The notes under the pieces were generated by a model. The model was not told where the DNA came from, searched no databases, and saw only the letters and a list, made by a program, of their open reading frames with translations. Of a stretch of 64,000 nt of DNA, positions 1 through 64,000 are shown one piece after another. Position 1 is the first letter of the stretch. Each line of letters begins with the position of its first letter. Location of the stretch: positions 111,419-175,418 of the forward strand of contig CACWXP010000003.1 in NCBI GenBank assembly GCA_902764875.1. Direction: 5' to 3'. The stretch comes from an uncultured Eubacteriales bacterium. Lineage in GTDB: Bacteria; Bacillota; Clostridia; Christensenellales; Aristaeellaceae. The position numbers and the translations under genes were made by a program.

Positions 1-2471
1 CCATCTTTTCCAAGGAAGCCCGCCTCACCTGGAACCGCACGGATCTGACCCTCGTGGACACCCCCGGCCATACCGATTTTTCCGGCGAAACCGAGCGCGC
101 CTTGAATGTTCTCGACGCCGCCGTCCTGGTCGTCAGCGCCGCCGACGGTGTCCAGTCCCACACCCGAACCCTCTGGCGCCTCCTGGAGCAGCGGAACATC
201 CCCGTCGTTTTCTTTCTGAATAAAACCGACCTTCCCCACGATCCGCAGGCCCTTTCCGCCTCCCTTCGCCGCGAGCTGTCCGATCAGATTGTTGAATTTC
301 CTTCCCCCGATCCGGAAAAGCTGGCCCTCTGCGATGAAACCTGCCTCGACGCCTATCTCCGGGAGGGCGAAGTCCCCTTCCGGCTCCTTCATTCCCTGGT
401 CGCCGCCCGAAAGGTGTTTCCCCTGTTCTCCGGTTCCGCCCTGCGGAACGAAGGCGTGGAACCCCTCCTGGATTTCCTCTCCCGCTTCGATCCCCGTCCC
501 ACCCCTTCCCCCGTTTTCGGTGCCCGGGTCTACAAGGTCGCCCGGGATCCCCAGGGGGCACGCCTGGCCTTCCTGCGTGTCACCGGCGGAACCCTGAAAG
601 CCCGCGATCTCCTGTCCCTCAAAACCCCGGAGGGCGAAACCCTCTGGGCAGAAAAAGCCGCCGAAATCCGCCTCTATTCCGGCGACCGTTACGCTGCCGT
701 CCAGGAAGTCCCCGCCGGCCAGGTCTGCTGCGTCGTGGGGCTCAGCAAGGCCCTCCCGGGCGACGGTCTCGGTTCCAATCCCGGCCGCAGGGAGCAGACC
801 CTCCGCCCCTGCTATGCCTGCCGCCTGGTCACGCCCCCCGGCGCCGATCTCCATTATGTCCTGAACTGCCTGGAAACCCTCGAGGAGGAAGAACCCCTGA
901 TTCAGGTGGAATATGTGGAACCCCGCCGGGAAATCCGCGTGCACTCCATGGGCGATGTGTATCTCGAAGTTCTCCGGGCCCAGCTGAAGGACCGCTTCGG
1001 CCTGGAGGTCTCCTTCGCGGAAAGCACCGTCCTTTACCGCGAAACCATCGAGGCCCCGGTGGAAGGAGCCGGCCACTATGAGCCCCTCCGCCATTATGCC
1101 GAGGTTCATCTGCTCCTCTCGCCCCTCCCCCGGGGCAGCGGCCTCGTCTGCGATTCCTCCCTCTCCACCGACGAACTCTCCCTGAACTGGCAGCGGCTCA
1201 TCGTCACCCATCTCCGTGAAAAGGTCCACGTCGGCGTCCTCACCGGTTCCCCCATCACCGATCTGCATATCACCCTCATCGCCGGCAAGGCCCATCTCAA
1301 GCACACCGAAGGCGGCGACTTCCGCCAGGCCACTTACCGCGCCCTGCGCCAGGGCCTCATGAAAGCGAAAAGCATCCTCCTGGAACCCTGGATGACCCTG
1401 GATCTCACCGTCCCCGAGGACTGCGTCGGCCGGGTCATGAGCGACCTCAGCCTCATGGGCGGCCGCTTCGACGCCCCGCAGGATGCCGGTGAAAACCTCC
1501 GCCGCCTGTCCGCCGCCGTGCCGGCTTCCGCCTGCGCCGATTACGGCCGCCAGCTGGCCGTCTTCACCAAAGGCCGCGGAAGCCTCTCCGCTTCGTTCCT
1601 GGATTGGGAGCCCTGCGCCGATCAGGAAAAGATCGTCCGGGAAAAGGGCTACGACCCCCGTCGCGATGTCTGGAACACCCCGGATTCTGTCTTCTGTTCC
1701 CATGGCGCCGGAACCGCCGTCCCCTGGGACGAAGCGGACGCCTTCATGCACCTGCCTTTTCAGAAGGATCTCGACCGCCGGGAAGTCCCGACCCCGGCCG
1801 CCGGCGGTGCCGCCGCGGCCTACCACGGAACCCGCGAAGAGGATCTGGCCCTGGAAAAAATCTTCGAGCGCACCTACGGTCCCGTCAAAGCCCGCCAGCT
1901 GGTGGCCCCTCCGACCGCCGCCGCGCAAAGGCAGCAGGATCCCGAAGAAAAATCCGTCTCCGACGGCGAAATCCTCCTCATCGACGGCTATAATGTTCTC
2001 CACGCCTGGGATGAATGGAAGCCTTTCCTCCAGGACCGCCTCGCCGACGCCCGCGATGCTCTGCGCGAGCTGATGTGCGATTATGCCGGCGCCACGGGCA
2101 AAGCCGTTATTCTGGTTTTTGATGCCTATGCCGTTCCGAACAACCCCGGAAAGGCGGAAAAATATAAAAATATCTATGTCGTCTATACCCGCGAGGCCCA
2201 GACAGCGGACGCCTTTATCGAGCAGACCACTTATTTCGGCCGGAACACCGCCCGCATCCGGGTGGTCACCTCCGACCGCCCCGAGCAGCTCATCGCCTCC
2301 GGCAACGCCGCCCTGCGCACCTCCGCCCGCGAATTCCACAAGGAGGTCAATCAGGTCCGCGACGGCATCGCCGCCTTCCTCTCCCGCAACAACCTCGCCC
2401 GCCCCGCGCGAACCCTTGAGGCAGCCTACAAGGAAGCCTGGAAAGCGAAAAAAAGGTCCGGCGAATCGTAA
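1..2471 (+). CDS. TetM/EF-G-family ribosome-associated GTPase fused to a C-terminal NYN (YacP-like) domain, 5' truncated
   Basis: The frame is open from base 3, so the true start lies upstream of the window; the GTG at 54 is the valine before the G3 motif DTPGHTDF. Visible after that are the G4 motif NKTD, a G5-like SGSA, then EF-G/TetM-like domains II to V, including the GVLTGSPITDLHITL stretch typical of domain IV. The last ~165 residues begin LLIDGYNVLHAW, the signature of NYN/YacP PIN-like RNases. Ribosomal protection proteins of the TetM group normally stop at about 640 residues; this one has over 820. The family moves tetracycline off ribosomes, but distant chromosomal relatives need not give resistance, so I infer a ribosome-acting GTPase with a possible RNase module. 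A promoter for the next operon follows its stop. Confidence 0.85.
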   Translation, partial: IFSKEARLTWNRTDLTLVDTPGHTDFSGETERALNVLDAAVLVVSAADGVQSHTRTLWRLLEQRNIPVVFFLNKTDLPHDPQALSASLRRELSDQIVEFPSPDPEKLALCDETCLDAYLREGEVPFRLLHSLVAARKVFPLFSGSALRNEGVEPLLDFLSRFDPRPTPSPVFGARVYKVARDPQGARLAFLRVTGGTLKARDLLSLKTPEGETLWAEKAAEIRLYSGDRYAAVQEVPAGQVCCVVGLSKALPGDGLGSNPGRREQTLRPCYACRLVTPPGADLHYVLNCLETLEEEEPLIQVEYVEPRREIRVHSMGDVYLEVLRAQLKDRFGLEVSFAESTVLYRETIEAPVEGAGHYEPLRHYAEVHLLLSPLPRGSGLVCDSSLSTDELSLNWQRLIVTHLREKVHVGVLTGSPITDLHITLIAGKAHLKHTEGGDFRQATYRALRQGLMKAKSILLEPWMTLDLTVPEDCVGRVMSDLSLMGGRFDAPQDAGENLRRLSAAVPASACADYGRQLAVFTKGRGSLSASFLDWEPCADQEKIVREKGYDPRRDVWNTPDSVFCSHGAGTAVPWDEADAFMHLPFQKDLDRREVPTPAAGGAAAAYHGTREEDLALEKIFERTYGPVKARQLVAPPTAAAQRQQDPEEKSVSDGEILLIDGYNVLHAWDEWKPFLQDRLADARDALRELMCDYAGATGKAVILVFDAYAVPNNPGKAEKYKNIYVVYTREAQTADAFIEQTTYFGRNTARIRVVTSDRPEQLIASGNAALRTSAREFHKEVNQVRDGIAAFLSRNNLARPARTLEAAYKEAWKAKKRSGES

Positions 2472-2509
2472 CCCAGCCTGGAGAAAAACCGCATCACACC
2501 CGCAATGTA

Positions 2510-2538
2510 TTGAAAAAAGCGGACAGATCGTTTATCAT
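2510..2538 (+). promoter_or_regulatory. Sigma-A-type promoter of the TIR-LRR operon
   Basis: TTGAAA at 2510-2515 and TATCAT at 2533-2538 are separated by exactly 17 bases. They lie 60 bases before the first TIR gene and just after the stop of the GTPase gene. A GGAAAGG ribosome binding site follows at about 2580. Confidence 0.6.
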
Positions 2539-2597
2539 AAAGAAGCTTATAGAAGCAAAACCGCAAAATGATTCCTCCAGGAAAGGTTCCCTGACGA

Positions 2598-3704
2598 ATG
2601 AGCAAATTCAGTCGCAAATGCCCTCCCTACGAGGGCGCTGATCCGTATCTGTATTTTTGTTTCGCGGAAAAGGACAGCGAAGCTGTTTTCCCTTTGCTCG
2701 AGCATCTGATGCAGCGCGGCGTCCGCATCTGGTATCAGACGGACGTAACCGCCGATCTCGCCCGCCTCAATCACCAACAGGAGCGCATGAACAATGCCTC
2801 CCTCCTCGTCATTTATCTCACGGAGAACGCCCGGCACGACGAACGGGTGAAAAACTCCCTTCTCTATTATCAGCACGGCAAGCCGGTCATCGGCATCGAC
2901 ACCGACGACGGGGATAACGAACTCGCCTTCGGGCTCACCGCCGCCGCCCGCCATATCGACGGGCGCGTCGGCCGAAACCGGGAGGATCTGGAGGCGGAGC
3001 TGATCCGCACCGATGGCTTCTCCCAGGAGCTCATCGGCGATCCTCCCACGCCAAAGAACTGGCGGAAAAAGGCCGCCGTGTGGATCCTGGCCGCCGCCCT
3101 GATCGTCGCTGGCGTCGCGTATTACGGCTACCGGCAGTACGGTTGGTTCGTCACGCCCCTGCAGCAGGAGGAGCCCACCGTCTCCCCCACGCCCAGTCCC
3201 TCGCCCACCCCGTCGCCCACGCCGACGCCGACCCCGACACCCACGCCGACACCGACGCCGACCCCAACGCCCACGCCCACGCCCACGCCGACGCCGACCC
3301 CGACCCCGACACCCACGCCGCCCCCCAGCCCGACGCCGACCCCGTCCCCCACGCCGACGCCCACCCCTGTGCCGGATAGGATTCATTTCGAGGATCCGGA
3401 TTTCACCTCCGCCGTCCGCTGGACCGTGCAGAATGGCATCATCACCTCCAGATACCCGAACGATCCGGATTTCACCGCCGAATTCCGCGAAATGGTTCGC
3501 AACGGCATCATTGCGGAGGAAACCCTGAAGAAGATCACGACTCTCACCCTGAATCACCTGCCGGAAGATCTCTCCCTCCTGGAGCAGTATTTCCCGAATC
3601 TGCAGAAAATCAGGCTGCCCGAAAGCGAAGCGAAAAATGCGCTTTCAACCCTGAACGGCGCTTACGCGGTTGTCGTTCTGCCGAAGGGGGTGGATCTGCC
3701 GTGA
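2598..3704 (+). CDS. TIR-like domain / membrane helix / (Thr-Pro)n stalk / short LRR protein, first paralogue
   Basis: 368 residues. The N-terminal ~150 residues are a degenerate TIR fold: the opening [17 protein letters not shown] matches the [18 protein letters not shown] of the next gene, and RIWYQTD matches its RLWYDEG. Where the next protein has the putative catalytic Glu84, this one has Asn86 by eye alignment, so NADase activity is doubtful. A basic NWRKK precedes one hydrophobic helix (residues ~159-178), predicting a cytoplasmic N-terminus. A proline-threonine stalk (~196-259) follows, then ~110 residues with about one LRR-like unit ([16 protein letters not shown]). The stop overlaps the GTG of the next gene by four bases (GTGA), implying translational coupling. 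Role inferred: partner or regulatory subunit of the catalytic paralogue. Confidence 0.75.
3184..3372 (+). repeat. Hexanucleotide-type (Thr-Pro) coding microsatellite 1
   Basis: Imperfect tandem CCNACN units encode alternating Pro-Thr with a few Ser-Pro. Units are multiples of six bases, so slippage changes stalk length without shifting frame. The opposite strand reads as Gly-Val repeats, a shadow. Confidence 0.85.
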
Positions 3705-5092
3705 CCGAATTCTTCAAGCCCTATGAGGGCAAAAACCCCTATCTCTTTGTCAGCTACAGCCACCGGGATTCCGCCGCCGTCATCGATACCATCCGCCCCA
3801 TCCACGAGCAAAGATACCGCCTTTGGTACGACGAGGGCATCCCCGCCGGCAGCGACTGGCCAAGGAATATCGCAAACCATATGCGCGACTGCCGCATGGT
3901 CCTGTTCTTCATGAGCCGCACGGCCATCGCCTCGCCCAACTGTCTCAGCGAGATGACCACCGCGGCCAGGCAGAAAAAGCCCGTCCTTCTCCTGAGGCTG
4001 GAGGACATTCCGGAAAACGAGCTCCCCGCAAAATGGAAGGAGTGCCTCCGCACGGCCGTCGTCGTCGATTCCGCGCCCACCCCGGCGCAGCGGGCGGAGA
4101 ATATCCTTCGCTGTCCCCTGCTCAACGAGTCGTTCCTCGGTTCGAAGGAAGAGTTTGAAAGCAGCTCGGCCGGCGGCGGAAGGGGCAGTCTGACCGCCAC
4201 CGTGGCCATCGTTATCGCCAGCATTCTGCTCATCACCGCCCTGGGCGGCGTCGCGGGCCTCACCACCGGCATCATCAAGGTGTTTGAAACCCCGACCCCG
4301 GTGCCGACGGCAACGCCCAGCCCCACGCCAACCCCTACGCCGACGCCGACGCCCACGCCGACGCCAACGCCGACGCCGACCCCCACGCCAACGCCAACGC
4401 CGACGCCGACCCCCACGCCCACGCCGACACCGACGCCGACCCCCACGCCGACACCGACGCCAACCCCGACGCCGACCCCCACCCCGGTGCCGACGGAAAC
4501 GCCGACGCCCTATGTCTCGCCGGAGCCGCAGGCCAATATCCGCCAGACCGAAGGCGAGCTGAACCGGGTCGTCGATTTCACTGATAACCTGAAGCAGCAG
4601 GAGCGGGCCATCCGCCGGATTCTCGGCTCCGAGGAGGATCTCACCTACCGCGATCTGCATCAAATCACGGAAATCTATTTTGTGGGAACCATGTCCCCGG
4701 CCCGGCTCTCCGGCGTGGAGATCGCCCCCGACGGAACGGTCACCGTCAACGGCCCGGAGGTAAAGGAAGGTTCGGTCGCAAGTCTGGATCTGATCGCCGC
4801 CATGCCGTATCTGGAAAAGCTGGCGCTCATCAAACAGCCGCTCAGCGATCTTTCCGCCCTCGCCGGCATGACCCGCCTCCGGGAGGTCAACCTGGCCTGC
4901 AGCGCGGTTGCCGCTCTTCCGGAACTCACGAATATGCCGTCTCTCCGTTCCCTGAATCTGGCGCATACGGCCGTGAAGGATCTCACGCCCCTTCACAGCC
5001 TGCCGAATCTGGAAGAAGTCACCGTCAGCACCGATATGCTTCCGCTCACCCTTGATCCGGAAGCAACCTACGACGTCGTTTTGATTCAATAA
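3701..5092 (+). CDS. TIR domain / membrane helix / (Thr-Pro)n stalk / LRR protein, second paralogue, catalytic residue retained
   Basis: 463 residues from GTG 3701, with an AAGGGGGTGG ribosome binding site upstream. Residues 10-140 form a well-conserved bacterial TIR domain: [10 protein letters not shown] (beta A), [14 protein letters not shown] (BB-loop region), [19 protein letters not shown]. Glu84 within SPNCLSEM sits where TIR NADases (SARM1, plant TIRs, Thoeris ThsB) carry the catalytic glutamate. One membrane helix follows (~164-188), then the Pro-Thr stalk (~200-270), then about 190 residues with four or five internalin-like LRR units ([20 protein letters not shown] and similar). Predicted topology: TIR in the cytoplasm, LRR outside. 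Inferred role: the signal-output member of a three-protein receptor. I know of no characterised system of this exact layout; this is unverified. Confidence 0.82.
4297..4509 (+). repeat. Hexanucleotide-type (Thr-Pro) coding microsatellite 2
   Basis: Same imperfect CCNACN tandem array as in the neighbouring paralogues, encoding the stalk between membrane helix and LRR region of the second TIR protein. Confidence 0.85.
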
Positions 5093-5132
5093 AAACCAAA
5101 GAACGCACAACCTGTGCAGGGAGGCAACCGTC

Positions 5133-8100
5133 ATGAATAAACCTTACAGTGGAAACGCAAAGCCCTTCGTCCTGGCCCTTTTCTCGGAAAAGGATCGTGA
5201 AAAGGTCATCCCGGTGCTGGAAGCGCTGGAGAAAAAAGGCCTCACCCTCTGCGGCCAGGATGGCGCCGCCGCGGAAAAGCAGGCAAAAAAGGCCTGTACG
5301 ACGGTCACCTTCCTCAGTGAAAACTTCGCGAAGGATCGGGAAAAGCAGCAGGTTTTCTTCACCGCCGACGCCGCTCGCATGCCGATCATTCCCGTCAAGC
5401 TCGATAACGCAAAGCAGCCGGAAGTGCTCGAACGGTCCATCACCGCGAAAAATGCCATCATGGCGGAGCGGTATTCAACCCGGGAACTGGCGGACCGGAT
5501 CGCCGGCGCGGAAAGTCTCAATCCGCCTAAACTCACCGAGGCCCAGAAGAAGAGCAGCCGTCTCCACTTCGGCCTCATTCTGACCGCGGCCCTCGTCGCG
5601 CTGGCCGCCGCGGTTCTCCTGATCGGTAAGCAGCAGTGGGACTGGTTTGCTCCGCCGCCCACGCCCACCCCGACGGCAACGCCCACCCCAACGCCGACGC
5701 CCACGCCCACGCCGACCCCCACGCCGACGCCGACACCCACACCGACGCCCACGCCCACGCCGACCCCCACGCCGACGCCGACACCGACGCCGACCCCCAC
5801 GCCCACGCCGACCCCCACGCCGACGCCGACACCGACGCCGACCCCCACGCCGACGCCGACCCCAACCCCCACACCGACGCCAACGCCGACCCCAACCCCC
5901 ACGCCGATCCTCTCCCAGGCCATCACCGAGGAATTCGGCCTCACCGATCCGGATCTGCAAACCACCCGCGCGGTCACCATTATCGGCAAGGATTTCTATT
6001 TCTACGGCACCGGCGACGCCTACCGCTCCGTGAACCAGGTCGCCGACAGCGGCAACTATGTCGTCCGCACCTATCAGCACAATGATGTGCATTATTATCT
6101 GAAGGAAACCGGCGCCGAAGTGGAGCGCAAAACCTATTCGGATCTCGGCTTTCTCGGCCTCATGCCGAATCTGGAGGTCCTCAATCTTGTCTGCGCGGAT
6201 CTGCCGTCCATGCCGGATCTCTCTGCAACCCGTCTCCGTTCCGTTTCGATTCAAAATGCCAAAATCCCCGGCCTCAGCTGGCTGTCCAACACCTACGTCC
6301 AGGATCTCTCCCTCGAGGATATCCAGGACGGCCTGGACTACGCCTCCCTCACCGATTGCAACTTCCTGTATACGCTCAATCTGGATTTCGGTGACACAAC
6401 CACAGCGGATCTCAGTGCCCTCGCCCCGAAGAAGCTCCGGAGCATCGGCCTCTTCGGCTGTGCCTATCTGAATCCCATCCGTCTGGACGGCCTGGCCGCC
6501 TGTGCGGAACTCACCCGCGTGGAGTTCCGCGACGGTGCGCCCGTCAGCAATCTGAATTTCCTCGAAGGCAAAACAAAGGTCACTTCCGTCTGCGTCAACA
6601 GTTCCGATACCCTGGGCGATATCTCCGCCGTCTCCACCCTCACCAATCTGGAATACTTTGAAATCGACAACTGCCGCCAGATCGGCGATCTTTCCGTCCT
6701 CGCCTCCTGCGAAAAGCTCCGCTCCGTGAAGTACAGCGGCGGCTGGGGCACCGAGCTGCGCAGCGCGGATTTCCTGAAGGGAAAATCCCGCCTCTCCGAA
6801 GTCCATCTTTACAATGTCCGCCTCGCCAATCTCGATTTCCTCCGGGATGTGACCCCCGGCGTCGGTCTCAACCTCGCCGTCCATGGATCCGTCCGGGATT
6901 GGTCCGCCTTGACGGATGTCGGTCATTATCTCTGGCTCAGCCTCCGCGCCGAGGACGGAAACCTGGCTCCCATCCGTCCTTATCTCGATCAGCCGAAAAT
7001 CGACAATCTTGAGCTTTGCGATTTCAAAGGTCTCGATCTCTCCGTCCTCCCGGATGTCGGGCAGGAACTGCAGCTCGCCGGCTGCGATATGAAGGATCTC
7101 TCTGGTCTGCGGGAAATGAACATCCGTTATCTCCAGCTCTACGATCTGCCGAATCTCGCCTCCCTCAACGGCATCGAGGTTCTGCAGAAGGATACCGTCT
7201 TTGTCTCCCTGAAGGTGTTCGGCTGCCCCCGCCTCACGGACTGGTCCGCCCTGGAGGGCATGAATGTCAGCGAGCTGCAGCTCACCGGCACCTACACCAT
7301 GCCCAACCTCGAGGGTATCCAGCCCCGCCATCTGAAGCTGGACAGCCTCGACTGGCTGGAGGATCTTTCCTGCCTCAACACCCTGGATGAAACCAAGTAT
7401 TACAGATTCGATCTCCTCGGTCTCGATCTCGTCACAGATCTGTCCCCCCTCCGTCGCCTGCACGGCGGTGAACTCGTCGTCTCCCCGCCGCTCAGGGAGC
7501 AGGCCGAATCCCTCGTGGAGGAAGGTCGGTTCCAGTCTTGCACCGTGGAATATCCGAATTCCGGCTGGAATACCTGGAACAGCGAAGTCCGTCTCCAGAG
7601 TCTCGAAGAGCTGGACACCCTCCCTCTCTCCGCCCTGAAGAAGGTCACCGATCTCCAGCTTGCCGGCGACATCGTCGTGGATCCGGATGTCTTTGATCTC
7701 GATGATAACTGGGAAAACGATGAGCAGGTCTATTTCCTCCGCGACCGCGAAACCGATGAGGAAATCCGGGTGCAGCCCGGCACCATGCAGGATCTTACAA
7801 AGCTTGGCCAACTCACCGGCCTTAGAACTCTGAAGATCATCGCCCAGCCCATCGCCAGCCTCGAAGGCATCGATTCCCTGCAGGATCTGGAAGAAATCAA
7901 TCTCCGCAATTGTCAGAATCTGCAGGATATCTCCCGCCTCTTTATCCTCGAAAAAGTGCAGGATATCAATATTAACAACGCGCCTGTCTCCTCCATCCAG
8001 GGCATCCAGAATCTCACGTCTCTGCGTTCCCTCGATCTCACCGACACCCATGTCACCGATCTCTCTCCTCTCGCGGAGTGTGATTTCTCCGATGCCTACG

Positions 8101-10700
8101 CGCAGGAGGGCCTCACCCTCTGCGTCCGCAGCACCGTGCAGGTCGATGACTGGTCGCCCCTGGAGACCATCCGGAAGTTCAACTGCGTCAATCTCGATGA
8201 GTCCGAGTTTGACGTCTGGCTCCCGCATATGCAAAGTGCCGAAGTCACGCAGCTCTGCCTCGAGCGAATCCGCCGCAAGGAAGCGACGGACCTCTCCGTC
8301 CTCGGCTCCGTGAAGGCAAAGTCCCTCCGCCTCGACTCGATTGATTATCTCTCCAGCCTCCATGGTCTGGAGGATCTCATCGCCTCCGGTTCCCTGCAAA
8401 CGTTGGAAGTCCTCGGCTGCCCGCGCCTCACCGACTGGTCCGCCCTCGATGGCGGAACCCTCCCGAAGCTCTGGCTCTGGAGTGCCTTCTCTGTCCCGGA
8501 TCTGACAAACATGCACATCGGAACTCTCCGCCTGGAGCGGATGGACTGGCTCACGGATCTCTCGCCCCTCGAAACCCTCCCGAAGGAAGACGAAATCAAT
8601 GTGGAACTCGTCAACCTGGAGAATCTGAAGGATCTCAGCGCCCTCCGGCAGCTCAAAGGCAATCGTCTCGCGGTTTCCGAAAACCTCCTGCAGCAGGCCC
8701 GGACCGTGGTCAACAGCGGCGCCTTCAAATCCGTCGAAATTGCGGATGAAGACTGGTGGGGCGTCAGCAACAGTCAGTTCACCCTCACGAGTATGGAAGA
8801 GCTCGAATCCCTGCCGGAGAGCGTCCTCTCCAGGGTCACGCAGCTGTATATGGCCGGCGACCGCATCTACGACCGCAGCCGGTATAATATTGATGACGAC
8901 TGGAATAACGGTCACTTAACCATGCAGCTCCATGAATTTGAAACCGATGAACGCACGCCCGTCGAAAGAGGCTCCATGAAGAATCTGACCGTCTTCAGCA
9001 AGCTCACCGGCCTTCGGGAGCTGATTCTCGACTGCCAGTCCCTCACCTCCCTCGCCGGCATCGAAAACCTGGTTTCCCTCGAAAAGCTGGAAATCCGGGA
9101 TGCCCCGTCCCTCTCCGACGTCGGAGACCTCTGGCAGATGAAAAATCTCAGAATAATCATGTTCCAGTTCACCGACATCCACAGCATCGATGGTCTCCAG
9201 AACCTGAGGCAGCTGGAATCCCTGAAATTCTATGATGCCATTCCCGATATCTCCCCCCTCGCGAAGTGCGATTTCTCCCACGCCTATCAAAACGGCGGCC
9301 TCGATCTCTATCTGGAAACGGATTTCGATACCGATCTCTCGCCCCTGAAGAAGATCCGCGAGTACAGTCATCTCCAGCTGGACAATGACAAAATCGAGCG
9401 CTATCTGCCTTATGTGCAGAATGCCGTCGTCCATGAACTCCAGCTCAACGATATGGATCAGGGCACCGTCACCGCAGATCAGCTGCCAAAGGTCACCGAC
9501 CGTCTGGAGCTCCACCGCATCCCGTCTCTCACCAGCCTCGATGGTCTCAAGGCCCCTGGCCCCCGCACCATCCAGCTGGATAATATGACCAATCTCACGT
9601 CCGTCTCCGCCCTCAAACCGCTGATCAAAGAAGGCGGCGTCCGGGAACTCCGCGTCGGCGGCTGTCCCCGCGTTGCCGATTGGTCCGCCCTGGAGGGCGC
9701 CCCGCTGGAGAAGCTCGTCGTCTACGGCGATCTGGTCTTCCTCCCGCAAAGCCTGCAATCCATTGCCGAGCGCACCGAGGGCTGGAACGAGTGGTGGCAG
9801 GATGATGTCGCCTTCTCCCTTTCCAGCCTCGAAGAGCTGGAAAATCTCCCCGATTCCGCCCTGCAGGGCGTCTCCGAATTGAACATCGCCGCCGGCGAGT
9901 TCTTCGACAGCAGTCAGTTTGAGCTCGGGGAAAACTGGAACGGCAACGGACCCCAGCCGGTCCTCCGCAACCGCGAAACCGGCGAGGAAACCCGGCTCAA
10001 AATGCCGAAGGAAGCGGACTGGAGCTTCCTGAATCATTCCCTCCCGAATATGAAGAATCTCACCTTTGCCGTCATGCCCGTCACAGATCTGGAACCCCTC
10101 CGTTCCCTGCCAGGCATGAAGTCCCTGGATCTTCGGTTCTGCACAAAGCTGAAGGATATCACTGCCCTCAACGAAATGCTCGATCTCGAGGAGCTCCTCC
10201 TGGACAGCACCGCCGTCACCGATCTGTCGCCGCTCAAGGGAAAAACAAAATACAGAAACCTCAGTTTCAACAACACGAAGATCACGGATTTCAGCGCCCT
10301 CGCGGAGTGTGATTTCTCTTATGCAGCCAACGAATGCGGCGGCCTCTGCATCAATATCGATAACAAAAATATAAAGGACTTCTCCTTCCTCGCCGCCTGT
10401 CCGAAATACGATTGGATGGGAATGGGCGGCATCAATCCGGATAAGTGGCTCCAGCATATCGAAAACGTGCAAATCTGCGGAATCTTCTTCGGAACCTGCA
10501 ATCAAAAGCAATTCCAGGCATTCATTGAAAACCATCCGGAAATTGAAAATCTGCATATCCAGGGAACCCAGATCACGGACCTCTCCATGCTCCCCGCCCT
10601 GCAGCATCTGCGGTATGTTCGAATTTCCCCGAATATGAAAAAAGCCCTCGCCAGCCTGGAGGGTCTGGATTATTCCTTCGAACTGGAGATCAATAACTGA
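5133..10700 (+). CDS. Giant TIR-like / membrane helix / (Thr-Pro)n stalk / LRR protein, third paralogue
   Basis: 1855 residues; ATG with AGGGAGG upstream. Residues 1-130 are a diverged TIR-like domain ([30 protein letters not shown]); the catalytic position is Val74 by eye alignment. A membrane helix lies at ~145-166 and the Pro-Thr stalk at ~175-259. The remaining ~1590 residues are internalin-like LRRs (for example [29 protein letters not shown]). Inside it three long modules recur, each opened by a Trp-rich segment and a SLEELxxLP unit, near residues 811, 1209 and 1551. No sorting signal or second membrane segment was seen at the C-terminus, so the LRR part would be held only by the N-terminal helix. 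Inferred role: the main ligand-sensing subunit of the cluster. A strong terminator follows 16 bases later. Confidence 0.8.
5656..5907 (+). repeat. Hexanucleotide-type (Thr-Pro) coding microsatellite 3
   Basis: The longest of the three Pro-Thr arrays (about 85 codons). Units such as CCGACG, CCCACG and CCGACA alternate, with blocks repeated nearly exactly, which indicates recent slippage or unequal exchange. Confidence 0.85.
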
Positions 10701-10715
10701 TCCCCGGATCGGCGC

Positions 10716-10755
10716 GAAAAGAGTTCCGTGCATGAACCCGCACGGAACTCTTTTC
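10716..10755 (+). terminator. Intrinsic terminator of the TIR-LRR operon
   Basis: A perfect 16-bp stem (10716-10731 with 10740-10755) encloses an 8-base loop. The 3' arm ends in CTTTTC, and the 5' arm begins GAAAAG, so it can also act for the opposite strand. Confidence 0.85.
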
Positions 10756-10778
10756 ATACTGCTCAATGATAAACCACG

Positions 10779-11105
10779 TCATCCCCCAACCAAAGCGTCA
10801 TAGGTCACCCCGTATTTCACGGCGATCTCCCGTGCAAAGGATTTCCCCTCCGGCGGCGCAATCTTCACCCGGATCTCCGGGTGCCGCAGCATGTCCTCAA
10901 ACACGCCGCACCGGAAGGCCGTCACCGCCGGATCCGCCGTCAGGCTCCGCATCACCTGCGCAATCATCATCTGTTTCTGCGGAACAGCGGTCAGCTTTTC
11001 GTTCAGCGCGTCCAGTCCCAGGTCGTGCCACGTTTCTTCCGAAATCATCCGGTATTCAACCCGCTCCTGGTCCGGAAACAGCAGGCTCAGTTTGTTGTTT
11101 TTCAT
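10779..11105 (-). pseudogene. MutS-like protein with large internal deletion
   Basis: 108 residues. The first ~80 resemble the start of the MutS-related family seen in Clostridia: an N-terminal SLLFPDQE, then TADPAVTAFRCGVFEDMLRHP, close in style to the usual DPxVIxYRxxVFxDL of the MutS core. It then jumps directly to GKSFAREIAVKYGVTYDALV, which looks like the end of a MutS/MutS2 ATPase domain (GxSxAxxIAxxxGL). The Walker motifs and everything between are missing. I read it as an in-frame internal deletion of several hundred codons. It still has a consensus promoter, so a short protein may be made. Family recall only; alternative: an unrelated small protein. Confidence 0.5.
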
Positions 11106-11190
11106 CTTTTTTATCAGGCGGTCCTTTCCATACCGTATTCATTTTTTCTGTATATTGCAAAAATGCCTGGATTCCTTTGCTGTCAACGCC

Positions 11191-11219
11191 ATTGTACTGT
11201 CCATGATGTTCTTTGTCAA
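11191..11219 (-). promoter_or_regulatory. Consensus sigma-A promoter for the MutS-like remnant
   Basis: On the minus strand TTGACA (11214-11219) and TACAAT (11191-11196) are spaced 17 bases, about 85 bases before the start codon at 11105. Confidence 0.7.
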
Positions 11220-11275
11220 CAACAGGTCTCCCTCTTTACAGAGAGGCGGAAATACACAAAAGATTCACGGAGAGC

Positions 11276-11305
11276 TTGACAAGCTGAATTTGCAGGTGGT
11301 AAAAT
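11276..11305 (+). promoter_or_regulatory. Promoter of the T-box leader
   Basis: TTGACA at 11276-11281 and TAAAAT at 11300-11305 with an 18-base spacer. Transcription would begin near 11312, just before the T-box stem I. It diverges from the promoter of the MutS-like remnant. Confidence 0.65.
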
Positions 11306-11311
11306 GCATTC

Positions 11312-11575
11312 AATTTCATAACAGGCGATGACGAAGACGGAACAGCGGGAGGCCCCGCAGAGAGCCGGGATTGGTGCGAACCGGCGGGCTGAAGCTTCAT
11401 CCCATCCCTTCCGAGCCGGAGATCCGAACGGAGCTGATTCTGAGTAGGCGTCTCCCGTGAATGCTGCGTGAATGCATAGGGCATGACAGTGCCTGAAGAG
11501 GTGTGGAAACACACAATTTGAGTGGTACCGCGAGTCGAACCGACCCGTCTCAAAGCTGAGACGGGCCGTTTTATT
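11312..11575 (+). promoter_or_regulatory. T-box leader (tRNA-sensing riboswitch)
   Basis: The leader has a GATGACGAAGACGG start typical of the stem I base, an AGAGAGCC then GGTGCGAACCGG distal stem I loop, and the diagnostic T-box TGAGTGGTACCGCG at 11519-11532. An intrinsic terminator follows (11544-11565 stem), and the acyl-CoA synthetase starts at 11607. T-boxes let transcription continue when the cognate tRNA is uncharged. The specifier codon could not be fixed by eye; candidates after GAAGC are TTC (11396-11398, Phe) and ATC (11399-11401 or 11404-11406, Ile). Confidence 0.88.
11544..11575 (+). terminator. T-box regulated terminator
   Basis: A perfect 9-bp stem CCCGTCTCA/TGAGACGGG with a 4-base loop, followed by CCGTTTTATTTC. 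It competes with the antiterminator formed by the T-box sequence. Confidence 0.8.
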
Positions 11576-11606
11576 TCGAAGAAAAACGGACGGAGGAGAA
11601 CGGACA

Positions 11607-13880
11607 ATGACAACCCAGACAGACCTCAATCAACTGAGCGCCATCGCTGCGCGACTGCGGGAGATGCGGGAGATTCTCGGCTGGACGCCGGAGGACATGG
11701 CGGAGAAAACCGAGGTGACGCCCGAGGAATACCGGCTGTACGAAGCCGGCCGGACGGACCTGCCGTTCACCTTCATCTACAAGGCGGCGCAGGCCTTCAA
11801 CATGGAACTGACGGAGCTGCTGGAAGGGCACAACGCCTTCCTGACCACCTATACGGTGACCCGGCGGGGCAAGGGCGAATCCACCGCGCGGGAGGAAGGC
11901 ATCGCCATTTCCAACCTGGCGCCTAAATTCCGGGACAAGAAGGCCGAGCCCTACTGGGTGCGCTATGAATACTCCGAGAAGGCGCAGAACGAGCCGATCC
12001 ACCTGACGACCCACACGGGCCAGGAATTTGACCTGGTGCTGCAGGGAAGCATGAAGGTGCAGGTCGGCAACCACACGGAAATCCTGCACGAAGGCGACAG
12101 CATCTACTACAATTCCTCCCTGCCCCACGGTATGATCGCGGTGGAGGGCAAGGACTGCGTGTTCGTGGCGGTGGTGCTGCCCGGGGAAGCGCCGCAGCCT
12201 GTTGAGGAAGTCGCGGCCGCGCCGGCCCCTGCCAGGGAGGAAGCGGCCCACCTGGTGGCCTCGAAGTTCATCGACGCCAAAGAGGATGCGCAGGGCCGGC
12301 TGACGGCCATCTCCTTCCCGAACGCGGAGACGTTCAACTTCGGCTTCGACATCGTGGACGGGATTGCGCGGGCCTATCCGGACAAGCTGGCGATGCTCTA
12401 CGTCGACAAGCACCACGAAGAGCGGCGCTTCACCTTCAAGGACATCAAGGACGCCAGCAACCAGTGCGCCAACTACTTTACCTCCCTGGGCATCCGGCGG
12501 GGGGACCGGGTGATGCTGGTGCTGAAGCGGCATTATCAGTTCTGGTTCTCAATGGTGGCGCTGCACAAGCTGGGGGCCATCGCCATTCCGGCGACAAACC
12601 AGCTGAAGGAGCACGACTTTGAATACCGGTTCAACTCCGCCGGGGTCAAGGCTCTGATCTGCACGGCGGACGGCGACACGGCGGAGATTGCCGAGCGGGC
12701 TGCGAAGAACTGCCCCAGCGTTCAGACGCTGATCATGGTGAACGGGAACCGGGAAGGCTGGCACGACTTCAACGCGGAATACCCGCTGTTCACCCGGCGG
12801 TACCACCGGCCGGAGGACGCCAGCTGCGGCGACGAGCCGGCGCTGATGTTCTTTACCAGCGGAACGACGGGCAACCCGAAGATGGCGCAGCACAAGCACA
12901 CCTATGCCCTGGGGCACTACGTGACGGCGAAGTACTGGCACTGCTGCGAGCGGGACGGGCTCCACTATACCATTTCCGATACCGGATGGGGCAAATCCCT
13001 CTGGGGAAAGCTTTACGGCCAATGGCTTTGCGAAGGCGCGGTGTTCGTATACGACTTTGACAAGTTTGACGCGGCGGACATTCTGCCGATGTTCAAGAAA
13101 TACAATATTACAACGTTCTGCGCGCCGCCCACGATGCTGCGGATGTTCATCAAGGTGGACCTGGCGAACTATGACCTGAGCTCCATTCACCATATGACCA
13201 CCGCCGGCGAAGCGCTGAACCCCGAGGTTTTCCGCCAGTTCGAAAAGGCGACCGGGCTGAAGATTATGGAAGGCTTCGGCCAGACGGAGACGACGCTGAC
13301 AATCGGCAACCTTTACGGCGGCGTGCCGAAGATCGGCTCCATGGGCAAGGCGAACCCGCAGTACGACGTGGACATCGTGGACCCGGAGGGGAACCCCGTT
13401 GCCAACGGCGAAGTGGGCGAGATCGTAATTCACACGGACAAGGGCGCACCCTGCGGGCTGTTCAGGGAATACTACCTGGACGAGGAAAAGACGAAGGAAG
13501 CCTGGTACGACGGGCTGTACCACACCGGCGACACGGCCTGGCGGGATGAGGACGGATACTTCTGGTACGTCAGCCGGATTGACGACGTGATCAAGTCCTC
13601 GGGCTACCGGATCGGACCGTTTGAAATTGAGAGCGTGATCATGGAGCTGCCCTACGTGCTCGAATGCGGCGTAAGCGCCGAACCGGACGAGATTCGCGGG
13701 CAGATCGTGAAGGCTTCCATCGTGCTGGTGAAGGGCACCGAAGGCACGGAGGAACTGAAGAAGGAAATTCAGCAGTACGTGAAGGAGCACACCGCGCCCT
13801 ACAAGTATCCGCGGAAGATCGTCTTCCGGGAGGAACTGCCAAAGACGATTTCCGGAAAGATTCAGCGGAATCTGCTGTGA
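11607..13880 (+). CDS. XRE-cupin regulator domain fused to AMP-dependent acyl-CoA synthetase
   Basis: 757 residues. Residues ~8-68 are an XRE helix-turn-helix, ~105-195 a cupin (HTGQEFDLVLQGSMKVQVG, HEGDSIYYNSSLPH), and ~235-757 an ANL-superfamily CoA ligase. The ligase has the P-loop FFTSGTTGNPKM (~416), the A5-like EGFGQTET, the A8 GYRIGPFEIES and the catalytic lysine in ISGKIQR near the end. It makes an acyl-CoA from a carboxylate, ATP and CoA in the cytoplasm. The T-box leader suggests that the acyl-CoA feeds amino-acid synthesis, as in reductive carboxylation of 2-methylbutyrate or phenylacetate known from rumen bacteria; that is inference. Codons here are richer in CTG/GAG than in the neighbours, suggesting high expression or different origin. 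Confidence 0.85.
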   Translation: MTTQTDLNQLSAIAARLREMREILGWTPEDMAEKTEVTPEEYRLYEAGRTDLPFTFIYKAAQAFNMELTELLEGHNAFLTTYTVTRRGKGESTAREEGIAISNLAPKFRDKKAEPYWVRYEYSEKAQNEPIHLTTHTGQEFDLVLQGSMKVQVGNHTEILHEGDSIYYNSSLPHGMIAVEGKDCVFVAVVLPGEAPQPVEEVAAAPAPAREEAAHLVASKFIDAKEDAQGRLTAISFPNAETFNFGFDIVDGIARAYPDKLAMLYVDKHHEERRFTFKDIKDASNQCANYFTSLGIRRGDRVMLVLKRHYQFWFSMVALHKLGAIAIPATNQLKEHDFEYRFNSAGVKALICTADGDTAEIAERAAKNCPSVQTLIMVNGNREGWHDFNAEYPLFTRRYHRPEDASCGDEPALMFFTSGTTGNPKMAQHKHTYALGHYVTAKYWHCCERDGLHYTISDTGWGKSLWGKLYGQWLCEGAVFVYDFDKFDAADILPMFKKYNITTFCAPPTMLRMFIKVDLANYDLSSIHHMTTAGEALNPEVFRQFEKATGLKIMEGFGQTETTLTIGNLYGGVPKIGSMGKANPQYDVDIVDPEGNPVANGEVGEIVIHTDKGAPCGLFREYYLDEEKTKEAWYDGLYHTGDTAWRDEDGYFWYVSRIDDVIKSSGYRIGPFEIESVIMELPYVLECGVSAEPDEIRGQIVKASIVLVKGTEGTEELKKEIQQYVKEHTAPYKYPRKIVFREELPKTISGKIQRNLL

Positions 13881-13945
13881 TATAGACAGACACGGTATCA
13901 CCCGTATATCAGTATTTTTCAAACCGGCACCCCTGCAAAGAGGAA

Positions 13946-13987
13946 AGCCTGTGGAAAGCTTTTGTGTTTTCCGCAGGCTGTTTTTCT
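13946..13987 (+). terminator. Intrinsic terminator after the acyl-CoA synthetase
   Basis: A 12-bp stem AGCCTGTGGAAA/TTTCCGCAGGCT (with G-U pair) and the U-run GTTTTTCT at 13980-13987. Confidence 0.8.
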
Positions 13988-13998
13988 GCGCCGCTCTG

Positions 13999-14007
13999 TG
14001 GTATAAT
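13999..14007 (+). promoter_or_regulatory. Extended -10 promoter of the esterase-GH2 operon
   Basis: TGGTATAAT is a perfect extended -10 element; no good -35 is present, as is common for this class. The start codon is 67 bases downstream with GGAGG at 14061-14065. Confidence 0.55.
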
Positions 14008-14073
14008 AATCCCATCAACCTTTAAAAGTCATCAAAAACCCCCGGGAACAAAACGAACAAGGAGGAACTCCCC

Positions 14074-14859
14074 ATGGCAAGATTGCTCATCGAATACTTC
14101 TCCAACGCCCTCCGGCGAACCACCTCTTTCGAAATGATGCTCCCCAACGACGCCCGGGCCGATCTCCCTTGGGAAAACACCGCCGCCGCCCCGAAGCCCA
14201 TGTCCACCCTTTTCCTTCTCCATGGCTACACCGGCAAGGCCGGCAACTGGGTGCCCGAGGGGCTTCCCGAAAAGTATAACTTCGCCATCGTTATGCCAAC
14301 GGCGGAAAACTCCTTCTATCTCAACGGCGAAGCCACCGGCACCGCCTATCAGACCATGGTGGGTGAAGAGCTCGTCGATTATGTCCGCAAAACCTTCCAC
14401 CTCGCCAACGGCCCGGAGGATACCTGCATCGCCGGTCTCTCCATGGGCGGTTTCGGCGCCCTGCATACCGGCCTCGCCTATCCCGACCGCTTCGGCAAAA
14501 TCGGCGCCCTCTCCTCCGCCTATATCATCCATGAAGTCGCGAAAATGAAGCCCGGCGAGGGGAACGATGTCGCCAATTACGCCTATTACCGCTCCGTCTT
14601 CGGCGATCCGGAAACCCTCCTGGAAAGGGATGAAAATCCCGAGGTCCTGGTCCGTAAGCTGAAGGCCGCCGGCGCAAAGCTTCCGGAGATCTACCTCTGC
14701 TGCGGAACCGAGGATTTCCTCATCGAGAACAACCGCGGGCTCCACCGCTTCCTCGAGGCGGAAGGCGTCCCCCATGAATACCGTGAAAGCAAGGGGATCC
14801 ATGATATGGTCTTCTGGCATGAATATATCGCAAAAATCGTGGAATGGATGTTTGGATAA
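14074..14859 (+). CDS. Alpha/beta hydrolase, esterase D / tributyrin-esterase-like
   Basis: 261 residues, no signal peptide, so cytoplasmic. The family fold is clear: LLHGYTGKAGNW (oxyanion region), nucleophile elbow GLSMGG (Ser ~123), acid in CGTEDF (~212) and the catalytic His in GIHDMVFW (~244). Relatives hydrolyse short acyl esters, including acetyl groups of xylan-type sugars (CE1-like) or S-formylglutathione. The glycoside hydrolase gene begins directly after its stop, without a gap, so the two are co-translated, which favours deacylation of an imported oligosaccharide. The exact substrate is unknown. Confidence 0.82.
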   Translation: MARLLIEYFSNALRRTTSFEMMLPNDARADLPWENTAAAPKPMSTLFLLHGYTGKAGNWVPEGLPEKYNFAIVMPTAENSFYLNGEATGTAYQTMVGEELVDYVRKTFHLANGPEDTCIAGLSMGGFGALHTGLAYPDRFGKIGALSSAYIIHEVAKMKPGEGNDVANYAYYRSVFGDPETLLERDENPEVLVRKLKAAGAKLPEIYLCCGTEDFLIENNRGLHRFLEAEGVPHEYRESKGIHDMVFWHEYIAKIVEWMFG

Positions 14860-16551
14860 ATGATGCAAAAGTTATATACGGAAGCGGGAATCTGCCTGCC
14901 GGATATCCCCTGGAATCGCTATCCAAGGCCCCAGATGGTCCGCCCCGACTGGCTCTGCCTCAACGGAACCTGGGATCTCACCTATAAAGCCCAAAAGCTG
15001 AAAATCGTCGTTCCCTTCTGCCCGGAAAGTCTCCTCTCCGGCACCGATCTGGCCATGGACTACGGCGAAACCCTGGAATATTCCCGCTCCTTTTCCGTCC
15101 CGGAGTCCTGGGTCGGCAAGCGCGTCCTCCTGCATTTCGGCGCGGTTTCCCGCGTGGCCGAGGTCTTTGTAAACGGAACCCTCGTCGTCCGGAACGAGGA
15201 AAGCTATTTCCCCTTCTCCGCCGATATCACCGATGCGCTCCTCCCCGGTGAAAACCTTCTGGTCGTAAAGGCCGTCAACGACGTGTCCTGCAAGCATCCC
15301 TGGGGCAAGCAGAAAATCAAGCGCGGCGGCATGTGGTACACCCCCTGCTCCGGCATCTGGCAAACCGTCTGGCTCGAGCCGGTCCCCGCCCGTTTTATCT
15401 CCGCCCTGAAAATCACCGCCGATGAATCCCGCGTGGAAGTCCGTATCGAAGGAGTGGAAACCGGCAGCATCCTCTTTGAGGACGAGGTCATCCCCTTCTC
15501 CGGCGGCATCGTTCGCTTCCGGGTCTCCTCCCCCCGTCTCTGGAGCCCGGAGGATCCGTATCTCTATCGCTTCTCCGTCCGTGCCGGTTCCGATACCGTG
15601 GAGTCCTATTTCGCCCTCCGCTCCCTCTCCATCCGTCAGGTGAACGGCATCCCCCGCCTCTGTCTCAACGGCGAACCCTATTTCTTCCACGCCCTCCTGG
15701 ACCAGGGCTACTGGAGCGACGGCCTCTACACACCCGCGGATCCGGAAGGCTTCGAGCGGGATATCCTCGCCATGAAGGCCCTGGGCTTCAACACCCTCCG
15801 CAAGCATATCAAAATCGAGCCGGAGCAGTTCTATTATGACTGCGACCGGCTCGGCATGGTGGTTTTCCAGGATATGGTGAACTGCGGGAAATATATCTAT
15901 TTCCGCGATACGGTCATCGGCACCGTTCTCGGCCTTTTCGGCCGGGGCGATATCAAGCTCAACCGGGATAAGGAAGCCCGCACCGCTTTCCTCGCCGCCA
16001 TGGCGGAAACGGTCCGCCTCCTTTGGAATCATCCGTCCGTCTGCCTCTGGACCATTTTCAACGAGGGCTGGGGCCAGTTCTGTGCCGACAGCGCCTATCG
16101 CCGCCTCAAAGCCCTGGACCCCACCCGCTTTATCGACAGCACCTCCGGCTGGTTCTGCCAGCGGGAAAGCGACGTGGAAAGCCTCCATATCTATTTCCGA
16201 AAGCTCTATGTCGGCCGCCAGAAGCGGCCCCAGCTCATTTCCGAGTTCGGCGGCTGGTCCCTCAAAGTCCCCGGCCATTCCTTCAATCCCCTGGAAACCT
16301 TCGGCTACCGCAAGTATACCGACCGCGAAGCCTTCCTCCGCGATCTGAAGGATCTCTATGAAAAGCAGGTCCTGCCCCTGGTGTTCAAGGGCCTCTGCGG
16401 CGCGGTCTACACTGAGGTCTCCGATGTCGAGGATGAAACAAACGGCCTCCTGACGTTTGACCGTCGGGAGGCAAAGGTAAAACCTGAAGATTTGGAAGAG
16501 ATAGCCATCATGCTCCGGCAGGCTATCCGGGCCCCAAAGACCGGAACCTGA
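14860..16551 (+). CDS. Family 2 glycoside hydrolase
   Basis: 563 residues, no signal peptide. The N-terminal jelly-roll (LNGTWDLTYKAQ, SRSFSVPESWVGKRVLLHFGAV, VFVNG) is the sugar-binding domain of GH2. An Ig-like domain follows, then a TIM barrel with LRKHIKIEPEQFYYDCDRLG, acid/base Glu402 in TIFNEGWG and nucleophile Glu462 in LISEFGG. GH2 enzymes are usually 600 to over 1000 residues, so this is a short form. It could be a beta-galactosidase, glucuronidase or mannosidase; the sequence does not decide. It acts in the cytoplasm with the esterase encoded just upstream. Confidence 0.85.
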   Translation: MMQKLYTEAGICLPDIPWNRYPRPQMVRPDWLCLNGTWDLTYKAQKLKIVVPFCPESLLSGTDLAMDYGETLEYSRSFSVPESWVGKRVLLHFGAVSRVAEVFVNGTLVVRNEESYFPFSADITDALLPGENLLVVKAVNDVSCKHPWGKQKIKRGGMWYTPCSGIWQTVWLEPVPARFISALKITADESRVEVRIEGVETGSILFEDEVIPFSGGIVRFRVSSPRLWSPEDPYLYRFSVRAGSDTVESYFALRSLSIRQVNGIPRLCLNGEPYFFHALLDQGYWSDGLYTPADPEGFERDILAMKALGFNTLRKHIKIEPEQFYYDCDRLGMVVFQDMVNCGKYIYFRDTVIGTVLGLFGRGDIKLNRDKEARTAFLAAMAETVRLLWNHPSVCLWTIFNEGWGQFCADSAYRRLKALDPTRFIDSTSGWFCQRESDVESLHIYFRKLYVGRQKRPQLISEFGGWSLKVPGHSFNPLETFGYRKYTDREAFLRDLKDLYEKQVLPLVFKGLCGAVYTEVSDVEDETNGLLTFDRREAKVKPEDLEEIAIMLRQAIRAPKTGT

Positions 16552-16570
16552 ATCCGAAACCCGAAATCGT

Positions 16571-16632
16571 AACCCTAAACCCTAAACCCTATATCTATTC
16601 ACTACCCACTATCCACTAATAACTATCCACTC
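16571..16632. repeat. Heptameric tandem repeats (CCCTAAA and TATCCAC types)
   Basis: CCCTAAA-type heptamers (about three copies) are followed by degenerate TATCCAC heptamers (about four). The array fills the gap between convergent genes and runs into the stop codon of the minus-strand ATPase gene at 16631-16633. The same two heptamer types recur at 20703-20776. Confidence 0.75.
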
Positions 16633-17425
16633 ACGAGAGCAGCATCCGGTCGTTCACAAACGACTCCCCGCTCGCTTTGGCAAAGGCGTCCATCAGCAGC
16701 TCAATCGTGAGCTGCTTTTTCTCTTCGCCGGAAATATCCAGTATAACCCGTCCTTCGTTCATCATGATCAGCCGGTTGCCGTATCGGATCGCGTCCTTCA
16801 TGTTGTGCGTCACCATCAGCGTCATCAGCCGGTTTTCCCGAATGATTTTCTCCGAAAGCTCCAGCACCTTGGCCGCCGTCCGCGGGTCCAGCGCCGCCGT
16901 GTGTTCGTCAAGCAGCAGCAGTTTCGGCTTGTTCAGCGTCGCCATCAGCAGCGTCAGCGCCTGCCGCTGTCCGCCGGAAAGCAGCCCCACCTTCGCGGTC
17001 ATCCGGTTTTCCAGCCCAAGCCCCAGTTCGGCCAGCCGTTCCCGGAAAAAGCTCCGTTCTTCTTTGGTGATCCCGGGCTTCAGCGTCCGCTTTTTGCCCC
17101 GCCGGGCCGCCAGCGCCAGGTTCTCTTCAATCTGCATGGTTCCCGCCGTGCCCATCATCGGGTCCTGAAAAACCCGCCCCAGCAACGCAGCCCTTTTGTA
17201 TTCCGGTATCCCGCTCAGATCCGTTCCGTCCACGACGATGCTTCCGCTGTCCACGGGCCAAACCCCGGCGATGGCGTTCAGCAGCGTCGATTTCCCCGCC
17301 CCGTTTCCGCCGATCACCGTCACAAAGTCCTCGTCTTTCAGCTGCAGGCTGATCTTGTTCAGCGCCACCCGCTCGTTCACGGTCTTTGCGTTGAAGGTCT
17401 TCGTCACGTTCGAAATGTCAAGCAT
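16631..17425 (-). CDS. ABC transporter ATP-binding protein (TrpZ-like)
   Basis: 264 residues from ATG 17425. Walker A GGNGAGKST, signature LSGGQRQAL, Walker B LLLLDEHTAAL and the H-loop VTHNMKDA are all present, so it is a complete ATPase. Its start overlaps the permease stop by eight bases (ATGCTTGA), so the two are translationally coupled. The companion permease is of the branched-chain amino-acid/ribose type and the binding protein is ABC_sub_bind (PF04392-type), the combination described for tryptophan/tyrosine uptake in Firmicutes (TrpXYZ). The substrate here is inferred only. Confidence 0.9.
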   Translation of the reverse strand: MLDISNVTKTFNAKTVNERVALNKISLQLKDEDFVTVIGGNGAGKSTLLNAIAGVWPVDSGSIVVDGTDLSGIPEYKRAALLGRVFQDPMMGTAGTMQIEENLALAARRGKKRTLKPGITKEERSFFRERLAELGLGLENRMTAKVGLLSGGQRQALTLLMATLNKPKLLLLDEHTAALDPRTAAKVLELSEKIIRENRLMTLMVTHNMKDAIRYGNRLIMMNEGRVILDISGEEKKQLTIELLMDAFAKASGESFVNDRMLLS

Positions 17426-18344
17426 GCGTCGACCCTCCCTTCGCCCCGTGCTTCGCGGAAACATGGCTCTTCCAGTAGGGAATCGCCAGGAACACCGCCA
17501 CGATCAGCGCCGAAAGCAGCTTCAGCAGGTTCGTGTTCAGCCCGAGCCACAGTACGATCTGGATCACGATAAAGTAAATCACCGCCCCGATCGCGACTGC
17601 GATCAGCTTCAGCGCGAAGTTCCTGAAAAGTTTTCCGAAAAGCACCTCGCTGATGATCACCGCCGCCAGGCCGATCACGATGGCCCCGCGGCCCATGTTC
17701 ACGTCCACAAACCCCTGATAGTGCGCCAGCAGCACCGAGGCCAGCGCCACGATCCCGTTGGAAATCATCAGCCCGAGGATCTTCGTCTTCTTTGTGTTGA
17801 TCCCCTGGGCCCGGGCCATGGCTTCGTTCGCGCCCGTGGCCCGCAGGGAGCAGCCCGTCTCCGTTCCGAAGAACCAGTACAGGATGCCGATCAGCACCGC
17901 CAGGAAAATCAGCGTGATCAGAATCGGGTTGTCGATGCTCAGCGTCCGAACGTTCCGCTGGCTTACGATCAGCGGGTATTTCGTCACGTTGATGCCCTGG
18001 TTGGCCTTGAAGTCCATCACCGCCAGGTTCAGCGAATACAGCGAAAGCTGGGTCAATATGCCGGCCAAAATCGCCGGAATGCCCATCGCCGTGTGGAAAA
18101 CCCCGGTCAGCAGGCCTGCCAGCATGCCTGCGATAATCGCGCAGAGCAGCGCCAGCCATACGTTCCATCCGTTCAGCATCAGCATCACGCAAACGGCGCC
18201 GCCGGTGGCCATGCTTCCGTCCACCGTCAGGTCCGCCAGGTCCAGCACCTTGTAGGTGATGTAAACGCCGATGGACATAATACCCCAGATCAGTCCCTGC
18301 GCCACCGCCCCCGGCAGCGCGTTCAGCAGAGAAGCCAGATTCAC
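17418..18344 (-). CDS. ABC transporter permease (TrpY-like)
   Basis: 308 residues with about eight hydrophobic segments and the BPD_transp_2 pattern (IWGIMSIGVYITYKVLDLADLTVDGS; GIPAILAGILTQLSLYSLNL; ATGANEAMARAQGIN). It forms the membrane channel for the adjacent ATPase. It starts 15 bases after the stop of the binding-protein gene, giving the order binding protein - permease - ATPase in one operon. Confidence 0.9.
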   Translation of the reverse strand: MNLASLLNALPGAVAQGLIWGIMSIGVYITYKVLDLADLTVDGSMATGGAVCVMLMLNGWNVWLALLCAIIAGMLAGLLTGVFHTAMGIPAILAGILTQLSLYSLNLAVMDFKANQGINVTKYPLIVSQRNVRTLSIDNPILITLIFLAVLIGILYWFFGTETGCSLRATGANEAMARAQGINTKKTKILGLMISNGIVALASVLLAHYQGFVDVNMGRGAIVIGLAAVIISEVLFGKLFRNFALKLIAVAIGAVIYFIVIQIVLWLGLNTNLLKLLSALIVAVFLAIPYWKSHVSAKHGAKGGSTHA

Positions 18345-18359
18345 GTTTCTTTCCCCTTT

Positions 18360-19310
18360 TTATTCAATCGCGGCATAGCCTTCCGGAATGCTCACGCCCA
18401 GCGCTTCGCACAGCTCCGCGTTGTATTCCTTCACGACGTTCGGGGCAAACCGGATGTCCATGGAAGCCACGTCCGCGCCGTTCACCAACACTTCGTAGGC
18501 CATTTCGCCCGTCGCGTATCCAAGGTCGTAGTAGCTGATGGAAAGCGTCGCCACACCGCATCCCTTGCAAAGGCCTTCCTCGCCGACCACGGCCGGAATC
18601 TTCGCGGGCTCCACAACGTTCCGGATCGCCTCTGTGCAGGAGGCCGCCGTGTTGTCCGTCGGGATGTAGATGACCTCGCTCCCGTCGCAGGCGCTCTGTG
18701 CAACGCTGGCCACGTCGTTGCTGTCCGCAAACGTGTATTCCGTGCAAACGCATCCGTATCCTTCAAGGTAGCCGCGGATCACGTCCACCTGGTATTTGCT
18801 GTTCGGTTCCGCCGAGCAGTACAGCAGCCCCACCTTCGTCGCTTCCGGGAACAGCTCGTGCAGCATCGCCGCCTGCTGGTCCAGCGGCGCCAGGTCCGAT
18901 GTGCCGCTCACGTTGATCCCCGTCGCTCCGCTCCAGTCGCTGATGTCCAGCGCCGTCGCGTAGTCGGTAACGGAGGTGCCCAGGATCGGAATGTCGCCCG
19001 TCGCTGCCACCGCCGCCTGAAGCGCCGGCGTCGCGTTTGCCATGATCAGGTCCACGCTGTTGGAAACAAACCCGTTCATGATCGTGCTGCAGGTGTTCGT
19101 GTCGCCGGAAGCGTTCTGCAGGTCAAATACCACAGCGTCGCCCAGCTTTTCCTTCAGGGCGTCCTGGAATCCCTGCGTTGCCGCGTCCAGCGCAACGTGC
19201 TGAACCAGCTGGCAGATGCCGATGTGATAGGTCGTTCCTTCCGCGGCCGCAATCCCGCTCAGGCCCAGAACAACCGTCAGTGCAATCAGAATGGACAGTG
19301 CCTTTTTCAT
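18360..19310 (-). CDS. ABC transporter substrate-binding protein (ABC_sub_bind, TrpX-like)
   Basis: 316 residues from ATG 19310, placed by AGGAGGAACC just upstream; longer readings lack a binding site. A signal peptide (KKALSILIALTVVLGLSGIAAA, about residues 2-23) is clear but there is no lipobox cysteine, unusual for a Gram-positive binding protein. The mature part has the repeated Rossmann pattern of ABC_sub_bind: HIGICQLVQHVALD, GDIPILGTSVTDY, VGLLYCSAEPNS. In related families it binds tryptophan or tyrosine outside the cell. Confidence 0.88.
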   Translation of the reverse strand: MKKALSILIALTVVLGLSGIAAAEGTTYHIGICQLVQHVALDAATQGFQDALKEKLGDAVVFDLQNASGDTNTCSTIMNGFVSNSVDLIMANATPALQAAVAATGDIPILGTSVTDYATALDISDWSGATGINVSGTSDLAPLDQQAAMLHELFPEATKVGLLYCSAEPNSKYQVDVIRGYLEGYGCVCTEYTFADSNDVASVAQSACDGSEVIYIPTDNTAASCTEAIRNVVEPAKIPAVVGEEGLCKGCGVATLSISYYDLGYATGEMAYEVLVNGADVASMDIRFAPNVVKEYNAELCEALGVSIPEGYAAIE

Positions 19311-19432
19311 GTGTGGTTCCTCCTCGTTCATCCCTTTGATATCAAAAAGGAAGCCCTTCCATCCGGAAAGAGCCCCCTTGCTGATTCCCCTTGACGCCTT
19401 CGCCAAATCATCTCAGACGGATACTGTAAAAA

Positions 19433-19459
19433 TCTATAGCACCAAGCCCGTCCTGTCAA
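19433..19459 (-). promoter_or_regulatory. Promoter of the TrpXYZ-like operon
   Basis: On the minus strand TTGACA (19454-19459) is followed after 15 bases by TATAGA (19433-19438), or after 17 by TAGATT. The leader to the ATG is about 115 bases. I could not identify a T-box or other riboswitch in it. Confidence 0.5.
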
Positions 19460-19500
19460 TCACATCCGGTTATAAAGAACAAAGCAGGTACAAAATCCGG

Positions 19501-20685
19501 TCATTTTTTCCGGCTGCCGCTGCGGCTGTGGTCCGTGTCGTAGGTAATGTCGTCCCCGCCGCGAATCTGCGAGGTGGCGATCCGCTTTTCCAGTTCCCGG
19601 TTGAAGGCTTCGCGGTCCGCCGGAATCTCAACCCGCTTCCCCGTCCATCCGGAAAGGTGAATCGCGTTGGAAAGCTCCAGCGCCCGCAGGCCGTCCTCCG
19701 CCTCGGCGATCAGTGGCTCCCCGCGCAGCAGGTGCGCCGCGAAGGCGTTGATCACCCCCGCGTGCTGCGGGTTCTCTCCGTCGGTTGCCAGCGTCTCCGG
19801 CGCAACCTCCTCCCGGTACCACGGGTCGTCGCTCTCAAAGCAGATCTCCCGCTCGTTCACGCCCATCCGCCAAACGCGGACCGCCCCGTCTTCGCAGACG
19901 ATCTTCCCCCGTTCGCAGTCGATCTCAAGCCGGTTCGTCCCGGGCAGGTCCCCCGTGGAGGCCACGAAAACCCCCGTCGCCCCGTTCGGGAATTCAAGCG
20001 CCGCCGTCACGTCGTCTTCGACCTCGATCCGGTGCCATTTTCCCTCCCGGCATTCCGCGGTCACTGCGTTCGGCATCCCGCAAAGCCAGATCAGCAGGTC
20101 CAGCTGGTGCGGGCATTGGTTCAGCAGCACCCCGCCGCCTTCCCCTTTCCAGGTCGCCCGCCAGCTCCCGCTGTCGTAGTATCGCTGCGTCCGGTACCAG
20201 TCCGTAATGATCCAGTTCATCCGCTTGATGGCGCCCATCTCGCCCCCGGCCAGCAGCGCCTTCATCGCCCGGTAGATGCAGTTCGTCCGCTGGTTAAACA
20301 TGAAGGTCAGCGTCTTCCCCGTCTTTTGGGCCACCCGGATCATGTGCTCCGCCCGGTCCGCCTGCACGGCCGCCGGCTTTTCGCAAAGCACGTCCAGCCC
20401 CGCTTCCAGGGCCGCCACCGCCAGGGGTTCGTGCGAAAAATGCGGAACGGCAATCAGCACCGCGTCGCAGCAGCCGGAGGAGATCAGCTCCAAACCGTCC
20501 CCGAAAACCGCAACCCCGTCCGGAAGATTCTCCCGTGCCCAGTCCCGCCGCGAAGCGCGCAAATCCGCCGCGGCGCAAAGCGAAACCTCCGGACAGCGCC
20601 CGTCCAAAATCATCCGGCAGTGCTCGCTGCCCATGTTCCCGATCCCGATAATTCCCAGCCGGATAATAGTGTTATCCTTCTTCAT
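19501..20685 (-). CDS. Gfo/Idh/MocA-family oxidoreductase 1
   Basis: 394 residues from ATG 20685 (a TTG directly upstream is an alternative). The N-terminal Rossmann motif is IGIIGIGNMGSEHCR, followed by the family signature CEKPAAVQ and the HQLDLLIWLCG catalytic-region motif with GGGVLLNQCPHQ. These enzymes oxidise or epimerise sugars and inositols with NAD(P). No Shine-Dalgarno sequence is obvious. It is the last of three same-strand oxidoreductase genes, separated from the second by a heptamer repeat array. Confidence 0.88.
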   Translation of the reverse strand: MKKDNTIIRLGIIGIGNMGSEHCRMILDGRCPEVSLCAAADLRASRRDWARENLPDGVAVFGDGLELISSGCCDAVLIAVPHFSHEPLAVAALEAGLDVLCEKPAAVQADRAEHMIRVAQKTGKTLTFMFNQRTNCIYRAMKALLAGGEMGAIKRMNWIITDWYRTQRYYDSGSWRATWKGEGGGVLLNQCPHQLDLLIWLCGMPNAVTAECREGKWHRIEVEDDVTAALEFPNGATGVFVASTGDLPGTNRLEIDCERGKIVCEDGAVRVWRMGVNEREICFESDDPWYREEVAPETLATDGENPQHAGVINAFAAHLLRGEPLIAEAEDGLRALELSNAIHLSGWTGKRVEIPADREAFNRELEKRIATSQIRGGDDITYDTDHSRSGSRKK

Positions 20686-20702
20686 CAAAACACCGTAACC
20701 CC

Positions 20703-20776
20703 TCTATCCACTATCCACTATCCACTATCCACTGCCGCGCCGCAGGCGGCCCCTATACCCTAAACCCTATACCCTA
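20703..20776. repeat. Heptameric tandem repeats (TATCCAC and CCCTAAA types), second site
   Basis: About four TATCCAC units are followed by a GC-rich inverted repeat (GCCGCGCCGCAGGCGGC) and then CCTATACCCTAAACCCTATACCCTAG-style heptamers. The last unit supplies the TAG stop (CTA on plus, 20774-20776) of the oxidoreductase gene. Confidence 0.75.
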
Positions 20777-21856
20777 GCGGCCGGCAATCCACGTCGCCCG
20801 CGCCTGCGCCTGCAGGCAAAGCTCCGCTGCCTTAAAGGCATGCGCCTGGGTCATGGCGTTCTCCGTCCGGTTCAGGCAGTCCAGAATCAGCTGCCCGAAG
20901 AAGGGATATCCCGTAACGCCCGCGGCGTTCAGGTATTGCTCGCCCTTCCCGTTCACGACGAACACGTGCCCGCCGCCGTCCTTGTCGCTCGCGATGTTCA
21001 CGTATTTCCGAACCTCGATGAATCCCTCCGTGCCCTGGATGAACATCCGCCCGTCGCCCCAGGTCCGCAGCCCATCCGGTGTAAACCAGTCCACCCGGAA
21101 GTAGTTCGCCGTCCCGTTCTTTCCCGTCAGGCAGCAGTCGCCGAAGTCTTCCAGTTCCGGATATTCCGGGTGCGCAAAGTTCCCGATCCGGCTCGAGGTT
21201 ACCGTAGCGTCCTCTTCCCCGGCGTAGAAAAGGTACTGTTCAATCTGGTGGCTCCCGATGTCGCAAAGGATCCCGCCGTATTTTTCCCGCTCAAAGAACC
21301 ATGCCGGCCGTCCCGGCGCCCCAAGGCGGTGCGGCCCGAACCCGGTGACCGAAATCACCTTTCCGATCTCCCCGCTGTGCGCAATGTATCCCGCCAGGAT
21401 CGATCCTTCGTCGTGCAGCCGCTCCGCGTAGTAAACCATGTATTTCTTTCCGGTCCGTTTCACCGCTTCCCGGGCCGCTGCCAGCTGTTCCAGCGTCGTG
21501 AAAGGCGCCTTGTCCGTAAAGTAGTCCTTCCCCGCGTCCATCGCCCGCAGCCCAAGCGCGCAGCGCTCGCTGGTCACCGCCGCCCCGGCAATCAGCTGCG
21601 TCTCCCTGTCCTCCAGCGCTTCCTCCTCGCTGTTGGCCGCCCGGGCCTGGGGAAAAGCTTTCAGGAAAGCCGCCACCTTCTTCTTGTCCGGGTCGTAAAC
21701 ATATTTCAGCGTGCCGCCGGCCTCCGTCAGCCCGTTGCACATCCCGTAAATATGTCCGTGATCCAGCCGTACGGCGGAAAAGACGAATTCCCGGTCCTTC
21801 ACCACCGGCGCGGGTTTTCCTTTCGGTGCATAGTTCATTCCGTCGGACACGTTCAT
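20774..21856 (-). CDS. Gfo/Idh/MocA-family oxidoreductase 2
   Basis: 360 residues. The classic GxGxxG is not evident at the N-terminus; instead VFSAVRLDHGHIYGMCNGL occupies the nucleotide-fold start, as in a subgroup of the family. AKDYFTDKAPFTTLEQL replaces the usual EKP motif with DKAP, and GGILCDIGSHQIEQYLFYAG is the substrate-site motif. Its start overlaps the stop of the upstream oxidoreductase by four bases (ATGA), indicating coupling. Likely a sugar or sugar-acid dehydrogenase subunit or parallel step. Confidence 0.85.
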   Translation of the reverse strand: MNVSDGMNYAPKGKPAPVVKDREFVFSAVRLDHGHIYGMCNGLTEAGGTLKYVYDPDKKKVAAFLKAFPQARAANSEEEALEDRETQLIAGAAVTSERCALGLRAMDAGKDYFTDKAPFTTLEQLAAAREAVKRTGKKYMVYYAERLHDEGSILAGYIAHSGEIGKVISVTGFGPHRLGAPGRPAWFFEREKYGGILCDIGSHQIEQYLFYAGEEDATVTSSRIGNFAHPEYPELEDFGDCCLTGKNGTANYFRVDWFTPDGLRTWGDGRMFIQGTEGFIEVRKYVNIASDKDGGGHVFVVNGKGEQYLNAAGVTGYPFFGQLILDCLNRTENAMTQAHAFKAAELCLQAQARATWIAGR

Positions 21857-23022
21857 TTTTCTTTCCCTCCCTGTTTAAAATCGGCTCCGAATGTAAGCTC
21901 TCCTGTCAGTTCCATAACGGAAGCGGTCTTCTCGTAAAAGTGCGGTACGTGGGCCCGGATCCCCTCCACCGTGTAGAAGGGATCGTCTTTTGAAAGCGGC
22001 AGTTCCGCCGTCTTCCGCTCCGCTCCGGCCTTGTAAATCGCTGTAATCAGCTCGATGGTCCGCCGGCCGTCCTCTCCCGTGATGGCAACGTCCCCGCCCG
22101 TTTCCAAAGCCGTCAGCACGTTCTCCAGCTGCCCCGTGTGCATTTCATAGGGCACCGGCGGCAGAGAGGCAATCAGTTCCTCCGCCTGCTTCGCAAATGC
22201 CGGGTCCGGCTCCTTCAGCGGGAAACCGTTGGGCTGCGGCTGTGAGGCAAAAACGCTGTAGGGCGCGGCGATCTTCGCCTTTTCGCATTGGAAAATCAGC
22301 TCCTGCTCCTCCCCGTGGTGAACCACCGAAGCCGTCACCGTCGCCAGTGCCCCCGGGTATTCCATCACGGAAACGGAAAGATCCTCAACCTCCGCGTTGT
22401 CGTGCCCCGTGTTGGCAAGGACGCTCGTCACCTTTTCCGGCGTCCCCATCATCCAGCCCAGCATGTCGATGTGGTGCACCGCGTGGTTCAGCGTGCATCC
22501 GCCGCCTTCCTTCTCCCATGTCCCCCGCCACCACAGGTCGTAGTAGCAGTGCGCCCGGTACCAGAAGCTGTTGATCGTCGCGTGCCGCACACGCCCCGCG
22601 ATCCCGCTGTCCAGCAGCGCCTTCAGGTTCCGTATCGGCTCCCGGAACCGGTTCTGCGCGATAATGGAAAGCTTCTTTCCGCTCTCGTCCCGCGCCCGCA
22701 GCATCGCGTCGCATTCCTCCAGCGAGGCCGCCATCGGCTTTTCGCAAACCACGTTCTTCCCGCTCCGCAGGGCGTTAATCGTAATCTCCGCGTGAACGTA
22801 CGGCGGTGTGCAAACGTCAACCAGGTCGATCTCCATGTCAAGAAGATCGCGGTGATCCGTGAACACTTCCGCCTCCAGCCCGTACTGTTCCTTGACACGC
22901 TGCGCTTTTCCGGGGATAATATCCGCAAGCGCAACAATTTTGCACCGGTCCGGAAACTGCAGGTATGCCTGGATATGCGCGTGGGAAATTCCGCCGGTTC
23001 CGACAATCGCGACACGAATCAT
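21853..23022 (-). CDS. Gfo/Idh/MocA-family oxidoreductase 3
   Basis: 389 residues. Rossmann motif VAIVGTGGISHAHIQAY, signature VVCEKPMAAS and the GGGCTLNHAVHHIDMLGWM motif with its conserved histidines. It is the first gene of the oxidoreductase set and is divergent from the AraC-type regulator (50-base gap), which therefore probably controls it. Three different paralogues in a row suggest a multi-step oxidation-epimerisation route for one carbohydrate. Confidence 0.9.
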   Translation of the reverse strand: MIRVAIVGTGGISHAHIQAYLQFPDRCKIVALADIIPGKAQRVKEQYGLEAEVFTDHRDLLDMEIDLVDVCTPPYVHAEITINALRSGKNVVCEKPMAASLEECDAMLRARDESGKKLSIIAQNRFREPIRNLKALLDSGIAGRVRHATINSFWYRAHCYYDLWWRGTWEKEGGGCTLNHAVHHIDMLGWMMGTPEKVTSVLANTGHDNAEVEDLSVSVMEYPGALATVTASVVHHGEEQELIFQCEKAKIAAPYSVFASQPQPNGFPLKEPDPAFAKQAEELIASLPPVPYEMHTGQLENVLTALETGGDVAITGEDGRRTIELITAIYKAGAERKTAELPLSKDDPFYTVEGIRAHVPHFYEKTASVMELTGELTFGADFKQGGKEK

Positions 23023-23071
23023 ATTGAATCTTACCTCTCCGTTTTTGAGGATTTTGCTGAGGAGGATCCTA

Positions 23072-23977
23072 ATGCAGTCTGATCAGATCCTGGCCCCTTT
23101 TGCTCCCATGGAGCAGTCTCAGCAGGGCTACGAAGCTCACTATCAGTACAGTGACCGCATGGAGGTCACCCAGTATCATTGTCATGACTATTATGAATTG
23201 TATATTCACCTGCATGGTGGAGAATTTATGGGCGTGGACAATCAGCTCTTCGCCCTCAAGCCGAATCAGGTCTTTGTTCTCCCGCCTTTCTGCATGCACG
23301 GCCTGTCCTGTACCGACGAGATGCACGATTATGAGCGGGCTTACCTGAATATTTCGCCTGAAGTGATGCGCGTTCTCGGCTGCGAACAGATCGATCTCAA
23401 TCAGTTTTTCCGTTCCTATGCGTCCCGGGGCGTCTGCACCTATCAGCTCTCCGATCACGATGCGGAACGCTTCGTTTCCTGGATCCGCCAGATCCAGGAA
23501 TCCCAGGCCGGCGAAAGCGATGTTTTCGCCCGGTTCCGGAACTACGCCCTCATGATCAATCTGCTCAACCTTCTCTGCCGGACCATGCGCAAGGCCGATC
23601 CGGTGGAAGGCGAAGCCTTCAGCAGCGGGATTATGCAGGAAATACTGACTTATATCAATAACCACTATACCCAGCCCATCCGCATCGAGAACCTCGCCCG
23701 CTCCTTCGGTGTAAGCGTCTCCTGGCTTTCCCATGAGTTTGTCCGCTTCACCAACCGCAGTGTCTACGATTATGTCCTCTATCGCCGGGTCATGCTCGCC
23801 CGCCAGCAGATGCTGGGCTCCGCTTCCCTCAACGATATCGCTTATCAGTGCGGCTTCAATGATTATTCCAACTTTCTCCGGTCTTTCTCCAAGATCGTCG
23901 GAATGTCGCCCAGCCGCTACCGCAAAAACCTTTTGCAGTATCGGAATCCGGAGCTGGATATCAGTCAGCAGTTATAG
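23072..23977 (+). CDS. AraC-family transcriptional regulator
   Basis: 301 residues from ATG 23072, set by GGAGGAT at 23061. Residues ~20-110 form a cupin-type AraC ligand domain (YHCHDYYELYIHLHGG, FVLPPFCMHGL). The C-terminal ~100 residues hold two helix-turn-helices: IENLARSFGVSVSWLSHEF and the AraC signature LNDIAYQCGFNDYSNFLRSF...GMSPSRYRK. Family members usually activate carbohydrate genes on sugar binding. Divergence from the oxidoreductases and proximity to the importer at 24-27.6 kb suggest it governs both; the importer promoter has 21-bp-phased repeats of the AraC type. Confidence 0.9.
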   Translation: MQSDQILAPFAPMEQSQQGYEAHYQYSDRMEVTQYHCHDYYELYIHLHGGEFMGVDNQLFALKPNQVFVLPPFCMHGLSCTDEMHDYERAYLNISPEVMRVLGCEQIDLNQFFRSYASRGVCTYQLSDHDAERFVSWIRQIQESQAGESDVFARFRNYALMINLLNLLCRTMRKADPVEGEAFSSGIMQEILTYINNHYTQPIRIENLARSFGVSVSWLSHEFVRFTNRSVYDYVLYRRVMLARQQMLGSASLNDIAYQCGFNDYSNFLRSFSKIVGMSPSRYRKNLLQYRNPELDISQQL

Positions 23978-23987
23978 TCTTTTGGAT

Positions 23988-24019
23988 AAGGCGGGTGCCG
24001 GAGAATCGGCACCCGCCTT
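23988..24019. terminator. Terminator between convergent AraC and binding-protein genes
   Basis: A 13-bp perfect stem AAGGCGGGTGCCG/CGGCACCCGCCTT with a 6-base loop lies between convergent genes. The plus side continues TTGGTTT; the U-run is weak in both directions. Confidence 0.65.
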
Positions 24020-24049
24020 TGGTTTATGGGGTCAATCCGTCTGGATCAA

Positions 24050-25642
24050 TCAAAGATTTCCCGGGAATACGCCGCGGTAGTTGCCCGCGTTGTAGGCCGC
24101 GCGGAACTCTTCGATCATCTGGGCGGCGCCGCTGTTCAGGATGTCCTGAATGCCGGCGTCAAACACTTCGTCAAACTTCTCCGGATCGCAGCTCACCACG
24201 TCCGCCAGGAACTTGCCCTGGGCGCTCTTCACGGCCGCGCCGTAGTCGGTTTCGCTCTGAATGGCCACCGGGAAGCTGATCTGGGTCCAGGCGTCCGTCA
24301 GGGAATCCGCGTAGGAAGCCTTCACGTCTTCTTCATATCCCTTGAAGGGCAGCGCCAGCGCGGCCGCGTTCTTCGCGTCGTCGCCGTAGCACAGGCCGTT
24401 GGAGATGAAGCAGATGTCGCCGGCGTGCATTTTGTTCTCGTTCGGCACTTCGTCCGCGCTCTTCACGCCGTAGGGGATGCCGTCTTCGGTCAGGCCTTCA
24501 TAGTTGATGCCTTCGATACCGTTCTGCATCGCGAACATGTTCTCCGGAATGGCCATCCAGTCCAGGTACTTCATCGCGGCCACGGCGGTCTCTTCGTTGG
24601 TGGTCAGCGGGATGATGATGCTCAGGCCGGCGGGAGCGTACATGTCGTGCAGGGTCTTGTTCAGGCTCTCGTTCTTGAAGGGGTTCACGGTCACCCAGTG
24701 AGCGCCTTCCACGTTCTTTTCCATTTCGATCTCGTAGTTCTTGTCCGTCCGCCAGGGCTGGTCGGGCTGCTGCGAGAAGAATCCGTTGTAGCCCATAATC
24801 AGGGCGGTGTCGTTCGCCTGGTCGTTGTCGGTCAGAGCGAAGGTTTCCGGAATGATGCCTTCATGATACATCGTGTTCATCCAGCGGAAGCCTTCCTTCG
24901 CGCCGGGCAGCATTTCGGGGTTGCGGGCATAGGCAAACCAGTCTTCCTTGGTCACTTTGCTGAAGTCGACCCACGCGTCGGTCCAGCGGCGCACGTTGTA
25001 CATGGGGTCGGGAGCGTAGATGCCGAAGGAAATGGGGGAGGTGTTGTCGCCGGCCAGCTTCGCTTCCTTCGCCGCGCGCAGATAGGCGGTGAACTCTTCG
25101 ATGTTGGTGGGTTTCTCCATGTTCAGGGCCTTCAGCCAGTCTTCACGGATAAAGTTGCCGACGTTCGCGCGGGAAATCCGGCGGGCCGGGATGAACCACT
25201 GCTCGGGGGTGCCGTCGCCGTCGTGGTCGCTCTGGCCGTAGGTCAGCAGTTCGTCGCCCAGGAAGGCCTTCAGGTTGCTGCCGTATTCGTTCAGCAGGTC
25301 GTCCAGCTGCCAGATGCCTTCGTCGTCGATGCACTGCTGCACCAGGCCGCCGTTGTAGGTCACGCAGATGTCGGGGGCGGTGCCGCCGGCCAGCGCGGTG
25401 GTCAGCAGGTCGCCTTCCGTCCAGCGGGCATAGGATACGAACTCAAGCTTAATCTTGTTGGGATCGCCGAAGTGCTCCTGAGCGTACTTCAGCTGCCAGC
25501 AGTTGGTCACGTCGAGGCCCGCGATCTCGCGATCGTAGGTTTCAACGCGCAGGGTAATCCAGCCGTCTTCCGCGACGGCGGAGGTGATGCCCAGCGTGGC
25601 GAGCAGCGCCAGCGCCAGAACCAGAGCCAGGATTTTCTTCAT
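24050..25642 (-). CDS. Extracellular solute-binding protein (family 1, LipO/YtcQ-like)
   Basis: 530 residues. A signal peptide (KKILALVLALALLATLGITSAVA) is followed directly by EDGW with no lipobox cysteine. The mature protein has the family 1 pattern (TTALAGGTAPDICVTYNGG; GYNGFFSQQPDQPWRTDKNY; MKYLDWMAIPENM). It binds a carbohydrate outside the cell for the permease pair encoded upstream. No ATPase gene is adjacent, as is usual for this subfamily, which uses a shared MsmX-type ATPase. Gene order in transcription: permease, permease, binding protein. Confidence 0.9.
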   Translation of the reverse strand: MKKILALVLALALLATLGITSAVAEDGWITLRVETYDREIAGLDVTNCWQLKYAQEHFGDPNKIKLEFVSYARWTEGDLLTTALAGGTAPDICVTYNGGLVQQCIDDEGIWQLDDLLNEYGSNLKAFLGDELLTYGQSDHDGDGTPEQWFIPARRISRANVGNFIREDWLKALNMEKPTNIEEFTAYLRAAKEAKLAGDNTSPISFGIYAPDPMYNVRRWTDAWVDFSKVTKEDWFAYARNPEMLPGAKEGFRWMNTMYHEGIIPETFALTDNDQANDTALIMGYNGFFSQQPDQPWRTDKNYEIEMEKNVEGAHWVTVNPFKNESLNKTLHDMYAPAGLSIIIPLTTNEETAVAAMKYLDWMAIPENMFAMQNGIEGINYEGLTEDGIPYGVKSADEVPNENKMHAGDICFISNGLCYGDDAKNAAALALPFKGYEEDVKASYADSLTDAWTQISFPVAIQSETDYGAAVKSAQGKFLADVVSCDPEKFDEVFDAGIQDILNSGAAQMIEEFRAAYNAGNYRGVFPGNL

Positions 25643-25696
25643 GGGTTTTCTCCTCCTTTTTTTATTTCAAGGGCTTCTGCCCTCAAAATTTCACGC

Positions 25697-26614
25697 TCAG
25701 CCCTTCACCGCGCCAATCGTAACGCCCGCCACGAAGTAGCGCTGCACAAAGGGATACACCACCAGGATCGGCAGCGTGGCGAAGATGATCGTCGCCGGTT
25801 CAATGGATTCGGATACGCTCGTGGCCACCGTGGACGCGCCGCCCTCCAGTGCCGCCACGTCCACCGCCTGCGAACCCTTAATGATGTGGTAAAGCTTCAG
25901 CTGCAGGGGCTGGTAAGCCTTCGTGCTGATGTAGTACAGCGCGTCCTGGAAACTGTTCCATTTGCCAACCGCGTAGAAAAGGGTCAGCGTCGCCAGCGAG
26001 GCCATGCTCAGCGGCAGATAAACCCGCAGCAGCACCTGGAAATCGTTCGCCCCGTCGATAATCGCCGCTTCCTCCAGCTCCTTCGGCAGCGCGCTGAAAA
26101 AGCTCTTCAGAATGATCATGTTGTACGTGCTCAGCATCCCGGGCAGAATCAGCGACCACGGGGTGTCCAGCAGCCCAAGCTCCTTGATGTTCAGGTAAAT
26201 CGGAATCGTGCCGCCGCTGAAATACATCGTAAACAGTGCCAGGAAGTTGAAGAATTTCCGTCCCCGAAGGCGGCCCTTGGTCAGCGGATACGCCATCAGG
26301 ATCGTCAGAATCATCGAGAAAACGGTGTAAACCACCGTAATGATAATCGTGTAAATCAGGCTCCGGATCATGCTCTGGTCCGAAAAGATGGCCTCATAGG
26401 CCGTGGTGTTGAATTCCACCGGCCAGAAGCTCACGTCTCCCCGCAGAATCGCGCTCTTGGAGCTGAAGGAAACCGCCGCCACGTTCACAAAGGGAAGCAG
26501 GCACATCAGGCTGAAAATCAGAATCACGATCATCAGGACAATCTGCCCCGGCGTCCAGATCGATCTCTTCTTTTCGGTAATCACTTTGCCGCTCTTGTTG
26601 CTGATCGCTGTCAT
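25697..26614 (-). CDS. Carbohydrate ABC transporter permease (YtcP/LplC-like)
   Basis: 305 residues from ATG 26614, chosen because AAAGGAGGTGG precedes it. Six membrane segments are visible and the EAA loop is present as EEAAIIDGANDFQVLLRVYLPL. The C-terminus QRYFVAGVTIGAVKG is the typical LplC ending. It is the second channel subunit of the importer. Gap to the upstream permease is 16 bases. Confidence 0.92.
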   Translation of the reverse strand: MTAISNKSGKVITEKKRSIWTPGQIVLMIVILIFSLMCLLPFVNVAAVSFSSKSAILRGDVSFWPVEFNTTAYEAIFSDQSMIRSLIYTIIITVVYTVFSMILTILMAYPLTKGRLRGRKFFNFLALFTMYFSGGTIPIYLNIKELGLLDTPWSLILPGMLSTYNMIILKSFFSALPKELEEAAIIDGANDFQVLLRVYLPLSMASLATLTLFYAVGKWNSFQDALYYISTKAYQPLQLKLYHIIKGSQAVDVAALEGGASTVATSVSESIEPATIIFATLPILVVYPFVQRYFVAGVTIGAVKG

Positions 26615-26630
26615 CGCGCCGCCACCTCCT

Positions 26631-27566
26631 TTACCAGATTCCCTCTTCACCAAGCTTCTTGGTGACGAGGTTCGCGCTGGTAATCAGAATCATGCCGACA
26701 ACGGACTGGAACAGGCCGATGGCCGTGGCCCGCGCAAACTGGCTGTTGGTAATACCCGCGCGGTAAACGAACGTGGAGAGCACGTCGCAGTAGTTCTGCA
26801 CCATCGGGTTGCCCAGCACATACGGCCGGTCGAAGCTGATGTTCATCATCTGCCCGACGTTCAGAATCAGCAGCACCACAATCGTGCTCCGGATCCCGGG
26901 CAGCGTCACGTGCCAGATCTGCTGCAGCTTGTTGGCGCCGTCAATCTTGGCCGCCTCAAAAAGCTCCATGTTGATGCCCGTAATGGCGGAAAGGTACAGA
27001 ATGGTGCCCCATCCCATGCTCTGCCATACGCCAATGAAGGTGTAGGTCGCCTGCCAGTGCGGTCCGTCCGTCAGGAAGGGAATGCTCTTGTCAATCCATC
27101 CCCATCTCAGCAGCGTCGCGTTGATAATGCCCGTCTTCGGGCTGAAAATCTGCAGCACCATACCGCCGATGATAATCCAGCTCAGAAAGTGCGGCAGATA
27201 CAGCAGCGTCTGGGAAACCTTCTTGAAGGGAACGCATCTCAGCTCGTTCAGCAGAATCGCCAGGATAATCGGCACCGGGAAACCCGCAATCAGCCCCAGA
27301 AAGTTCAGCCAAAGCGTGTTCCGCAGAGCCACCGGAAAGTCCGGCATGTTCATCACGAACTTGAAGTTCTCCAGCCCGATCCATTTGCTGCCCCACATGC
27401 CCTTGAACATGTTGAACTTCTCGAAGGCAATGATCAGGCCCAGCATGGGCTTGTAGCAGAAAATCAGGTAGAAGGCCACCGGCAGCACCAGCATCAGGTA
27501 CAGCCGCCAGTCTCTTGCGAACCAGCCGGTTCCCGGTGTCTTCCGGCGGAGCTCCCTGGTCGTCAT
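26631..27566 (-). CDS. Carbohydrate ABC transporter permease (LplB/YtePQ-like)
   Basis: 311 residues, six membrane segments, EAA loop FEAAKIDGANKLQQIWHVTLPG, and the LplB-type opening (RDWRLYLMLVLPVAFYLIFCYKPMLGLIIAFEKF in style). GAGGAGGATTC is the ribosome binding site. First gene of the importer operon; the operator-like TGCA repeats lie 65-110 bases upstream of its start. Confidence 0.92.
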   Translation of the reverse strand: MTTRELRRKTPGTGWFARDWRLYLMLVLPVAFYLIFCYKPMLGLIIAFEKFNMFKGMWGSKWIGLENFKFVMNMPDFPVALRNTLWLNFLGLIAGFPVPIILAILLNELRCVPFKKVSQTLLYLPHFLSWIIIGGMVLQIFSPKTGIINATLLRWGWIDKSIPFLTDGPHWQATYTFIGVWQSMGWGTILYLSAITGINMELFEAAKIDGANKLQQIWHVTLPGIRSTIVVLLILNVGQMMNISFDRPYVLGNPMVQNYCDVLSTFVYRAGITNSQFARATAIGLFQSVVGMILITSANLVTKKLGEEGIW

Positions 27567-27630
27567 AGAATCCTCCTCCTCGGTTCCTGCACTTATTGGA
27601 TCGTTTCTTTACCATTTACTTGTATTGTAA

Positions 27631-27686
27631 TTGCATAATCTCTATATCTCCATGCAAATCATGCTAAGAACTATGCAAATCTTGCT
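27631..27686 (-). promoter_or_regulatory. Operator-like triple direct repeat, 21-bp period
   Basis: TGCA cores occur at 27632, 27653 and 27674, exactly 21 bp apart. The last two share the 14-base ATGCAAATC(A/T)TGCT. Two helical turns between half-sites is the spacing of AraC-family direct-repeat operators. It precedes the importer operon. Confidence 0.55.
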
Positions 27687-27736
27687 TATAAAACATTCAA
27701 ATTGTGTTGTACGTACACATCGAATGTAACTTTTTT

Positions 27737-27784
27737 GAACCTATGGGGACGGTGAACCTATGGGGACGGTTCTTTTAGGTTCAC
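27737..27784. repeat. 17-bp tandem duplication within a small hairpin element
   Basis: GAACCTATGGGGACGGT is repeated exactly twice (27737-27753, 27754-27770). The second copy plus flank forms a stem GTGAACCT/AGGTTCAC (27752-27759, 27777-27784). GGGGACGGTTCTTTT-type elements are dispersed intergenic repeats in many Clostridia. Confidence 0.6.
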
Positions 27785-27828
27785 TTTCTCCCGTCCATAC
27801 CTACGGCTCCATTCTGCACTTTTCCCTC

Positions 27829-28140
27829 AAAGAATCGTTAAGGACAAGGTTCCATATCGTTGAAATACGTTGATTTTAAAAGTTTCCCAGCTTTGAGGGC
27901 AAAGAATTTGAGGGCAAACCATCCATCTGGCGTTTTGGTGCCCCCGTCGGCCCGTGATTGAGTGCACCATTTTCGCCTGAAACCCTTGTCAGCATTGGCC
28001 TCAAGCCACTTTTTAGTGCACCAAAAATCGAGTGCACCGCCGGGTTTTAAAATGATCCCAATCGACTTTTTAGTGCTATAGTGCTATAGTGTCACGGCGC
28101 CCTGTCCGATCCTCGAGGGTAAAGGATTTCGAGGGTAAAG
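27829..28140. repeat. Iteron-like repeat field upstream of the RecA-fold ATPase
   Basis: Several direct repeats are interleaved. TTTGAGGGCAAA occurs near 27892 and 27907, and TCGAGGGTAAAG at 28113 and 28129 (15-16-base periods). AGTGCACC occurs three times between 27960 and 28036, and TAGTGCTA twice near 28071. A TGGTAA-TTT-TTACCA palindrome lies at 28167-28181. No gene was found in 27567-28282. Confidence 0.55.
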
Positions 28141-28282
28141 AATCTGTTTCGGCCGCTGTAGTGGACTGGTAATTTTTACCATTTTCGATGATGTGAGAAA
28201 AAACTGACATACCGGGTGGTAAGATAAGATTGTCGGAGAGCACCCGACATCAATCACCCACTGTGAAGGAGGAAAATCAGCA

Positions 28283-29299
28283 ATGACGAATCCGGAAAAT
28301 AAGCCTGTCTCCGCAGGCCCTGTCATCAAATGGGGGCATGATACCCCTCTCGGCGAAACCAACTGGCTCTGGAAACCCCTGATTCCCTATGAATCAGTCA
28401 CCCTCATCCAGGGCGACGGCGGCGATGGCAAAACCACCATGATCCTGACCATCGCGGCCATGGTCTCCCGGGGCGTCCAGCCGCCCACCCTGTTTCAGGG
28501 AAAGCTCTGCCCGTCCGAGTCGTGCCCCCAGGTCACCACCTTTTATCTCACCAGTGAAGATGAAATCTCCGATACAACCCTCAGGCGCTTCATCCGCGCC
28601 GGCGGCGACACAACCCGCTTTGCCTATAGTGCCGAGCTGCAGCATCATATGACCCTCAGGGAGGATGAATTGCGTAGCGCCATCGCGCAAACCGGCTACC
28701 GCCTCCTCATCATCGACCCCCTGCAGGCGTTCCTCCCCGAAGGAACCCATCTCGCCAACGTCACCAAAATGCGCACCGTCTTCACGATGCTCGCCAATCT
28801 GGCCAAGACCACCGGCGTGGCCATCGTCCTCGTCGGCCATCTGAACAAGAATGAAAGCAGCAAGGATATCCACCGCGGCCTCGGCAGCATTGATATCGCC
28901 TCCGCCGTCCGTTCCGTCCTCATGGTCGAAATGGACCGGAAAGATCACGGCTTCCGCACGGTCCGCGCCATCAAGAACAATTTTGATGAAAGCGATTACA
29001 CGCCGATCCGTCTCCTGATGGATGAAGACCGCAGGCTCACCTTCGCAAATCTGGACGACGAAGAATTCGAAGAATCAGCCCCAACCGCGTCGTCTGCTCC
29101 GGCCCCGGAGCCGACCAAAACCGAAACCGCCGCCGTTCTCCTGCGCGAACTCCTGAAGGACGGCCCCGTCCCGGTCGCCAGGATTCATCAGTTGATGAAC
29201 GAAAACGGAATCGGCTTCCGCACGGCCCAGCGGGTAAGGCAGCGGCTCGGCATCATGCAGGATCTGAAGGCAGGGATCTACCTCTGGCACCTGCCGTAA
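28283..29299 (+). CDS. RecA-fold ATPase of the AAA_25 / RepA-like type with C-terminal winged helix
   Basis: 338 residues; ATG with AAGGAGG upstream. Walker A is GDGGDGKTT, Walker B LLIIDPLQAF, then AIVLVGHLNKNE and DIASAVRSVLMVEMD, all as in hexameric RepA/RSF1010-type or phage replication ATPases. After an acidic linker (~255-280) the C-terminus (LLKDGPVPVARIHQLMNENGIGFRTAQRVRQRLG) looks like a winged helix. Such proteins act in plasmid, phage or integrated-element replication, or as DnaB-like loaders. It stands alone, flanked on both sides by repeat fields, which suggests a remnant of, or a compact, replicon. Confidence 0.8.
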   Translation: MTNPENKPVSAGPVIKWGHDTPLGETNWLWKPLIPYESVTLIQGDGGDGKTTMILTIAAMVSRGVQPPTLFQGKLCPSESCPQVTTFYLTSEDEISDTTLRRFIRAGGDTTRFAYSAELQHHMTLREDELRSAIAQTGYRLLIIDPLQAFLPEGTHLANVTKMRTVFTMLANLAKTTGVAIVLVGHLNKNESSKDIHRGLGSIDIASAVRSVLMVEMDRKDHGFRTVRAIKNNFDESDYTPIRLLMDEDRRLTFANLDDEEFEESAPTASSAPAPEPTKTETAAVLLRELLKDGPVPVARIHQLMNENGIGFRTAQRVRQRLGIMQDLKAGIYLWHLP

Positions 29300-29356
29300 G
29301 GCGATCCCCGCCGCCCGCGCGAGGTGCAAGGATTGCCCCGCGAGCCTTGATATTCC

Positions 29357-29480
29357 TGGCTTCAAGCCGTTTTTTAGGTGCAAAATGATTTAGTGGCAAA
29401 GTCGAATACGAGGGTGACAGCAGGGTGACAGGGTGACATCCCGTTGTCACCCTGTCCGAGTGCCAGAGTGACAGAGTGAC
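29357..29480. repeat. Downstream repeat field with GGGTGACA iterons and hairpin
   Basis: TGGCTTCAAGCCGTTTTTTAGGTGCA (29357 on) is a diverged copy of a segment at 27995-28022 upstream of the ATPase gene. GGGTGACA then occurs three times and AGAGTGACA twice (29411-29480). Arms CAGGGTGACA/TGTCACCCTG (29429-29438, 29445-29454) form a perfect 10-bp hairpin. No gene is visible in 29300-29836. Confidence 0.6.
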
Positions 29481-29633
29481 ATGGCCCCCGGGCATGGACA
29501 TCTGCCCCTTGTTTTAGGGGAACCGTTTGCCATAAACCCGTTGATTCATAAAGCTCCGGGGCCATTTTGAGAGGAACCGGATTTGAGTGGAACTCCCGGC
29601 TCGCTGTTGCATAAAGGACGGCTTCGAAGGCCG

Positions 29634-29662
29634 TCAGGGTGTCAGGGTGACAGGGTGACATC
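29634..29662. repeat. Second GGGTGACA cluster
   Basis: CAGGGT(G/A)(T/A)CA-type units repeat three to four times, ending GGGTGACATCC as in the cluster 220 bases upstream. The two clusters enclose a GC-rich spacer without an open gene. Confidence 0.6.
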
Positions 29663-29786
29663 CGTTTTTTGGGGTTGTCCACTCAGCCAAATAAAAGGAC
29701 TGCCCCCGCATTTGGGAGGCAGCCGTTTACCCATAATTTATATCCCTGTATAGTCGACATTAATTGATAAATCTATCCTTTTATAC

Positions 29787-29814
29787 TCGACAAATTCAGA
29801 TTCCATGGTATAAT
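29787..29814 (+). promoter_or_regulatory. Promoter of the DUF4143 ATPase gene
   Basis: TCGACA (29787-29792) and TATAAT (29809-29814) with a 16-base spacer, 23 bases before the GTG start. Two TCGACA/TAGTCGACA motifs near 29752 and 29787 may add an operator. Confidence 0.55.
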
Positions 29815-29836
29815 CTTCTTCTGAGGAGGTGAGTTT

Positions 29837-31123
29837 GTGCAACATGATCTGATAAAAAGAATTATTCTGGAACAGCATGAAGTGATTCGGAGAACAGAAA
29901 TCATACCAAGAGCGATTCCTTTATCTTCTGAGATTAACCAGGTTTTGACCGGAATTCGCCGTGCTGGTAAATCCACGCTGCTGTATAGTTTGGTAAAGCG
30001 GCTTGTTGCAGATGGAATCAGCTGGATGCGCATCATTTATATCAATTTTGAGGATGAACGTCTGGCAGAAATGACTGCTGCGGATCTGAACGATATTCTG
30101 GCCGTGCAGAGCGAAATGAGCGATCAGAAGGGATATTTCTTTTTTGATGAAATTCAGAATGTTCCGGGATGGGAAAAATTTGCCAGAAGAATGGCAGATC
30201 GACATGAGTCCGTTCAGATCACGGGAAGCAACGCAAAAATGCTTTCCCGGGAAATTCAGTCAACCCTGGGAGGACGTTATCTGGAAATACAGGTCTGGCC
30301 TTATTCGTTTGAAGAGTATCTGAACGCTGTCGGGACGCCTCACGGTGAAACAGAGCTGATTGAAACGGTTGCTCATGGAAGGATTCGGGCTGGTTGCGCC
30401 GCTTACCTTGAGGAAGGCGGCTTTCCGGAATCTCTCAGATATCCTTCGAAACGCGATTACCTCAGCGGTGTTTATCAAAAGATTCTTTTGGGGGATGTTG
30501 TTGTTCGGAATGAAATCCGAAACAGCAATGCCGTTGCCTTAATTGTCAAGAAAATCGCTGAAACCGTCATGCATGATGTGTCATATGCAAAACTGTATGG
30601 GAGCCTGAAAGCAATTGGAATCAAAATCAGCAAAGATTCCGTCATCGATTATGTGAGTTGCATCACAGATTCTTTCCTGCTTTTTAAGATCTATAACTTT
30701 TTCTCCTCTTTTTCCGAACGCGAATCCACACCCAAATACTACTTTGAAGACAACGGTTTGTTAAATCTGTTTCTTACAGATAAAAGAAGTGCTCTGTTGG
30801 AAAATGCAGTGGCTGTTTGGCTGAAGCGGCATTACGGTAACGAAGTATACTATATCAAATCTGCCACAACCGGCCTAGATATCGATTTTTATGTTCCTTC
30901 TGAGCATACGGCAATTCAGGTCTGCCTGCAATTGAACGAACAGTCATCTGGTCGGGAAATTGACAATTTGATCAAAGCCTCAGCATGCATATCTGGTTTG
31001 GACCGGCTCATCATTATTACATATGACGAAGCAGTGTCGAACAATCCTGAGCTTTCCAAAGTTGAAGTTTTACCTATTGATGTTTTTCTGCTGAAAGGGT
31101 TAAACCATGCGTCTGCCGGCTGA
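29837..31123 (+). CDS. AAA_14 ATPase with C-terminal DUF4143 (nuclease-like) domain
   Basis: 428 residues from GTG 29837, set by GAGGAGGTGA. Walker A is LTGIRRAGKSTLL, Walker B YFFFDEIQNV, sensor ITGSNAKML; then the family sequence LGGRYLEIQVWPYSFEEYL. The C-terminal half is DUF4143, ending in TGLDIDFYVP and IQVCLQL, a PD-(D/E)xK-like D...Q core. Members are common in bacteria, usually single genes of unknown role. Base composition is more AT-rich than the genes to the left. No partner gene is adjacent. Confidence 0.88.
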   Translation: MQHDLIKRIILEQHEVIRRTEIIPRAIPLSSEINQVLTGIRRAGKSTLLYSLVKRLVADGISWMRIIYINFEDERLAEMTAADLNDILAVQSEMSDQKGYFFFDEIQNVPGWEKFARRMADRHESVQITGSNAKMLSREIQSTLGGRYLEIQVWPYSFEEYLNAVGTPHGETELIETVAHGRIRAGCAAYLEEGGFPESLRYPSKRDYLSGVYQKILLGDVVVRNEIRNSNAVALIVKKIAETVMHDVSYAKLYGSLKAIGIKISKDSVIDYVSCITDSFLLFKIYNFFSSFSERESTPKYYFEDNGLLNLFLTDKRSALLENAVAVWLKRHYGNEVYYIKSATTGLDIDFYVPSEHTAIQVCLQLNEQSSGREIDNLIKASACISGLDRLIIITYDEAVSNNPELSKVEVLPIDVFLLKGLNHASAG

Positions 31124-31184
31124 AACCGGCCGGTCGCCAAGGGTACGGAAGAATAGCAATGAAACATAAACATTATCTTCCCGG

Positions 31185-31385
31185 GTGCATATGCATTTCC
31201 AGGGATCGCACCGCCTGCTCTGGTGCTTTGCCTTTGCCTGGGCGGTTTGTTTTTTTCTGTTGTTGGTGAACGACGGGACTGAACAAAATCCGGTGCTGAT
31301 GATTCTGGCCTTGACAGAGTTGGCTATTCACGCAGTTTGGATTCTGCTTGATCAGCTGTATTCCCTGAGGATCTTCAGAATGTAG
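31185..31385 (+). CDS. Possible small two-helix membrane protein
   Basis: 66 residues from a GTG (or the in-frame ATG two codons later) without a convincing ribosome binding site. Two hydrophobic stretches (LLWCFAFAWAVCFFLLLV and ILALTELAIHAVWILL) are separated by a short polar loop. The region 31124-31435 holds no other candidate. It may be chance. Confidence 0.3.
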   Translation: MHMHFQGSHRLLWCFAFAWAVCFFLLLVNDGTEQNPVLMILALTELAIHAVWILLDQLYSLRIFRM

Positions 31386-31435
31386 ATGATACTGGCTTTC
31401 TTGCGGTTCTCCTGAAACACGTTCAAACGCCCCTT

Positions 31436-32929
31436 TCACATCGCCGCCCGCCGCAGCTCTTCCCAAACCTTCACCATCGCCAAAGTGTCCAGCCGGCAGT
31501 AGGCCAGCAGGTTCTTCCGCACCTGCTCCTGCTCCTCCGGCGTCATGTACTGAATCTGCGGGAAGATCGTCATGGCCTCCGTCCCGTTGTGTACGCCTTC
31601 CAGCTCGTGGTAGTCCAGCTCCGGATCGTCCGGACAGATCGCCGGCAGCACGCTCTTGATCGAGAAGCTCCCGCCGATCTCCTTCTTATAATACCACCCG
31701 CTCTGGAACGGAATCAGCAGATCCGCAACATGATCCGCGACGGCGTTCAGGTGGTCCGCCAGATCCGGAAATTCCTCTCCCAGTTTCCGCAATATCCCGT
31801 ATTCCGTGCTCTTGTGAAAAGCCGTCACGCAGGCGTCCGCCGGAATATCCCGGCAAAGCGCCTCCGCGATGTCCCGCCGGGGGTCTTTCCCGCTGACGCC
31901 CAGGAATTCTCGGTGCTGCAGCTCCCCGCCTTCCTTCTCAATATAATGCAAGGAGTACTGAAAAGGAATCTGCTGGAACGGCCGCGTCCCCGGATAAACC
32001 GGTATGGCCGGCGCCATCGTCTCAAAGTCCAGGAAATACAGCGGATAGGAAAGCCCGTCCAGGAATTCCTTCAGTTTCTCTTTCTCCGTGTGGATGCCTT
32101 TGTCCCGCAGAGCGTAATCGATCTGTCGCAGCTGGGTTTTATTTGTAATGACGCCGGCTTCCTCCAGCTGTTCATAGGAGATCAGGCCCTTCCGGTAGTA
32201 TTCGATCATCTTCTTTTTCGCCAGCCGGTAAAGATCAAACACGTTCGGCGAAGGCAGCTCCCGCGTGCAGTATGCAAAATGAACGCATTCCATGCAGCCC
32301 TCCGCCAGACCGACCTCCGGTTCGTCCCCGCATCCAAGCACCCGTTCCGCCGTCTCCAGGGTGTCCGGCACTGTCTCCGCCTGCGCCTGTGAAGCCGCTT
32401 CCCAAAGATCGTTGATCCTGAAATATCCAGCGGGATCCACCACGCCATCCTCTCCAAGCTCATAGGAAGTGTCGATGTTGACCAGATAAACCCCGGTCAC
32501 CTTCACCCCGCAGTGCTCCAGCACGTATTTCTGGTAGGAAACATCCGCCGTGTAGTAATCCTGCAGGTGCGAAGAGCTTTTCACTTCATAGATCGCCCAG
32601 CCGTCCCCGTCTTTCCGCAGAAGATCCACCGCGCAGTAAAGGCCCTCAAAGGCAAACGCCGCTTCGCAGATCACCGGCGTTCCTTTGGTCATCTCCTCCG
32701 CCGTGTTCCGGATCATCTGCGTCTTGTCCAGGGACCCGTCCGCCTTGTATGCGGTCACATCCACAAAGGGCCCGAACATCCCCTGGGCCAGCTCCCCAAC
32801 CTCGTGCCCGGCGTCAAACCGGGCCTGCTGATCCGCGCTGACCGTGACCATCTCCGGATGATACTTCTGGATCCAGGCCCCCTTCGGACAATTCCACACC
32901 TGGACGTAGATCGATTTTGAAAGAAACAT
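31436..32929 (-). CDS. DUF2779 protein: Cas4-like nuclease plus RNase H-like domain
   Basis: 497 residues from ATG 32929 (AAAGGAGCC upstream). The N-terminal half matches the Cas4/RecB-like nuclease layout: an early Cys in WNCPKG, YEVKSSS as the (D/E)xK motif near residue 116, then CMECVHFAYC (~214) completing a four-cysteine iron-sulphur site. The C-terminal half starts YFLDFETM (~300), an exonuclease/RNase H-like motif, and ends LAYCRLDTLAMVKVWEEL. The function of DUF2779 is not established. Its position before the helicase at 33 kb and in a defence-rich region suggests nucleic-acid processing. Confidence 0.85.
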   Translation of the reverse strand: MFLSKSIYVQVWNCPKGAWIQKYHPEMVTVSADQQARFDAGHEVGELAQGMFGPFVDVTAYKADGSLDKTQMIRNTAEEMTKGTPVICEAAFAFEGLYCAVDLLRKDGDGWAIYEVKSSSHLQDYYTADVSYQKYVLEHCGVKVTGVYLVNIDTSYELGEDGVVDPAGYFRINDLWEAASQAQAETVPDTLETAERVLGCGDEPEVGLAEGCMECVHFAYCTRELPSPNVFDLYRLAKKKMIEYYRKGLISYEQLEEAGVITNKTQLRQIDYALRDKGIHTEKEKLKEFLDGLSYPLYFLDFETMAPAIPVYPGTRPFQQIPFQYSLHYIEKEGGELQHREFLGVSGKDPRRDIAEALCRDIPADACVTAFHKSTEYGILRKLGEEFPDLADHLNAVADHVADLLIPFQSGWYYKKEIGGSFSIKSVLPAICPDDPELDYHELEGVHNGTEAMTIFPQIQYMTPEEQEQVRKNLLAYCRLDTLAMVKVWEELRRAAM

Positions 32930-32942
32930 GGGCAGGCTCCTT

Positions 32943-33065
32943 TCACTCTTCCGACAGAACAGCCGCAATTGTTTCAAATGGCTCGATGCCGTAAATATAC
33001 ACGAGATCCCCGTATTTTACAATCTGACCATTTTCATTCAGCTTCTATCATTATTCACCGCTCAT
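32943..33065 (-). pseudogene. Small broken reading frame between helicase and DUF2779 genes
   Basis: ATG AGC GGT GAA is followed by three consecutive in-frame stops (TAA TGA TAG) and then, in the same frame, 33 sense codons beginning KLNENGQIVKYGDLVYIYG. The downstream part reads like genuine protein but has no standard start. It may be a remnant, or start at an unusual codon. Confidence 0.35.
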
Positions 33066-33071
33066 CCCCTT

Positions 33072-35966
33072 TCATATCTCATCCAGCCGCAGATAGTGCT
33101 TATCCCGTCCGCAATCACAGTAAACGTATACATTCTTCTTCCCTTGCCCGGCTTTCAGCCGCACCCCATGCTCCGGGCAAATCCTGCCGTTCCTGTTGCC
33201 GAAGCAAAGATAGTTCTCCACCATTCCTGGTTCGATCCAGGCAAATGTTTTGCATTTCGGGTCGCTGCAAACCAGATAGAACTTCCCGCCTTTTCCCTTC
33301 CCCATGGACAGCGGTTTACCGCATTCTTCACATACCAGTTCCCCGCGGACATAGGCAGCGAAGGTGTCGTATGTCCCCTCCTCATTCATTTGGTCGTCCA
33401 TATCAACGGTATTGCTCATTTCCAGGAGGTTATACAGCACCTTTGCAGTATGTTTCCCCTCAAACCGGATCACCGGCCGACACCATACCGCCAGTTGTTT
33501 TCCCTCCGCAACAAAGCCCGCTTCGGACGCAGGCTCTCCGAACCAGATGATCTGCTTGTCAATCATTGTAATAGGATTGGCGACATACTCGTTTTCAATG
33601 GCCATGGATCTGATCTCCGCTGGAATCAATTGCTTGTTTTCCGCCCGGATCGTAACGGATTTACCACTGCGAACCAATTCCTGCAAAGTGCCAGCAAACT
33701 TCCTGTTCCAGACCGCATCGGCCCGCATACTGCCGGGGATATCAATGCGGACTTCCTCCCGGGCCATACTCAGTTCTTTCAGATACTGGCTGTCCAGCGA
33801 CTGATTATCTGTGCAGGCCATCTCTTTCTGATCCATTTCCTGCAAAACCTGCCGTCCCCGCAGGCGCTGCTCCGAAAACAGATTCATAAGCTGCCGGAAC
33901 ATCAGCGTGATCGGAAGCTTCTTTGTTTCCATGTAATCCACGTTCACAAGGGAAACCATCTTCCCCTTTGCGCGCGTCATGGCAACGTTAAACAGCCGGT
34001 TGGCATAATTGTTGTTTTCGGAGCTGATCATCATACCCGGATACGGCATCCGGTAACAGTCCACCGCGTCATAGACAATCATGTCTTTCTCGGATCCCTG
34101 GAACTGGTGAACCGTCGCACAGGTAATCCTGTGAATGCCGGCTTCCCGCTCCGCAATGTCCCTGGACATGGCGTGCAACAGCCTGGACTGAGCATTATAC
34201 GGGGTAATGACGCCGACTTCATGCCCCCGGGCAGCGCGGACGGCGATGCCCATAGCCATCAGGGCCGACAGCACATTGAACCGCGACTGATCTTTTGTTT
34301 TAGTACAGACCGTCATCATACCGCTCAGGTCCATGACCACCAGCGGTTCGCCCTTCACCGGGGTCAGCGCGGCGATCGGCGCCCGCTTTGCCGCCATTCC
34401 CGGGGCGGATTCCAGCAAGTTGTGATAGATCCGTTTCGATACAAAGGAAGCAATATCCGGATGCATCCGATGCTGCACATTCAGCATGCAAAGCCATTCA
34501 TGTCCGTATCCACGCTCCACCGCCTCTGTGATCCCGCAATACTGGAAAATGTCCGCATTCAGATTGCCTGCCTTGTCGCTTTGAACAATAGGCGGCAGCT
34601 GAGCAAAGTCACCGATACAGACAAAGTGCTTCTTTGCCAGGGAAGCAGAGAAAATAATCTGCGGAATATGGGCCATGCTGGCTTCATCAAAGATCACCGT
34701 GTCAAAGTTGCTGTCATGCACGGTACTGTCCGCAATCGCCTTGGAAACCGTTGTGGCCGCAAACCCGGCGGCTTTAACGGCTGCTTTTTCCTCTTCCTTC
34801 AGCTGTTCCCGAATCTTCGTCAGTTCCTTCCCGATCTGTACGGCCCGGGGAGATGTTCTCGGCAAATGTTTTTTCTCTTCAATCAACGCTTCCCGTTTCT
34901 TAACCAATTCCGGATGCTTCATCAGGCAGAGGTTATAGGAACTCAGGTATGAATGGGTCAGGACTTCCTTCTTTTTCGGATACCCGTATCGCACAATCTT
35001 TCCCGGTTTGGGATTGGTATCCTTCCGCAAAACGCGCATCGCCGCCTCATCCACGGAAACATTGCTGTGGGACAGCATCAGAATCCGTTCGCCTTTGGCG
35101 ATATGTTCCAGGGCGATTGTCGCCAGCGTCTCCGTCTTTCCGGTTCCCGGAGGCCCCCAGATGAACGTGATCGGATAATACCGGCACATCTCGACGGCCG
35201 TTTGCTGGCCCGTACGAATCGGTTCGGAGAACAGCACTTTCTGCCGGCCTTCCAGGATCAGGGATTTCACGATCATGGAAGGATTGATCCGGATGCGGTC
35301 CAGCCGGTCTTTCAGATCATACAGCAGTTTCCATGGTTCAGAGGTGAATTCGATCTCCGGAACGCGATTCCCGAGGAAAGTGGAAACGGCAATGACCAAA
35401 TTGAAATCCTCGCAGTTAACCAGCGTGGCGGAAAAGGACTGATCTCCTTTCCACAGCGTGATCCCGATATTGTCCGGAAGGCTCAGTTCCGTGTCGGATT
35501 CAAAAGCATAAACATACCGGTCACCGGAAAAGGAAATATGCTCGCCGTCGGTAATCCGGTGGCGTTTCCCGCCGGTTGACCGCAGATATCCGGCCTCCGC
35601 GTCCAGATCAGCCTTCTGCGCGTCAAAGAATTCGGTGAGACTGGCATATGATTTTACTTTGATCTGTTTGCTGACCCGGTAGGCTTCTTTCCGCTCAGCA
35701 GCATTGTTCAGCGTTTTCTCCCAAACGCTCCGCTTCCTGGCCTCCGCCTCTTTTCGTTCCTTCTCCACCTGGGCTTCAATATGTTCCTTTGCCCCCGCCC
35801 GAGCTCCGGCATCCTGCAAAGTAAGAAAGGTTTCGAAGCACTTCGGGGCGCTGAACTCCTTTTTTCCGGCCGAAAAGCGCACAATAATCCTGTTCTCTGC
35901 GTCCTGGGAGACAATCTCCCCGACGCCGAACAGCTTGTGTTTCACTTTGTAGCCGATGTAGTTCAT
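33072..35966 (-). CDS. Superfamily 1 (Upf1-like) helicase with PLD-like domain and zinc ribbons, Mokosh type II-like
   Basis: 964 residues. Motif I is WGPPGTGKTETL (~272), II FDEASMAHIPQ (~428), III GDFAQLPPIV, then HRMHPDIASF, TVHQFQGSEKDM and LFNVAMTRAKG (~662). After residue ~700 there is a PLD-like fold (AREEVRIDIP, SVTIRAENKQ, ITMIDKQIIWFGEP). The expected HxKxxxxD appears with only the Asp kept, so nuclease activity is doubtful. The end has two zinc-ribbon segments: CEECGKPL with CSDPKC (~878) and ICPEHG with YCDCG (~928). The order helicase-PLD resembles MkoC of Mokosh type II anti-phage defence. The deoxyribosyltransferase-like gene lies 12 bases upstream in the same operon. Confidence 0.8.
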   Translation of the reverse strand: MNYIGYKVKHKLFGVGEIVSQDAENRIIVRFSAGKKEFSAPKCFETFLTLQDAGARAGAKEHIEAQVEKERKEAEARKRSVWEKTLNNAAERKEAYRVSKQIKVKSYASLTEFFDAQKADLDAEAGYLRSTGGKRHRITDGEHISFSGDRYVYAFESDTELSLPDNIGITLWKGDQSFSATLVNCEDFNLVIAVSTFLGNRVPEIEFTSEPWKLLYDLKDRLDRIRINPSMIVKSLILEGRQKVLFSEPIRTGQQTAVEMCRYYPITFIWGPPGTGKTETLATIALEHIAKGERILMLSHSNVSVDEAAMRVLRKDTNPKPGKIVRYGYPKKKEVLTHSYLSSYNLCLMKHPELVKKREALIEEKKHLPRTSPRAVQIGKELTKIREQLKEEEKAAVKAAGFAATTVSKAIADSTVHDSNFDTVIFDEASMAHIPQIIFSASLAKKHFVCIGDFAQLPPIVQSDKAGNLNADIFQYCGITEAVERGYGHEWLCMLNVQHRMHPDIASFVSKRIYHNLLESAPGMAAKRAPIAALTPVKGEPLVVMDLSGMMTVCTKTKDQSRFNVLSALMAMGIAVRAARGHEVGVITPYNAQSRLLHAMSRDIAEREAGIHRITCATVHQFQGSEKDMIVYDAVDCYRMPYPGMMISSENNNYANRLFNVAMTRAKGKMVSLVNVDYMETKKLPITLMFRQLMNLFSEQRLRGRQVLQEMDQKEMACTDNQSLDSQYLKELSMAREEVRIDIPGSMRADAVWNRKFAGTLQELVRSGKSVTIRAENKQLIPAEIRSMAIENEYVANPITMIDKQIIWFGEPASEAGFVAEGKQLAVWCRPVIRFEGKHTAKVLYNLLEMSNTVDMDDQMNEEGTYDTFAAYVRGELVCEECGKPLSMGKGKGGKFYLVCSDPKCKTFAWIEPGMVENYLCFGNRNGRICPEHGVRLKAGQGKKNVYVYCDCGRDKHYLRLDEI

Positions 35967-35978
35967 GTTCGCTCCTGA

Positions 35979-36293
35979 TTAGTTTGGTTCAAGATAATTG
36001 ACTTTTTTCCCTGTTGCCTGTGCATACTCAATCTCAGACCGGGTGCTGGAACCGATATACCCGCCCACATTGATGATGAACACCTCGTCAGCCATATCAA
36101 TCTTCCTCTTATGCATATCGTCCAGCATCTCCTTCGTTCCAAGAGCCCAGACTTCCTCGTCTCCGGAATGCCCGAACAGCCCAACGCTGATGACGATGTT
36201 CCCTTCCAACGTCAAACGCTTCTGCACTTCCATAAATTCATCCTTGAAACGGGTGCTGCCGCAGAGGGTGATGACTTTATACTTACCGACCAT
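35979..36293 (-). CDS. Nucleoside 2-deoxyribosyltransferase-like / DUF4406 protein
   Basis: 104 residues, AAGGAG upstream of the ATG. ITLCGSTRFKDEF at the start, DMHKRKIDMADEVFIINVGGYIGSSTRSEIEYAQATGKKV at the end: the layout of small deoxyribosyltransferase/SLOG-related folds, where ADEVFIIN and the acidic SEIEYA form the active or nucleotide-binding site. It may bind or cleave a nucleotide. Coupling to the helicase gene suggests a shared role in defence or nucleotide signalling. Confidence 0.75.
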   Translation of the reverse strand: MVGKYKVITLCGSTRFKDEFMEVQKRLTLEGNIVISVGLFGHSGDEEVWALGTKEMLDDMHKRKIDMADEVFIINVGGYIGSSTRSEIEYAQATGKKVNYLEPN

Positions 36294-36309
36294 GTATTAC
36301 CAAATCTCC

Positions 36310-36507
36310 TTAATCATGAATCTTCCCTAGTTGCATCGCTGTCATCACCTTGTCAAAGGCCTTCACAGCCGCGACATAATCCACCACGTCCAGATCATTC
36401 CGGACGATTTTCCTATCATCCAGCGGTGAAAAGATGTCCTCCGGTTTGCGATCGCGGCTCTCATCATAGTTGCGAATAACATCCCATTCAAAGGGATGTA
36501 GTGCTAA
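36310..36507 (-). pseudogene. C-terminal remnant of an unknown gene truncated at the edge of the restriction-modification cluster
   Basis: An open frame of 65 codons without a start reads LALHPFEWDVIRNYDE at its beginning and MTAMQLGKIHD at its end. It stops 17 bases before the deoxyribosyltransferase gene and carries its ribosome binding site after the stop, as an upstream operon member would. Its 5' part is replaced by the more AT-rich restriction-modification DNA, marking an insertion or deletion boundary near 36500. Confidence 0.5.
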
Positions 36508-36706
36508 TTAAAGCACTATCTAAGGATAAATAATCTGTTGTTACACCAAAATATTATGCAAGTTGTTGCAGCTGTGCAGGCTTTGGTTTGCGTTTCCCCG
36601 TTTCATAACCTGAATACGTAGAATAATTGATGCCCAGAAAATCTGCTGTTTCTTGCTGTGTCTTACCGGCTGCAATTCTTGCTTCGCGAAGTTGGTTTTT
36701 CAACAT
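36488..36706 (-). pseudogene. XRE-family helix-turn-helix regulator interrupted by a stop codon
   Basis: From ATG 36706 fifty codons encode an XRE helix-turn-helix (LREARIAAGKTQQETADFLG, YSTYSGYETGKRKP, LQQLA). An in-frame TAA at 36554-36556 falls exactly where the family has Lys or Glu, since the next codons read YFGVTTDYL, the standard XRE ending. A single A-to-T change (AAA to TAA) explains it. The remaining 22 codons to 36488 run over the junction. It is the last gene of the restriction operon, 13 bases after the nuclease gene. Confidence 0.7.
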
Positions 36707-36719
36707 GCTTTTACACCTC

Positions 36720-39700
36720 TTACATTACCTTGTTCATCAATTGTTCAAAACTATCAACATGATCATATGTAATATATCCATCGGACAATTTGTTGAATAG
36801 CTTCTTTGCACAATCAATTTTAGCCTTTTCGATCGGCCTTAGTTCCAGACTTTTCATTGTTCCCTTCGTTTCCGCTACAAAGTAGATATGTTTCACCATA
36901 CCCTCATGGAACACAATTGCCCAGTCCGGAGAATACTGACCTACGGGAGTCGGTATCGCAAAACCACGCGGGAGCTTCGCATAAATATACACTTCCTGTG
37001 CCGAATCCAAAGCTTCTGCGAATTTTCTTTCTACGCTCTTTTCGGCAGTACCGTCGGTATACACATAGTCCTGTATGGCCTTCTCAGCTTTAAATGCCTG
37101 ATCAATTGAACGTCCATTCTTTTCTGCTGTAAAGATACTGCTGTCATATTCACCTTCAATTGTATTATATGTAATATGATCAACAATCATCGTAGCTTTT
37201 TGTTCGTTGATATGGCGAATCACTTTGCTAATAAACTCTTCCGGGTTTTCCTGGAACATATCGAATTTATCCTGTCTGATTCCCTGCAGAATGGCAGCAA
37301 TCGTCCGACGCGTCAGCTTCGTACCGGTAGCAATTTTCCCTATGAGGTCATATTTGATCTGGTTACTTGAATTTCTTTTCAAAGCCTTTGTTCTTGTTGT
37401 TATAGAGCCGAAGGAATCATTCTCCCTCATCTGAGCAAAAGATATGGCCTCTCGCTGACTGCCTGTTGTAACCGTATACTGCATACGGGAAACAAACAAT
37501 TCACTGTCAATCGCTTCAATTGATTTCCGAATCAGCTCCTCTGAGTCGAAATCAACGGTATACGCATATTTGTGATTAATTGTATGCCACAGTTTCTGGA
37601 AAGCCTCTTTGTAAAAGCGATCATTAAGCGGATTTTCCGGAGCAGGTATTTTCTTATTCCCGTCCTTAAACATTTCAGCCAGCATTTTGTCATCATAAAC
37701 GGCCTGCACAAGCTTATGAATTGTTCCAGCCATGGGACGCAGCGATTCATCCAAGGGAGCAAGTGTATTGTTTTCTACAGCATCCCGATATTCCTGGCTG
37801 ACATGATCATTGTCATCAATATAATCATTTTTCAATAAGTATTTATAGATCTGTCTTGCCTGCTGACTGGTTATCGTGGTTTGCTCTCCGGTTTCTGTAA
37901 ATACGTTCTTACCCTCGAAATATTCAATCGATGCGTTACGCGGGCGATCATACAGCACAGCTTTCGTCTGATCCTGTAAATCTGCGACAAACGAAGCATA
38001 CCCCTCACTCGCAACAACTGTGAGGGTATTGATCTCCTGTACCTTTTCGCCAATGCTTTCTTGATCCATGCGGTCACCTGCCTGGTTGACACAAAGCCTC
38101 AGGCCGCGTCCAACTTCCTGTCGTTTCTGTGTAGAACTGACTCCACCATGTTTCAATGTGCAAATCTGGAAAACATTTGGATTGTCCCAGCCCTCTCGTA
38201 GAGCAGAATGAGAGAAAATGAAACGCGTCGGTTCATCAAAGCTAAGCAATCTTTCTTTGTTCTTCAAAATCAAATCATATGCTGAAATATCATCACTGAA
38301 CTCGCTGCCTCTTTTGATTGTTGAGTCAACTGCTCTCCCTGTTTTTTTATCAATACTGAAATAACCACGGTGAGTATCATGGGCAGTAATGCCGTCCAGA
38401 TAGGTCAAATATAACGGATCCAGCATATTACGGTACTCAGCTAACACAGACAGATATTCTTCTTCAAACACCTTACCGTACTCACCCAGTGTTTCCTGAC
38501 CGTCCTCATCATATTGACGGTATTTAGCAACTTCATCAATGAAGAAAAGAGAAAGTGTCTTTATACCTTTACTGAACAGCATAGATTCTTTCTGTAAGTG
38601 CGAAATGATAGTCTCGCGTATCTGTACACGGCGCATATCTGCTTCGGATACGTCTCCGATTACATCACCCTTATGAATCACAAGTCCATTCGTGAATGTA
38701 ACAGTTGCAGTCTCCGGAACAATATCTGCAATTGAGAAACCGTTTTTATACTGTTCCATGCTATTGGATGTTCTATACAGATCGTCGGCAATTCCTAACT
38801 TAAACAGTTTTCTCTTTATATCGCCATTTACTCTTTGTTCTTCAATTTCCATTCGCACCATCGGTGGATGATTTGGCGAAAGGATAAAGGATTCCAGGTA
38901 CAAATAACTATGGGTACCCTGAAGGTTTTTGACTTCAAATCCCTTCACTTCAATACGCTTAACCAGTTTTTTGTTATATGCGTCCAAAGCATCCAGCACA
39001 TAAACAAGGTTATGCTGTTTTGCATGCGTAGCGGAATAATTCAAAACAAACAGAGGATTGAACTTTGTCAGTGTCTTTTGTGTCACATCACCGCCCATTT
39101 TCTGCGGTTCATCCATAATGATGATCGGGCGATTTGCAGCAATAACATCAATAGGCCTGCGACTCCCAAAGTCATCACGTTTCGAAAAGATGATTCGAGC
39201 TGCAGCATCGCCCTTCTTGCCTTCTACATTTTTATCCTCATTCATAGACGCTGCAAATGCCTGCGTATTGATGATCATGACATTAATTCCGCTGTCAGAA
39301 GAAAATCCGTCCAGCTGATTCAGATTGGAACTGGAATAGATAAAGAAACGCGCTTTCTTTCCATACTGCTCCATGAAGTGATCCGTTGTGATTTCAAATG
39401 ACTTTTTCACACCTTCACGAATTGCAATGGAAGGCACAACTACAATGAACTTACTCCATCCGTAGCGTTCATTCAATTCAAACATTGTCTTGATGTACAC
39501 ATATGTCTTACCGGTGCCTGTTTCCATTTCGACATCCAGGCTGCACCGACCATGTGTTTTGATCAAAGAATCAGATAAACGAATGTTGTTTTCTGTTTGA
39601 ATTGTCCTGATATTAGCCAGGAGTTCTTCATCGCTCAAGTGAATCTTTTCATTCAGAAAACCCGTGTCATCAATCGGATCAAAAATGCTGGTCTGATCCG

Positions 39701-39866
39701 GTAAAAAGAATGTTATTTGTTCTTCAGCTTCCTGAATGGCCTCCGGAACTTCACCAATATCCCGGCGGTATTGTATCCCCTCTTTTTTCGGTTGTCCCTG
39801 AAAGACTCGTACGACACTGTTTACCGCATCTGTCTGATACTGTTGAATCTTAAATCTGAACTTCAT
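36720..39866 (-). CDS. Type III-like restriction endonuclease subunit (Res), DEAD/DEAH helicase-nuclease
   Basis: 1048 residues from ATG 39866, one base after the methyltransferase stop. Walker A METGTGKTYVYIK (~117), DEPQ box IIMDEPQKMGG (~251), LNYSATHAK (motif III), FSHSALREGWDNPNVFQICTL and QEVGRGLRL (motifs V-VI) define the SF2 motor. The C-terminal PDWAIVF...AETKG (~985-1003) is the PD-(D/E)xK nuclease. In type III systems Res with Mod cuts DNA carrying unmodified head-to-head sites; full-length here, so likely active. Base composition is more AT-rich than the flanking regions. Confidence 0.92.
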   Translation of the reverse strand: MKFRFKIQQYQTDAVNSVVRVFQGQPKKEGIQYRRDIGEVPEAIQEAEEQITFFLPDQTSIFDPIDDTGFLNEKIHLSDEELLANIRTIQTENNIRLSDSLIKTHGRCSLDVEMETGTGKTYVYIKTMFELNERYGWSKFIVVVPSIAIREGVKKSFEITTDHFMEQYGKKARFFIYSSSNLNQLDGFSSDSGINVMIINTQAFAASMNEDKNVEGKKGDAAARIIFSKRDDFGSRRPIDVIAANRPIIIMDEPQKMGGDVTQKTLTKFNPLFVLNYSATHAKQHNLVYVLDALDAYNKKLVKRIEVKGFEVKNLQGTHSYLYLESFILSPNHPPMVRMEIEEQRVNGDIKRKLFKLGIADDLYRTSNSMEQYKNGFSIADIVPETATVTFTNGLVIHKGDVIGDVSEADMRRVQIRETIISHLQKESMLFSKGIKTLSLFFIDEVAKYRQYDEDGQETLGEYGKVFEEEYLSVLAEYRNMLDPLYLTYLDGITAHDTHRGYFSIDKKTGRAVDSTIKRGSEFSDDISAYDLILKNKERLLSFDEPTRFIFSHSALREGWDNPNVFQICTLKHGGVSSTQKRQEVGRGLRLCVNQAGDRMDQESIGEKVQEINTLTVVASEGYASFVADLQDQTKAVLYDRPRNASIEYFEGKNVFTETGEQTTITSQQARQIYKYLLKNDYIDDNDHVSQEYRDAVENNTLAPLDESLRPMAGTIHKLVQAVYDDKMLAEMFKDGNKKIPAPENPLNDRFYKEAFQKLWHTINHKYAYTVDFDSEELIRKSIEAIDSELFVSRMQYTVTTGSQREAISFAQMRENDSFGSITTRTKALKRNSSNQIKYDLIGKIATGTKLTRRTIAAILQGIRQDKFDMFQENPEEFISKVIRHINEQKATMIVDHITYNTIEGEYDSSIFTAEKNGRSIDQAFKAEKAIQDYVYTDGTAEKSVERKFAEALDSAQEVYIYAKLPRGFAIPTPVGQYSPDWAIVFHEGMVKHIYFVAETKGTMKSLELRPIEKAKIDCAKKLFNKLSDGYITYDHVDSFEQLMNKVM

Positions 39867-39867
39867 C

Positions 39868-41814
39868 TTACAGCACCTTCCTCTCCGTCTGGGGAGAATA
39901 TGTCTTGAAGATCTGTTCAAAATTCGTTGCAACACTGTCATTAGTCATTCCGTTATCACGGAATACTGCATAATAAGGTTTCATCTTTGCGATTTCAGTA
40001 ACAGTTGCATCCGTAACATCTGAGTCAAAACAGGCAACCAGATATTCCATATCAATACCATCTGGTTTAACAATGAATACCTTTTTACCGCCAATCATTC
40101 GTTCGTCTATTGAGCTTGAAAGGTCTACTCCCAGATCCAGCATTACCTGGAAAAGAAGGTCCTCAGGTGTACGATCAATTTTAATATTATCTACTGTTCG
40201 CCCCAGCAAATCCCTACTTAATTCTGTTGGATTGTAATATACATCCTCCATATTACTGGAATCCAGCCTTAACACTCGGAAACCTATGTCCAATTCCCCG
40301 GCTATCATACCAACTTCATCTTTGATTTGTTTCCCTGTCCGACGAATGCGTTCCTTCCCAATTTCACAGATGTTTTTATATCCTGCTTTATATGCTTCTG
40401 TTGATTCCGTACATATTTCAGGTATTTGCACCATTATGAAACGACGTCTTCCTCCATCTTCAACATTTTGCTTAATGACTGCATGAGCCGTTGTTGACGA
40501 CCCTGAGAAGAAGTCAAGTATAATTGATTCCTTATCTGATCCAATTAGAATTGCCTTCATTAACAAGCCAACGGGTTTGGGAAAATCAAACACTTTATCT
40601 CCATTGAATAATTCTCTTATGTCTCTTGTAGCTTTTTTGTTGCCCTCAACATCATCCCACAGATTCCCTGGCGTTTTAGTTCTGTTTTCTAGATAGAACT
40701 TTTGATAGACTTGCCATACTGACACTCCATTTTTGTTGACTTTCTTCCACGCAATCAAATGCTCTTTTTCCATCTTTTTTACAGTATCCGAGGAACAAAT
40801 CCATCGACTTTCATATCCGGTTGGGCCAATAGGATACACCTCACTACCATCAGGAGCTACTATTGGAAAGAACATTGTTGGCCTGTCCTCACGTCTATCT
40901 TCTCCGCCGGTTCTTCGCAATGGCCTGATGAGGTATTTGCCGTATTCATCTCTTTGGTCATATATTTTTGCACTTTCTTCATCCATAGGAAGTCCATTAA
41001 TCTTGCATTTTTCTTTATTTCTTGCATATACAAGTAAATAATCCAATTCATTAACAAGCCCATCAAATCCACCCCCAGTTGGTGTCCCAGTAGCACGTGT
41101 AATGCATGTCAAGCAATTATTTTCTCCGAAGATTTCATCACATACCTTTTTTAAATTGAACAATTCATGATCATCTATAGATATAAAGATTAAACCATCT
41201 TCAGTTAAAAGATTTTTTGATAGTTTAATGCGTGTATAGATCATATTTAACCAATCCGTATGGAATCGCCCATTACTTACTGTGTTCTGCTCAAGTCTAT
41301 TGCCAAATTCATCAAATTGTCCACTCCTTGCAAGATAGTTCTCCATATTTTCCACAAAATCATCTTCGTATACAAAATCATTCCCTGTATTATACGGAGG
41401 GTCAATGTATATTAACTTAACCTTACCAAGATAAGTTTCTTGTAACAGTTTTAATACATCCTGATTATCTCCCTCAATATAAAGATTTTGACTATCCCAT
41501 CCTCCGGGCGTTCCATCTTTACCAACACTTTCTTCTTTCACCGGGCGCAATGTCGCTGAAATAGGCGCATTGGCAGCCAGAATAGCTTTTTTCTTATCTG
41601 GCCATGTAAACTGATACCGTTCTTCCCGCCCTTCAACAACATGAGTAGAGATTTCCTGCATCAGAACATCTTTATCAATAGCACGCTCAACAATTGGCTT
41701 CCCTTCTTCATCATAGCCGGTAATGGTTTCCGTTACTGCATTCGGAAATAGTTCCGCCAGTTTTCTGTAGTTTTCATCTGCCAGATTGGGGGTGTGCATT
41801 TTCAAGCGATCCAT
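39868..41814 (-). CDS. Type III-like DNA adenine methyltransferase (Mod)
   Basis: 648 residues; GGAGGC before the ATG. Motif IV is YIDPPYNTGNDF (~140) and motif I DFFSGSSTTAHAV (~441), in the beta-class order usual for Mod N6-adenine methyltransferases. WDSQNLYIEGDNQDVLKLLQ precedes motif IV, also typical. The middle region (about 200-400) would be the target-recognition part. It sets the recognition site for Res and protects host DNA. Site not predictable from sequence by eye. Confidence 0.92.
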   Translation of the reverse strand: MDRLKMHTPNLADENYRKLAELFPNAVTETITGYDEEGKPIVERAIDKDVLMQEISTHVVEGREERYQFTWPDKKKAILAANAPISATLRPVKEESVGKDGTPGGWDSQNLYIEGDNQDVLKLLQETYLGKVKLIYIDPPYNTGNDFVYEDDFVENMENYLARSGQFDEFGNRLEQNTVSNGRFHTDWLNMIYTRIKLSKNLLTEDGLIFISIDDHELFNLKKVCDEIFGENNCLTCITRATGTPTGGGFDGLVNELDYLLVYARNKEKCKINGLPMDEESAKIYDQRDEYGKYLIRPLRRTGGEDRREDRPTMFFPIVAPDGSEVYPIGPTGYESRWICSSDTVKKMEKEHLIAWKKVNKNGVSVWQVYQKFYLENRTKTPGNLWDDVEGNKKATRDIRELFNGDKVFDFPKPVGLLMKAILIGSDKESIILDFFSGSSTTAHAVIKQNVEDGGRRRFIMVQIPEICTESTEAYKAGYKNICEIGKERIRRTGKQIKDEVGMIAGELDIGFRVLRLDSSNMEDVYYNPTELSRDLLGRTVDNIKIDRTPEDLLFQVMLDLGVDLSSSIDERMIGGKKVFIVKPDGIDMEYLVACFDSDVTDATVTEIAKMKPYYAVFRDNGMTNDSVATNFEQIFKTYSPQTERKVL

Positions 41815-41831
41815 ATTATGCCTCCGTTAAT

Positions 41832-42488
41832 TTATTGTCCCAATTCATCAAGTTCCCTCTTGTAGCCCTGTAACTGCTTCGCTATTTCCAATTTTCGCTT
41901 TGGCTGTTTTTCATTCCATGCTTTCTTCTCCAATGTCGCGATCTGTTTTACCAGCTTATCCCGCAGCACACTCTTTTCATAAGCTTCCTGCAGGGTCGTT
42001 GCTGCTTGTATCTCCAGCGTTTCTCCCGCGATCTGCCTTACCAGATTCTCATACACTGAATCCATATCCAGGCCTTCCAGCTTCAGCGGAAGTTCCTCGG
42101 GAGTCATCCAATCCGTATGGTAATACTGGTTCACCTTGAATGCTGCAGTGCCGGAACCTGCTTCCTCCTTATATCCGATCCAAGCCTGAACCCTTCCATC
42201 ATATTCCAGCAGAAACAGAATATGATATGGGATTTCCCGGTCAATCTGCTTCAGCACTGCCTCATCCAGTTTACCATCATTCAGCAGAATCGAAAAGACC
42301 TGTAATTCGGATACTTTTTGGCCCGCTGCCAGGTTGACTGTATCCGGTGCAATCTTGTTCCGCCAAACAACCGTCCTGATCTGATCAATAAAACACCTTT
42401 TCAAAGCCGGCGTGATATCCAGGTTCTCATAAAACTTCTGTTTTGGGATTCGTCGGTTGAATTCCGTGTTTCTTGGTAAATCCAGCAT
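41832..42488 (-). CDS. DUF4391 protein, restriction-modification associated
   Basis: 218 residues from ATG 42488. Opening LDLPRNTEFNRRIPKQKFYENL, then VVWRNKIAPDTVNLAAGQKVSELQVFSILL and REIPYHILFLLEYDGR match my recollection of DUF4391. The C-terminus is a charged coiled coil (residues ~160-218). DUF4391 genes commonly sit between an SNF2-type helicase and a type III Mod/Res pair, as here, but the molecular role is unknown. Gap to Mod is 17 bases. Confidence 0.75.
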   Translation of the reverse strand: MLDLPRNTEFNRRIPKQKFYENLDITPALKRCFIDQIRTVVWRNKIAPDTVNLAAGQKVSELQVFSILLNDGKLDEAVLKQIDREIPYHILFLLEYDGRVQAWIGYKEEAGSGTAAFKVNQYYHTDWMTPEELPLKLEGLDMDSVYENLVRQIAGETLEIQAATTLQEAYEKSVLRDKLVKQIATLEKKAWNEKQPKRKLEIAKQLQGYKRELDELGQ

Positions 42489-42529
42489 ATTTTCACCTGC
42501 CTCTTCTAATAGTGATGTCCCGGTCCACA

Positions 42530-43333
42530 TCACAAATCAAACCCATCGTCCTCCATGACCGTCCAGTCGTCATAGTAAAAACCGCGATGATATTCGTCAT
42601 TCTCCTCCCTGATATAATCACTCACATACATACCCGTGATTTCGTCATCGGGTAAGTCCTCATCATCCGGGGAGATACCTTTTTCCACCCACTGCATTCG
42701 CTTATACTGATCCGAACAGTGATAGAAATAAGCCCATTTCCCCCGATCTTCCCGGATTGCATCATACCAACCCGCCAGGATATCCGATATGCTGGTTTTC
42801 CCAAGCAGAATTTTCCCGATTTCCTTTTCAATACTCCTCGTTGGCGAGAACAGCGGACTGTCCAACATATAATAGTCAATGGATGGTTGAAAGTGGTTCC
42901 AATTCCCCTGATCTATCCAGCCGGATCCCTGTACCTTGTCAGCAACATTTCTGTTCCCGTTTCGTGCGTTTATATGAGCGATTGAGGTAAAGAAACAATA
43001 CTCTTCCTTATATTTCAAAATCAGCAGCAGTGGATAGGCATAGGCCCCCAAAATGGATCTGGCGAAATTGCAAAGCGCGAACCATCCATCTGCTCGGGTA
43101 CGGATGGTAATTTCCAGAACATGAATTTCATCCCCGGCCTGATCCTGCTTCAAAAGTTTTGGCAAGTCTCCTGTTACACTCCGGAAAACATAGGATAATC
43201 TCGCATCCACAAAATACAAGTCAAACCGATTACTCTTCGTTGATCGGATTCGGCCGCTTTTCAAAAAAGCTTCCTTCTGGATTTCTTTCCCTACCCTGCA
43301 GGAAACCGGGAAATGCTGATACAATCTGATCAT
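42530..43333 (-). CDS. Unknown protein of the SNF2-Mod-Res operon
   Basis: 267 residues. Its ATG shares one base with the stop of the helicase gene (TAATG), so it is translationally coupled. Mixed alpha/beta character with an early HVLEITIRTRADGWFALCNFARSILGAYAYPLLLILKY and a strongly acidic C-terminus (SPDDEDLPDDE, EENDEYHRG). No motif was recognised. Position suggests an accessory or specificity factor for the helicase. Confidence 0.8.
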   Translation of the reverse strand: MIRLYQHFPVSCRVGKEIQKEAFLKSGRIRSTKSNRFDLYFVDARLSYVFRSVTGDLPKLLKQDQAGDEIHVLEITIRTRADGWFALCNFARSILGAYAYPLLLILKYKEEYCFFTSIAHINARNGNRNVADKVQGSGWIDQGNWNHFQPSIDYYMLDSPLFSPTRSIEKEIGKILLGKTSISDILAGWYDAIREDRGKWAYFYHCSDQYKRMQWVEKGISPDDEDLPDDEITGMYVSDYIREENDEYHRGFYYDDWTVMEDDGFDL

Positions 43334-46300
43334 TATTTTCTTACCACCAGAAAACAGACCAGTTCAAAATCATCCAGGCCTTTGATTTCACTCTTACCGA
43401 TGGATGTGCCGCCACGTTTGAACAGGCTGTCAATGTCACTTTCTTCCTTGGTATCGATTATGGAATTGATAGCGTCGGAGAGTAGCAGCGACATACCGGA
43501 CATTTTCCGACCGTCGTCCGTCTCCTCATTGAACGGTTCATACACTGCTTTGTTCGGTTTATCCTTTCCACGGCAGAGCAGGCGCATATCATCCATTAGC
43601 TTTTTCGGGTTCAGATAGTCGCAGATCACTTCTCCGTCATTGCCGATATAAACCATATAGAAAGGATGAATCCTGTTCAGGCTGTCAATATTAACGCCGT
43701 CGTTCCGGTTTTTCAGCACAAAGATGACGCCCTCCGGCAGTTCATCTGTCGCCGGAACCACCGCGTGCATTCCAAAGGGTTTCCGGTCCAAATCCTCATG
43801 ATGCTTGATGTAATCCAGCAAATCCAGACGGAACTCATTCAGGCCCAGGTCCATGATGGAAATGCCGCTGGACATATCCTCAATATCCACGACCTCTTCC
43901 TGTAGCTTTTGCAGCTGCTGTTTCCGGTATTCCAGGTCACCCTTCTCCTCTGGGTTGATCAGGTCATCGTCACCTGTGGATGTCATGATAGAAATCTTCA
44001 TGCGGGTTTCCACGCGGGATTTCAGGTTGATATACTCGTCCAGCGTCATGTCCGGCCAGAAATTCACCAGCTGGATTTGCGCGTTTCTGCTGCCAATACG
44101 GTCAATCCGCCCGAAACGCTGGATGATGCGCACCGGGTTCCAGTGAATATCGTAATTTACCAGGTAATCGCAGTCCTGCAGGTTCTGACCTTCGGAGATA
44201 CAATCCGTACCGATCAGTACGTCAATTTCGTTTGTACTGCCCGGCATCAGTAGGTCCCGGCTCTTGGACACCGGGGAGAAACAGGTCAGAATATTATTCA
44301 GCGTCCCCTTCAGGCCCTTGATCGTGCTTTTCCCTTCCACGGTACCAGAGACCATGGCTGTATTCAATCCATTCCTTTGCTTCACATAGGTGCTGACGTT
44401 CTCATACAGATAATCCGCTGTGTCGGCAAATGCAGAGAAAATCAATACTTTTTTATTCCCGGGATTAATCGGGTGAGCAAGTTTCTCATCGATCAGGTTC
44501 AGCAAGGTCTGCAGCTTTGTATCATGTTCCGGCGTAATATCCTCAACCATGGAAATCAGCAGTTCCAGCGTTTCCGCGTCCTGCTGCAGCGCGCTTCGCC
44601 AGGTCTTATAATCCATGTCGTTCAGATCAATCTTGGCTTTTTTGCCCACGGCGAAGAATTCAGTGTTCTGGTCTTCCAGATCATAATCCGATGTATCTCC
44701 ATCAATTTCAACGACATCCAGAATACCGATACCGTTGTTTTCAAACTGATTGATCGTGTGAATCGTGTGCAGGATCAGATCCCGAATACGGCCCAGCGTC
44801 AGGCGGAAGGAGTAGACAGAGCTTTCCAGGCGCTTGAGCAGATTAACGCCCATCAGGCGCTTGATACCCATTTCACGACCGGTGCGGGACAGGTTTTTGT
44901 TCTTTGTCAGGTCAATATATTTATCCAGTTTGCTCGGGAAGATATACAGCGAAGGCGTATAGATTTCCAGTGTCAGCGCCATCAGCTGTTCAAAAATTTC
45001 ATTGTAATTGATTGCATTCGGCAGATCCGTCAGGTTCGGCCGCAGCGAAATCGGCTTGCAGCGTTCCGGGAATTTGCCAATTTCTTCCGTATCGTAGTAT
45101 TTTTCTATGTGCTTCCGGGACCGGGCAATCGTTACACTGTCCAGCAGTTCAAAGAAATCAAAATCCAGCTGACGCAGCAAATTATCTGTGGTTCGGGCCT
45201 GCGGTTCCAGTTTGCTCCAGGCGTTGAAAGCTTTCTGCGCCTGTTTGAAGATTTCATCAATGGATTTTGTAGTATCCAGCTTGGAGTCAATCAGTTCGTT
45301 ATCACCCTCATAGGCCAAAGCCAGTTGATTCCGGAGATCAAAGAAACGGTTATTGACAGGGGTCGCGGAAAGCATAAGAACCTTGGTTTTCACGCCGGCT
45401 TTGATCACTTTCCGCATCAGAATCTCATATCGGTTTTCTCCTTCCCCTTTATGCACACCATCACCGCCGGCGCCGTTGCGGAAGTTATGGGATTCATCAA
45501 TAACGATCAGATCATAGTTGCCCCAGTTCAGGCGATCCAGTTCCAGGCCGTTCGACTGTCCCTGTGTTCGCGAAAGGTCCGTATGGAACAGCACGTCATA
45601 GTTCAAGCGGTCAGTCGCAATCGGGTTGTTGACGTAATTGTCTTTATAGGTATTCCAGTTCTCCGCCAGTTTCTTGGGGCAGAGAACCAGTACGGTTTTG
45701 TTGCGGTTTTCATAGTATTTGATCACAGCCAGCGCTGTAAACGTTTTACCTAGCCCGACACTGTCCGCCAGGATACAGCCGTTGTACCGTTCCAGTTTGT
45801 TGATGATGGCCAGGACGGCATCCCGCTGGAAATCATACAGCATGCTCCAGATTTTACTCTGCTTGAATCCGGTAGCCTCGTTTGGCAGTACATCTTCCGA
45901 TATATCGTCCAGGAATTCACTGAAAACATTGTACAGTGTGATGAAATAAATCAGTTCCGGAGAGTTCTCATTGAAAGCAGTCGTTATATTCTCGATGATG
46001 GCTTCCGTAACATCCTGCATTTTGTCCCTGTCATTCCAGATGGAATTGAACAGGTTCATGTAGGTGGCAGTCACCGGCGCATCATCCATGCGGTTCACCA
46101 TATTGAACACATTGTTACCGCGTTCACAACCCAAATCTGATGTCGTAAAGCCCGTGATCGGCATGTAGGTAACCTGTTCTTCCCGCCCGTCAACCATCAT
46201 GAAGGAACCCATGTTTTCTCCGGTTACATTGGACTTGAATTTCGCCTTCCTGCGAATCCAATCCGCACATTCCCGGGCAATAGATTTCTGGGTCATCTCA

Positions 46301-46581
46301 TTGCGCAGTTTGATTTCGAATTCCGTGCCGTACAGGCTCTGCTCTCGGCTGAGGCGCGGAATATAGAACTCCCGGCGCTGTTTTTGCTCCTTTTCCCTGA
46401 TGAAGGTCGGAGAAGTGAAAATGAATCGGAATTCATCGATCCCTTCCAGCTGCTTCTTCAGTTCCCGGTAGGCATACATGGAGAAATAAGCCGCAGCAAT
46501 GGATACTTTATCCCCGGCTTTGATGGTCTCCGCCAGATCATCCCGAAGGATGGTACTTACGTTATCAATCAGTTTGACCAT
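43333..46581 (-). CDS. SNF2-type helicase with N-terminal PLD-like domain
   Basis: 1082 residues. The first ~200 residues resemble the PLD-like module found before some SNF2 helicases (VSIAAAYFSMYAYRELKKQL, FRFIFTSPTF) but show no intact HxK pair. The motor follows: DFQRDAVLAI, Walker A ADSVGLGKTFTALAV (~272), VIDESHNFRN (~363), LSATPVNN, TDCISEGQNLQDCDYLVNYD, and motif VI IIQRFGRIDRIGS (~823). Comparable helicases occur in DISARM-like and type III-associated defence loci. It is the first large gene after a small XRE regulator, 12 bases downstream of it. Confidence 0.88.
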   Translation of the reverse strand: MVKLIDNVSTILRDDLAETIKAGDKVSIAAAYFSMYAYRELKKQLEGIDEFRFIFTSPTFIREKEQKQRREFYIPRLSREQSLYGTEFEIKLRNEMTQKSIARECADWIRRKAKFKSNVTGENMGSFMMVDGREEQVTYMPITGFTTSDLGCERGNNVFNMVNRMDDAPVTATYMNLFNSIWNDRDKMQDVTEAIIENITTAFNENSPELIYFITLYNVFSEFLDDISEDVLPNEATGFKQSKIWSMLYDFQRDAVLAIINKLERYNGCILADSVGLGKTFTALAVIKYYENRNKTVLVLCPKKLAENWNTYKDNYVNNPIATDRLNYDVLFHTDLSRTQGQSNGLELDRLNWGNYDLIVIDESHNFRNGAGGDGVHKGEGENRYEILMRKVIKAGVKTKVLMLSATPVNNRFFDLRNQLALAYEGDNELIDSKLDTTKSIDEIFKQAQKAFNAWSKLEPQARTTDNLLRQLDFDFFELLDSVTIARSRKHIEKYYDTEEIGKFPERCKPISLRPNLTDLPNAINYNEIFEQLMALTLEIYTPSLYIFPSKLDKYIDLTKNKNLSRTGREMGIKRLMGVNLLKRLESSVYSFRLTLGRIRDLILHTIHTINQFENNGIGILDVVEIDGDTSDYDLEDQNTEFFAVGKKAKIDLNDMDYKTWRSALQQDAETLELLISMVEDITPEHDTKLQTLLNLIDEKLAHPINPGNKKVLIFSAFADTADYLYENVSTYVKQRNGLNTAMVSGTVEGKSTIKGLKGTLNNILTCFSPVSKSRDLLMPGSTNEIDVLIGTDCISEGQNLQDCDYLVNYDIHWNPVRIIQRFGRIDRIGSRNAQIQLVNFWPDMTLDEYINLKSRVETRMKISIMTSTGDDDLINPEEKGDLEYRKQQLQKLQEEVVDIEDMSSGISIMDLGLNEFRLDLLDYIKHHEDLDRKPFGMHAVVPATDELPEGVIFVLKNRNDGVNIDSLNRIHPFYMVYIGNDGEVICDYLNPKKLMDDMRLLCRGKDKPNKAVYEPFNEETDDGRKMSGMSLLLSDAINSIIDTKEESDIDSLFKRGGTSIGKSEIKGLDDFELVCFLVVRK

Positions 46582-46593
46582 TATCCGTTACCC

Positions 46594-46806
46594 CTAACAA
46601 TCTTCATCCTTTACAAATTCCACAATATCGTAAAGATCACATTCCAGAGCATCACAGATTTTCCGCAGTACTCCTGTGGAAACATCCTTTCTCTTGCCCA
46701 TATTCGCAATGACATTGGTACTGAGTCCGGCTGCCATCCGCAGGTCCTGTTTTACCATGCCTTTTTCCCGCAACAGCTTCCAGAGTCTGTTATAGCATAT
46801 CTCCAT
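46594..46806 (-). CDS. Small XRE-family regulator of the defence operon
   Basis: 70 residues from ATG 46806, set by CGGAGGGGAATCCC; longer readings have no binding site. LWKLLREKGMVKQDLRMAAGLSTNVIANMGKRKDVSTGVLRKICDALECDLYDIVEF is a complete HTH_26/XRE type domain. Small regulators of this kind often repress the restriction operon until the methyltransferase is established. It starts the operon running to 36.5 kb. Confidence 0.88.
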   Translation of the reverse strand: MEICYNRLWKLLREKGMVKQDLRMAAGLSTNVIANMGKRKDVSTGVLRKICDALECDLYDIVEFVKDEDC

Positions 46807-46862
46807 GGGATTCCCCTCCGTAAAACCTGTTTGTTCGCTTTTCCCGGAAATATTCCACAGAC

Positions 46863-46891
46863 AGTATACCATACATCCGGCGACAAAAACA
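46863..46891 (-). promoter_or_regulatory. Promoter of the SNF2/Mod/Res operon
   Basis: An extended -10 TGGTATACT (TATACT at 46863-46868, minus strand) lies about 60 bases before the XRE start. A weak TGTTTT -35 is 17 bases upstream. Confidence 0.5.
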
Positions 46892-46974
46892 TACACTATT
46901 GAATTATTCAAAAAATTGTAACATTTTAAAAAGTCTACCGCTTTGCGACAGGCTCATGTTAATCATCGGTTTTT

Positions 46975-47127
46975 TTATTCACGCTCTTTTTCGCTCAAAA
47001 ACACATTGTACTGACATGGGATGGTCTTCAGATCAGTGGAGGATTTCCCAGCGTTTTTTATTGGACAGTTCAGAATTCCGCGCTGCTCGCAGTATGTATA
47101 TGCGTTTTTCAAATACCGTTCAGCCAT
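46975..47127 (-). CDS. Possible small protein or gene fragment
   Basis: 50 residues, MAERYLKNAYTYCEQRGILN at the start and NVFLSEKERE at the end. The frame is open for 14 codons upstream of the ATG and no ribosome binding site is visible, so it may be the tail of a lost gene. The sequence looks protein-like (amphipathic, few rare codons). Nothing else is seen in 46892-47164. Confidence 0.35.
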   Translation of the reverse strand: MAERYLKNAYTYCEQRGILNCPIKNAGKSSTDLKTIPCQYNVFLSEKERE

Positions 47128-47164
47128 ATCTGGATTGTCACGACAGCCTGTTGTTCTAAGTTTT

Positions 47165-47647
47165 TCACTTTATTTCAAGCGTGATACCTGTATCATACTT
47201 GTTTATCTCTTTCGCGATTTCATTATAAATATCAAGCACGGCGTTCTCATTCTCTATATTTTCCTTATAAGCCTCATAGTATTCCGGTCTGACATCATTT
47301 TTGTTAATCCGATGAGTGTTACAGGCTGTAATTTTCTTATCACTAAAAGTAAAATATTCGGCAGGAGCATCAAGCGTTCCGTTGTATAACGAATTTGGAA
47401 TTGAACTTAGTTTGTCAGCATTGCGTACGATGATCTTCGCTATAGATTCGGCCAGTTCAGGCAATGTCGCCAGGGTTTTCTTTTCAATCGGCTTATCATC
47501 ACCAAAATCATATTCGCATTGTACAACATTGCCGTTTTTATAAACAGCAATTGATGTGCCCCCTGGCATTCCTTTGCACCCAAAGCCAACGCCGCCATAC
47601 TTATACCGAAACACAATACTCATATCAGGCCGGATCATTTCTTTCAT
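47165..47647 (-). CDS. Unknown 160-residue protein
   Basis: Start at ATG 47647 with GAGGAAAGGA upstream. MKEMIRPDMSIVFRYKYGGVGFG begins a beta-rich N-terminus (SIAVYKNGNVVQCEYDFGDDKP), followed by a helical C-terminal half (ELAESIAKIIVRNADKLSS, YEAYKENIENENAVLDIYNEIAKEINKYDTG). No recognised domain. It follows the broken zinc-ribbon gene on the same strand and may form an operon with it; small proteins like these are often immunity or signalling partners, but that is a guess. Confidence 0.65.
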   Translation of the reverse strand: MKEMIRPDMSIVFRYKYGGVGFGCKGMPGGTSIAVYKNGNVVQCEYDFGDDKPIEKKTLATLPELAESIAKIIVRNADKLSSIPNSLYNGTLDAPAEYFTFSDKKITACNTHRINKNDVRPEYYEAYKENIENENAVLDIYNEIAKEINKYDTGITLEIK

Positions 47648-47670
47648 TCCTTTCCTCTTCTTTCCTGTTG

Positions 47671-48190
47671 TCAGTCCCATAAGCCTGTTTTCATCACCTG
47701 AAGGCATTCTCCGCATTTCGGGCATGTGAAACTTGTTTGTTTCCTACGCTTTTTCTCTCCAAAGCCGAAGTCCTGCAATTCATTCTCTTCAATGGGTTTC
47801 ATCAGTTTTCCGCACTTTTTGCACAGATTTCCATATCCATAGAATCGGTATCCTTCTTCTTCAATTGCCATGGAACCACATATTTTTCTTCTTCATCCGA
47901 AAAACTGCTGACCATCTTGCGTGTTCTTTCTCGGAAGCATCCGAAACACGGGTATACATGGACAGATTCAGCCAGATGATGAGCGAGCCGCAGTCAACGC
48001 ACTGAAGAAATGTATTTTCGGTATTCAGTACACCGTCCGGATACTCTTCCAGAAACTCTTTGATGTTTTTTCCGAGTACTCCTGCCCTGGCTGCTTTCAT
48101 TGTCTCCTTATATACTCTTGGAAATGAGAAGCCGACGCCAATGTTTCCTTCGATTTCATACCCGCATTTTTCGCATGTAAGCATATACAT
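47671..48190 (-). pseudogene. Zinc-ribbon protein broken by two homopolymer frameshifts
   Basis: Two short frames appear to be one gene. The first (from ATG 48190, reading MYMLTCEKCGYEIEGNIGVG, with LQCVDCGS) ends at 47861. The second, from 47871 to 47671, carries YGNLCKKCGKLM and TCPKCGECLQVMKTGLWD. Between them the third frame reads FSDEEEKYVVP. One extra T in the T5 run of GCAGTTTTTCGG and one extra base at CCATGGCA would restore a continuous ~170-codon reading frame with three CxxC pairs. Either real decay or sequencing error. The ending resembles that of the protein at 53693. Confidence 0.55.
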
Positions 48191-49959
48191 CGTGCCCATT
48201 TATACATCCACCACTCTTTCTTTGTTTCTTTCCGACAGAAAATCACAGGATGTCTGTCCGTAAGCGCTTCATCCAGACACGGTATCCATACTTTTGTAAA
48301 GTAAAACGCTTGCACACTACAAACTGTGCAGGCGTTTTTGAGTGGTTTTGTCATATGCCTCCAGGGAGTCAACTTCTCCAGTTCTTCATCCGTCATGCCG
48401 GCATGCGGTCGCTTCTCAAGGAGGAAGGTCAGATATTTTTCTACGTTCATGCCGTGTGCTTTAGCCATCTCCACCATGGTGTATACAACCGCACTTGCGT
48501 GAGCTCCGCCGGGTGTATCACAGAAAAGCCAATTCTTTCTGCCTACAGTAAACGGACGGATGCTGTTCTCGCTTGGATTGTTGGAAAAGCTGCAGCGGCC
48601 ATCCTGCAAATAGGTCTCTGCATATGGCCTTTGGTTCCGGGCATAGGTGACAGCCTTTTCCAGCCGGCTGCCCTTGGTTGGATGCTGCTTATCCAGCCAG
48701 TTCCAGAAGGCTTCCAGAATCTTCGGTGCCTTTTTGTTCCGGAATTCATGCCGCTTTTCAAAAGTCAACTTGTTGTCCCGGCAATATCGCTCAATCGCAA
48801 ACAGTTTGTCACAATACTGGACGCCCTGCACCGCCGGATCTGACAGATCATCCTTTTTCCCTGCAGGAATTGCATCACAAAACTTCCGACGGATATGCGC
48901 CCAACAGGCCTCACGCACGATATCCGGCAGATTATTGTAACCCTGGTAACCATCAGTCATCAGGTAGCCTTTGAATCCCTTCAGGAATTCGGCTGCATTG
49001 AATTTTGCCCGGGTTTCCGTATATCGGTAGAGGATCAGCGGCGGCAACCCGTCCTCTCCGCTCCGGAAGAGCCACATGAATGAATCCGTTTCCGGATTCC
49101 GATTCGGTTCCTTAAGAACCTGTACTCTCGTTTCGTCTGCCATAGCGAACTCCCGGCCAAGGAGAAGCCGGTGGAAGTATTCGTATATGGGAACGAAGTA
49201 TTCATCCGAACAGATCTTAATCCATCGTCCCAGGGTTCCCCGACTCAACAGGGCTCCCATCTGCTACCAGTCCTTTTCCTGCCGATACAGCGGAACTGCA
49301 TTGGCAAACTTCTGGTACATTGAATGAACCACAACCGATTTGGATGCATAGCTGTGTGGAATCAGTGCGTCCGGTGCTTTGGCCACCTTAATGCTCGCTT
49401 TTTCACCGTTCTCCTTGCATTCCGGGCATCCATATACCAGGGCAATCGTCCGTCTTACCTCCAGCTTTGCCGGTGTAAAGATCAGCTCCTCCCGAACTGT
49501 CCGTTTCCCAATGACTTCCATCTGTGAGCCGCAAACATCACAAATTTGCTCATCAGACGGAAGGTCAATTATTTCCTCCGTCACCGGACACCCCTTAAAC
49601 ATTTCTTTCCGTGGCGTGCGGGGGTTCCGTTTCTTCTCTTCTTGCGTAGGAATCAGTTCAGGATCTGCTTCATAAGAGAATTCTTCTTCCTGCTGCTTGT
49701 CTGCTTCCAGTTCGACCTCATTAAAGAAATCCAGCTGACCTTCCGACTGAACCATATGCTTCTCGCTGGAGCGGCCAAAGAGCCGTTTGTTCATGGTTTC
49801 AATCTGTTCCTTCGCCAGACGCTCCCGCTCCTGACTTTCGGCCAGTGCTTTCCGGAGGTCATCAATCGTGGCCTGGAGGCTTTCAATCGTAGCCCGCAAT
49901 CCCTTAATGGTATCCAGCAGTTCTCTTTGAAGCAGTGAATTCGCTGAACTACGCGCCAT
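48097..49959 (-). pseudogene. tnpC: IS66-family transposase TnpC, interrupted by an amber codon
   Basis: From ATG 49959 the frame gives 231 residues: coiled-coil leader, zinc-binding ICDVCGSQM and YGCPECKENG, and SYASKSVVVHSMYQKFANAVPLYRQ. A TAG at 49264-49266 follows EKDW, then the same frame continues QMGALLSRGTLGRWI with the DDE core: MADETRVQ, MTDGYQGYNNL, CWAHIRRKF, SNNPSENSIRPF. IS66 TnpC is normally one ~520-residue protein. Past the usual end the frame also runs through the terminal inverted repeat and 54 codons into flanking DNA before stopping at 48097. Confidence 0.88.
48303..48338. terminator. Terminator hairpin at the IS66 end
   Basis: Arms AAAACGCTTGCACA and TGTGCAGGCGTTTT form a 14-bp stem (one G-U pair) with an 8-base loop just inside the inverted repeat; A/T-rich arm ends let it act in both directions. 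Confidence 0.6.
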
Positions 49960-50102
49960 TCTGAAAAGCCTCCTTCCCCTTGAATTTCCTCATATATATA
50001 TTCGACACGGGGTAAATGAAATCCTTTTGGAAAACAGGCTTTTTCAAAGAAATTTTCTAAAAAATGTAAGGATTTTCAAGGCTTTGGAGCTCTTCCGGAG
50101 GA

Positions 50103-50450
50103 TCAGGCAAACCTGGCTCGAATCGCTTTTGGCTGCTCAATATCCAACCCCGACATCAGCCAGTCAAACTCCTGCCAGGTCAGGCTCCTGGCTTCGGAAC
50201 TGTTCCTGGGCCAACGGTATCTGCCTTCAACCGCGAGTCTCTTGTAGATCAGGACGAAACCATCTCCCTCCCAAAGCAGTGCCTTGATCCGATCACACCT
50301 TCTTCCGCAGAACAGAAACAGGGAATTCTCTCGCGGATCACGCTTCACGACTTCCTCAACAACTGCACATAAGCCGTCTATTGACTTCCGCATGTCGGTA
50401 TACCCGCAGACCATATAGATGTTCTCTACCCCAGTTATATCGCCTATCAT
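50103..50450 (-). CDS. tnpB: IS66 accessory protein TnpB
   Basis: 115 residues. The full Orf2 pattern is present: VENIYMVCGYTDMRKSIDGL, ENSLFLFCGRRCDRIKALLWEGDGFVLIYKRL, and a basic C-terminus. It is intact and normal length. Its ATG overlaps the tnpA stop by four bases. TnpB is required with TnpA and TnpC for transposition in this family. Confidence 0.95.
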   Translation of the reverse strand: MIGDITGVENIYMVCGYTDMRKSIDGLCAVVEEVVKRDPRENSLFLFCGRRCDRIKALLWEGDGFVLIYKRLAVEGRYRWPRNSSEARSLTWQEFDWLMSGLDIEQPKAIRARFA

Positions 50451-50884
50451 TCCAAAGCACCTCCTATCGCCCGGAGGGCTTCAGTCAGCAATCTTGGATT
50501 GGCCAGGTTTGTCACCTTGATAGTGATCCCACCTATGGAAATCTCCATAACGGCTTTGTTTTGACAGATAAACTTGGCTTCTGAATCGATTGCTGTTGAA
50601 GGTGTTGGCAAAGCGACCTGCTGCTGTAACAGATTTGTATTTGTCGGCTGATTGACCTCAACCTTGACAATGTCTGGAACATATGGATCCCGGACAACCC
50701 TTTGAGGAACTGATGCCGCTTTTTCAAGCAGCCCTCTTGCCTGCAATCTCTCGATCCAGGTGTAATAGGTATCTGGCCGGATGCCTTCTCTCCGACACCA
50801 TTCTGCATTCGTCAAACCGCTGGCTCGGCATTCAGCTATAAGCTGCAACTGTTCTTCTATACTTCGACGATGTGCTCTTGCCAT
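50447..50884 (-). CDS. tnpA: IS66 protein TnpA
   Basis: 145 residues from ATG 50884 (AAAGGGGG upstream). The N-terminus is a helix-turn-helix (IEEQLQLIAECRASGLTNAEWCRREGIRPDTYYTWIERLQ), and the C-terminus carries IEISIGGITIKVTN-like strands that mark IS66 TnpA. Intact. First gene of the element. Confidence 0.9.
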   Translation of the reverse strand: MARAHRRSIEEQLQLIAECRASGLTNAEWCRREGIRPDTYYTWIERLQARGLLEKAASVPQRVVRDPYVPDIVKVEVNQPTNTNLLQQQVALPTPSTAIDSEAKFICQNKAVMEISIGGITIKVTNLANPRLLTEALRAIGGALE

Positions 50885-50993
50885 GATCAGAACCCCCTTT
50901 GAGTAGTATTTTGCTTGCATTATACATTCTACTCATTCGGAGGTTCATTACTAACCGTGGTTATCTGTAGCGCTTACGTCTGTCCTTCTCTGT

Positions 50994-51071
50994 TCATCTC
51001 AACAGGAACATATACAGGATAATCGCTGCAACCAGGATGAGAATCGAAATTTCTCCGTATCCGGAGGTCAT
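50994..51071 (-). CDS. 25-residue single-span membrane peptide
   Basis: ATG 51071 is preceded by AAGGGG at good spacing. The peptide reads MTSGYGEISILILVAAII and ends LYMFLLR: one hydrophobic helix with a basic end. Size and form resemble type I toxin peptides or small membrane regulators. The IS66 target duplication begins eight bases after its stop. No antisense RNA promoter was identified, so a toxin role is only a possibility. Confidence 0.45.
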   Translation of the reverse strand: MTSGYGEISILILVAAIILYMFLLR

Positions 51072-51136
51072 AGAGCCCCTTTTCTCTTTTTCCCTGCAGA
51101 GGCTTCCGAGCTTTTCCCCGCTAAACTGACAGTATG

Positions 51137-51817
51137 CTATTCCCCCTCTGCACACAGCAAACTTACTTGAACAACTTCATCAAGCTCAAGAAGCAACTCC
51201 TTTTCGCCAACATTCCATGTATCATGATTCAGGTTCATGACATTCCTGATAGACAGAACAATTTTGTCGTCATCAACAAAGATGCGAAAGAACTCTGCCT
51301 CCAGTTTCTCGTTTCCCTTCAGCGCAAACAGATACCTGAATCCAGACTGCAAAAAGTCTCCCAATCGGGCTGTCTTTTCCATCATGCTTTCATCCTGAAA
51401 TGATACATGATCTTCTGCCCGATCATACAGATGGTTTTCAGCGATGGTGATCAGTTGCTTCTCCAGTATTTCAGCGATGTCTGCAAACGTAGTATTTCTA
51501 TCCATTGCTGGTTTCTGAAAGTGTTGCATCAGTTGCCCATCAGGGGCATACATTCTGAATTCCCATTCAGTTCCATCCAAATTGTGTTCAATTAGATTAC
51601 TCCGGGCAGAATATATCAAGTTGATTATTCTTCTATAATCGCTTTCGGAAAGGTACCCGGACAGATGCCTTTTGAGGTACATCTTTGTTTCCGGATAATA
51701 TGCTATTTCAAGAAGCCATTTCCTGTCATTCTGAATCACCCATTTCCTCGTGCACCAATCCCCATAGACCACCATTCCACGATTGGATTCGATCGCACGC
51801 ATGATAGCTCTGCTCAT
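51137..51817 (-). CDS. Unknown 226-residue protein
   Basis: Start at ATG 51817 (MSRAIMRAIESNRGMVVYGD). No signal peptide or membrane segment. It is rich in aromatic and acidic residues; a helical middle (DYRRIINLIYSARSNLIEH; FADIAEILEKQLITIAENHL) and beta-strand ends (EFRMYAPDGQLMQHF; IVLSIRNVMNLNHDTW) suggest a two-part fold. No family recognised. It is one of several consecutive small unknown genes on this strand (51.1-54.3 kb), a pattern seen with immunity genes or ICE cargo. Confidence 0.65.
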   Translation of the reverse strand: MSRAIMRAIESNRGMVVYGDWCTRKWVIQNDRKWLLEIAYYPETKMYLKRHLSGYLSESDYRRIINLIYSARSNLIEHNLDGTEWEFRMYAPDGQLMQHFQKPAMDRNTTFADIAEILEKQLITIAENHLYDRAEDHVSFQDESMMEKTARLGDFLQSGFRYLFALKGNEKLEAEFFRIFVDDDKIVLSIRNVMNLNHDTWNVGEKELLLELDEVVQVSLLCAEGE

Positions 51818-51843
51818 TTTCTTACTCCCGCGCATGTCTTCTG

Positions 51844-52350
51844 TTATACTCTACCCGCCTCACTAATCATCTGTTCCAACAGTTTTTTCTTGCCCACATC
51901 CAGGCCGGAATATACTTCCCGAATTTTCTTTTTCAGTTCTTCCGGATCATAGGGCTTGGGTTCGTCTCCTTCCGTCCAGAAAAAATCATGGTTGTTGCCC
52001 CTGAAATGCCGGAACGGGTATTGCTCCAGTTCCATAGACCCCCAAAGGATATTCAGCAGGTCAGCTTCTTCCGCGCTGGTAACAGGAATCCAATCCTTGT
52101 AATAACCGTCCGGCCCGTCATACATGTCGTTGTACATCGAGTGCTGACGGAGAATCAGTGCTCCGCATTCCCTGCATCGCACGAGACGCCTGCCGCCCTC
52201 GTCCCAGTTGTAATTGTCATGGAGTACCGTTTTGTCTGGCAAAGCAGTGTATTCTCCGTAGTCCTTGACCAGTTCCCATTCACTCTGTTCATATACTTTC
52301 TGTGCGTCGCTGATGTCATAGATATGGCACGGAAAACGAATCTCTTTCAT
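51844..52350 (-). CDS. Unknown 168-residue protein with a CxxC motif
   Basis: ATG 52350 is set by GGAGGCAGGACC. MKEIRFPCHIYDISDAQKVY opens it; VRCRECGALILRQHSMYNDM carries one Cys pair that could bind metal only with a partner. The C-terminus is Glu/Lys-rich (DPEELKKKIREVYSGLDVGKKK). No family recognised. Neighbouring small proteins share the CxxCG(x)LI pattern (QCVDCGSLI at 48 kb), hinting at a common type of protein. Confidence 0.7.
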   Translation of the reverse strand: MKEIRFPCHIYDISDAQKVYEQSEWELVKDYGEYTALPDKTVLHDNYNWDEGGRRLVRCRECGALILRQHSMYNDMYDGPDGYYKDWIPVTSAEEADLLNILWGSMELEQYPFRHFRGNNHDFFWTEGDEPKPYDPEELKKKIREVYSGLDVGKKKLLEQMISEAGRV

Positions 52351-52375
52351 GGTCCTGCCTCCTTCCGTTTTCGTT

Positions 52376-52984
52376 TTATTCCAGTAAGTTTCCATCCCCG
52401 TCATATTCCCCGCTGAACAGTCCGGCACAGAGGCTGACATATTCCTTATAGGCCTCGGTCTTGCTGATCGTTTCATCGCTGCCAAAGATATTGGCCAACT
52501 GTCCGTAATACATCCCGATCATCACAGGATTTTTCTCATTGAACCGCTCCCACAGTTTCTCCTCGATCACCATGTAATCCCGGCACATGGCCCGGACATT
52601 GGCCAGCTTGTCCCCCAGGGCGATCATCCGAATCTCGGTGCTTGCTTTCAACAGATGCCGGATCGTTTCCTGCTTCCGAATGCCCCAGGTGTCTTCCGCC
52701 GGCTGGTCCTCCCGCTTGTTTTCGCTTTCCGCTGCAACCAGGTCCGCCACGCGATCCCCGAAGTTTTTGATCAGCTCTTCCTTCGTGGTGTCCGTATCCT
52801 CCAGGGTGTCATGCAAAACCGCCGCTGCACGAATTTCCTCGTCTTCCGTCATCCGGCAGACAATCTCCATGGCTTCAACCACATGTACCATATAGGGAAA
52901 TGTGGTTCCTTTCCTGCGCTGTCCCGCGTGTTTCTCCGCCGCAAACGCAATTGCACGGTCCAGAAGCGTCTTTTCAGCTGCCAT
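52376..52984 (-). CDS. HD-domain protein, small alarmone hydrolase (MESH1/SpoT-like)
   Basis: 202 residues from ATG 52984. The order of motifs is that of the RelA/SpoT hydrolase domain: AIAFAAEKHAGQRRKGTTFPYMVHVVE, then VLHDTLEDTDTT (HDxxED, ~57) and LGDKLANVRAM (~120). No synthetase domain is present, so it would be a stand-alone (p)ppGpp or related nucleotide hydrolase. Such enzymes occur both in housekeeping and in mobile elements or phages, where they counter alarmone-based defence. Coupled closely with the gene at 53010. Confidence 0.82.
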   Translation of the reverse strand: MAAEKTLLDRAIAFAAEKHAGQRRKGTTFPYMVHVVEAMEIVCRMTEDEEIRAAAVLHDTLEDTDTTKEELIKNFGDRVADLVAAESENKREDQPAEDTWGIRKQETIRHLLKASTEIRMIALGDKLANVRAMCRDYMVIEEKLWERFNEKNPVMIGMYYGQLANIFGSDETISKTEAYKEYVSLCAGLFSGEYDGDGNLLE

Positions 52985-53009
52985 TTCACATGCCTCCTTT
53001 ACTTTTCGG

Positions 53010-53342
53010 TCAGTACAGTTCCACGTCAATAATCCCGTATACCTTTCCGTCTTCCATCTCGTCGATGGCCGACTGCGGGATTGCCCAATCATTTTCACCA
53101 TTTTCCTTATTACATGCCATTGCCTGTTCCTTTGTCACCTTATAAGCCCAACCGCCCCAATCCACCTGGATCTTGTCCGAGAAGCATTTCGCCGCCGCAG
53201 TCCAGTTCAGCCGGTACATAATCTCCCAGCTGCTGGAAAGGACATCAAATACATCCGGTTCCTTCTGATCTGGACTGACGGTATGCGGTGCCCAGTTCTT
53301 GCGGTAGGATTCAGAAATCTCACCGAGATAGCATGCCCACAT
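53010..53342 (-). CDS. Unknown 110-residue protein
   Basis: ATG 53342 with GAAGGAGGGATT upstream. MWACYLGEISESYRKNW begins it; DKIQVDWGGWAYKVTKEQAMACNKENGE and AIDEMEDGKVYGIIDVELY close it. The last segment is beta-strand rich. No known domain. It ends 25 bases before the HD hydrolase gene, so the two are probably co-transcribed. Confidence 0.65.
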   Translation of the reverse strand: MWACYLGEISESYRKNWAPHTVSPDQKEPDVFDVLSSSWEIMYRLNWTAAAKCFSDKIQVDWGGWAYKVTKEQAMACNKENGENDWAIPQSAIDEMEDGKVYGIIDVELY

Positions 53343-53411
53343 CACAATCCCTCCTTCGCTCATCTCCGCGGCCCCTCGCCGCATCTTCATCATATCAGGC
53401 AAGAACTCACA

Positions 53412-53555
53412 TTAAGCCAGGTGCTGAATCTCAAGCGAATCCATCGTCAAAAGCAACTTTTCCCGCTCTTCGCGGTCCGGATACTTCTCCTGGAATTCGA
53501 ACACATCCTTGAAAGCAAAACCAATCTTTTCAAAATCATGCATGCGTTTCTCCAT
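53412..53555 (-). CDS. Small 47-residue protein
   Basis: ATG 53555 follows AAAAGGAGG at 12 bases. MEKRMHDFEKIGFAFKDVFE starts a wholly helical, charged peptide ending MDSLEIQHLA. An extended -10 TGCTATGAT lies at 53609-53617 on the minus strand, so this could be the first gene of the small-gene operon running to 51.1 kb. No family recognised. Confidence 0.55.
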   Translation of the reverse strand: MEKRMHDFEKIGFAFKDVFEFQEKYPDREEREKLLLTMDSLEIQHLA

Positions 53556-53692
53556 CGTTCCCGGCCTCCTTTTCTGTTAGCCAAGGTCTCTCTCAACCTT
53601 GCAATCACATCATAGCACATCGGTATGACAAAAAAGTCGTTCTGCAAGCGACAATTCACTGTTTTGTCCGGTACCCCGTTTTACAAAGATCA

Positions 53693-54263
53693 CTAATCCC
53701 ACATTATCCTGCCTGTATTCCACAGCGGTTTCCCGCAGCGAGGACATTTAATACGAGTTTTCCGTAGGCCGCATAAGAATTCTCCAGGCTCCTTCTCTAA
53801 ATCTTTCTCATATATTTTTATCATTTTTGCGCCGTAAATCTTGCATTTATGCTCAAAATAGCTTATCAGCTCATAATTGTCCAGCTCCCATGGTGCTACA
53901 TAATAGGCACCCCCGAAAGGAAAGGCAACCGACCACCTTATACGTTCCTGAGGAACCGTAACAAGCTTCAAGGATTTCATCCAATTCTCTCTCGGCCTCA
54001 ATAATGGCACCTTCGGCGTTTTCAATCGTTTCCTTATAAGATTCGATGTCCCTGGTGATTTTTTTGATCCGTTCTTTCATTGCGCGGTCTTCATCCTCCG
54101 GTTCCAGAACAAACGTATGCAGATCGTCATGCCAGACAAGCTTCAGATGCTCCTTCATCATTTTGCGAATCAGCTGCTGCTTTTCTTTTTCAGATTTGCT
54201 CACGAGCCAGTTGAGCTTTTCGAAGTCCAGTACCGATTCGTTCTTTTCGTTTCCCTGTGCCAT
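53693..54263 (-). pseudogene. Coiled-coil plus zinc-ribbon protein, probably frameshifted
   Basis: A frame from ATG 54263 (AAAGGAAGATAGG upstream) gives a coiled coil (KSEKEKQQLIRKMMKEHLKL; ESYKETIENAEGAIIEAERE) and then drifts into low-quality sequence, stopping at 53871. A second frame, open from 54025, holds the plausible continuation VTVPQERIRWSVAFPFGGAYY and ends KCPRCGKPLWNTGRIMWD at 53693. The 110-base overlap and quality switch near 53970 suggest one gene with a frameshift, though two overlapping genes (second ATG 53980) remain possible. Confidence 0.5.
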
Positions 54264-54524
54264 TCCTATCTTCCTTTCGTCTTCCGGTCCGCATCCCTCC
54301 GCCCCCGGATGGGGGCCTCGGTGCGCCTATATCGTAACCGACGGGCAGGGCGGCCACAATCCGGAAAAGGTAGAATAAAAGTAGAGATGTTTACCGCTCG
54401 CTCGTGCCCGGGACGGAGCATAATGATGACGGAACTGAAAATGTCAGCGAAAAGGGACATTTTTGCCGCATTGTGTTTGCTATCATCCGGAAGGGACAGG
54501 AAAACGCGGGAGGGATTGGATCAA

Positions 54525-55859
54525 ATGGACAACCTGTTTGAGAACATTCAGGCGGAAGAATCCGTGATCGGGCTGATGCTGAACCACGAAACCTACTGGA
54601 AACTGATTCCGCAGATTACGGAAGAGGATCTGAGTTCCCCGGAATACAAGCTGATTCACCGGGCGATGCGGCAGCTTTACATTGAAAAGCGGCCCATTGA
54701 CTTCGTCACGGTTTCCGGGGAGCTGCAGAAATTTGCACCGGTGGGCGGACTGGCCATGCTGAACGAGGCGATGCTCCGGGCCGGGAACAACGCTTTCCTG
54801 GCGGAATACCACCTGCAGGAGCACATGCGGATGATCCGGGAGGCGGCCATGCGGCGGAAACTGCTTTCCGCCCTGCAGGAGGCCCGGCGTCAGCTTGTGG
54901 AAACGAACGAGGACACGGCCTCCGTACTGGACCGAACGCGTCAGTCCCTGCGGGACCTGGTGACCACGGGGCACAGCTGGGAAACGATGACGGAAGTGCT
55001 GACCGCCGCCATGGACCAGATTGAGTGCCGGGCAAAGGGCGAAGACAAGGGATTTCCTTCCGGTGTCGTATCGCTGGACCGGCGGACGCTGGGCTTCCAC
55101 CGGGGTGAACTGACGATCATCGGTGCCCGGCCGGCCGTCGGCAAATCCGCCTTTGCGGCGCAGATTGCCTTGGAATCCGCCCGGAAAGGCTACAAAGTCG
55201 GGATCTGTTCCCGGGAAATGACGGATGAACAGTACGGCATGCGCATCATCGCCAAGGAAAGCGACGTGATGAGCGACCACCTGCGCACCGGGTGGCTGGA
55301 AAGCGACGAATGGAGAACCATTGCCGAAACGATGTCCATGGTTTCCCAGTATCCGGTGACCTTCATGTTCACCACCCGATACATTGAGGATCTGCGGATG
55401 GAGGTTCAAAAGAAGGTCGATGCCGGAGAAATGGATATGCTGGTGGTTGACTATACCCAGCTGATGCAGACCCGGCAGAAGTTCGACCAGGATTATCAGC
55501 GGATCGGGTATGTATCCAAGATGCTGAAGGACATGACCACGGACTTCAACATCTCCGTGATCGCCTTGGCCCAGGTCGGGCGTTCCACGGAAAACGAAAT
55601 GCCCACGCTGGCAGACCTGCGCGGCAGCGGCGACCTGGAGCAGGATGCAGACAACGTCCTGTTCCTGCACAGGCCGAAGGATGCCAAAGACAAATTCATC
55701 CTTTCCCAGGACCGGGAGCTGTTCGATCGGATCCAGGGCGGCAGCATGCAGTACATCGTTGTCAGCATTGCCAAACAGCGCCAGGGAGACATCGGCAGCG
55801 TCGCCGTGATCTTCGATCCCGGGCGGATGCGGTATCTGGCGATTGAGAGAGAGGAATAG
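54525..55859 (+). CDS. DnaB-like replicative helicase
   Basis: 444 residues from ATG 54525 with GGGAGGG upstream; longer in-frame starts (54421, 54424) lack good sites. The DnaB N-terminal domain is clear (NIQAEESVIGLMLNHETYWKL, SSPEYKLIHRAMRQLY). The RecA-type motor has Walker A GARPAVGKSAFA (~201), MLVVDYTQLM, and IALAQVGRSTENEMPTLADLRGSGDLEQDADNVLFLHR. It unwinds DNA 5'-3' ahead of a replisome. A separate copy beside PcfJ-like and DnaA-like genes suggests an integrated plasmid or ICE replicon rather than the chromosomal dnaB. Confidence 0.9.
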   Translation: MDNLFENIQAEESVIGLMLNHETYWKLIPQITEEDLSSPEYKLIHRAMRQLYIEKRPIDFVTVSGELQKFAPVGGLAMLNEAMLRAGNNAFLAEYHLQEHMRMIREAAMRRKLLSALQEARRQLVETNEDTASVLDRTRQSLRDLVTTGHSWETMTEVLTAAMDQIECRAKGEDKGFPSGVVSLDRRTLGFHRGELTIIGARPAVGKSAFAAQIALESARKGYKVGICSREMTDEQYGMRIIAKESDVMSDHLRTGWLESDEWRTIAETMSMVSQYPVTFMFTTRYIEDLRMEVQKKVDAGEMDMLVVDYTQLMQTRQKFDQDYQRIGYVSKMLKDMTTDFNISVIALAQVGRSTENEMPTLADLRGSGDLEQDADNVLFLHRPKDAKDKFILSQDRELFDRIQGGSMQYIVVSIAKQRQGDIGSVAVIFDPGRMRYLAIEREE

Positions 55860-55875
55860 GAAGGGAATCCGCGTC

Positions 55876-57225
55876 ATGAAAAACGCAGGAAGCATCAACA
55901 TCCTTGAAATGCATACAAACAGGACAGACTGGTTGCCTCCGCCGGTAGATGAGAAGACTGTCGCTGCCCGGGCTGCGAAGGAACTGAACGTCACCGGCCG
56001 AAGGTCGTGCTTTTATATTTTTCGAACAGAGCCGTATATTGACGCGCTTTTCATCCGCTTTGATGCGCTGGTACGGCGGCATTTCGTCAAGCGTTTCACC
56101 TTCCGGGAGGGGTATGTATGGGATTTTGACGATGAGCAGTTTTTTCATACAAACTGCGTCTGCTCCGCGGCCTGCGTTTGCCAGACCCGGGAAATCGACG
56201 ATGTATTCACACGGTATTCCGCGCTGCATCCGGAATGGCATCTGAGCCGGTATTACGTGAACAGCCTGAAAGTTCTGGATCACATCTACAACTGCATGCA
56301 GCAGAACACGGTCAAGGAAATGCTGTACAAAGCGGGCCTGGATCATTTTGCCGTTCATATTGACGATCTGGACGAGATCAATCTGGTGGCGTCAAAGCCT
56401 TCCGATATATATGACGGCTTGCCGATACGGGTTCTGCGGGCTATGAACAGCAAGGACGGCGCGGAGTTCCTGGGCATCCGAAGTAACAGGCTGTACATCT
56501 GGGAGCTGTACAAAAAGTATCCGGATCTGTTCAATACCCCGCTGAACGAGGCGCATTGTTACTACCTGTCCTTTCTGATCAGAAACAAACTGACGCCTGC
56601 AGAAACAGGAAGACTGTTTCGTGAGAAAAAGAAGGATTATGACGGCATGTGGTGCCGGTCCATTTTTGCGTTAAAGATGTCCTCTGAAAAGAACTTCCTG
56701 GATTATCTGGCTTTTATTGAAATGTTCAGGCAGGAGGTTGTTTGTGGGGATCCGATTTACCGGAAATATGCCGATAAACTGAGACCCGGCTGTGATCTGA
56801 AAGAAGCGAAAACCGTTGCCTGGTATCTTACAAGCATGAGAGAAGAATACAATCACCGGTTCCGGGTGTCCAACCGCCGGCGAGCTTATGACTGGCAGGA
56901 ACGGACGTCAGAGTATATCATACGGTATCCACAGACGATCAACGACTTTGTCCGGGAAGCCGTCTATATGCAGAATTGTCTGCTGGGATATGTTGAAGCC
57001 GTTGCGGATAACGATACAACCGTGCTTTTCATGCGCAAAGCTGATGATGTCAATATGCCGTTCATCACAATAGAGGTCCAGAAAAACACACTGAAACAGG
57101 CCTATCACCGGTTTAACAAAGACTGCACAAAAGCAGAGGCGGAGTGGATCTCCGCCTGGTGCCAACGTCATGGAATCAGTACCGGCCGGTTCAGGTTTAA
57201 TGCTCTGGTTGATGATTTGGGTTAA
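55876..57225 (+). CDS. PcfJ-like protein
   Basis: 449 residues from ATG 55876 (AGGAAGGGA upstream), 16 bases after the helicase stop. The C-terminal ~150 residues are PcfJ-like: INDFVREAVYMQNCLLGYVEAVADNDTTVLFMRKADD, then FITIEVQKNTLKQAYHRFNKDCTKAE. The N-terminal part has AAKELNVTGRRSCFYIFRTEP and a Cys pair in HTNCVCSAACVC that could bind metal. PcfJ was named in the pCF10 conjugative plasmid; its activity is not known. Linked to the helicase, it marks a mobile-element module. Confidence 0.8.
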   Translation: MKNAGSINILEMHTNRTDWLPPPVDEKTVAARAAKELNVTGRRSCFYIFRTEPYIDALFIRFDALVRRHFVKRFTFREGYVWDFDDEQFFHTNCVCSAACVCQTREIDDVFTRYSALHPEWHLSRYYVNSLKVLDHIYNCMQQNTVKEMLYKAGLDHFAVHIDDLDEINLVASKPSDIYDGLPIRVLRAMNSKDGAEFLGIRSNRLYIWELYKKYPDLFNTPLNEAHCYYLSFLIRNKLTPAETGRLFREKKKDYDGMWCRSIFALKMSSEKNFLDYLAFIEMFRQEVVCGDPIYRKYADKLRPGCDLKEAKTVAWYLTSMREEYNHRFRVSNRRRAYDWQERTSEYIIRYPQTINDFVREAVYMQNCLLGYVEAVADNDTTVLFMRKADDVNMPFITIEVQKNTLKQAYHRFNKDCTKAEAEWISAWCQRHGISTGRFRFNALVDDLG

Positions 57226-57250
57226 ATGTTGAAATATATAGCGGTGGACT

Positions 57251-58078
57251 TTATTTCAAAATCGTTTCAACCCAGTCAAAGAGTTGCTTCTTAATCGGTT
57301 CTGGCATTTGATCCGGATAAATGACCAGTTCCTGCCATATGCCGGCATAGTATAACCCATGATCGCTGGAATTCTTTCTGTTTCCATATACATATTCCGG
57401 CATCAGGAAAGGATAGGGATTCCATGTTGCCCGGCTCTTATTCTCCATTGTCAGTACCCGATCTCTCCTGAAATTCAAGGTTCCGTATCCTTTCTTGTTC
57501 GGAAGGAGAGAAAGCTTTTCTGATGGGAGATACAGGGCATTGTCCGCCTTGTTCCTACCTGAATAGTTGCTGTGAGGGTGCCATGGATAATCCCTCATAT
57601 TCTCCTTGCCGATTCGAATTTCCCCAATCTGCATATATCCATATATCATCTGTAGGTTGGCATAGCCGTAGAAATCCCGATCGGCTTTCCAAGCATACCG
57701 GTAATGACCTTTGTGTTCTTCGATCTGTCTGAACCAGCCAAAGAAGAGGAACAGATCTCCTTTTTCTACTCCGGCATTAGACAGAACGCTTTGGGCAGCA
57801 TCAATTTGGCCGAATGCAGGTTTCCATTCTGGAAGAGGATTCACCCGCGAATGATCCCGGATATCCGGATCAATATGGCAGTGACGGTCAATATTCTTTG
57901 GAGCCAGATCAGCCAGAAGATCGGAATACATCATTCCGTCATATTGCAAATCACTATAAGTATCCCTGTCATCATCAGAAGGGATCGGCATGGAAAGTAG
58001 CGTTCCATCCGGTAGAATCGGACTGGGTTTTCCTCCGTTCGAGGAATCAAATCCTTTTCGGGATAATATGATTTTCAT
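57251..58078 (-). CDS. Nmad3 (nucleotide-modification-associated domain 3) protein
   Basis: 275 residues. MKIILSRKGFDSSNGGKPSP, HCHIDPDIRDHSRVNPLPEWKPAFGQIDAAQ, GVEKGDLFLFFGWFRQIEE and HPHSNYSGRNKADNALYLP fit the Nmad3 pattern as I recall it. Nmad domains were described by comparative genomics next to DNA base-hypermodification genes and are thought to act on modified nucleotides; no activity is established. Its ATG overlaps the stop of the Nmad2 gene (ATGA), so the two proteins are made together, under the WYL regulator. Confidence 0.8.
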   Translation of the reverse strand: MKIILSRKGFDSSNGGKPSPILPDGTLLSMPIPSDDDRDTYSDLQYDGMMYSDLLADLAPKNIDRHCHIDPDIRDHSRVNPLPEWKPAFGQIDAAQSVLSNAGVEKGDLFLFFGWFRQIEEHKGHYRYAWKADRDFYGYANLQMIYGYMQIGEIRIGKENMRDYPWHPHSNYSGRNKADNALYLPSEKLSLLPNKKGYGTLNFRRDRVLTMENKSRATWNPYPFLMPEYVYGNRKNSSDHGLYYAGIWQELVIYPDQMPEPIKKQLFDWVETILK

Positions 58079-58806
58079 CCTTTATCCTTTCCGCATCCTT
58101 TCTTTCGGGATGCAAGTGTAATGAGATTATCATAAGTGCCGTGATTTTCATCAACACTGGAAAGTTTCTTTTTTAGGAATGTAATAAACCCATCATCATC
58201 TGCAGCTTCAAACCAAGTATGCCCGACTCCTTTCGCAAACTTGGTATTTTCATCCTCATAAACGTCAAATTTAAGAGGATGTTCAAAGAAAGCATATTCT
58301 TTTGCAAGCAATACATAATGCTTTGTATTTGGATGTGCTATATCCCAATCTCTGTTCCAGTCATCTTTGTCTTTATGTACACCATTACCAGGGACATGAC
58401 GGAATCTCTTGTCATTTTCGCCCTGCTTATGCTTGATTGGGTATGAACCTTTGGATGATTCTTCATAGATATGGTCTTTTCTGCTTACATAGAGTTCATT
58501 ATTTGTGAAATATTCTTCATAGGGAACAACATCATCCAGCTTTGCAATATAAAGAATATCATCTTTCCGACCATCAAATGGCTTTTCGGATGAGCCGTCC
58601 ACTGTTTCGTTTGACAATTGAGTTCCTACGATCCCAATAAACCAATATGTATTCTGTTCGCCCTTTTCACGATCTGCTTCAAAACGACGTCCTATAACTC
58701 TTCGCATATCACGCTTACAAATTGCGAGTGATAAAAGATTCTCATCAAAACAGGGGGCAGTTCCTCCACAATATGTTAGCCGATACGAATAAACAAAATG
58801 CTTCAT
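58075..58806 (-). CDS. Nmad2 (nucleotide-modification-associated domain 2) protein
   Basis: 243 residues from ATG 58806 with AGGAGGTCT upstream. KHFVYSYRLTYCGGTAPCFDENLLSLAICKRDMRRVIG then NTYWFIGIVGTQLS and DDILYIAKLDDVVPYEEYFTN match Nmad2: a YsY...D/G.APn...LtLaiCKP.iR opening and an LiYam.v EYF segment. Role unknown; partner of Nmad3. It starts 22 bases after the WYL regulator gene, so the three form one operon. Confidence 0.78.
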   Translation of the reverse strand: MKHFVYSYRLTYCGGTAPCFDENLLSLAICKRDMRRVIGRRFEADREKGEQNTYWFIGIVGTQLSNETVDGSSEKPFDGRKDDILYIAKLDDVVPYEEYFTNNELYVSRKDHIYEESSKGSYPIKHKQGENDKRFRHVPGNGVHKDKDDWNRDWDIAHPNTKHYVLLAKEYAFFEHPLKFDVYEDENTKFAKGVGHTWFEAADDDGFITFLKKKLSSVDENHGTYDNLITLASRKKGCGKDKG

Positions 58807-58827
58807 CAATAGACCTCCTTCAATACG

Positions 58828-59886
58828 TTATATTTCATAGTTCTTCATTGCTTTCTGAATATCTTCCTTCACCCGCTCTGCCAGTTCTAACGGTTCTAGT
58901 ACCCTCACATGCAGTGCATACTGCAGCGCCCAAAGCCGCATAGCACTCAGGTTAACGCGGACATATGCGGTGACTTCCTCGTCCGTCTCCTGTGTAAACT
59001 CGATGTCATTGCCAAACCAGTCGATCAGGTCGTTCAGCAGGTATTTCTTTGCCCTGAAGGTGACTCTTTCTGATTTTCCCGGGAACATGTAGAGATGCTC
59101 CGCCAGGTGGCTCGGCAGGTTCAGGCCGTTCTTTCCCTCCGGGAGATCCCGGATGGGTTTAACTGACGCCGGGAGGATCCGGATGTCCGTAATGCGATCC
59201 ACACGGTAATAGGCAACGGTGTCGTACTTTTCGTTGTTGCAGATCAGGTAGAACCGGCCATTGTTCGCAATGAGCTGGTACGGGTTGATGACCTGCCGCT
59301 TCACTTCCCCGTTTGCGTCCGTTCCCGGATGCATCTTCTTGTCCGTTCCGTAGTTGTTGTACGTGAATTCGACCTTTTTCCGCTTTCCGATGGCTTCATC
59401 CAGCGTTTCCAGGACATAGAACAATTGGCGGTTCTCCGGCTGATTGTCAGGCAGGGAGTGGATGTGCCCGGTGCGGTAATGGAAGCTGTCGTCCGCCAGG
59501 GAGTCCAGCTTCCGGATCAGGTCTTTGCCCTGGCGGTGTGAAATCCCCTTGGAGAACAGCACGCCGTCCATCAGCAGGCGCAGTTCGCCCTCCGTGAAGA
59601 GATGCTCATAGTAGAAATCGGAGTAGGCAACGCTCTCTTCCTTCTCGCCGGTTTCCTTATTCTGCACGCTGCGGACCTGCTCATGGCTGCTCCGGACAGG
59701 ATATCCGGCTTCCATCAAATCGGCCAGGTTGCGTTTGATTGCCTTCCGATCCACGGTCATGCCGTATTCGGACTGTAGTTTTTCGCAGATCTGTGCCTGG
59801 GTCATGGGGTTATTCTCGTTCGTATACTTCTTCAGGATCTCGAGGATATTCAGAATCAGCATTTTCTTCGGTTGTATTCCGGCCAT
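58828..59886 (-). CDS. WYL-domain transcriptional regulator
   Basis: 352 residues from ATG 59886, set by GAGGTGACC. The N-terminal helix-turn-helix (ILEILKKYTNENNPMTQAQICEKLQSEYGMTVDRKAIKRNLADLMEAGYP) is followed by a WYL domain (KKVEFTYNNYGTDKK, VINPYQLIANNGRFYLICNNEKYDTVAYYRVDRITDI) and a C-terminal WCX region. WYL proteins sense ligands such as single-stranded DNA or nucleotides and often control phage-defence genes (BrxR, CapW). It heads the Nmad operon and probably represses it. Confidence 0.9.
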   Translation of the reverse strand: MAGIQPKKMLILNILEILKKYTNENNPMTQAQICEKLQSEYGMTVDRKAIKRNLADLMEAGYPVRSSHEQVRSVQNKETGEKEESVAYSDFYYEHLFTEGELRLLMDGVLFSKGISHRQGKDLIRKLDSLADDSFHYRTGHIHSLPDNQPENRQLFYVLETLDEAIGKRKKVEFTYNNYGTDKKMHPGTDANGEVKRQVINPYQLIANNGRFYLICNNEKYDTVAYYRVDRITDIRILPASVKPIRDLPEGKNGLNLPSHLAEHLYMFPGKSERVTFRAKKYLLNDLIDWFGNDIEFTQETDEEVTAYVRVNLSAMRLWALQYALHVRVLEPLELAERVKEDIQKAMKNYEI

Positions 59887-59904
59887 GTCGGTCACCTCAT
59901 GGCC

Positions 59905-59933
59905 ATCATACACTATTTTGACGGTTTTCACAA
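59905..59933 (-). promoter_or_regulatory. Promoter of the WYL-Nmad2-Nmad3 operon
   Basis: On the minus strand TTGTGA (59928-59933) and TATGAT (59905-59910) with a 17-base spacer, only 18 bases before the start codon, giving a near-leaderless RNA with the GAGGTGACC site. Confidence 0.6.
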
Positions 59934-59942
59934 CAGAAGAAT

Positions 59943-59976
59943 GGGACGAAAAGCGGTCATCACCGCTTTTCGTCCC
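59943..59976 (-). terminator. Hairpin terminator at the end of the LRR gene
   Basis: A perfect 14-bp stem GGGACGAAAAGCGG/CCGCTTTTCGTCCC with loop TCATCA. It overlaps the last codons and the stop of the LRR gene; the U-run after it (ATTCTTCTG) is weak. Confidence 0.55.
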
Positions 59977-60787
59977 TTGTCCGGTAGTGCATGGATCCGT
60001 CGCTGACAATCCGGACCCCGTCCAGACCCTGCATTCTTTTGTGAAGGCCGAATTCATTCAGGATCTTTTTGACGATTTCCGGCCGGTTCAGATCCGGATG
60101 AAGGTAAACTGCCGCCCGGAATCCGTAAATCTCTACCCTGCCCCGGGGCATTCCGTCAAAGCTGTCCATGCCTTTCACGCGGGGATCCCCGGCATTTTTC
60201 AACCTCGTCCATTCTTCCGCATGGCTCCCCAGACTGTCCCGTTTCCCGAAGAACCGGACCGAATAGGCAGGCTTACCGGTGGGCAGACAGTGAATCTTCT
60301 CCGTAATCAGCTTTGTACCGTCCCACCAGAACAGACCCTTGTACAGGCGCAGGGATCCGGTCCACTCATACGGATCGGCACAATGCGCGCTGCACTGATC
60401 CCCGCGGTTCAGCAGGGCACCGCAGTACGGGCACCGATGATTCTTCAGGCGGTATTCATAGAAAGCCCGGTCGCCGATGCCGGTGCTGCCCTTTTGCATA
60501 TTCCAGACGGTTCGCAGGCTTTCGCACTCGGAAAAAGCCAGAGGGCCGATGGATTCAATGCCTTCCGGCAGGGTAACCTCCTCCAGCAGATCGCAGGCGG
60601 AAAAGGCGCCGAAACCGATCTTCCGGACTGTGGACGGCAGTACCAGCCGGCGGAGCTTACAGCAGTGGAAGGCGTGGGCCCGGATTTCCTCCAGGCCCTC
60701 CGGCAGGGAGATTTCTTCCAGTTCCAGGTTCGGAAACTGATTCCGGGGAATCCATCTGGTGCCTTCCGGGACAAGATGAATGCACAT
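59960..60787 (-). CDS. BspA-type (LRR_5) leucine-rich repeat protein with zinc knuckle, cytoplasmic
   Basis: 275 residues, GAGGTGAG before the ATG, no signal peptide. About four Treponema/BspA-type repeats occupy residues ~22-110 (LEEISLPEGLEEIRAHAFHCC, LRRLVLPSTVRKIGFGAFSAC, LEEVTLPEGIESIGPLAFSEC). CPYCGALLNRGDQCSAHC follows and could bind zinc. The C-terminal ~140 residues (SLRLYKGLFWWDGTKLITEK) are not recognised. BspA repeats usually occur on exported proteins, so a cytosolic one is atypical. Same strand as the DnaA-like gene upstream. Confidence 0.75.
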   Translation of the reverse strand: MCIHLVPEGTRWIPRNQFPNLELEEISLPEGLEEIRAHAFHCCKLRRLVLPSTVRKIGFGAFSACDLLEEVTLPEGIESIGPLAFSECESLRTVWNMQKGSTGIGDRAFYEYRLKNHRCPYCGALLNRGDQCSAHCADPYEWTGSLRLYKGLFWWDGTKLITEKIHCLPTGKPAYSVRFFGKRDSLGSHAEEWTRLKNAGDPRVKGMDSFDGMPRGRVEIYGFRAAVYLHPDLNRPEIVKKILNEFGLHKRMQGLDGVRIVSDGSMHYRTRDEKR

Positions 60788-60864
60788 GCTTACTCACCTC
60801 TTTTCTTCTTCTTTGATCCTATTGATTTCTTCTCACACTCTTGTGGGGACCGATCTTCTCTCCT

Positions 60865-61569
60865 TCAGTCTGAGAAGCTTTTGAGGATCATTTCACATAC
60901 TGAAAGATCTATTTCCATTTTTGTTATTTTTCCGTATGTACTCAGTGTCGTTAAAGCGCCTTCCATGGTATTTATACTTCCCTCACAGGCAGTCGCAACA
61001 GCCCAGATGATTTCGTCCGGAAGGTCGATCTCCAGTTCCTTGCATTTGTCCCAGCAAATCATAATGCGCTCAGTAAGATTCGGGGGATCAATTTTCCTGC
61101 AGCGGATAACAGGGCCGTTTTCCTGACTGCGAAACAGTGTTTTCAGCCTGTACAAGGGAATATCAGCCGCGAGAATGATTTTTCTTTTCCGCTCATAAAG
61201 TGCTTTCACAAGATCAGCCAGCAAATGCTGGGTATTTTCACAGCCTCTGAGCGCCTGTACATTATCAAGGATAAAGAAATCCGGCAAATCGCCTGAGTAC
61301 TTTTGGTATTCCGTCATGAGCTTGATTCGCGACAGCTGTGAGCGGAACTCTTCACAGGTCATACAAGTGATGGTGGGATGAGCATACTTTTCCTCCACCT
61401 GTTGCTTTATGGCCTGAAGCAAATGTGTTTTGCCGAGCCCGGTGCTTCCGTATATGTATAAGGGATTGGGACCCGGTTTCCCGGGCTCGGTCAGTTCATA
61501 TGCTGCGATACAGGCATCCCGGTTTCCCGGATACAGTGTCATATTTTTGAAGGTATAAACTCTTTTCAT
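60865..61569 (-). CDS. DnaA-like AAA+ ATPase lacking the DNA-binding domain
   Basis: 234 residues from ATG 61569; the GTG three codons upstream falls inside the GGGAGGTGGTG ribosome binding site. TFKNMTLYPGNRDACIAAYEL, Walker A IYGSTGLGKTHLLQAI (~41), Walker B FFILDNVQALRG and an arginine-containing KTLFRSQENG region are those of DnaA domain III or Hda/DnaC. Domain IV of DnaA (the TVxxRQ helix-turn-helix) is absent, so it cannot be the chromosomal initiator. Likely role: loading the DnaB-like helicase encoded at 54.5 kb. Confidence 0.82.
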   Translation of the reverse strand: MKRVYTFKNMTLYPGNRDACIAAYELTEPGKPGPNPLYIYGSTGLGKTHLLQAIKQQVEEKYAHPTITCMTCEEFRSQLSRIKLMTEYQKYSGDLPDFFILDNVQALRGCENTQHLLADLVKALYERKRKIILAADIPLYRLKTLFRSQENGPVIRCRKIDPPNLTERIMICWDKCKELEIDLPDEIIWAVATACEGSINTMEGALTTLSTYGKITKMEIDLSVCEMILKSFSD

Positions 61570-61603
61570 ATTCACCACCTCCCGTCAGAACGTCGGAATG
61601 CGT

Positions 61604-62866
61604 TCAGTGATTGCATTCCGCCTTAATCCGCTGCACGTCGGAATACAGCAGGGTTTCCTTCTGCATCAATTCTTCCGTCAGTTTCTCCAGAAAATCACTG
61701 TACTGCTGCAGAATGCCCTTGGCTTTGAGCAAATGACGTTCCAGTTCCGTCTGGACGGCAGTCTCCATTTTCGTCCGCTGGAACTGCGACAGGGAATCGT
61801 ATCCGCACGGCTCGATATCCGTCAGCGAGAATCCCAGTGCCGCATCCTGATCCAGATTCTTCAGGATTATCTGGTAGGCTTTCTTAATATCCGAAGAACA
61901 TCCTTCCGCCGGCATTCCGGCATAATACATCTCCGTGGCTGCCTTTCCTCCGAGAGCGATCAGGATGGCCTGCTGCGACGTGATGCTCTCATTGCAGCGG
62001 TGCATAATTCCTCCGGGGTTCTCTCCTTCCGCCCGAACGGAAACCATTCCGACGCCTCCGGGCATCAGCACTTCACAAATCACGGCATGTCCGGCTTCGT
62101 GCAGGGCAGCCTTCCGTACTTCCTCTTCCGTCATTTTCCGGTAGGTCTCCGGGGATTCGTAAGCTTTACGCATAACAGCACGGATCAGGTCCGGCATGCA
62201 GACCGTTTCCTTCCGCGCATAGGCGGCATATATAGCTGCTTCGTTCAGCACGGTTTCCAGCACGGCGCAGGAATCGCAGTCCAGCATTTTCGACAGATCC
62301 TCCATGTTGATGGAGGGATCTACCTTTTTGTCCCGCAGGTAAAATTCCATGATTTTCCTGGCGTCTTCCGCATTCGGTGAGGAAAATTCGATCTGCCGGT
62401 CAAACCGTCCACAGCGCCGCAGAGAGCGTGGCAATTTGTTGAATTCGTTAGCTGTTGCAAGGACAAAGACTTTCTTGTCCTTCACGTCGTCGATTCCGGC
62501 CTGGATCGCCACATACTCGTCCGCGTCACAGTGGTTATTATCCTCGTTGGCAAACTTGTCCATATCATCCAGGAACACAATCACCGGAGCCTGCTTCACG
62601 GCTTCCTTGAAAGCTTTTTCAATCCGTTCAAGGACGTCGTCTTTCCCCTTGCTTTTCCGTACGGTGATAACCGGCAGGCCGGATTCCTGAATGAAGGCTT
62701 TGGCCATCAGGGTTTTCCCAAGGCCGGGCTCACCGTAAAGGATCATTCCCCGCGGAAGGATTGCTCCCATCTTCCTGTAGACTTCCGGATTCCGGATCAT
62801 GTCGCACACCTGCATCATTTCTTCCTTGATCGGTTCGTATCCGATCACCTGGTCAAAAGCACCCAT
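61604..62866 (-). CDS. FtsH-like AAA+ zinc metalloprotease without membrane segment
   Basis: 420 residues from ATG 62866 (AGAGGAAAG upstream). AAA module: VIGYEPIKEEMMQVCDMIRNP, Walker A LYGEPGLGKTLMAKAF (~44), Walker B IVFLDDMDKF, second region of homology LRRCGRFDRQIEF. Protease module: HEAGHAVICEV (~256) with the zinc-binding HExxH, and a later acidic residue near SSDIKKAYQIIL as third ligand. Real FtsH has two N-terminal membrane helices and ~600 residues; both helices are missing, so this is a soluble form. It lies 34 bases upstream of the DnaA-like gene, in one operon. Confidence 0.88.
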   Translation of the reverse strand: MGAFDQVIGYEPIKEEMMQVCDMIRNPEVYRKMGAILPRGMILYGEPGLGKTLMAKAFIQESGLPVITVRKSKGKDDVLERIEKAFKEAVKQAPVIVFLDDMDKFANEDNNHCDADEYVAIQAGIDDVKDKKVFVLATANEFNKLPRSLRRCGRFDRQIEFSSPNAEDARKIMEFYLRDKKVDPSINMEDLSKMLDCDSCAVLETVLNEAAIYAAYARKETVCMPDLIRAVMRKAYESPETYRKMTEEEVRKAALHEAGHAVICEVLMPGGVGMVSVRAEGENPGGIMHRCNESITSQQAILIALGGKAATEMYYAGMPAEGCSSDIKKAYQIILKNLDQDAALGFSLTDIEPCGYDSLSQFQRTKMETAVQTELERHLLKAKGILQQYSDFLEKLTEELMQKETLLYSDVQRIKAECNH

Positions 62867-62988
62867 GTTTCTTTCCTCTCTTTCAGCTTTCGGGTCGTTC
62901 GTTTCCTTGTGACACCTTATATTTACCGGAAAGCATGGGATAAAAACGGGACATCTTATCACGCGAACGCACTGTACCTTGCGGAAAA

Positions 62989-63014
62989 AAAGAGCCCGCG
63001 ACTGCAAGCTCTTT
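62989..63014. terminator. Bidirectional terminator
   Basis: Stem AAAGAGC/GCTCTTT around a 12-base GC-rich loop, with CCTTTTTT after it on plus and TTTTTTTCC after it on minus. It separates the nucleotidase gene from the FtsH-like operon. Confidence 0.7.
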
Positions 63015-63118
63015 CCTTTTTTGACTGAAACCGGGTTAGCAAAACCGGCCTGTCTCTTCACCCTGTTATAGGTTCATTTCCCAATGGAATCAAAATGATT
63101 ATTAAATCGCAACGTACT

Positions 63119-63259
63119 TTACACAAACAGATCGAAGAGATCATCCCCACGGTGTTTATACTTCGGTTCCAGTTCATCCGTGTAATCCAGCATAATATCA
63201 TTCTGATACTTGCGTATCGGAATAGCAAAGTCCTTATGACCAGTGTTCCTTAGTGTAAA
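63119..63259 (-). pseudogene. Fragment of an unknown gene
   Basis: A 46-codon frame bounded by stops reads FTLRNTGHKDFAIPIRKYQN at its start and HRGDDLFDLFV at its end. It has no start codon in position (first Met at residue 20). It reads like the tail of a real protein. The rest of 63015-63311 holds no gene that I can see. Confidence 0.35.
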
Positions 63260-63311
63260 TTAATTACCCTTTAAAGGGGAACAAACTTACTTCAGGGAAA
63301 TATCCTTGTCC

Positions 63312-63941
63312 TCAGTCGTCCTCAATGTCTTCTTCCGTGATCCAGCCCATTCTCAGGTACATCTCCGTAGCCCGTTCTCCTCTGCGATAGGGTCCCTGCC
63401 AGCATGGAGATTCATCAAGGGATGGACTGTAGTGCAATATGCCCATATCCCGCAGAGTGTCCACAGTTTTATCCGTGCTTTCGTGCAGGATTCCGGTTCC
63501 GCCTTTTTCGCGCCATTCCCGGATGGTCTTCTCCCGGTCGTCGATCAGAACGGTTTCCGGACCGGTGCAGAAGTCAAGCTTATGCTTCCTGCATACGGCG
63601 TTGACCTTGATATCCGGATTCAGCACCCGATGCATCCAGTTGGTCTTGTCCTCCGCCGCGGTAACAAGGTTTCTCTCCGGTCTCGGAATCCCGGTCAGGA
63701 CTTCGCATCGATCCCCGTACTGGTTCCAGATTTCGTTGAACATGGTCCTGGCGCCCGGCATCAGCTTTAGCTTGTCGTAGAAATGATCCACTTTCCGGAT
63801 CGCTTCCCACATCAGGTCGTCATGGTGTGGATCCCGCTTTCCGTTCTGCGGGAGGGTTTTCATCCCGCACAGTTTCCACACGCCCTTGTCAAAGTCCGCC
63901 TGCACACCGTCCATATCCAGATAAATCTTCTTTACTTCCAT
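63312..63941 (-). CDS. HAD-superfamily 5'(3')-deoxyribonucleotidase-like protein
   Basis: 209 residues; AGAAGGAGTGACG upstream. Motif I is IYLDMDGVQADFDKGVW (DxDG), motif II LTGIPRPER, motif III region NAVCRKHKLDF and motif IV VLIDDREKTIREWREKGGTGILH. This is the layout of the NT5C family that dephosphorylates (deoxy)nucleoside monophosphates. The C-terminal ~50 residues (SPSLDESPCWQGPYRRGERATEMYLRMGW) are an extra segment. Nucleotide cleavage fits the Nmad and replication genes nearby, but the link is inference. Confidence 0.8.
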   Translation of the reverse strand: MEVKKIYLDMDGVQADFDKGVWKLCGMKTLPQNGKRDPHHDDLMWEAIRKVDHFYDKLKLMPGARTMFNEIWNQYGDRCEVLTGIPRPERNLVTAAEDKTNWMHRVLNPDIKVNAVCRKHKLDFCTGPETVLIDDREKTIREWREKGGTGILHESTDKTVDTLRDMGILHYSPSLDESPCWQGPYRRGERATEMYLRMGWITEEDIEDD

Positions 63942-64000
63942 TCGTCGTCACTCCTTCTGTCCTTCGTCCACCCATTTACATTGTACAACCCAGCAGTTTT

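What the first reader, a model, noticed from the sequence alone, without database searches (positions are those of the whole stretch)
2598..10700. Three-gene operon with bacterial Toll-like-receptor topology (TIR in, LRR out)
Seen: each of three tandem genes encodes an N-terminal TIR-like domain, a basic stretch, one membrane helix, a (Thr-Pro)n stalk and a C-terminal LRR region, with coupled starts, own promoter and terminator. Positive charge before the helix predicts TIR in the cytoplasm and LRR outside. Known: bacterial TIR domains are NAD+-cleaving or signal-making in Thoeris and related defence; eukaryotic TLRs join an outer LRR to an inner TIR. Inference: a multi-subunit surface receptor converting LRR binding into NAD signalling, in reversed domain order. 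It could serve phage, neighbour or host sensing.
Basis: partly seen in the sequence, partly recalled or inferred. Interest (0 to 1): 0.88.

Follow-up and report, generated by a model that had tools for sequence, protein, structure and literature searches.

The report
Outward-facing LRR receptor operon with TIRs
A gut-type bacterium carries three linked genes for membrane proteins that look like a Toll-like receptor built backwards, and in related bacteria this receptor set sits beside genes that may respond to and regulate the chemical alarm signal it makes.

Summary
The three genes exist as described: A 2598-3704, B 3701-5092, C 5133-10700. Each has an N-terminal TIR-type domain, one membrane helix, a Thr-Pro stalk and an outer part. 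Corrections: only B keeps the putative catalytic Glu of TIR NADases (6/6 genomes); A (6/6) and C (7/7) lack it, so they are pseudo-TIRs. C's TIR shows only by fold; A has no Pfam LRR match. Topology is supported by hydropathy only: the N-side of the helix is more basic in 18/19 proteins.

New: the A-B-C order recurs in five other genomes of the order (two from another family). All five have, next to it, a SLOG-SLATT-like gene (D), an HD-RyR-like gene (E), or both; the window's genome has E-D elsewhere. D/E loci lie near TIR genes far above chance (11/23 within 10 kb, 0.46 expected), with differing receptors (LRR, WD40-like, TPR). The cassette fills a site that is empty in six relatives. Within the genus the outer parts diverge faster than the TIR parts.

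Best reading: an outward-facing LRR sensor complex makes an NAD-derived messenger that gates a SLOG-SLATT channel and is curbed by E. Mechanism inferred, untested; ligand unknown.

The parts
2598..3704 (+). Gene A, 368 aa: pseudo-TIR - TM - Thr-Pro stalk - short outer domain
   Evidence: ORF; TIR_2 23.5 bits, below cut-off 28; no Glu at the catalytic column in 6 of 6 orthologues
2655..2972 (+). TIR-like domain of A
   Evidence: TIR_2 residues 20-125; model's first match is a plant TIR
3072..3131 (+). Membrane helix of A, preceded by KNWRKK
   Evidence: hydropathy
3183..3374 (+). Pro/Thr/Ser stalk of A
   Evidence: DNA repeat
3701..5092 (+). Gene B, 463 aa: catalytic-type TIR - TM - Thr-Pro stalk - LRR
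   Evidence: TIR_2 58.6 bits, LRR_4 36.4 bits; GTG start overlaps the end of A by 4 nt
3746..4027 (+). TIR domain of B
   Evidence: TIR_2 residues 16-109
3950..3952 (+). Codon of the putative catalytic Glu84 of B (S-P-N-C-L-S-E)
   Evidence: invariant in 6 of 6 orthologues; aligns with a Glu of CRISPR-associated TIR Cat1
4202..4258 (+). Membrane helix of B
4313..4492 (+). Thr-Pro stalk of B
4493..5089 (+). LRR outer domain of B
   Evidence: LRR_4, internalin-type LRR models, alignment A8
5133..10700 (+). Gene C, 1855 aa: pseudo-TIR - TM - Thr-Pro stalk - very long LRR region
   Evidence: ORF; LRR_4 95.3 bits, LRR_EndoS 94.5 bits
5169..5504 (+). TIR-fold domain of C, no catalytic Glu
   Evidence: model pLDDT 73.5, pTM 0.73; Foldseek top matches TIR domains; no Glu in 7 of 7
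5568..5624 (+). Membrane helix of C, preceded by KKSSRLH
5679..5906 (+). Thr-Pro stalk of C
5907..10697 (+). LRR outer domain of C, about 1600 aa
10716..10755 (+). Terminator-type hairpin after C (16 bp stem, 8 nt loop)
   Evidence: MFE -31 kcal/mol, z -5.58
2510..2538 (+). Possible sigma-70 promoter (TTGAAA-17-TATCAT)
   Evidence: 10 of 12 matches, but the number of sites is at chance level

Best explanation
A-B-C encode a membrane sensor complex with the domain order of a Toll-like receptor turned round: TIR domains in the cytoplasm, one helix each, Thr-Pro stalks that reach through the cell wall, and LRR domains outside. C (about 1600 aa of LRR) is probably the main ligand-binding chain. 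B is the only enzyme subunit. A and C carry pseudo-TIRs that would hold or release B's TIR. Ligand binding outside would bring the TIRs into an active assembly, and B would cleave NAD+ to a cyclic or linear ADP-ribose product. That product would bind the SLOG-like domain of D and open its SLATT membrane part, causing depolarisation or dormancy. E (HD-like plus RyR-like domains) would bind or break down the messenger and so set threshold and recovery. Shown here: gene order, domains, one hydrophobic helix, loss of the Glu in A and C, conservation of A-B-C in six genomes, linkage of D and E with TIR genes, the occupied and empty chromosomal site, and faster divergence of the outer domains within the genus. 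Inferred: NAD cleavage, the messenger, D opening, E's role, and the ligand class (phage or neighbouring cell surface).
For: B has an intact TIR with invariant S-P-N-C-x-S-E, and its Glu aligns with one of Cat1. A and C orthologues lack the Glu in 6 of 6 and 7 of 7 yet model as TIR-type folds. One TM in 19 of 19; N-side more basic in 18 of 19. A-B-C is conserved in 6 genomes. D and/or E is adjacent in all five relatives. D is present in 5 of 6 and E in 6 of 6 A-B-C genomes, against 9 and 13 of the other 144 (Fisher 2e-5 and 2e-6, not corrected for relatedness). 11 of 23 D/E loci have an above-cut-off TIR within 10 kb, 0.46 expected. D: DUF4231/SLATT above cut-off in L047, weaker elsewhere, and SLOG-type motifs. 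E: the short form beside A-B-C in G147 has RyR above cut-off (50.7 bits); the long form aligns to it, with H589, W592 and D661 invariant in 18 of 18. A phage RyR-domain enzyme cleaves 2'/3'cADPR with a His-Asp dyad (PMC13232231, parts 1-2 of 6 read). Within the genus, excluding the close pair G038-G033, N-domain identity is 71-79 (A), 64-67 (B) and 76-86 (C) per cent against outer-domain 32-48, 46-52 and 36-48; the two C copies of G016 are 99 against 36.
Against: In the window itself neither D nor E is next to A-B-C; they lie on another contig. D and E also occur without A-B-C (9 of 14 and 13 of 19 genomes), and 12 of 23 D/E loci have no TIR within 10 kb (some lie near contig ends). D was not found in G016, whose assembly is 60% complete. 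The RyR and HD labels of the long E form are weak: 10 of 14 members match Pfam RyR (best 4.4e-4) and 4 of 14 match HD (best 7.6e-4), L056 itself stays below the RyR cut-off, and a profile of the 14 long forms alone finds no RyR structure; the 9.7e-17 PDB match rests on the four short members of that alignment. The SLOG match of D is below Pfam's cut-off and PDB gives no D relative. A TIR-LRR_5 protein (L052) and a TIR-DUF6273 protein (L053) of the order have no helix, so LRR need not mean outside. C's outer domain is rich in Cys (1.1-1.9%); ten exported proteins of the clade, picked by eye, range from 0 to 4.1%, so this is not diagnostic. The mapping of E's His-Asp to the phage enzyme is by motif spacing, without its sequence. 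Across families the outer domains are no more divergent than the TIRs. Nothing was tested at the bench.
Confidence: 0.45

Rival explanations
1. NAD-depletion abortive system: B simply destroys NAD+ on activation and kills or stalls the cell; D and E belong to other TIR systems and are neighbours only because defence genes cluster.
For: D and E are not adjacent in the window's genome; D/E occur without A-B-C in 9 of 14 and 13 of 19 genomes.
Against: All five relatives with A-B-C have D or E at the same locus. In G015 the same site holds E with a different TIR-LRR receptor, so E seems retained while the receptor changes.
Confidence: 0.24
2. Kin or neighbour recognition (allorecognition) receptor rather than anti-phage sensor, using the same TIR to SLOG-SLATT output (a choice of ligand within the best explanation, so its odds overlap with it).
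For: Outer domains diverge faster than the TIR parts within the genus; two C copies in G016 share a 99% identical N-part but 36% identical outer domains; stalked LRRs suit contact sensing.
Against: Phage sensors may diversify in the same way; I did not look for a polymorphic ligand gene.
Confidence: 0.3
3. Surface adhesins of the internalin type that happen to carry cytoplasmic TIR scaffolds, with no enzymatic output.
For: Internalin LRR models match B and C; A and C TIRs lack the catalytic Glu.
Against: B's catalytic motif is invariant across two families, and the linkage of TIR genes with D and E points to nucleotide signalling.
Confidence: 0.1
4. The hydrophobic segment does not export the LRR; the proteins are membrane-tethered with LRR inside and respond to intracellular ligands.
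For: High Cys content of C's LRR; a related TIR-LRR_5 protein (L052) as well as TIR-FHA, TIR-FtsK and TIR-DUF6273 proteins in the order have no helix.
Against: One helix only, so TIR and LRR should be on opposite sides; positive-inside 18 of 19; Pro-Thr stalks right after the helix; all 19 A/B/C proteins keep the helix.
Confidence: 0.1

Closest known systems
Animal Toll-like receptors
   Same: LRR ectodomain, one membrane helix, cytoplasmic TIR domain, several chains (works like)
   Different: Domain order reversed (TIR N-terminal), no signal peptide, Pro-Thr stalk, an enzyme-type TIR in one chain; the LRRs resemble bacterial internalins. Not a member.
Thoeris (ThsB TIR with a SLOG-bearing effector; the SLOG part is recalled)
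   Same: TIR with catalytic Glu paired, in relatives, with a gene that has SLOG-type motifs; RyR domains act on Thoeris messengers (PMC13232231, parts read)
   Different: Receptor is membrane-anchored with an outer LRR and has two pseudo-TIR partners; effector is SLOG-SLATT-like; no SIR2 seen; PADLOC gives ThsB only 16.7 bits for B
TIR / SLOG / SLATT nucleotide-centred conflict systems (Burroughs et al. 2015, recalled, not held; cited in passages of PMC7159879 and PMC9503650)
   Same: TIR gene near a 2TM SLATT gene, predicted nucleotide-gated pore effector
   Different: The passages that I saw mention no outward LRR receptor triad and no HD-RyR partner
RyDEP phage RyR-domain proteins (PMC13232231)
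   Same: RyR family; a His-x-x-Trp and a later Asp that E also keeps (18 of 18)
   Different: RyDEP is a phage anti-defence protein; E is a cellular protein with an added HD-like part, linked to TIR genes; RyR score of the long form is weak
Listeria internalins
   Same: LRR_4-type repeats
   Different: B and C score far below the curated cut-offs; TIR and TM at the N-terminus

Membership tests
Bacterial TIR family (TIR_2) | Pfam TIR_2 match above cut-off | tested here: met
   B 58.6 bits against 28; A 23.5 below; C none
Bacterial TIR family (TIR_2) | Catalytic Glu | tested here: met
   B yes in 6 of 6; A 0 of 6 and C 0 of 7
Bacterial TIR family (TIR_2) | NAD+ cleavage | not testable with these tools
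   needs enzyme assay
Toll-like receptor | N-terminal LRR ectodomain, TM, C-terminal TIR | tested here: not met
   order is TIR-TM-stalk-LRR
Toll-like receptor | TIR inside and LRR outside | tested here: inconclusive
   one TM in 19 of 19, N-side more basic in 18 of 19; no experiment
Thoeris | ThsB-type TIR gene | tested here: inconclusive
   ThsB_TIR 12.8 bits below cut-off 21.2; PADLOC ThsB 16.7 bits
Thoeris | Adjacent effector with SLOG sensor domain (recalled) | tested here: inconclusive
   not in the window; D beside A-B-C in three relatives (L045, L046, L047), SLOG match below Pfam cut-off in L045 and L047 and not listed for L046
Thoeris | SIR2 NADase effector (type I, recalled) | tested here: not met
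   no SIR2 in the Pfam results for the D and E proteins scanned
Thoeris | Anti-phage activity | not tested
   needs phage challenge
SLATT / DUF4231 effector (gene D) | Pfam DUF4231 above cut-off | tested here: inconclusive
   L047 28.6 bits above 24.7; L046 18.1, L045 14.0 and L056 20.4 below
RyR domain (gene E, short form of G147) | Pfam RyR above cut-off | tested here: met
   L047 50.7 bits above 27.4
RyR domain (gene E, long form, including the own genome's) | Pfam RyR above cut-off, or profile match to RyR structures | tested here: inconclusive
   10 of 14 match RyR, best E 4.4e-4; L056 15.3 bits below 27.4; no PDB RyR match with the 14 long forms alone; His589, Trp592, Asp661 kept in 18 of 18 of the mixed alignment and in the 14 long forms
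HD hydrolase (gene E) | Pfam HD above cut-off; H...HD...D residues | tested here: inconclusive
   4 of 14 match HD, best E 7.6e-4; H149/H152, H204-D205 and D381 invariant in the 14 long forms; which residues bind metal is my reading
Internalin | NCBIfam internalin model above its curated cut-off | tested here: not met
   C 100 bits against 1050 for InlH; B 27.6

The most novel reading that the evidence does not exclude
A true bacterial counterpart of Toll-like receptor signalling: a three-chain surface LRR receptor (one enzyme TIR, two pseudo-TIRs) that turns an extracellular cue into an ADP-ribose-type second messenger, read by a SLOG-SLATT channel and switched off by an HD-RyR enzyme, with exchangeable outer sensors (LRR, BspA-type LRR, WD40-like) plugged into the same effector pair.
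Probability: 0.35. Interest if true: 0.92.

Novelty: new variant of a known kind. Interest (0 to 1): 0.77.

Why it matters
The bacterial TIR defence systems that I know of (recalled) sense infection inside the cell. This would be an outward-looking, multi-subunit TIR receptor with a genetically linked messenger reader and a messenger-controlling enzyme. It would make testable how TIR enzymes are controlled by pseudo-TIR partners, what cellular (not phage) RyR-type domains do, and whether TLR-like logic arose independently in bacteria. The exchange of outer domains beside a shared effector pair would be a modular sensor toolkit.

Tried and rejected
Tried: PADLOC on A, B, C, D and E gave no convincing assignment: PD-T4-6 matches to A, B and C lie over the TM and low-complexity stalk, B has a 16.7-bit ThsB match, and one D (L047) has 10-16-bit matches to KwaA and to 2TM/4TM effectors. 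NCBIfam GltJ and SslE matches likewise cover the stalk. Rfam on the window at gathering thresholds: none. Promoter scan: not above chance. A simple LRR motif count did not work and self-BLAST of C at 1e-8 gave no repeat pair. Cys content as a test of export: not diagnostic. PDB search with D: one chance-level match. The A-profile search in 391 genomes of the class (drawn evenly from a larger group) found only the own genome strongly; eight others gave 39.8-64 bits, read here as generic TIRs and not followed up. Literature: in the listings I saw no paper on a bacterial TIR-TM-LRR receptor operon; the library lacks most subscription papers and Burroughs 2015. Passages of PMC7016017 and PMC13142454 added nothing on this point. 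Rejected: internalin membership, Thoeris membership as a whole, TLR membership (order reversed).

I therefore lowered the best explanation from 0.50 to 0.45 and the novel case from 0.38 to 0.35. The helix-free TIR-LRR_5 and TIR-DUF6273 proteins were added as contrary evidence, and the G047 neighbour was scanned.

Rows left out: of the 24 matches, 13 lie in the 11 regions fetched, one is the window, and three (G015, G017, G088) were fetched; the other seven were not examined for architecture. The nine below-cut-off TIR rows were left out of the count (52 of 61 rows used). G124 (an E match) was not in that count.
Full report
What is there. The window is G000:C3:111419-175418 of a 3.27 Mb assembly. 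The G038 contig with the operon has the same length (124,743 bases) and match identity as L043, a MAG titled uncultured Clostridiales bacterium RUG13884, so they are evidently the same record; 'rumen' is my reading of the RUG label. The three ORFs are at the stated places. B has a good TIR_2 match (58.6 bits) and LRR_4 (36.4 bits). A has TIR_2 below cut-off (23.5 bits) and no LRR. C has LRR matches (95 bits) and no Pfam TIR. A and B overlap by 4 nt; C starts 40 bp after B. A strong hairpin follows C (10716-10755, z -5.58); the promoter match is at chance level.

Are A and C TIRs? I modelled both N-domains from six-row alignments of window and L043 sequences. Both gave alpha/beta folds with mean pLDDT of about 73 and pTM of 0.73-0.74. 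Foldseek puts TIR domains first for C: BtpA 1.1e-5, AbTir 1.6e-5 with TM 0.66, B. cereus TIR 2.5e-5. For A the list is weaker and mixed: RPS4 TIR 2.5e-4, then DNPH1 and SPARTA TIR. So A and C are TIR-type but degenerate. In the alignment of 19 N-domains the Glu column is Glu in 6 of 6 B, and Ser/Thr/Arg or Val/Ala/Ile in 6 of 6 A and 7 of 7 C. The B Glu aligns with one of the CRISPR-associated TIR Cat1. That this is the catalytic residue of TIR NADases is established knowledge, recalled.

Topology. A hydropathy scan gives one helix after the TIR in all 19 A/B/C proteins, and in 18 of 19 the N-side has more Lys+Arg; in four of the six B proteins the net charge on that side is negative. Of ten other TIR proteins of the order scanned, two fused to intracellular-type domains (FHA, FtsK) have no helix, but neither have a TIR-LRR_5 (L052) and a TIR-DUF6273 protein (L053). 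So the helix is not universal among TIR-LRR proteins there. Cys content is not decisive.

Relatives. A search of 150 related genomes with B's TIR+TM found matches in 18, own genome included. In the loci fetched from these, the complete A-B-C order is present in six: G000, G016, G033, G038 (one genus) and G147, G098 (another family of the order). G016 has two C genes. A profile of A's N-domain, run over 391 genomes drawn from the class, matched strongly only the own genome (275.9 bits); eight other genomes matched at 39.8-64 bits.

Linked genes. Beside A-B-C: G033 has D downstream and then E convergent; G038 has D, overlapping the end of C; G147 has a RyR gene and then D; G016 has E upstream, divergent; G098 has E upstream. 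D (about 530 aa) has an N-terminal region with SLOG-like motifs, then DUF4231/SLATT (28.6 bits in L047 against a cut-off of 24.7; 14-20 bits in three others), hydrophobic helices and many invariant positions over 12 sequences. E occurs in a long form (about 680 aa) and a short one (about 575 aa). The short one beside A-B-C in G147 has RyR above cut-off. The long form aligns with it and keeps His589, Trp592 and Asp661 in the 18-row alignment, but its own RyR and HD matches are weak: 10 and 4 of 14 members, best E 4.4e-4 and 7.6e-4. The PDB match of the 18-row profile (6uhi, 9.7e-17) disappears when only the 14 long forms are used. [quoted passage not shown] mapping these onto E rests on motif spacing only. 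The window's genome has an E-D pair without internal stops on contig C1, and I saw no TIR in the 20 kb read there.

Statistics. D occurs in 14 and E in 19 of 150 genomes; in A-B-C genomes 5 of 6 and 6 of 6. Fisher tests ignore relatedness. Merged into 23 loci in 20 genomes, D/E have an above-cut-off TIR within 10 kb in 11 (0.46 expected) and within 5 kb in 7 (0.26 expected) (TIR positions). Five of the 11 are A-B-C itself. The other six are TIR with a helix and WD40-like repeats (G004, G020, G044; the repeat matches are above Pfam cut-offs in G004, at the cut-off in G020 and below in G044), TIR-TM-BspA-LRR (G015) and TIR-TPR (G060, G047). Twelve loci have no TIR nearby.

Chromosomal site. In G016 and G033 the cassette sits between a diacylglycerol-kinase-like gene (named by eye) and an ABC transporter pair; in G038 the flanks are split, with A-B-C-D beside one and E beside the other. 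G015 has E and a different TIR-LRR receptor at this site. In six of seven same-genus genomes fetched (G040, G002, G008, G001, G035, G022) the two flanking genes are direct neighbours, an empty site; the seventh, G012, lacks the transporter there. In the window's genome the kinase was not found at E 1e-40, and A-B-C lies between a Tet-like/NYN gene and an acyl-CoA synthetase. In G012 the same neighbours flank an EAL gene and a MutS-like gene instead. So the operon is gained and lost and sits at different sites.

Divergence. Between same-genus orthologues, leaving out the close pair G038-G033, N-domains share 71-79% (A), 64-67% (B) and 76-86% (C) and outer domains 32-48%, 46-52% and 36-48%; the close pair shows 93/80, 85/80 and 91/67. 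The two C genes of G016 share 99% of the N-domain but 36% outside. Across families both parts are similarly diverged, so the contrast is only recent.

Mechanism. The evidence fits an outer LRR sensor that controls one enzyme TIR through two pseudo-TIRs, makes an NAD-derived messenger, and acts through a SLOG-SLATT membrane effector, with the HD-RyR-like protein as regulator. Everything after 'TIR with intact Glu' is inference. I give the whole chain 0.45, the topology about 0.85 and NAD processing by B about 0.75.

Known or new. It works like a TLR but is not one: the order is reversed and the LRRs are of internalin type. It uses Thoeris-like parts, but the Thoeris profiles were weak and SIR2 was not met. 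TIR-SLATT neighbourhoods are in print (passages of PMC7159879 and PMC9503650). Passages of two TIR surveys (PMC7075850, PMC9153377) name animal LRR receptors and bacterial TIR with TPR, WD40 or NBD, but none that I saw names a bacterial membrane TIR-LRR receptor. The listings of my ten literature searches (one more was rejected for its wording) showed none; the library is incomplete.

Noticed in passing
window 11319-11555 (+): T-box leader-like RNA (66.9 bits, E 1.8e-14, below Rfam's gathering score of 93) directly upstream of a fused HTH-cupin-acyl-CoA synthetase gene (11607-13880), an unusual target for a tRNA-sensing T-box.
   Followed up: partly
window 54-2471 (+) as listed; the open frame begins before the window: Tet(M)/EF-G-like ribosomal protection GTPase fused to a C-terminal YacP-like NYN domain; as cut by the window edge it scores far below the resistance-model cut-offs, and relatives occur in 40 of 45 genus genomes.
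   Followed up: partly
window 10779-11105 (-): 108-aa ORF whose DNA matches only the two ends of a 585-aa MutS-like gene (MutS_V) of relative G012 at the same place: apparently an internally deleted remnant.
   Followed up: partly
L106:10122-11783 (-), G036: A second gene with RyR-like C-terminus directly beside E, without the HD-like part.
   Followed up: no
L103:345-9419 (-), G060: Gene run E, TIR-TPR, protein kinase with weak TPR matches, D, with no helix in the TIR protein: perhaps a soluble version of the same module.
   Followed up: partly
L049:8459-9910 (-), G047: TIR - one helix - trypsin-like domain protein: a membrane TIR with a probable outside protease domain.
   Followed up: no
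L052:8163-9755 (-), G097: TIR fused to BspA-type LRR without any hydrophobic helix: a soluble TIR-LRR.
   Followed up: partly
G000:C2:142288-144120: Another long ORF of the own genome matching the Thr-Pro stalk of B in several stretches.
   Followed up: no
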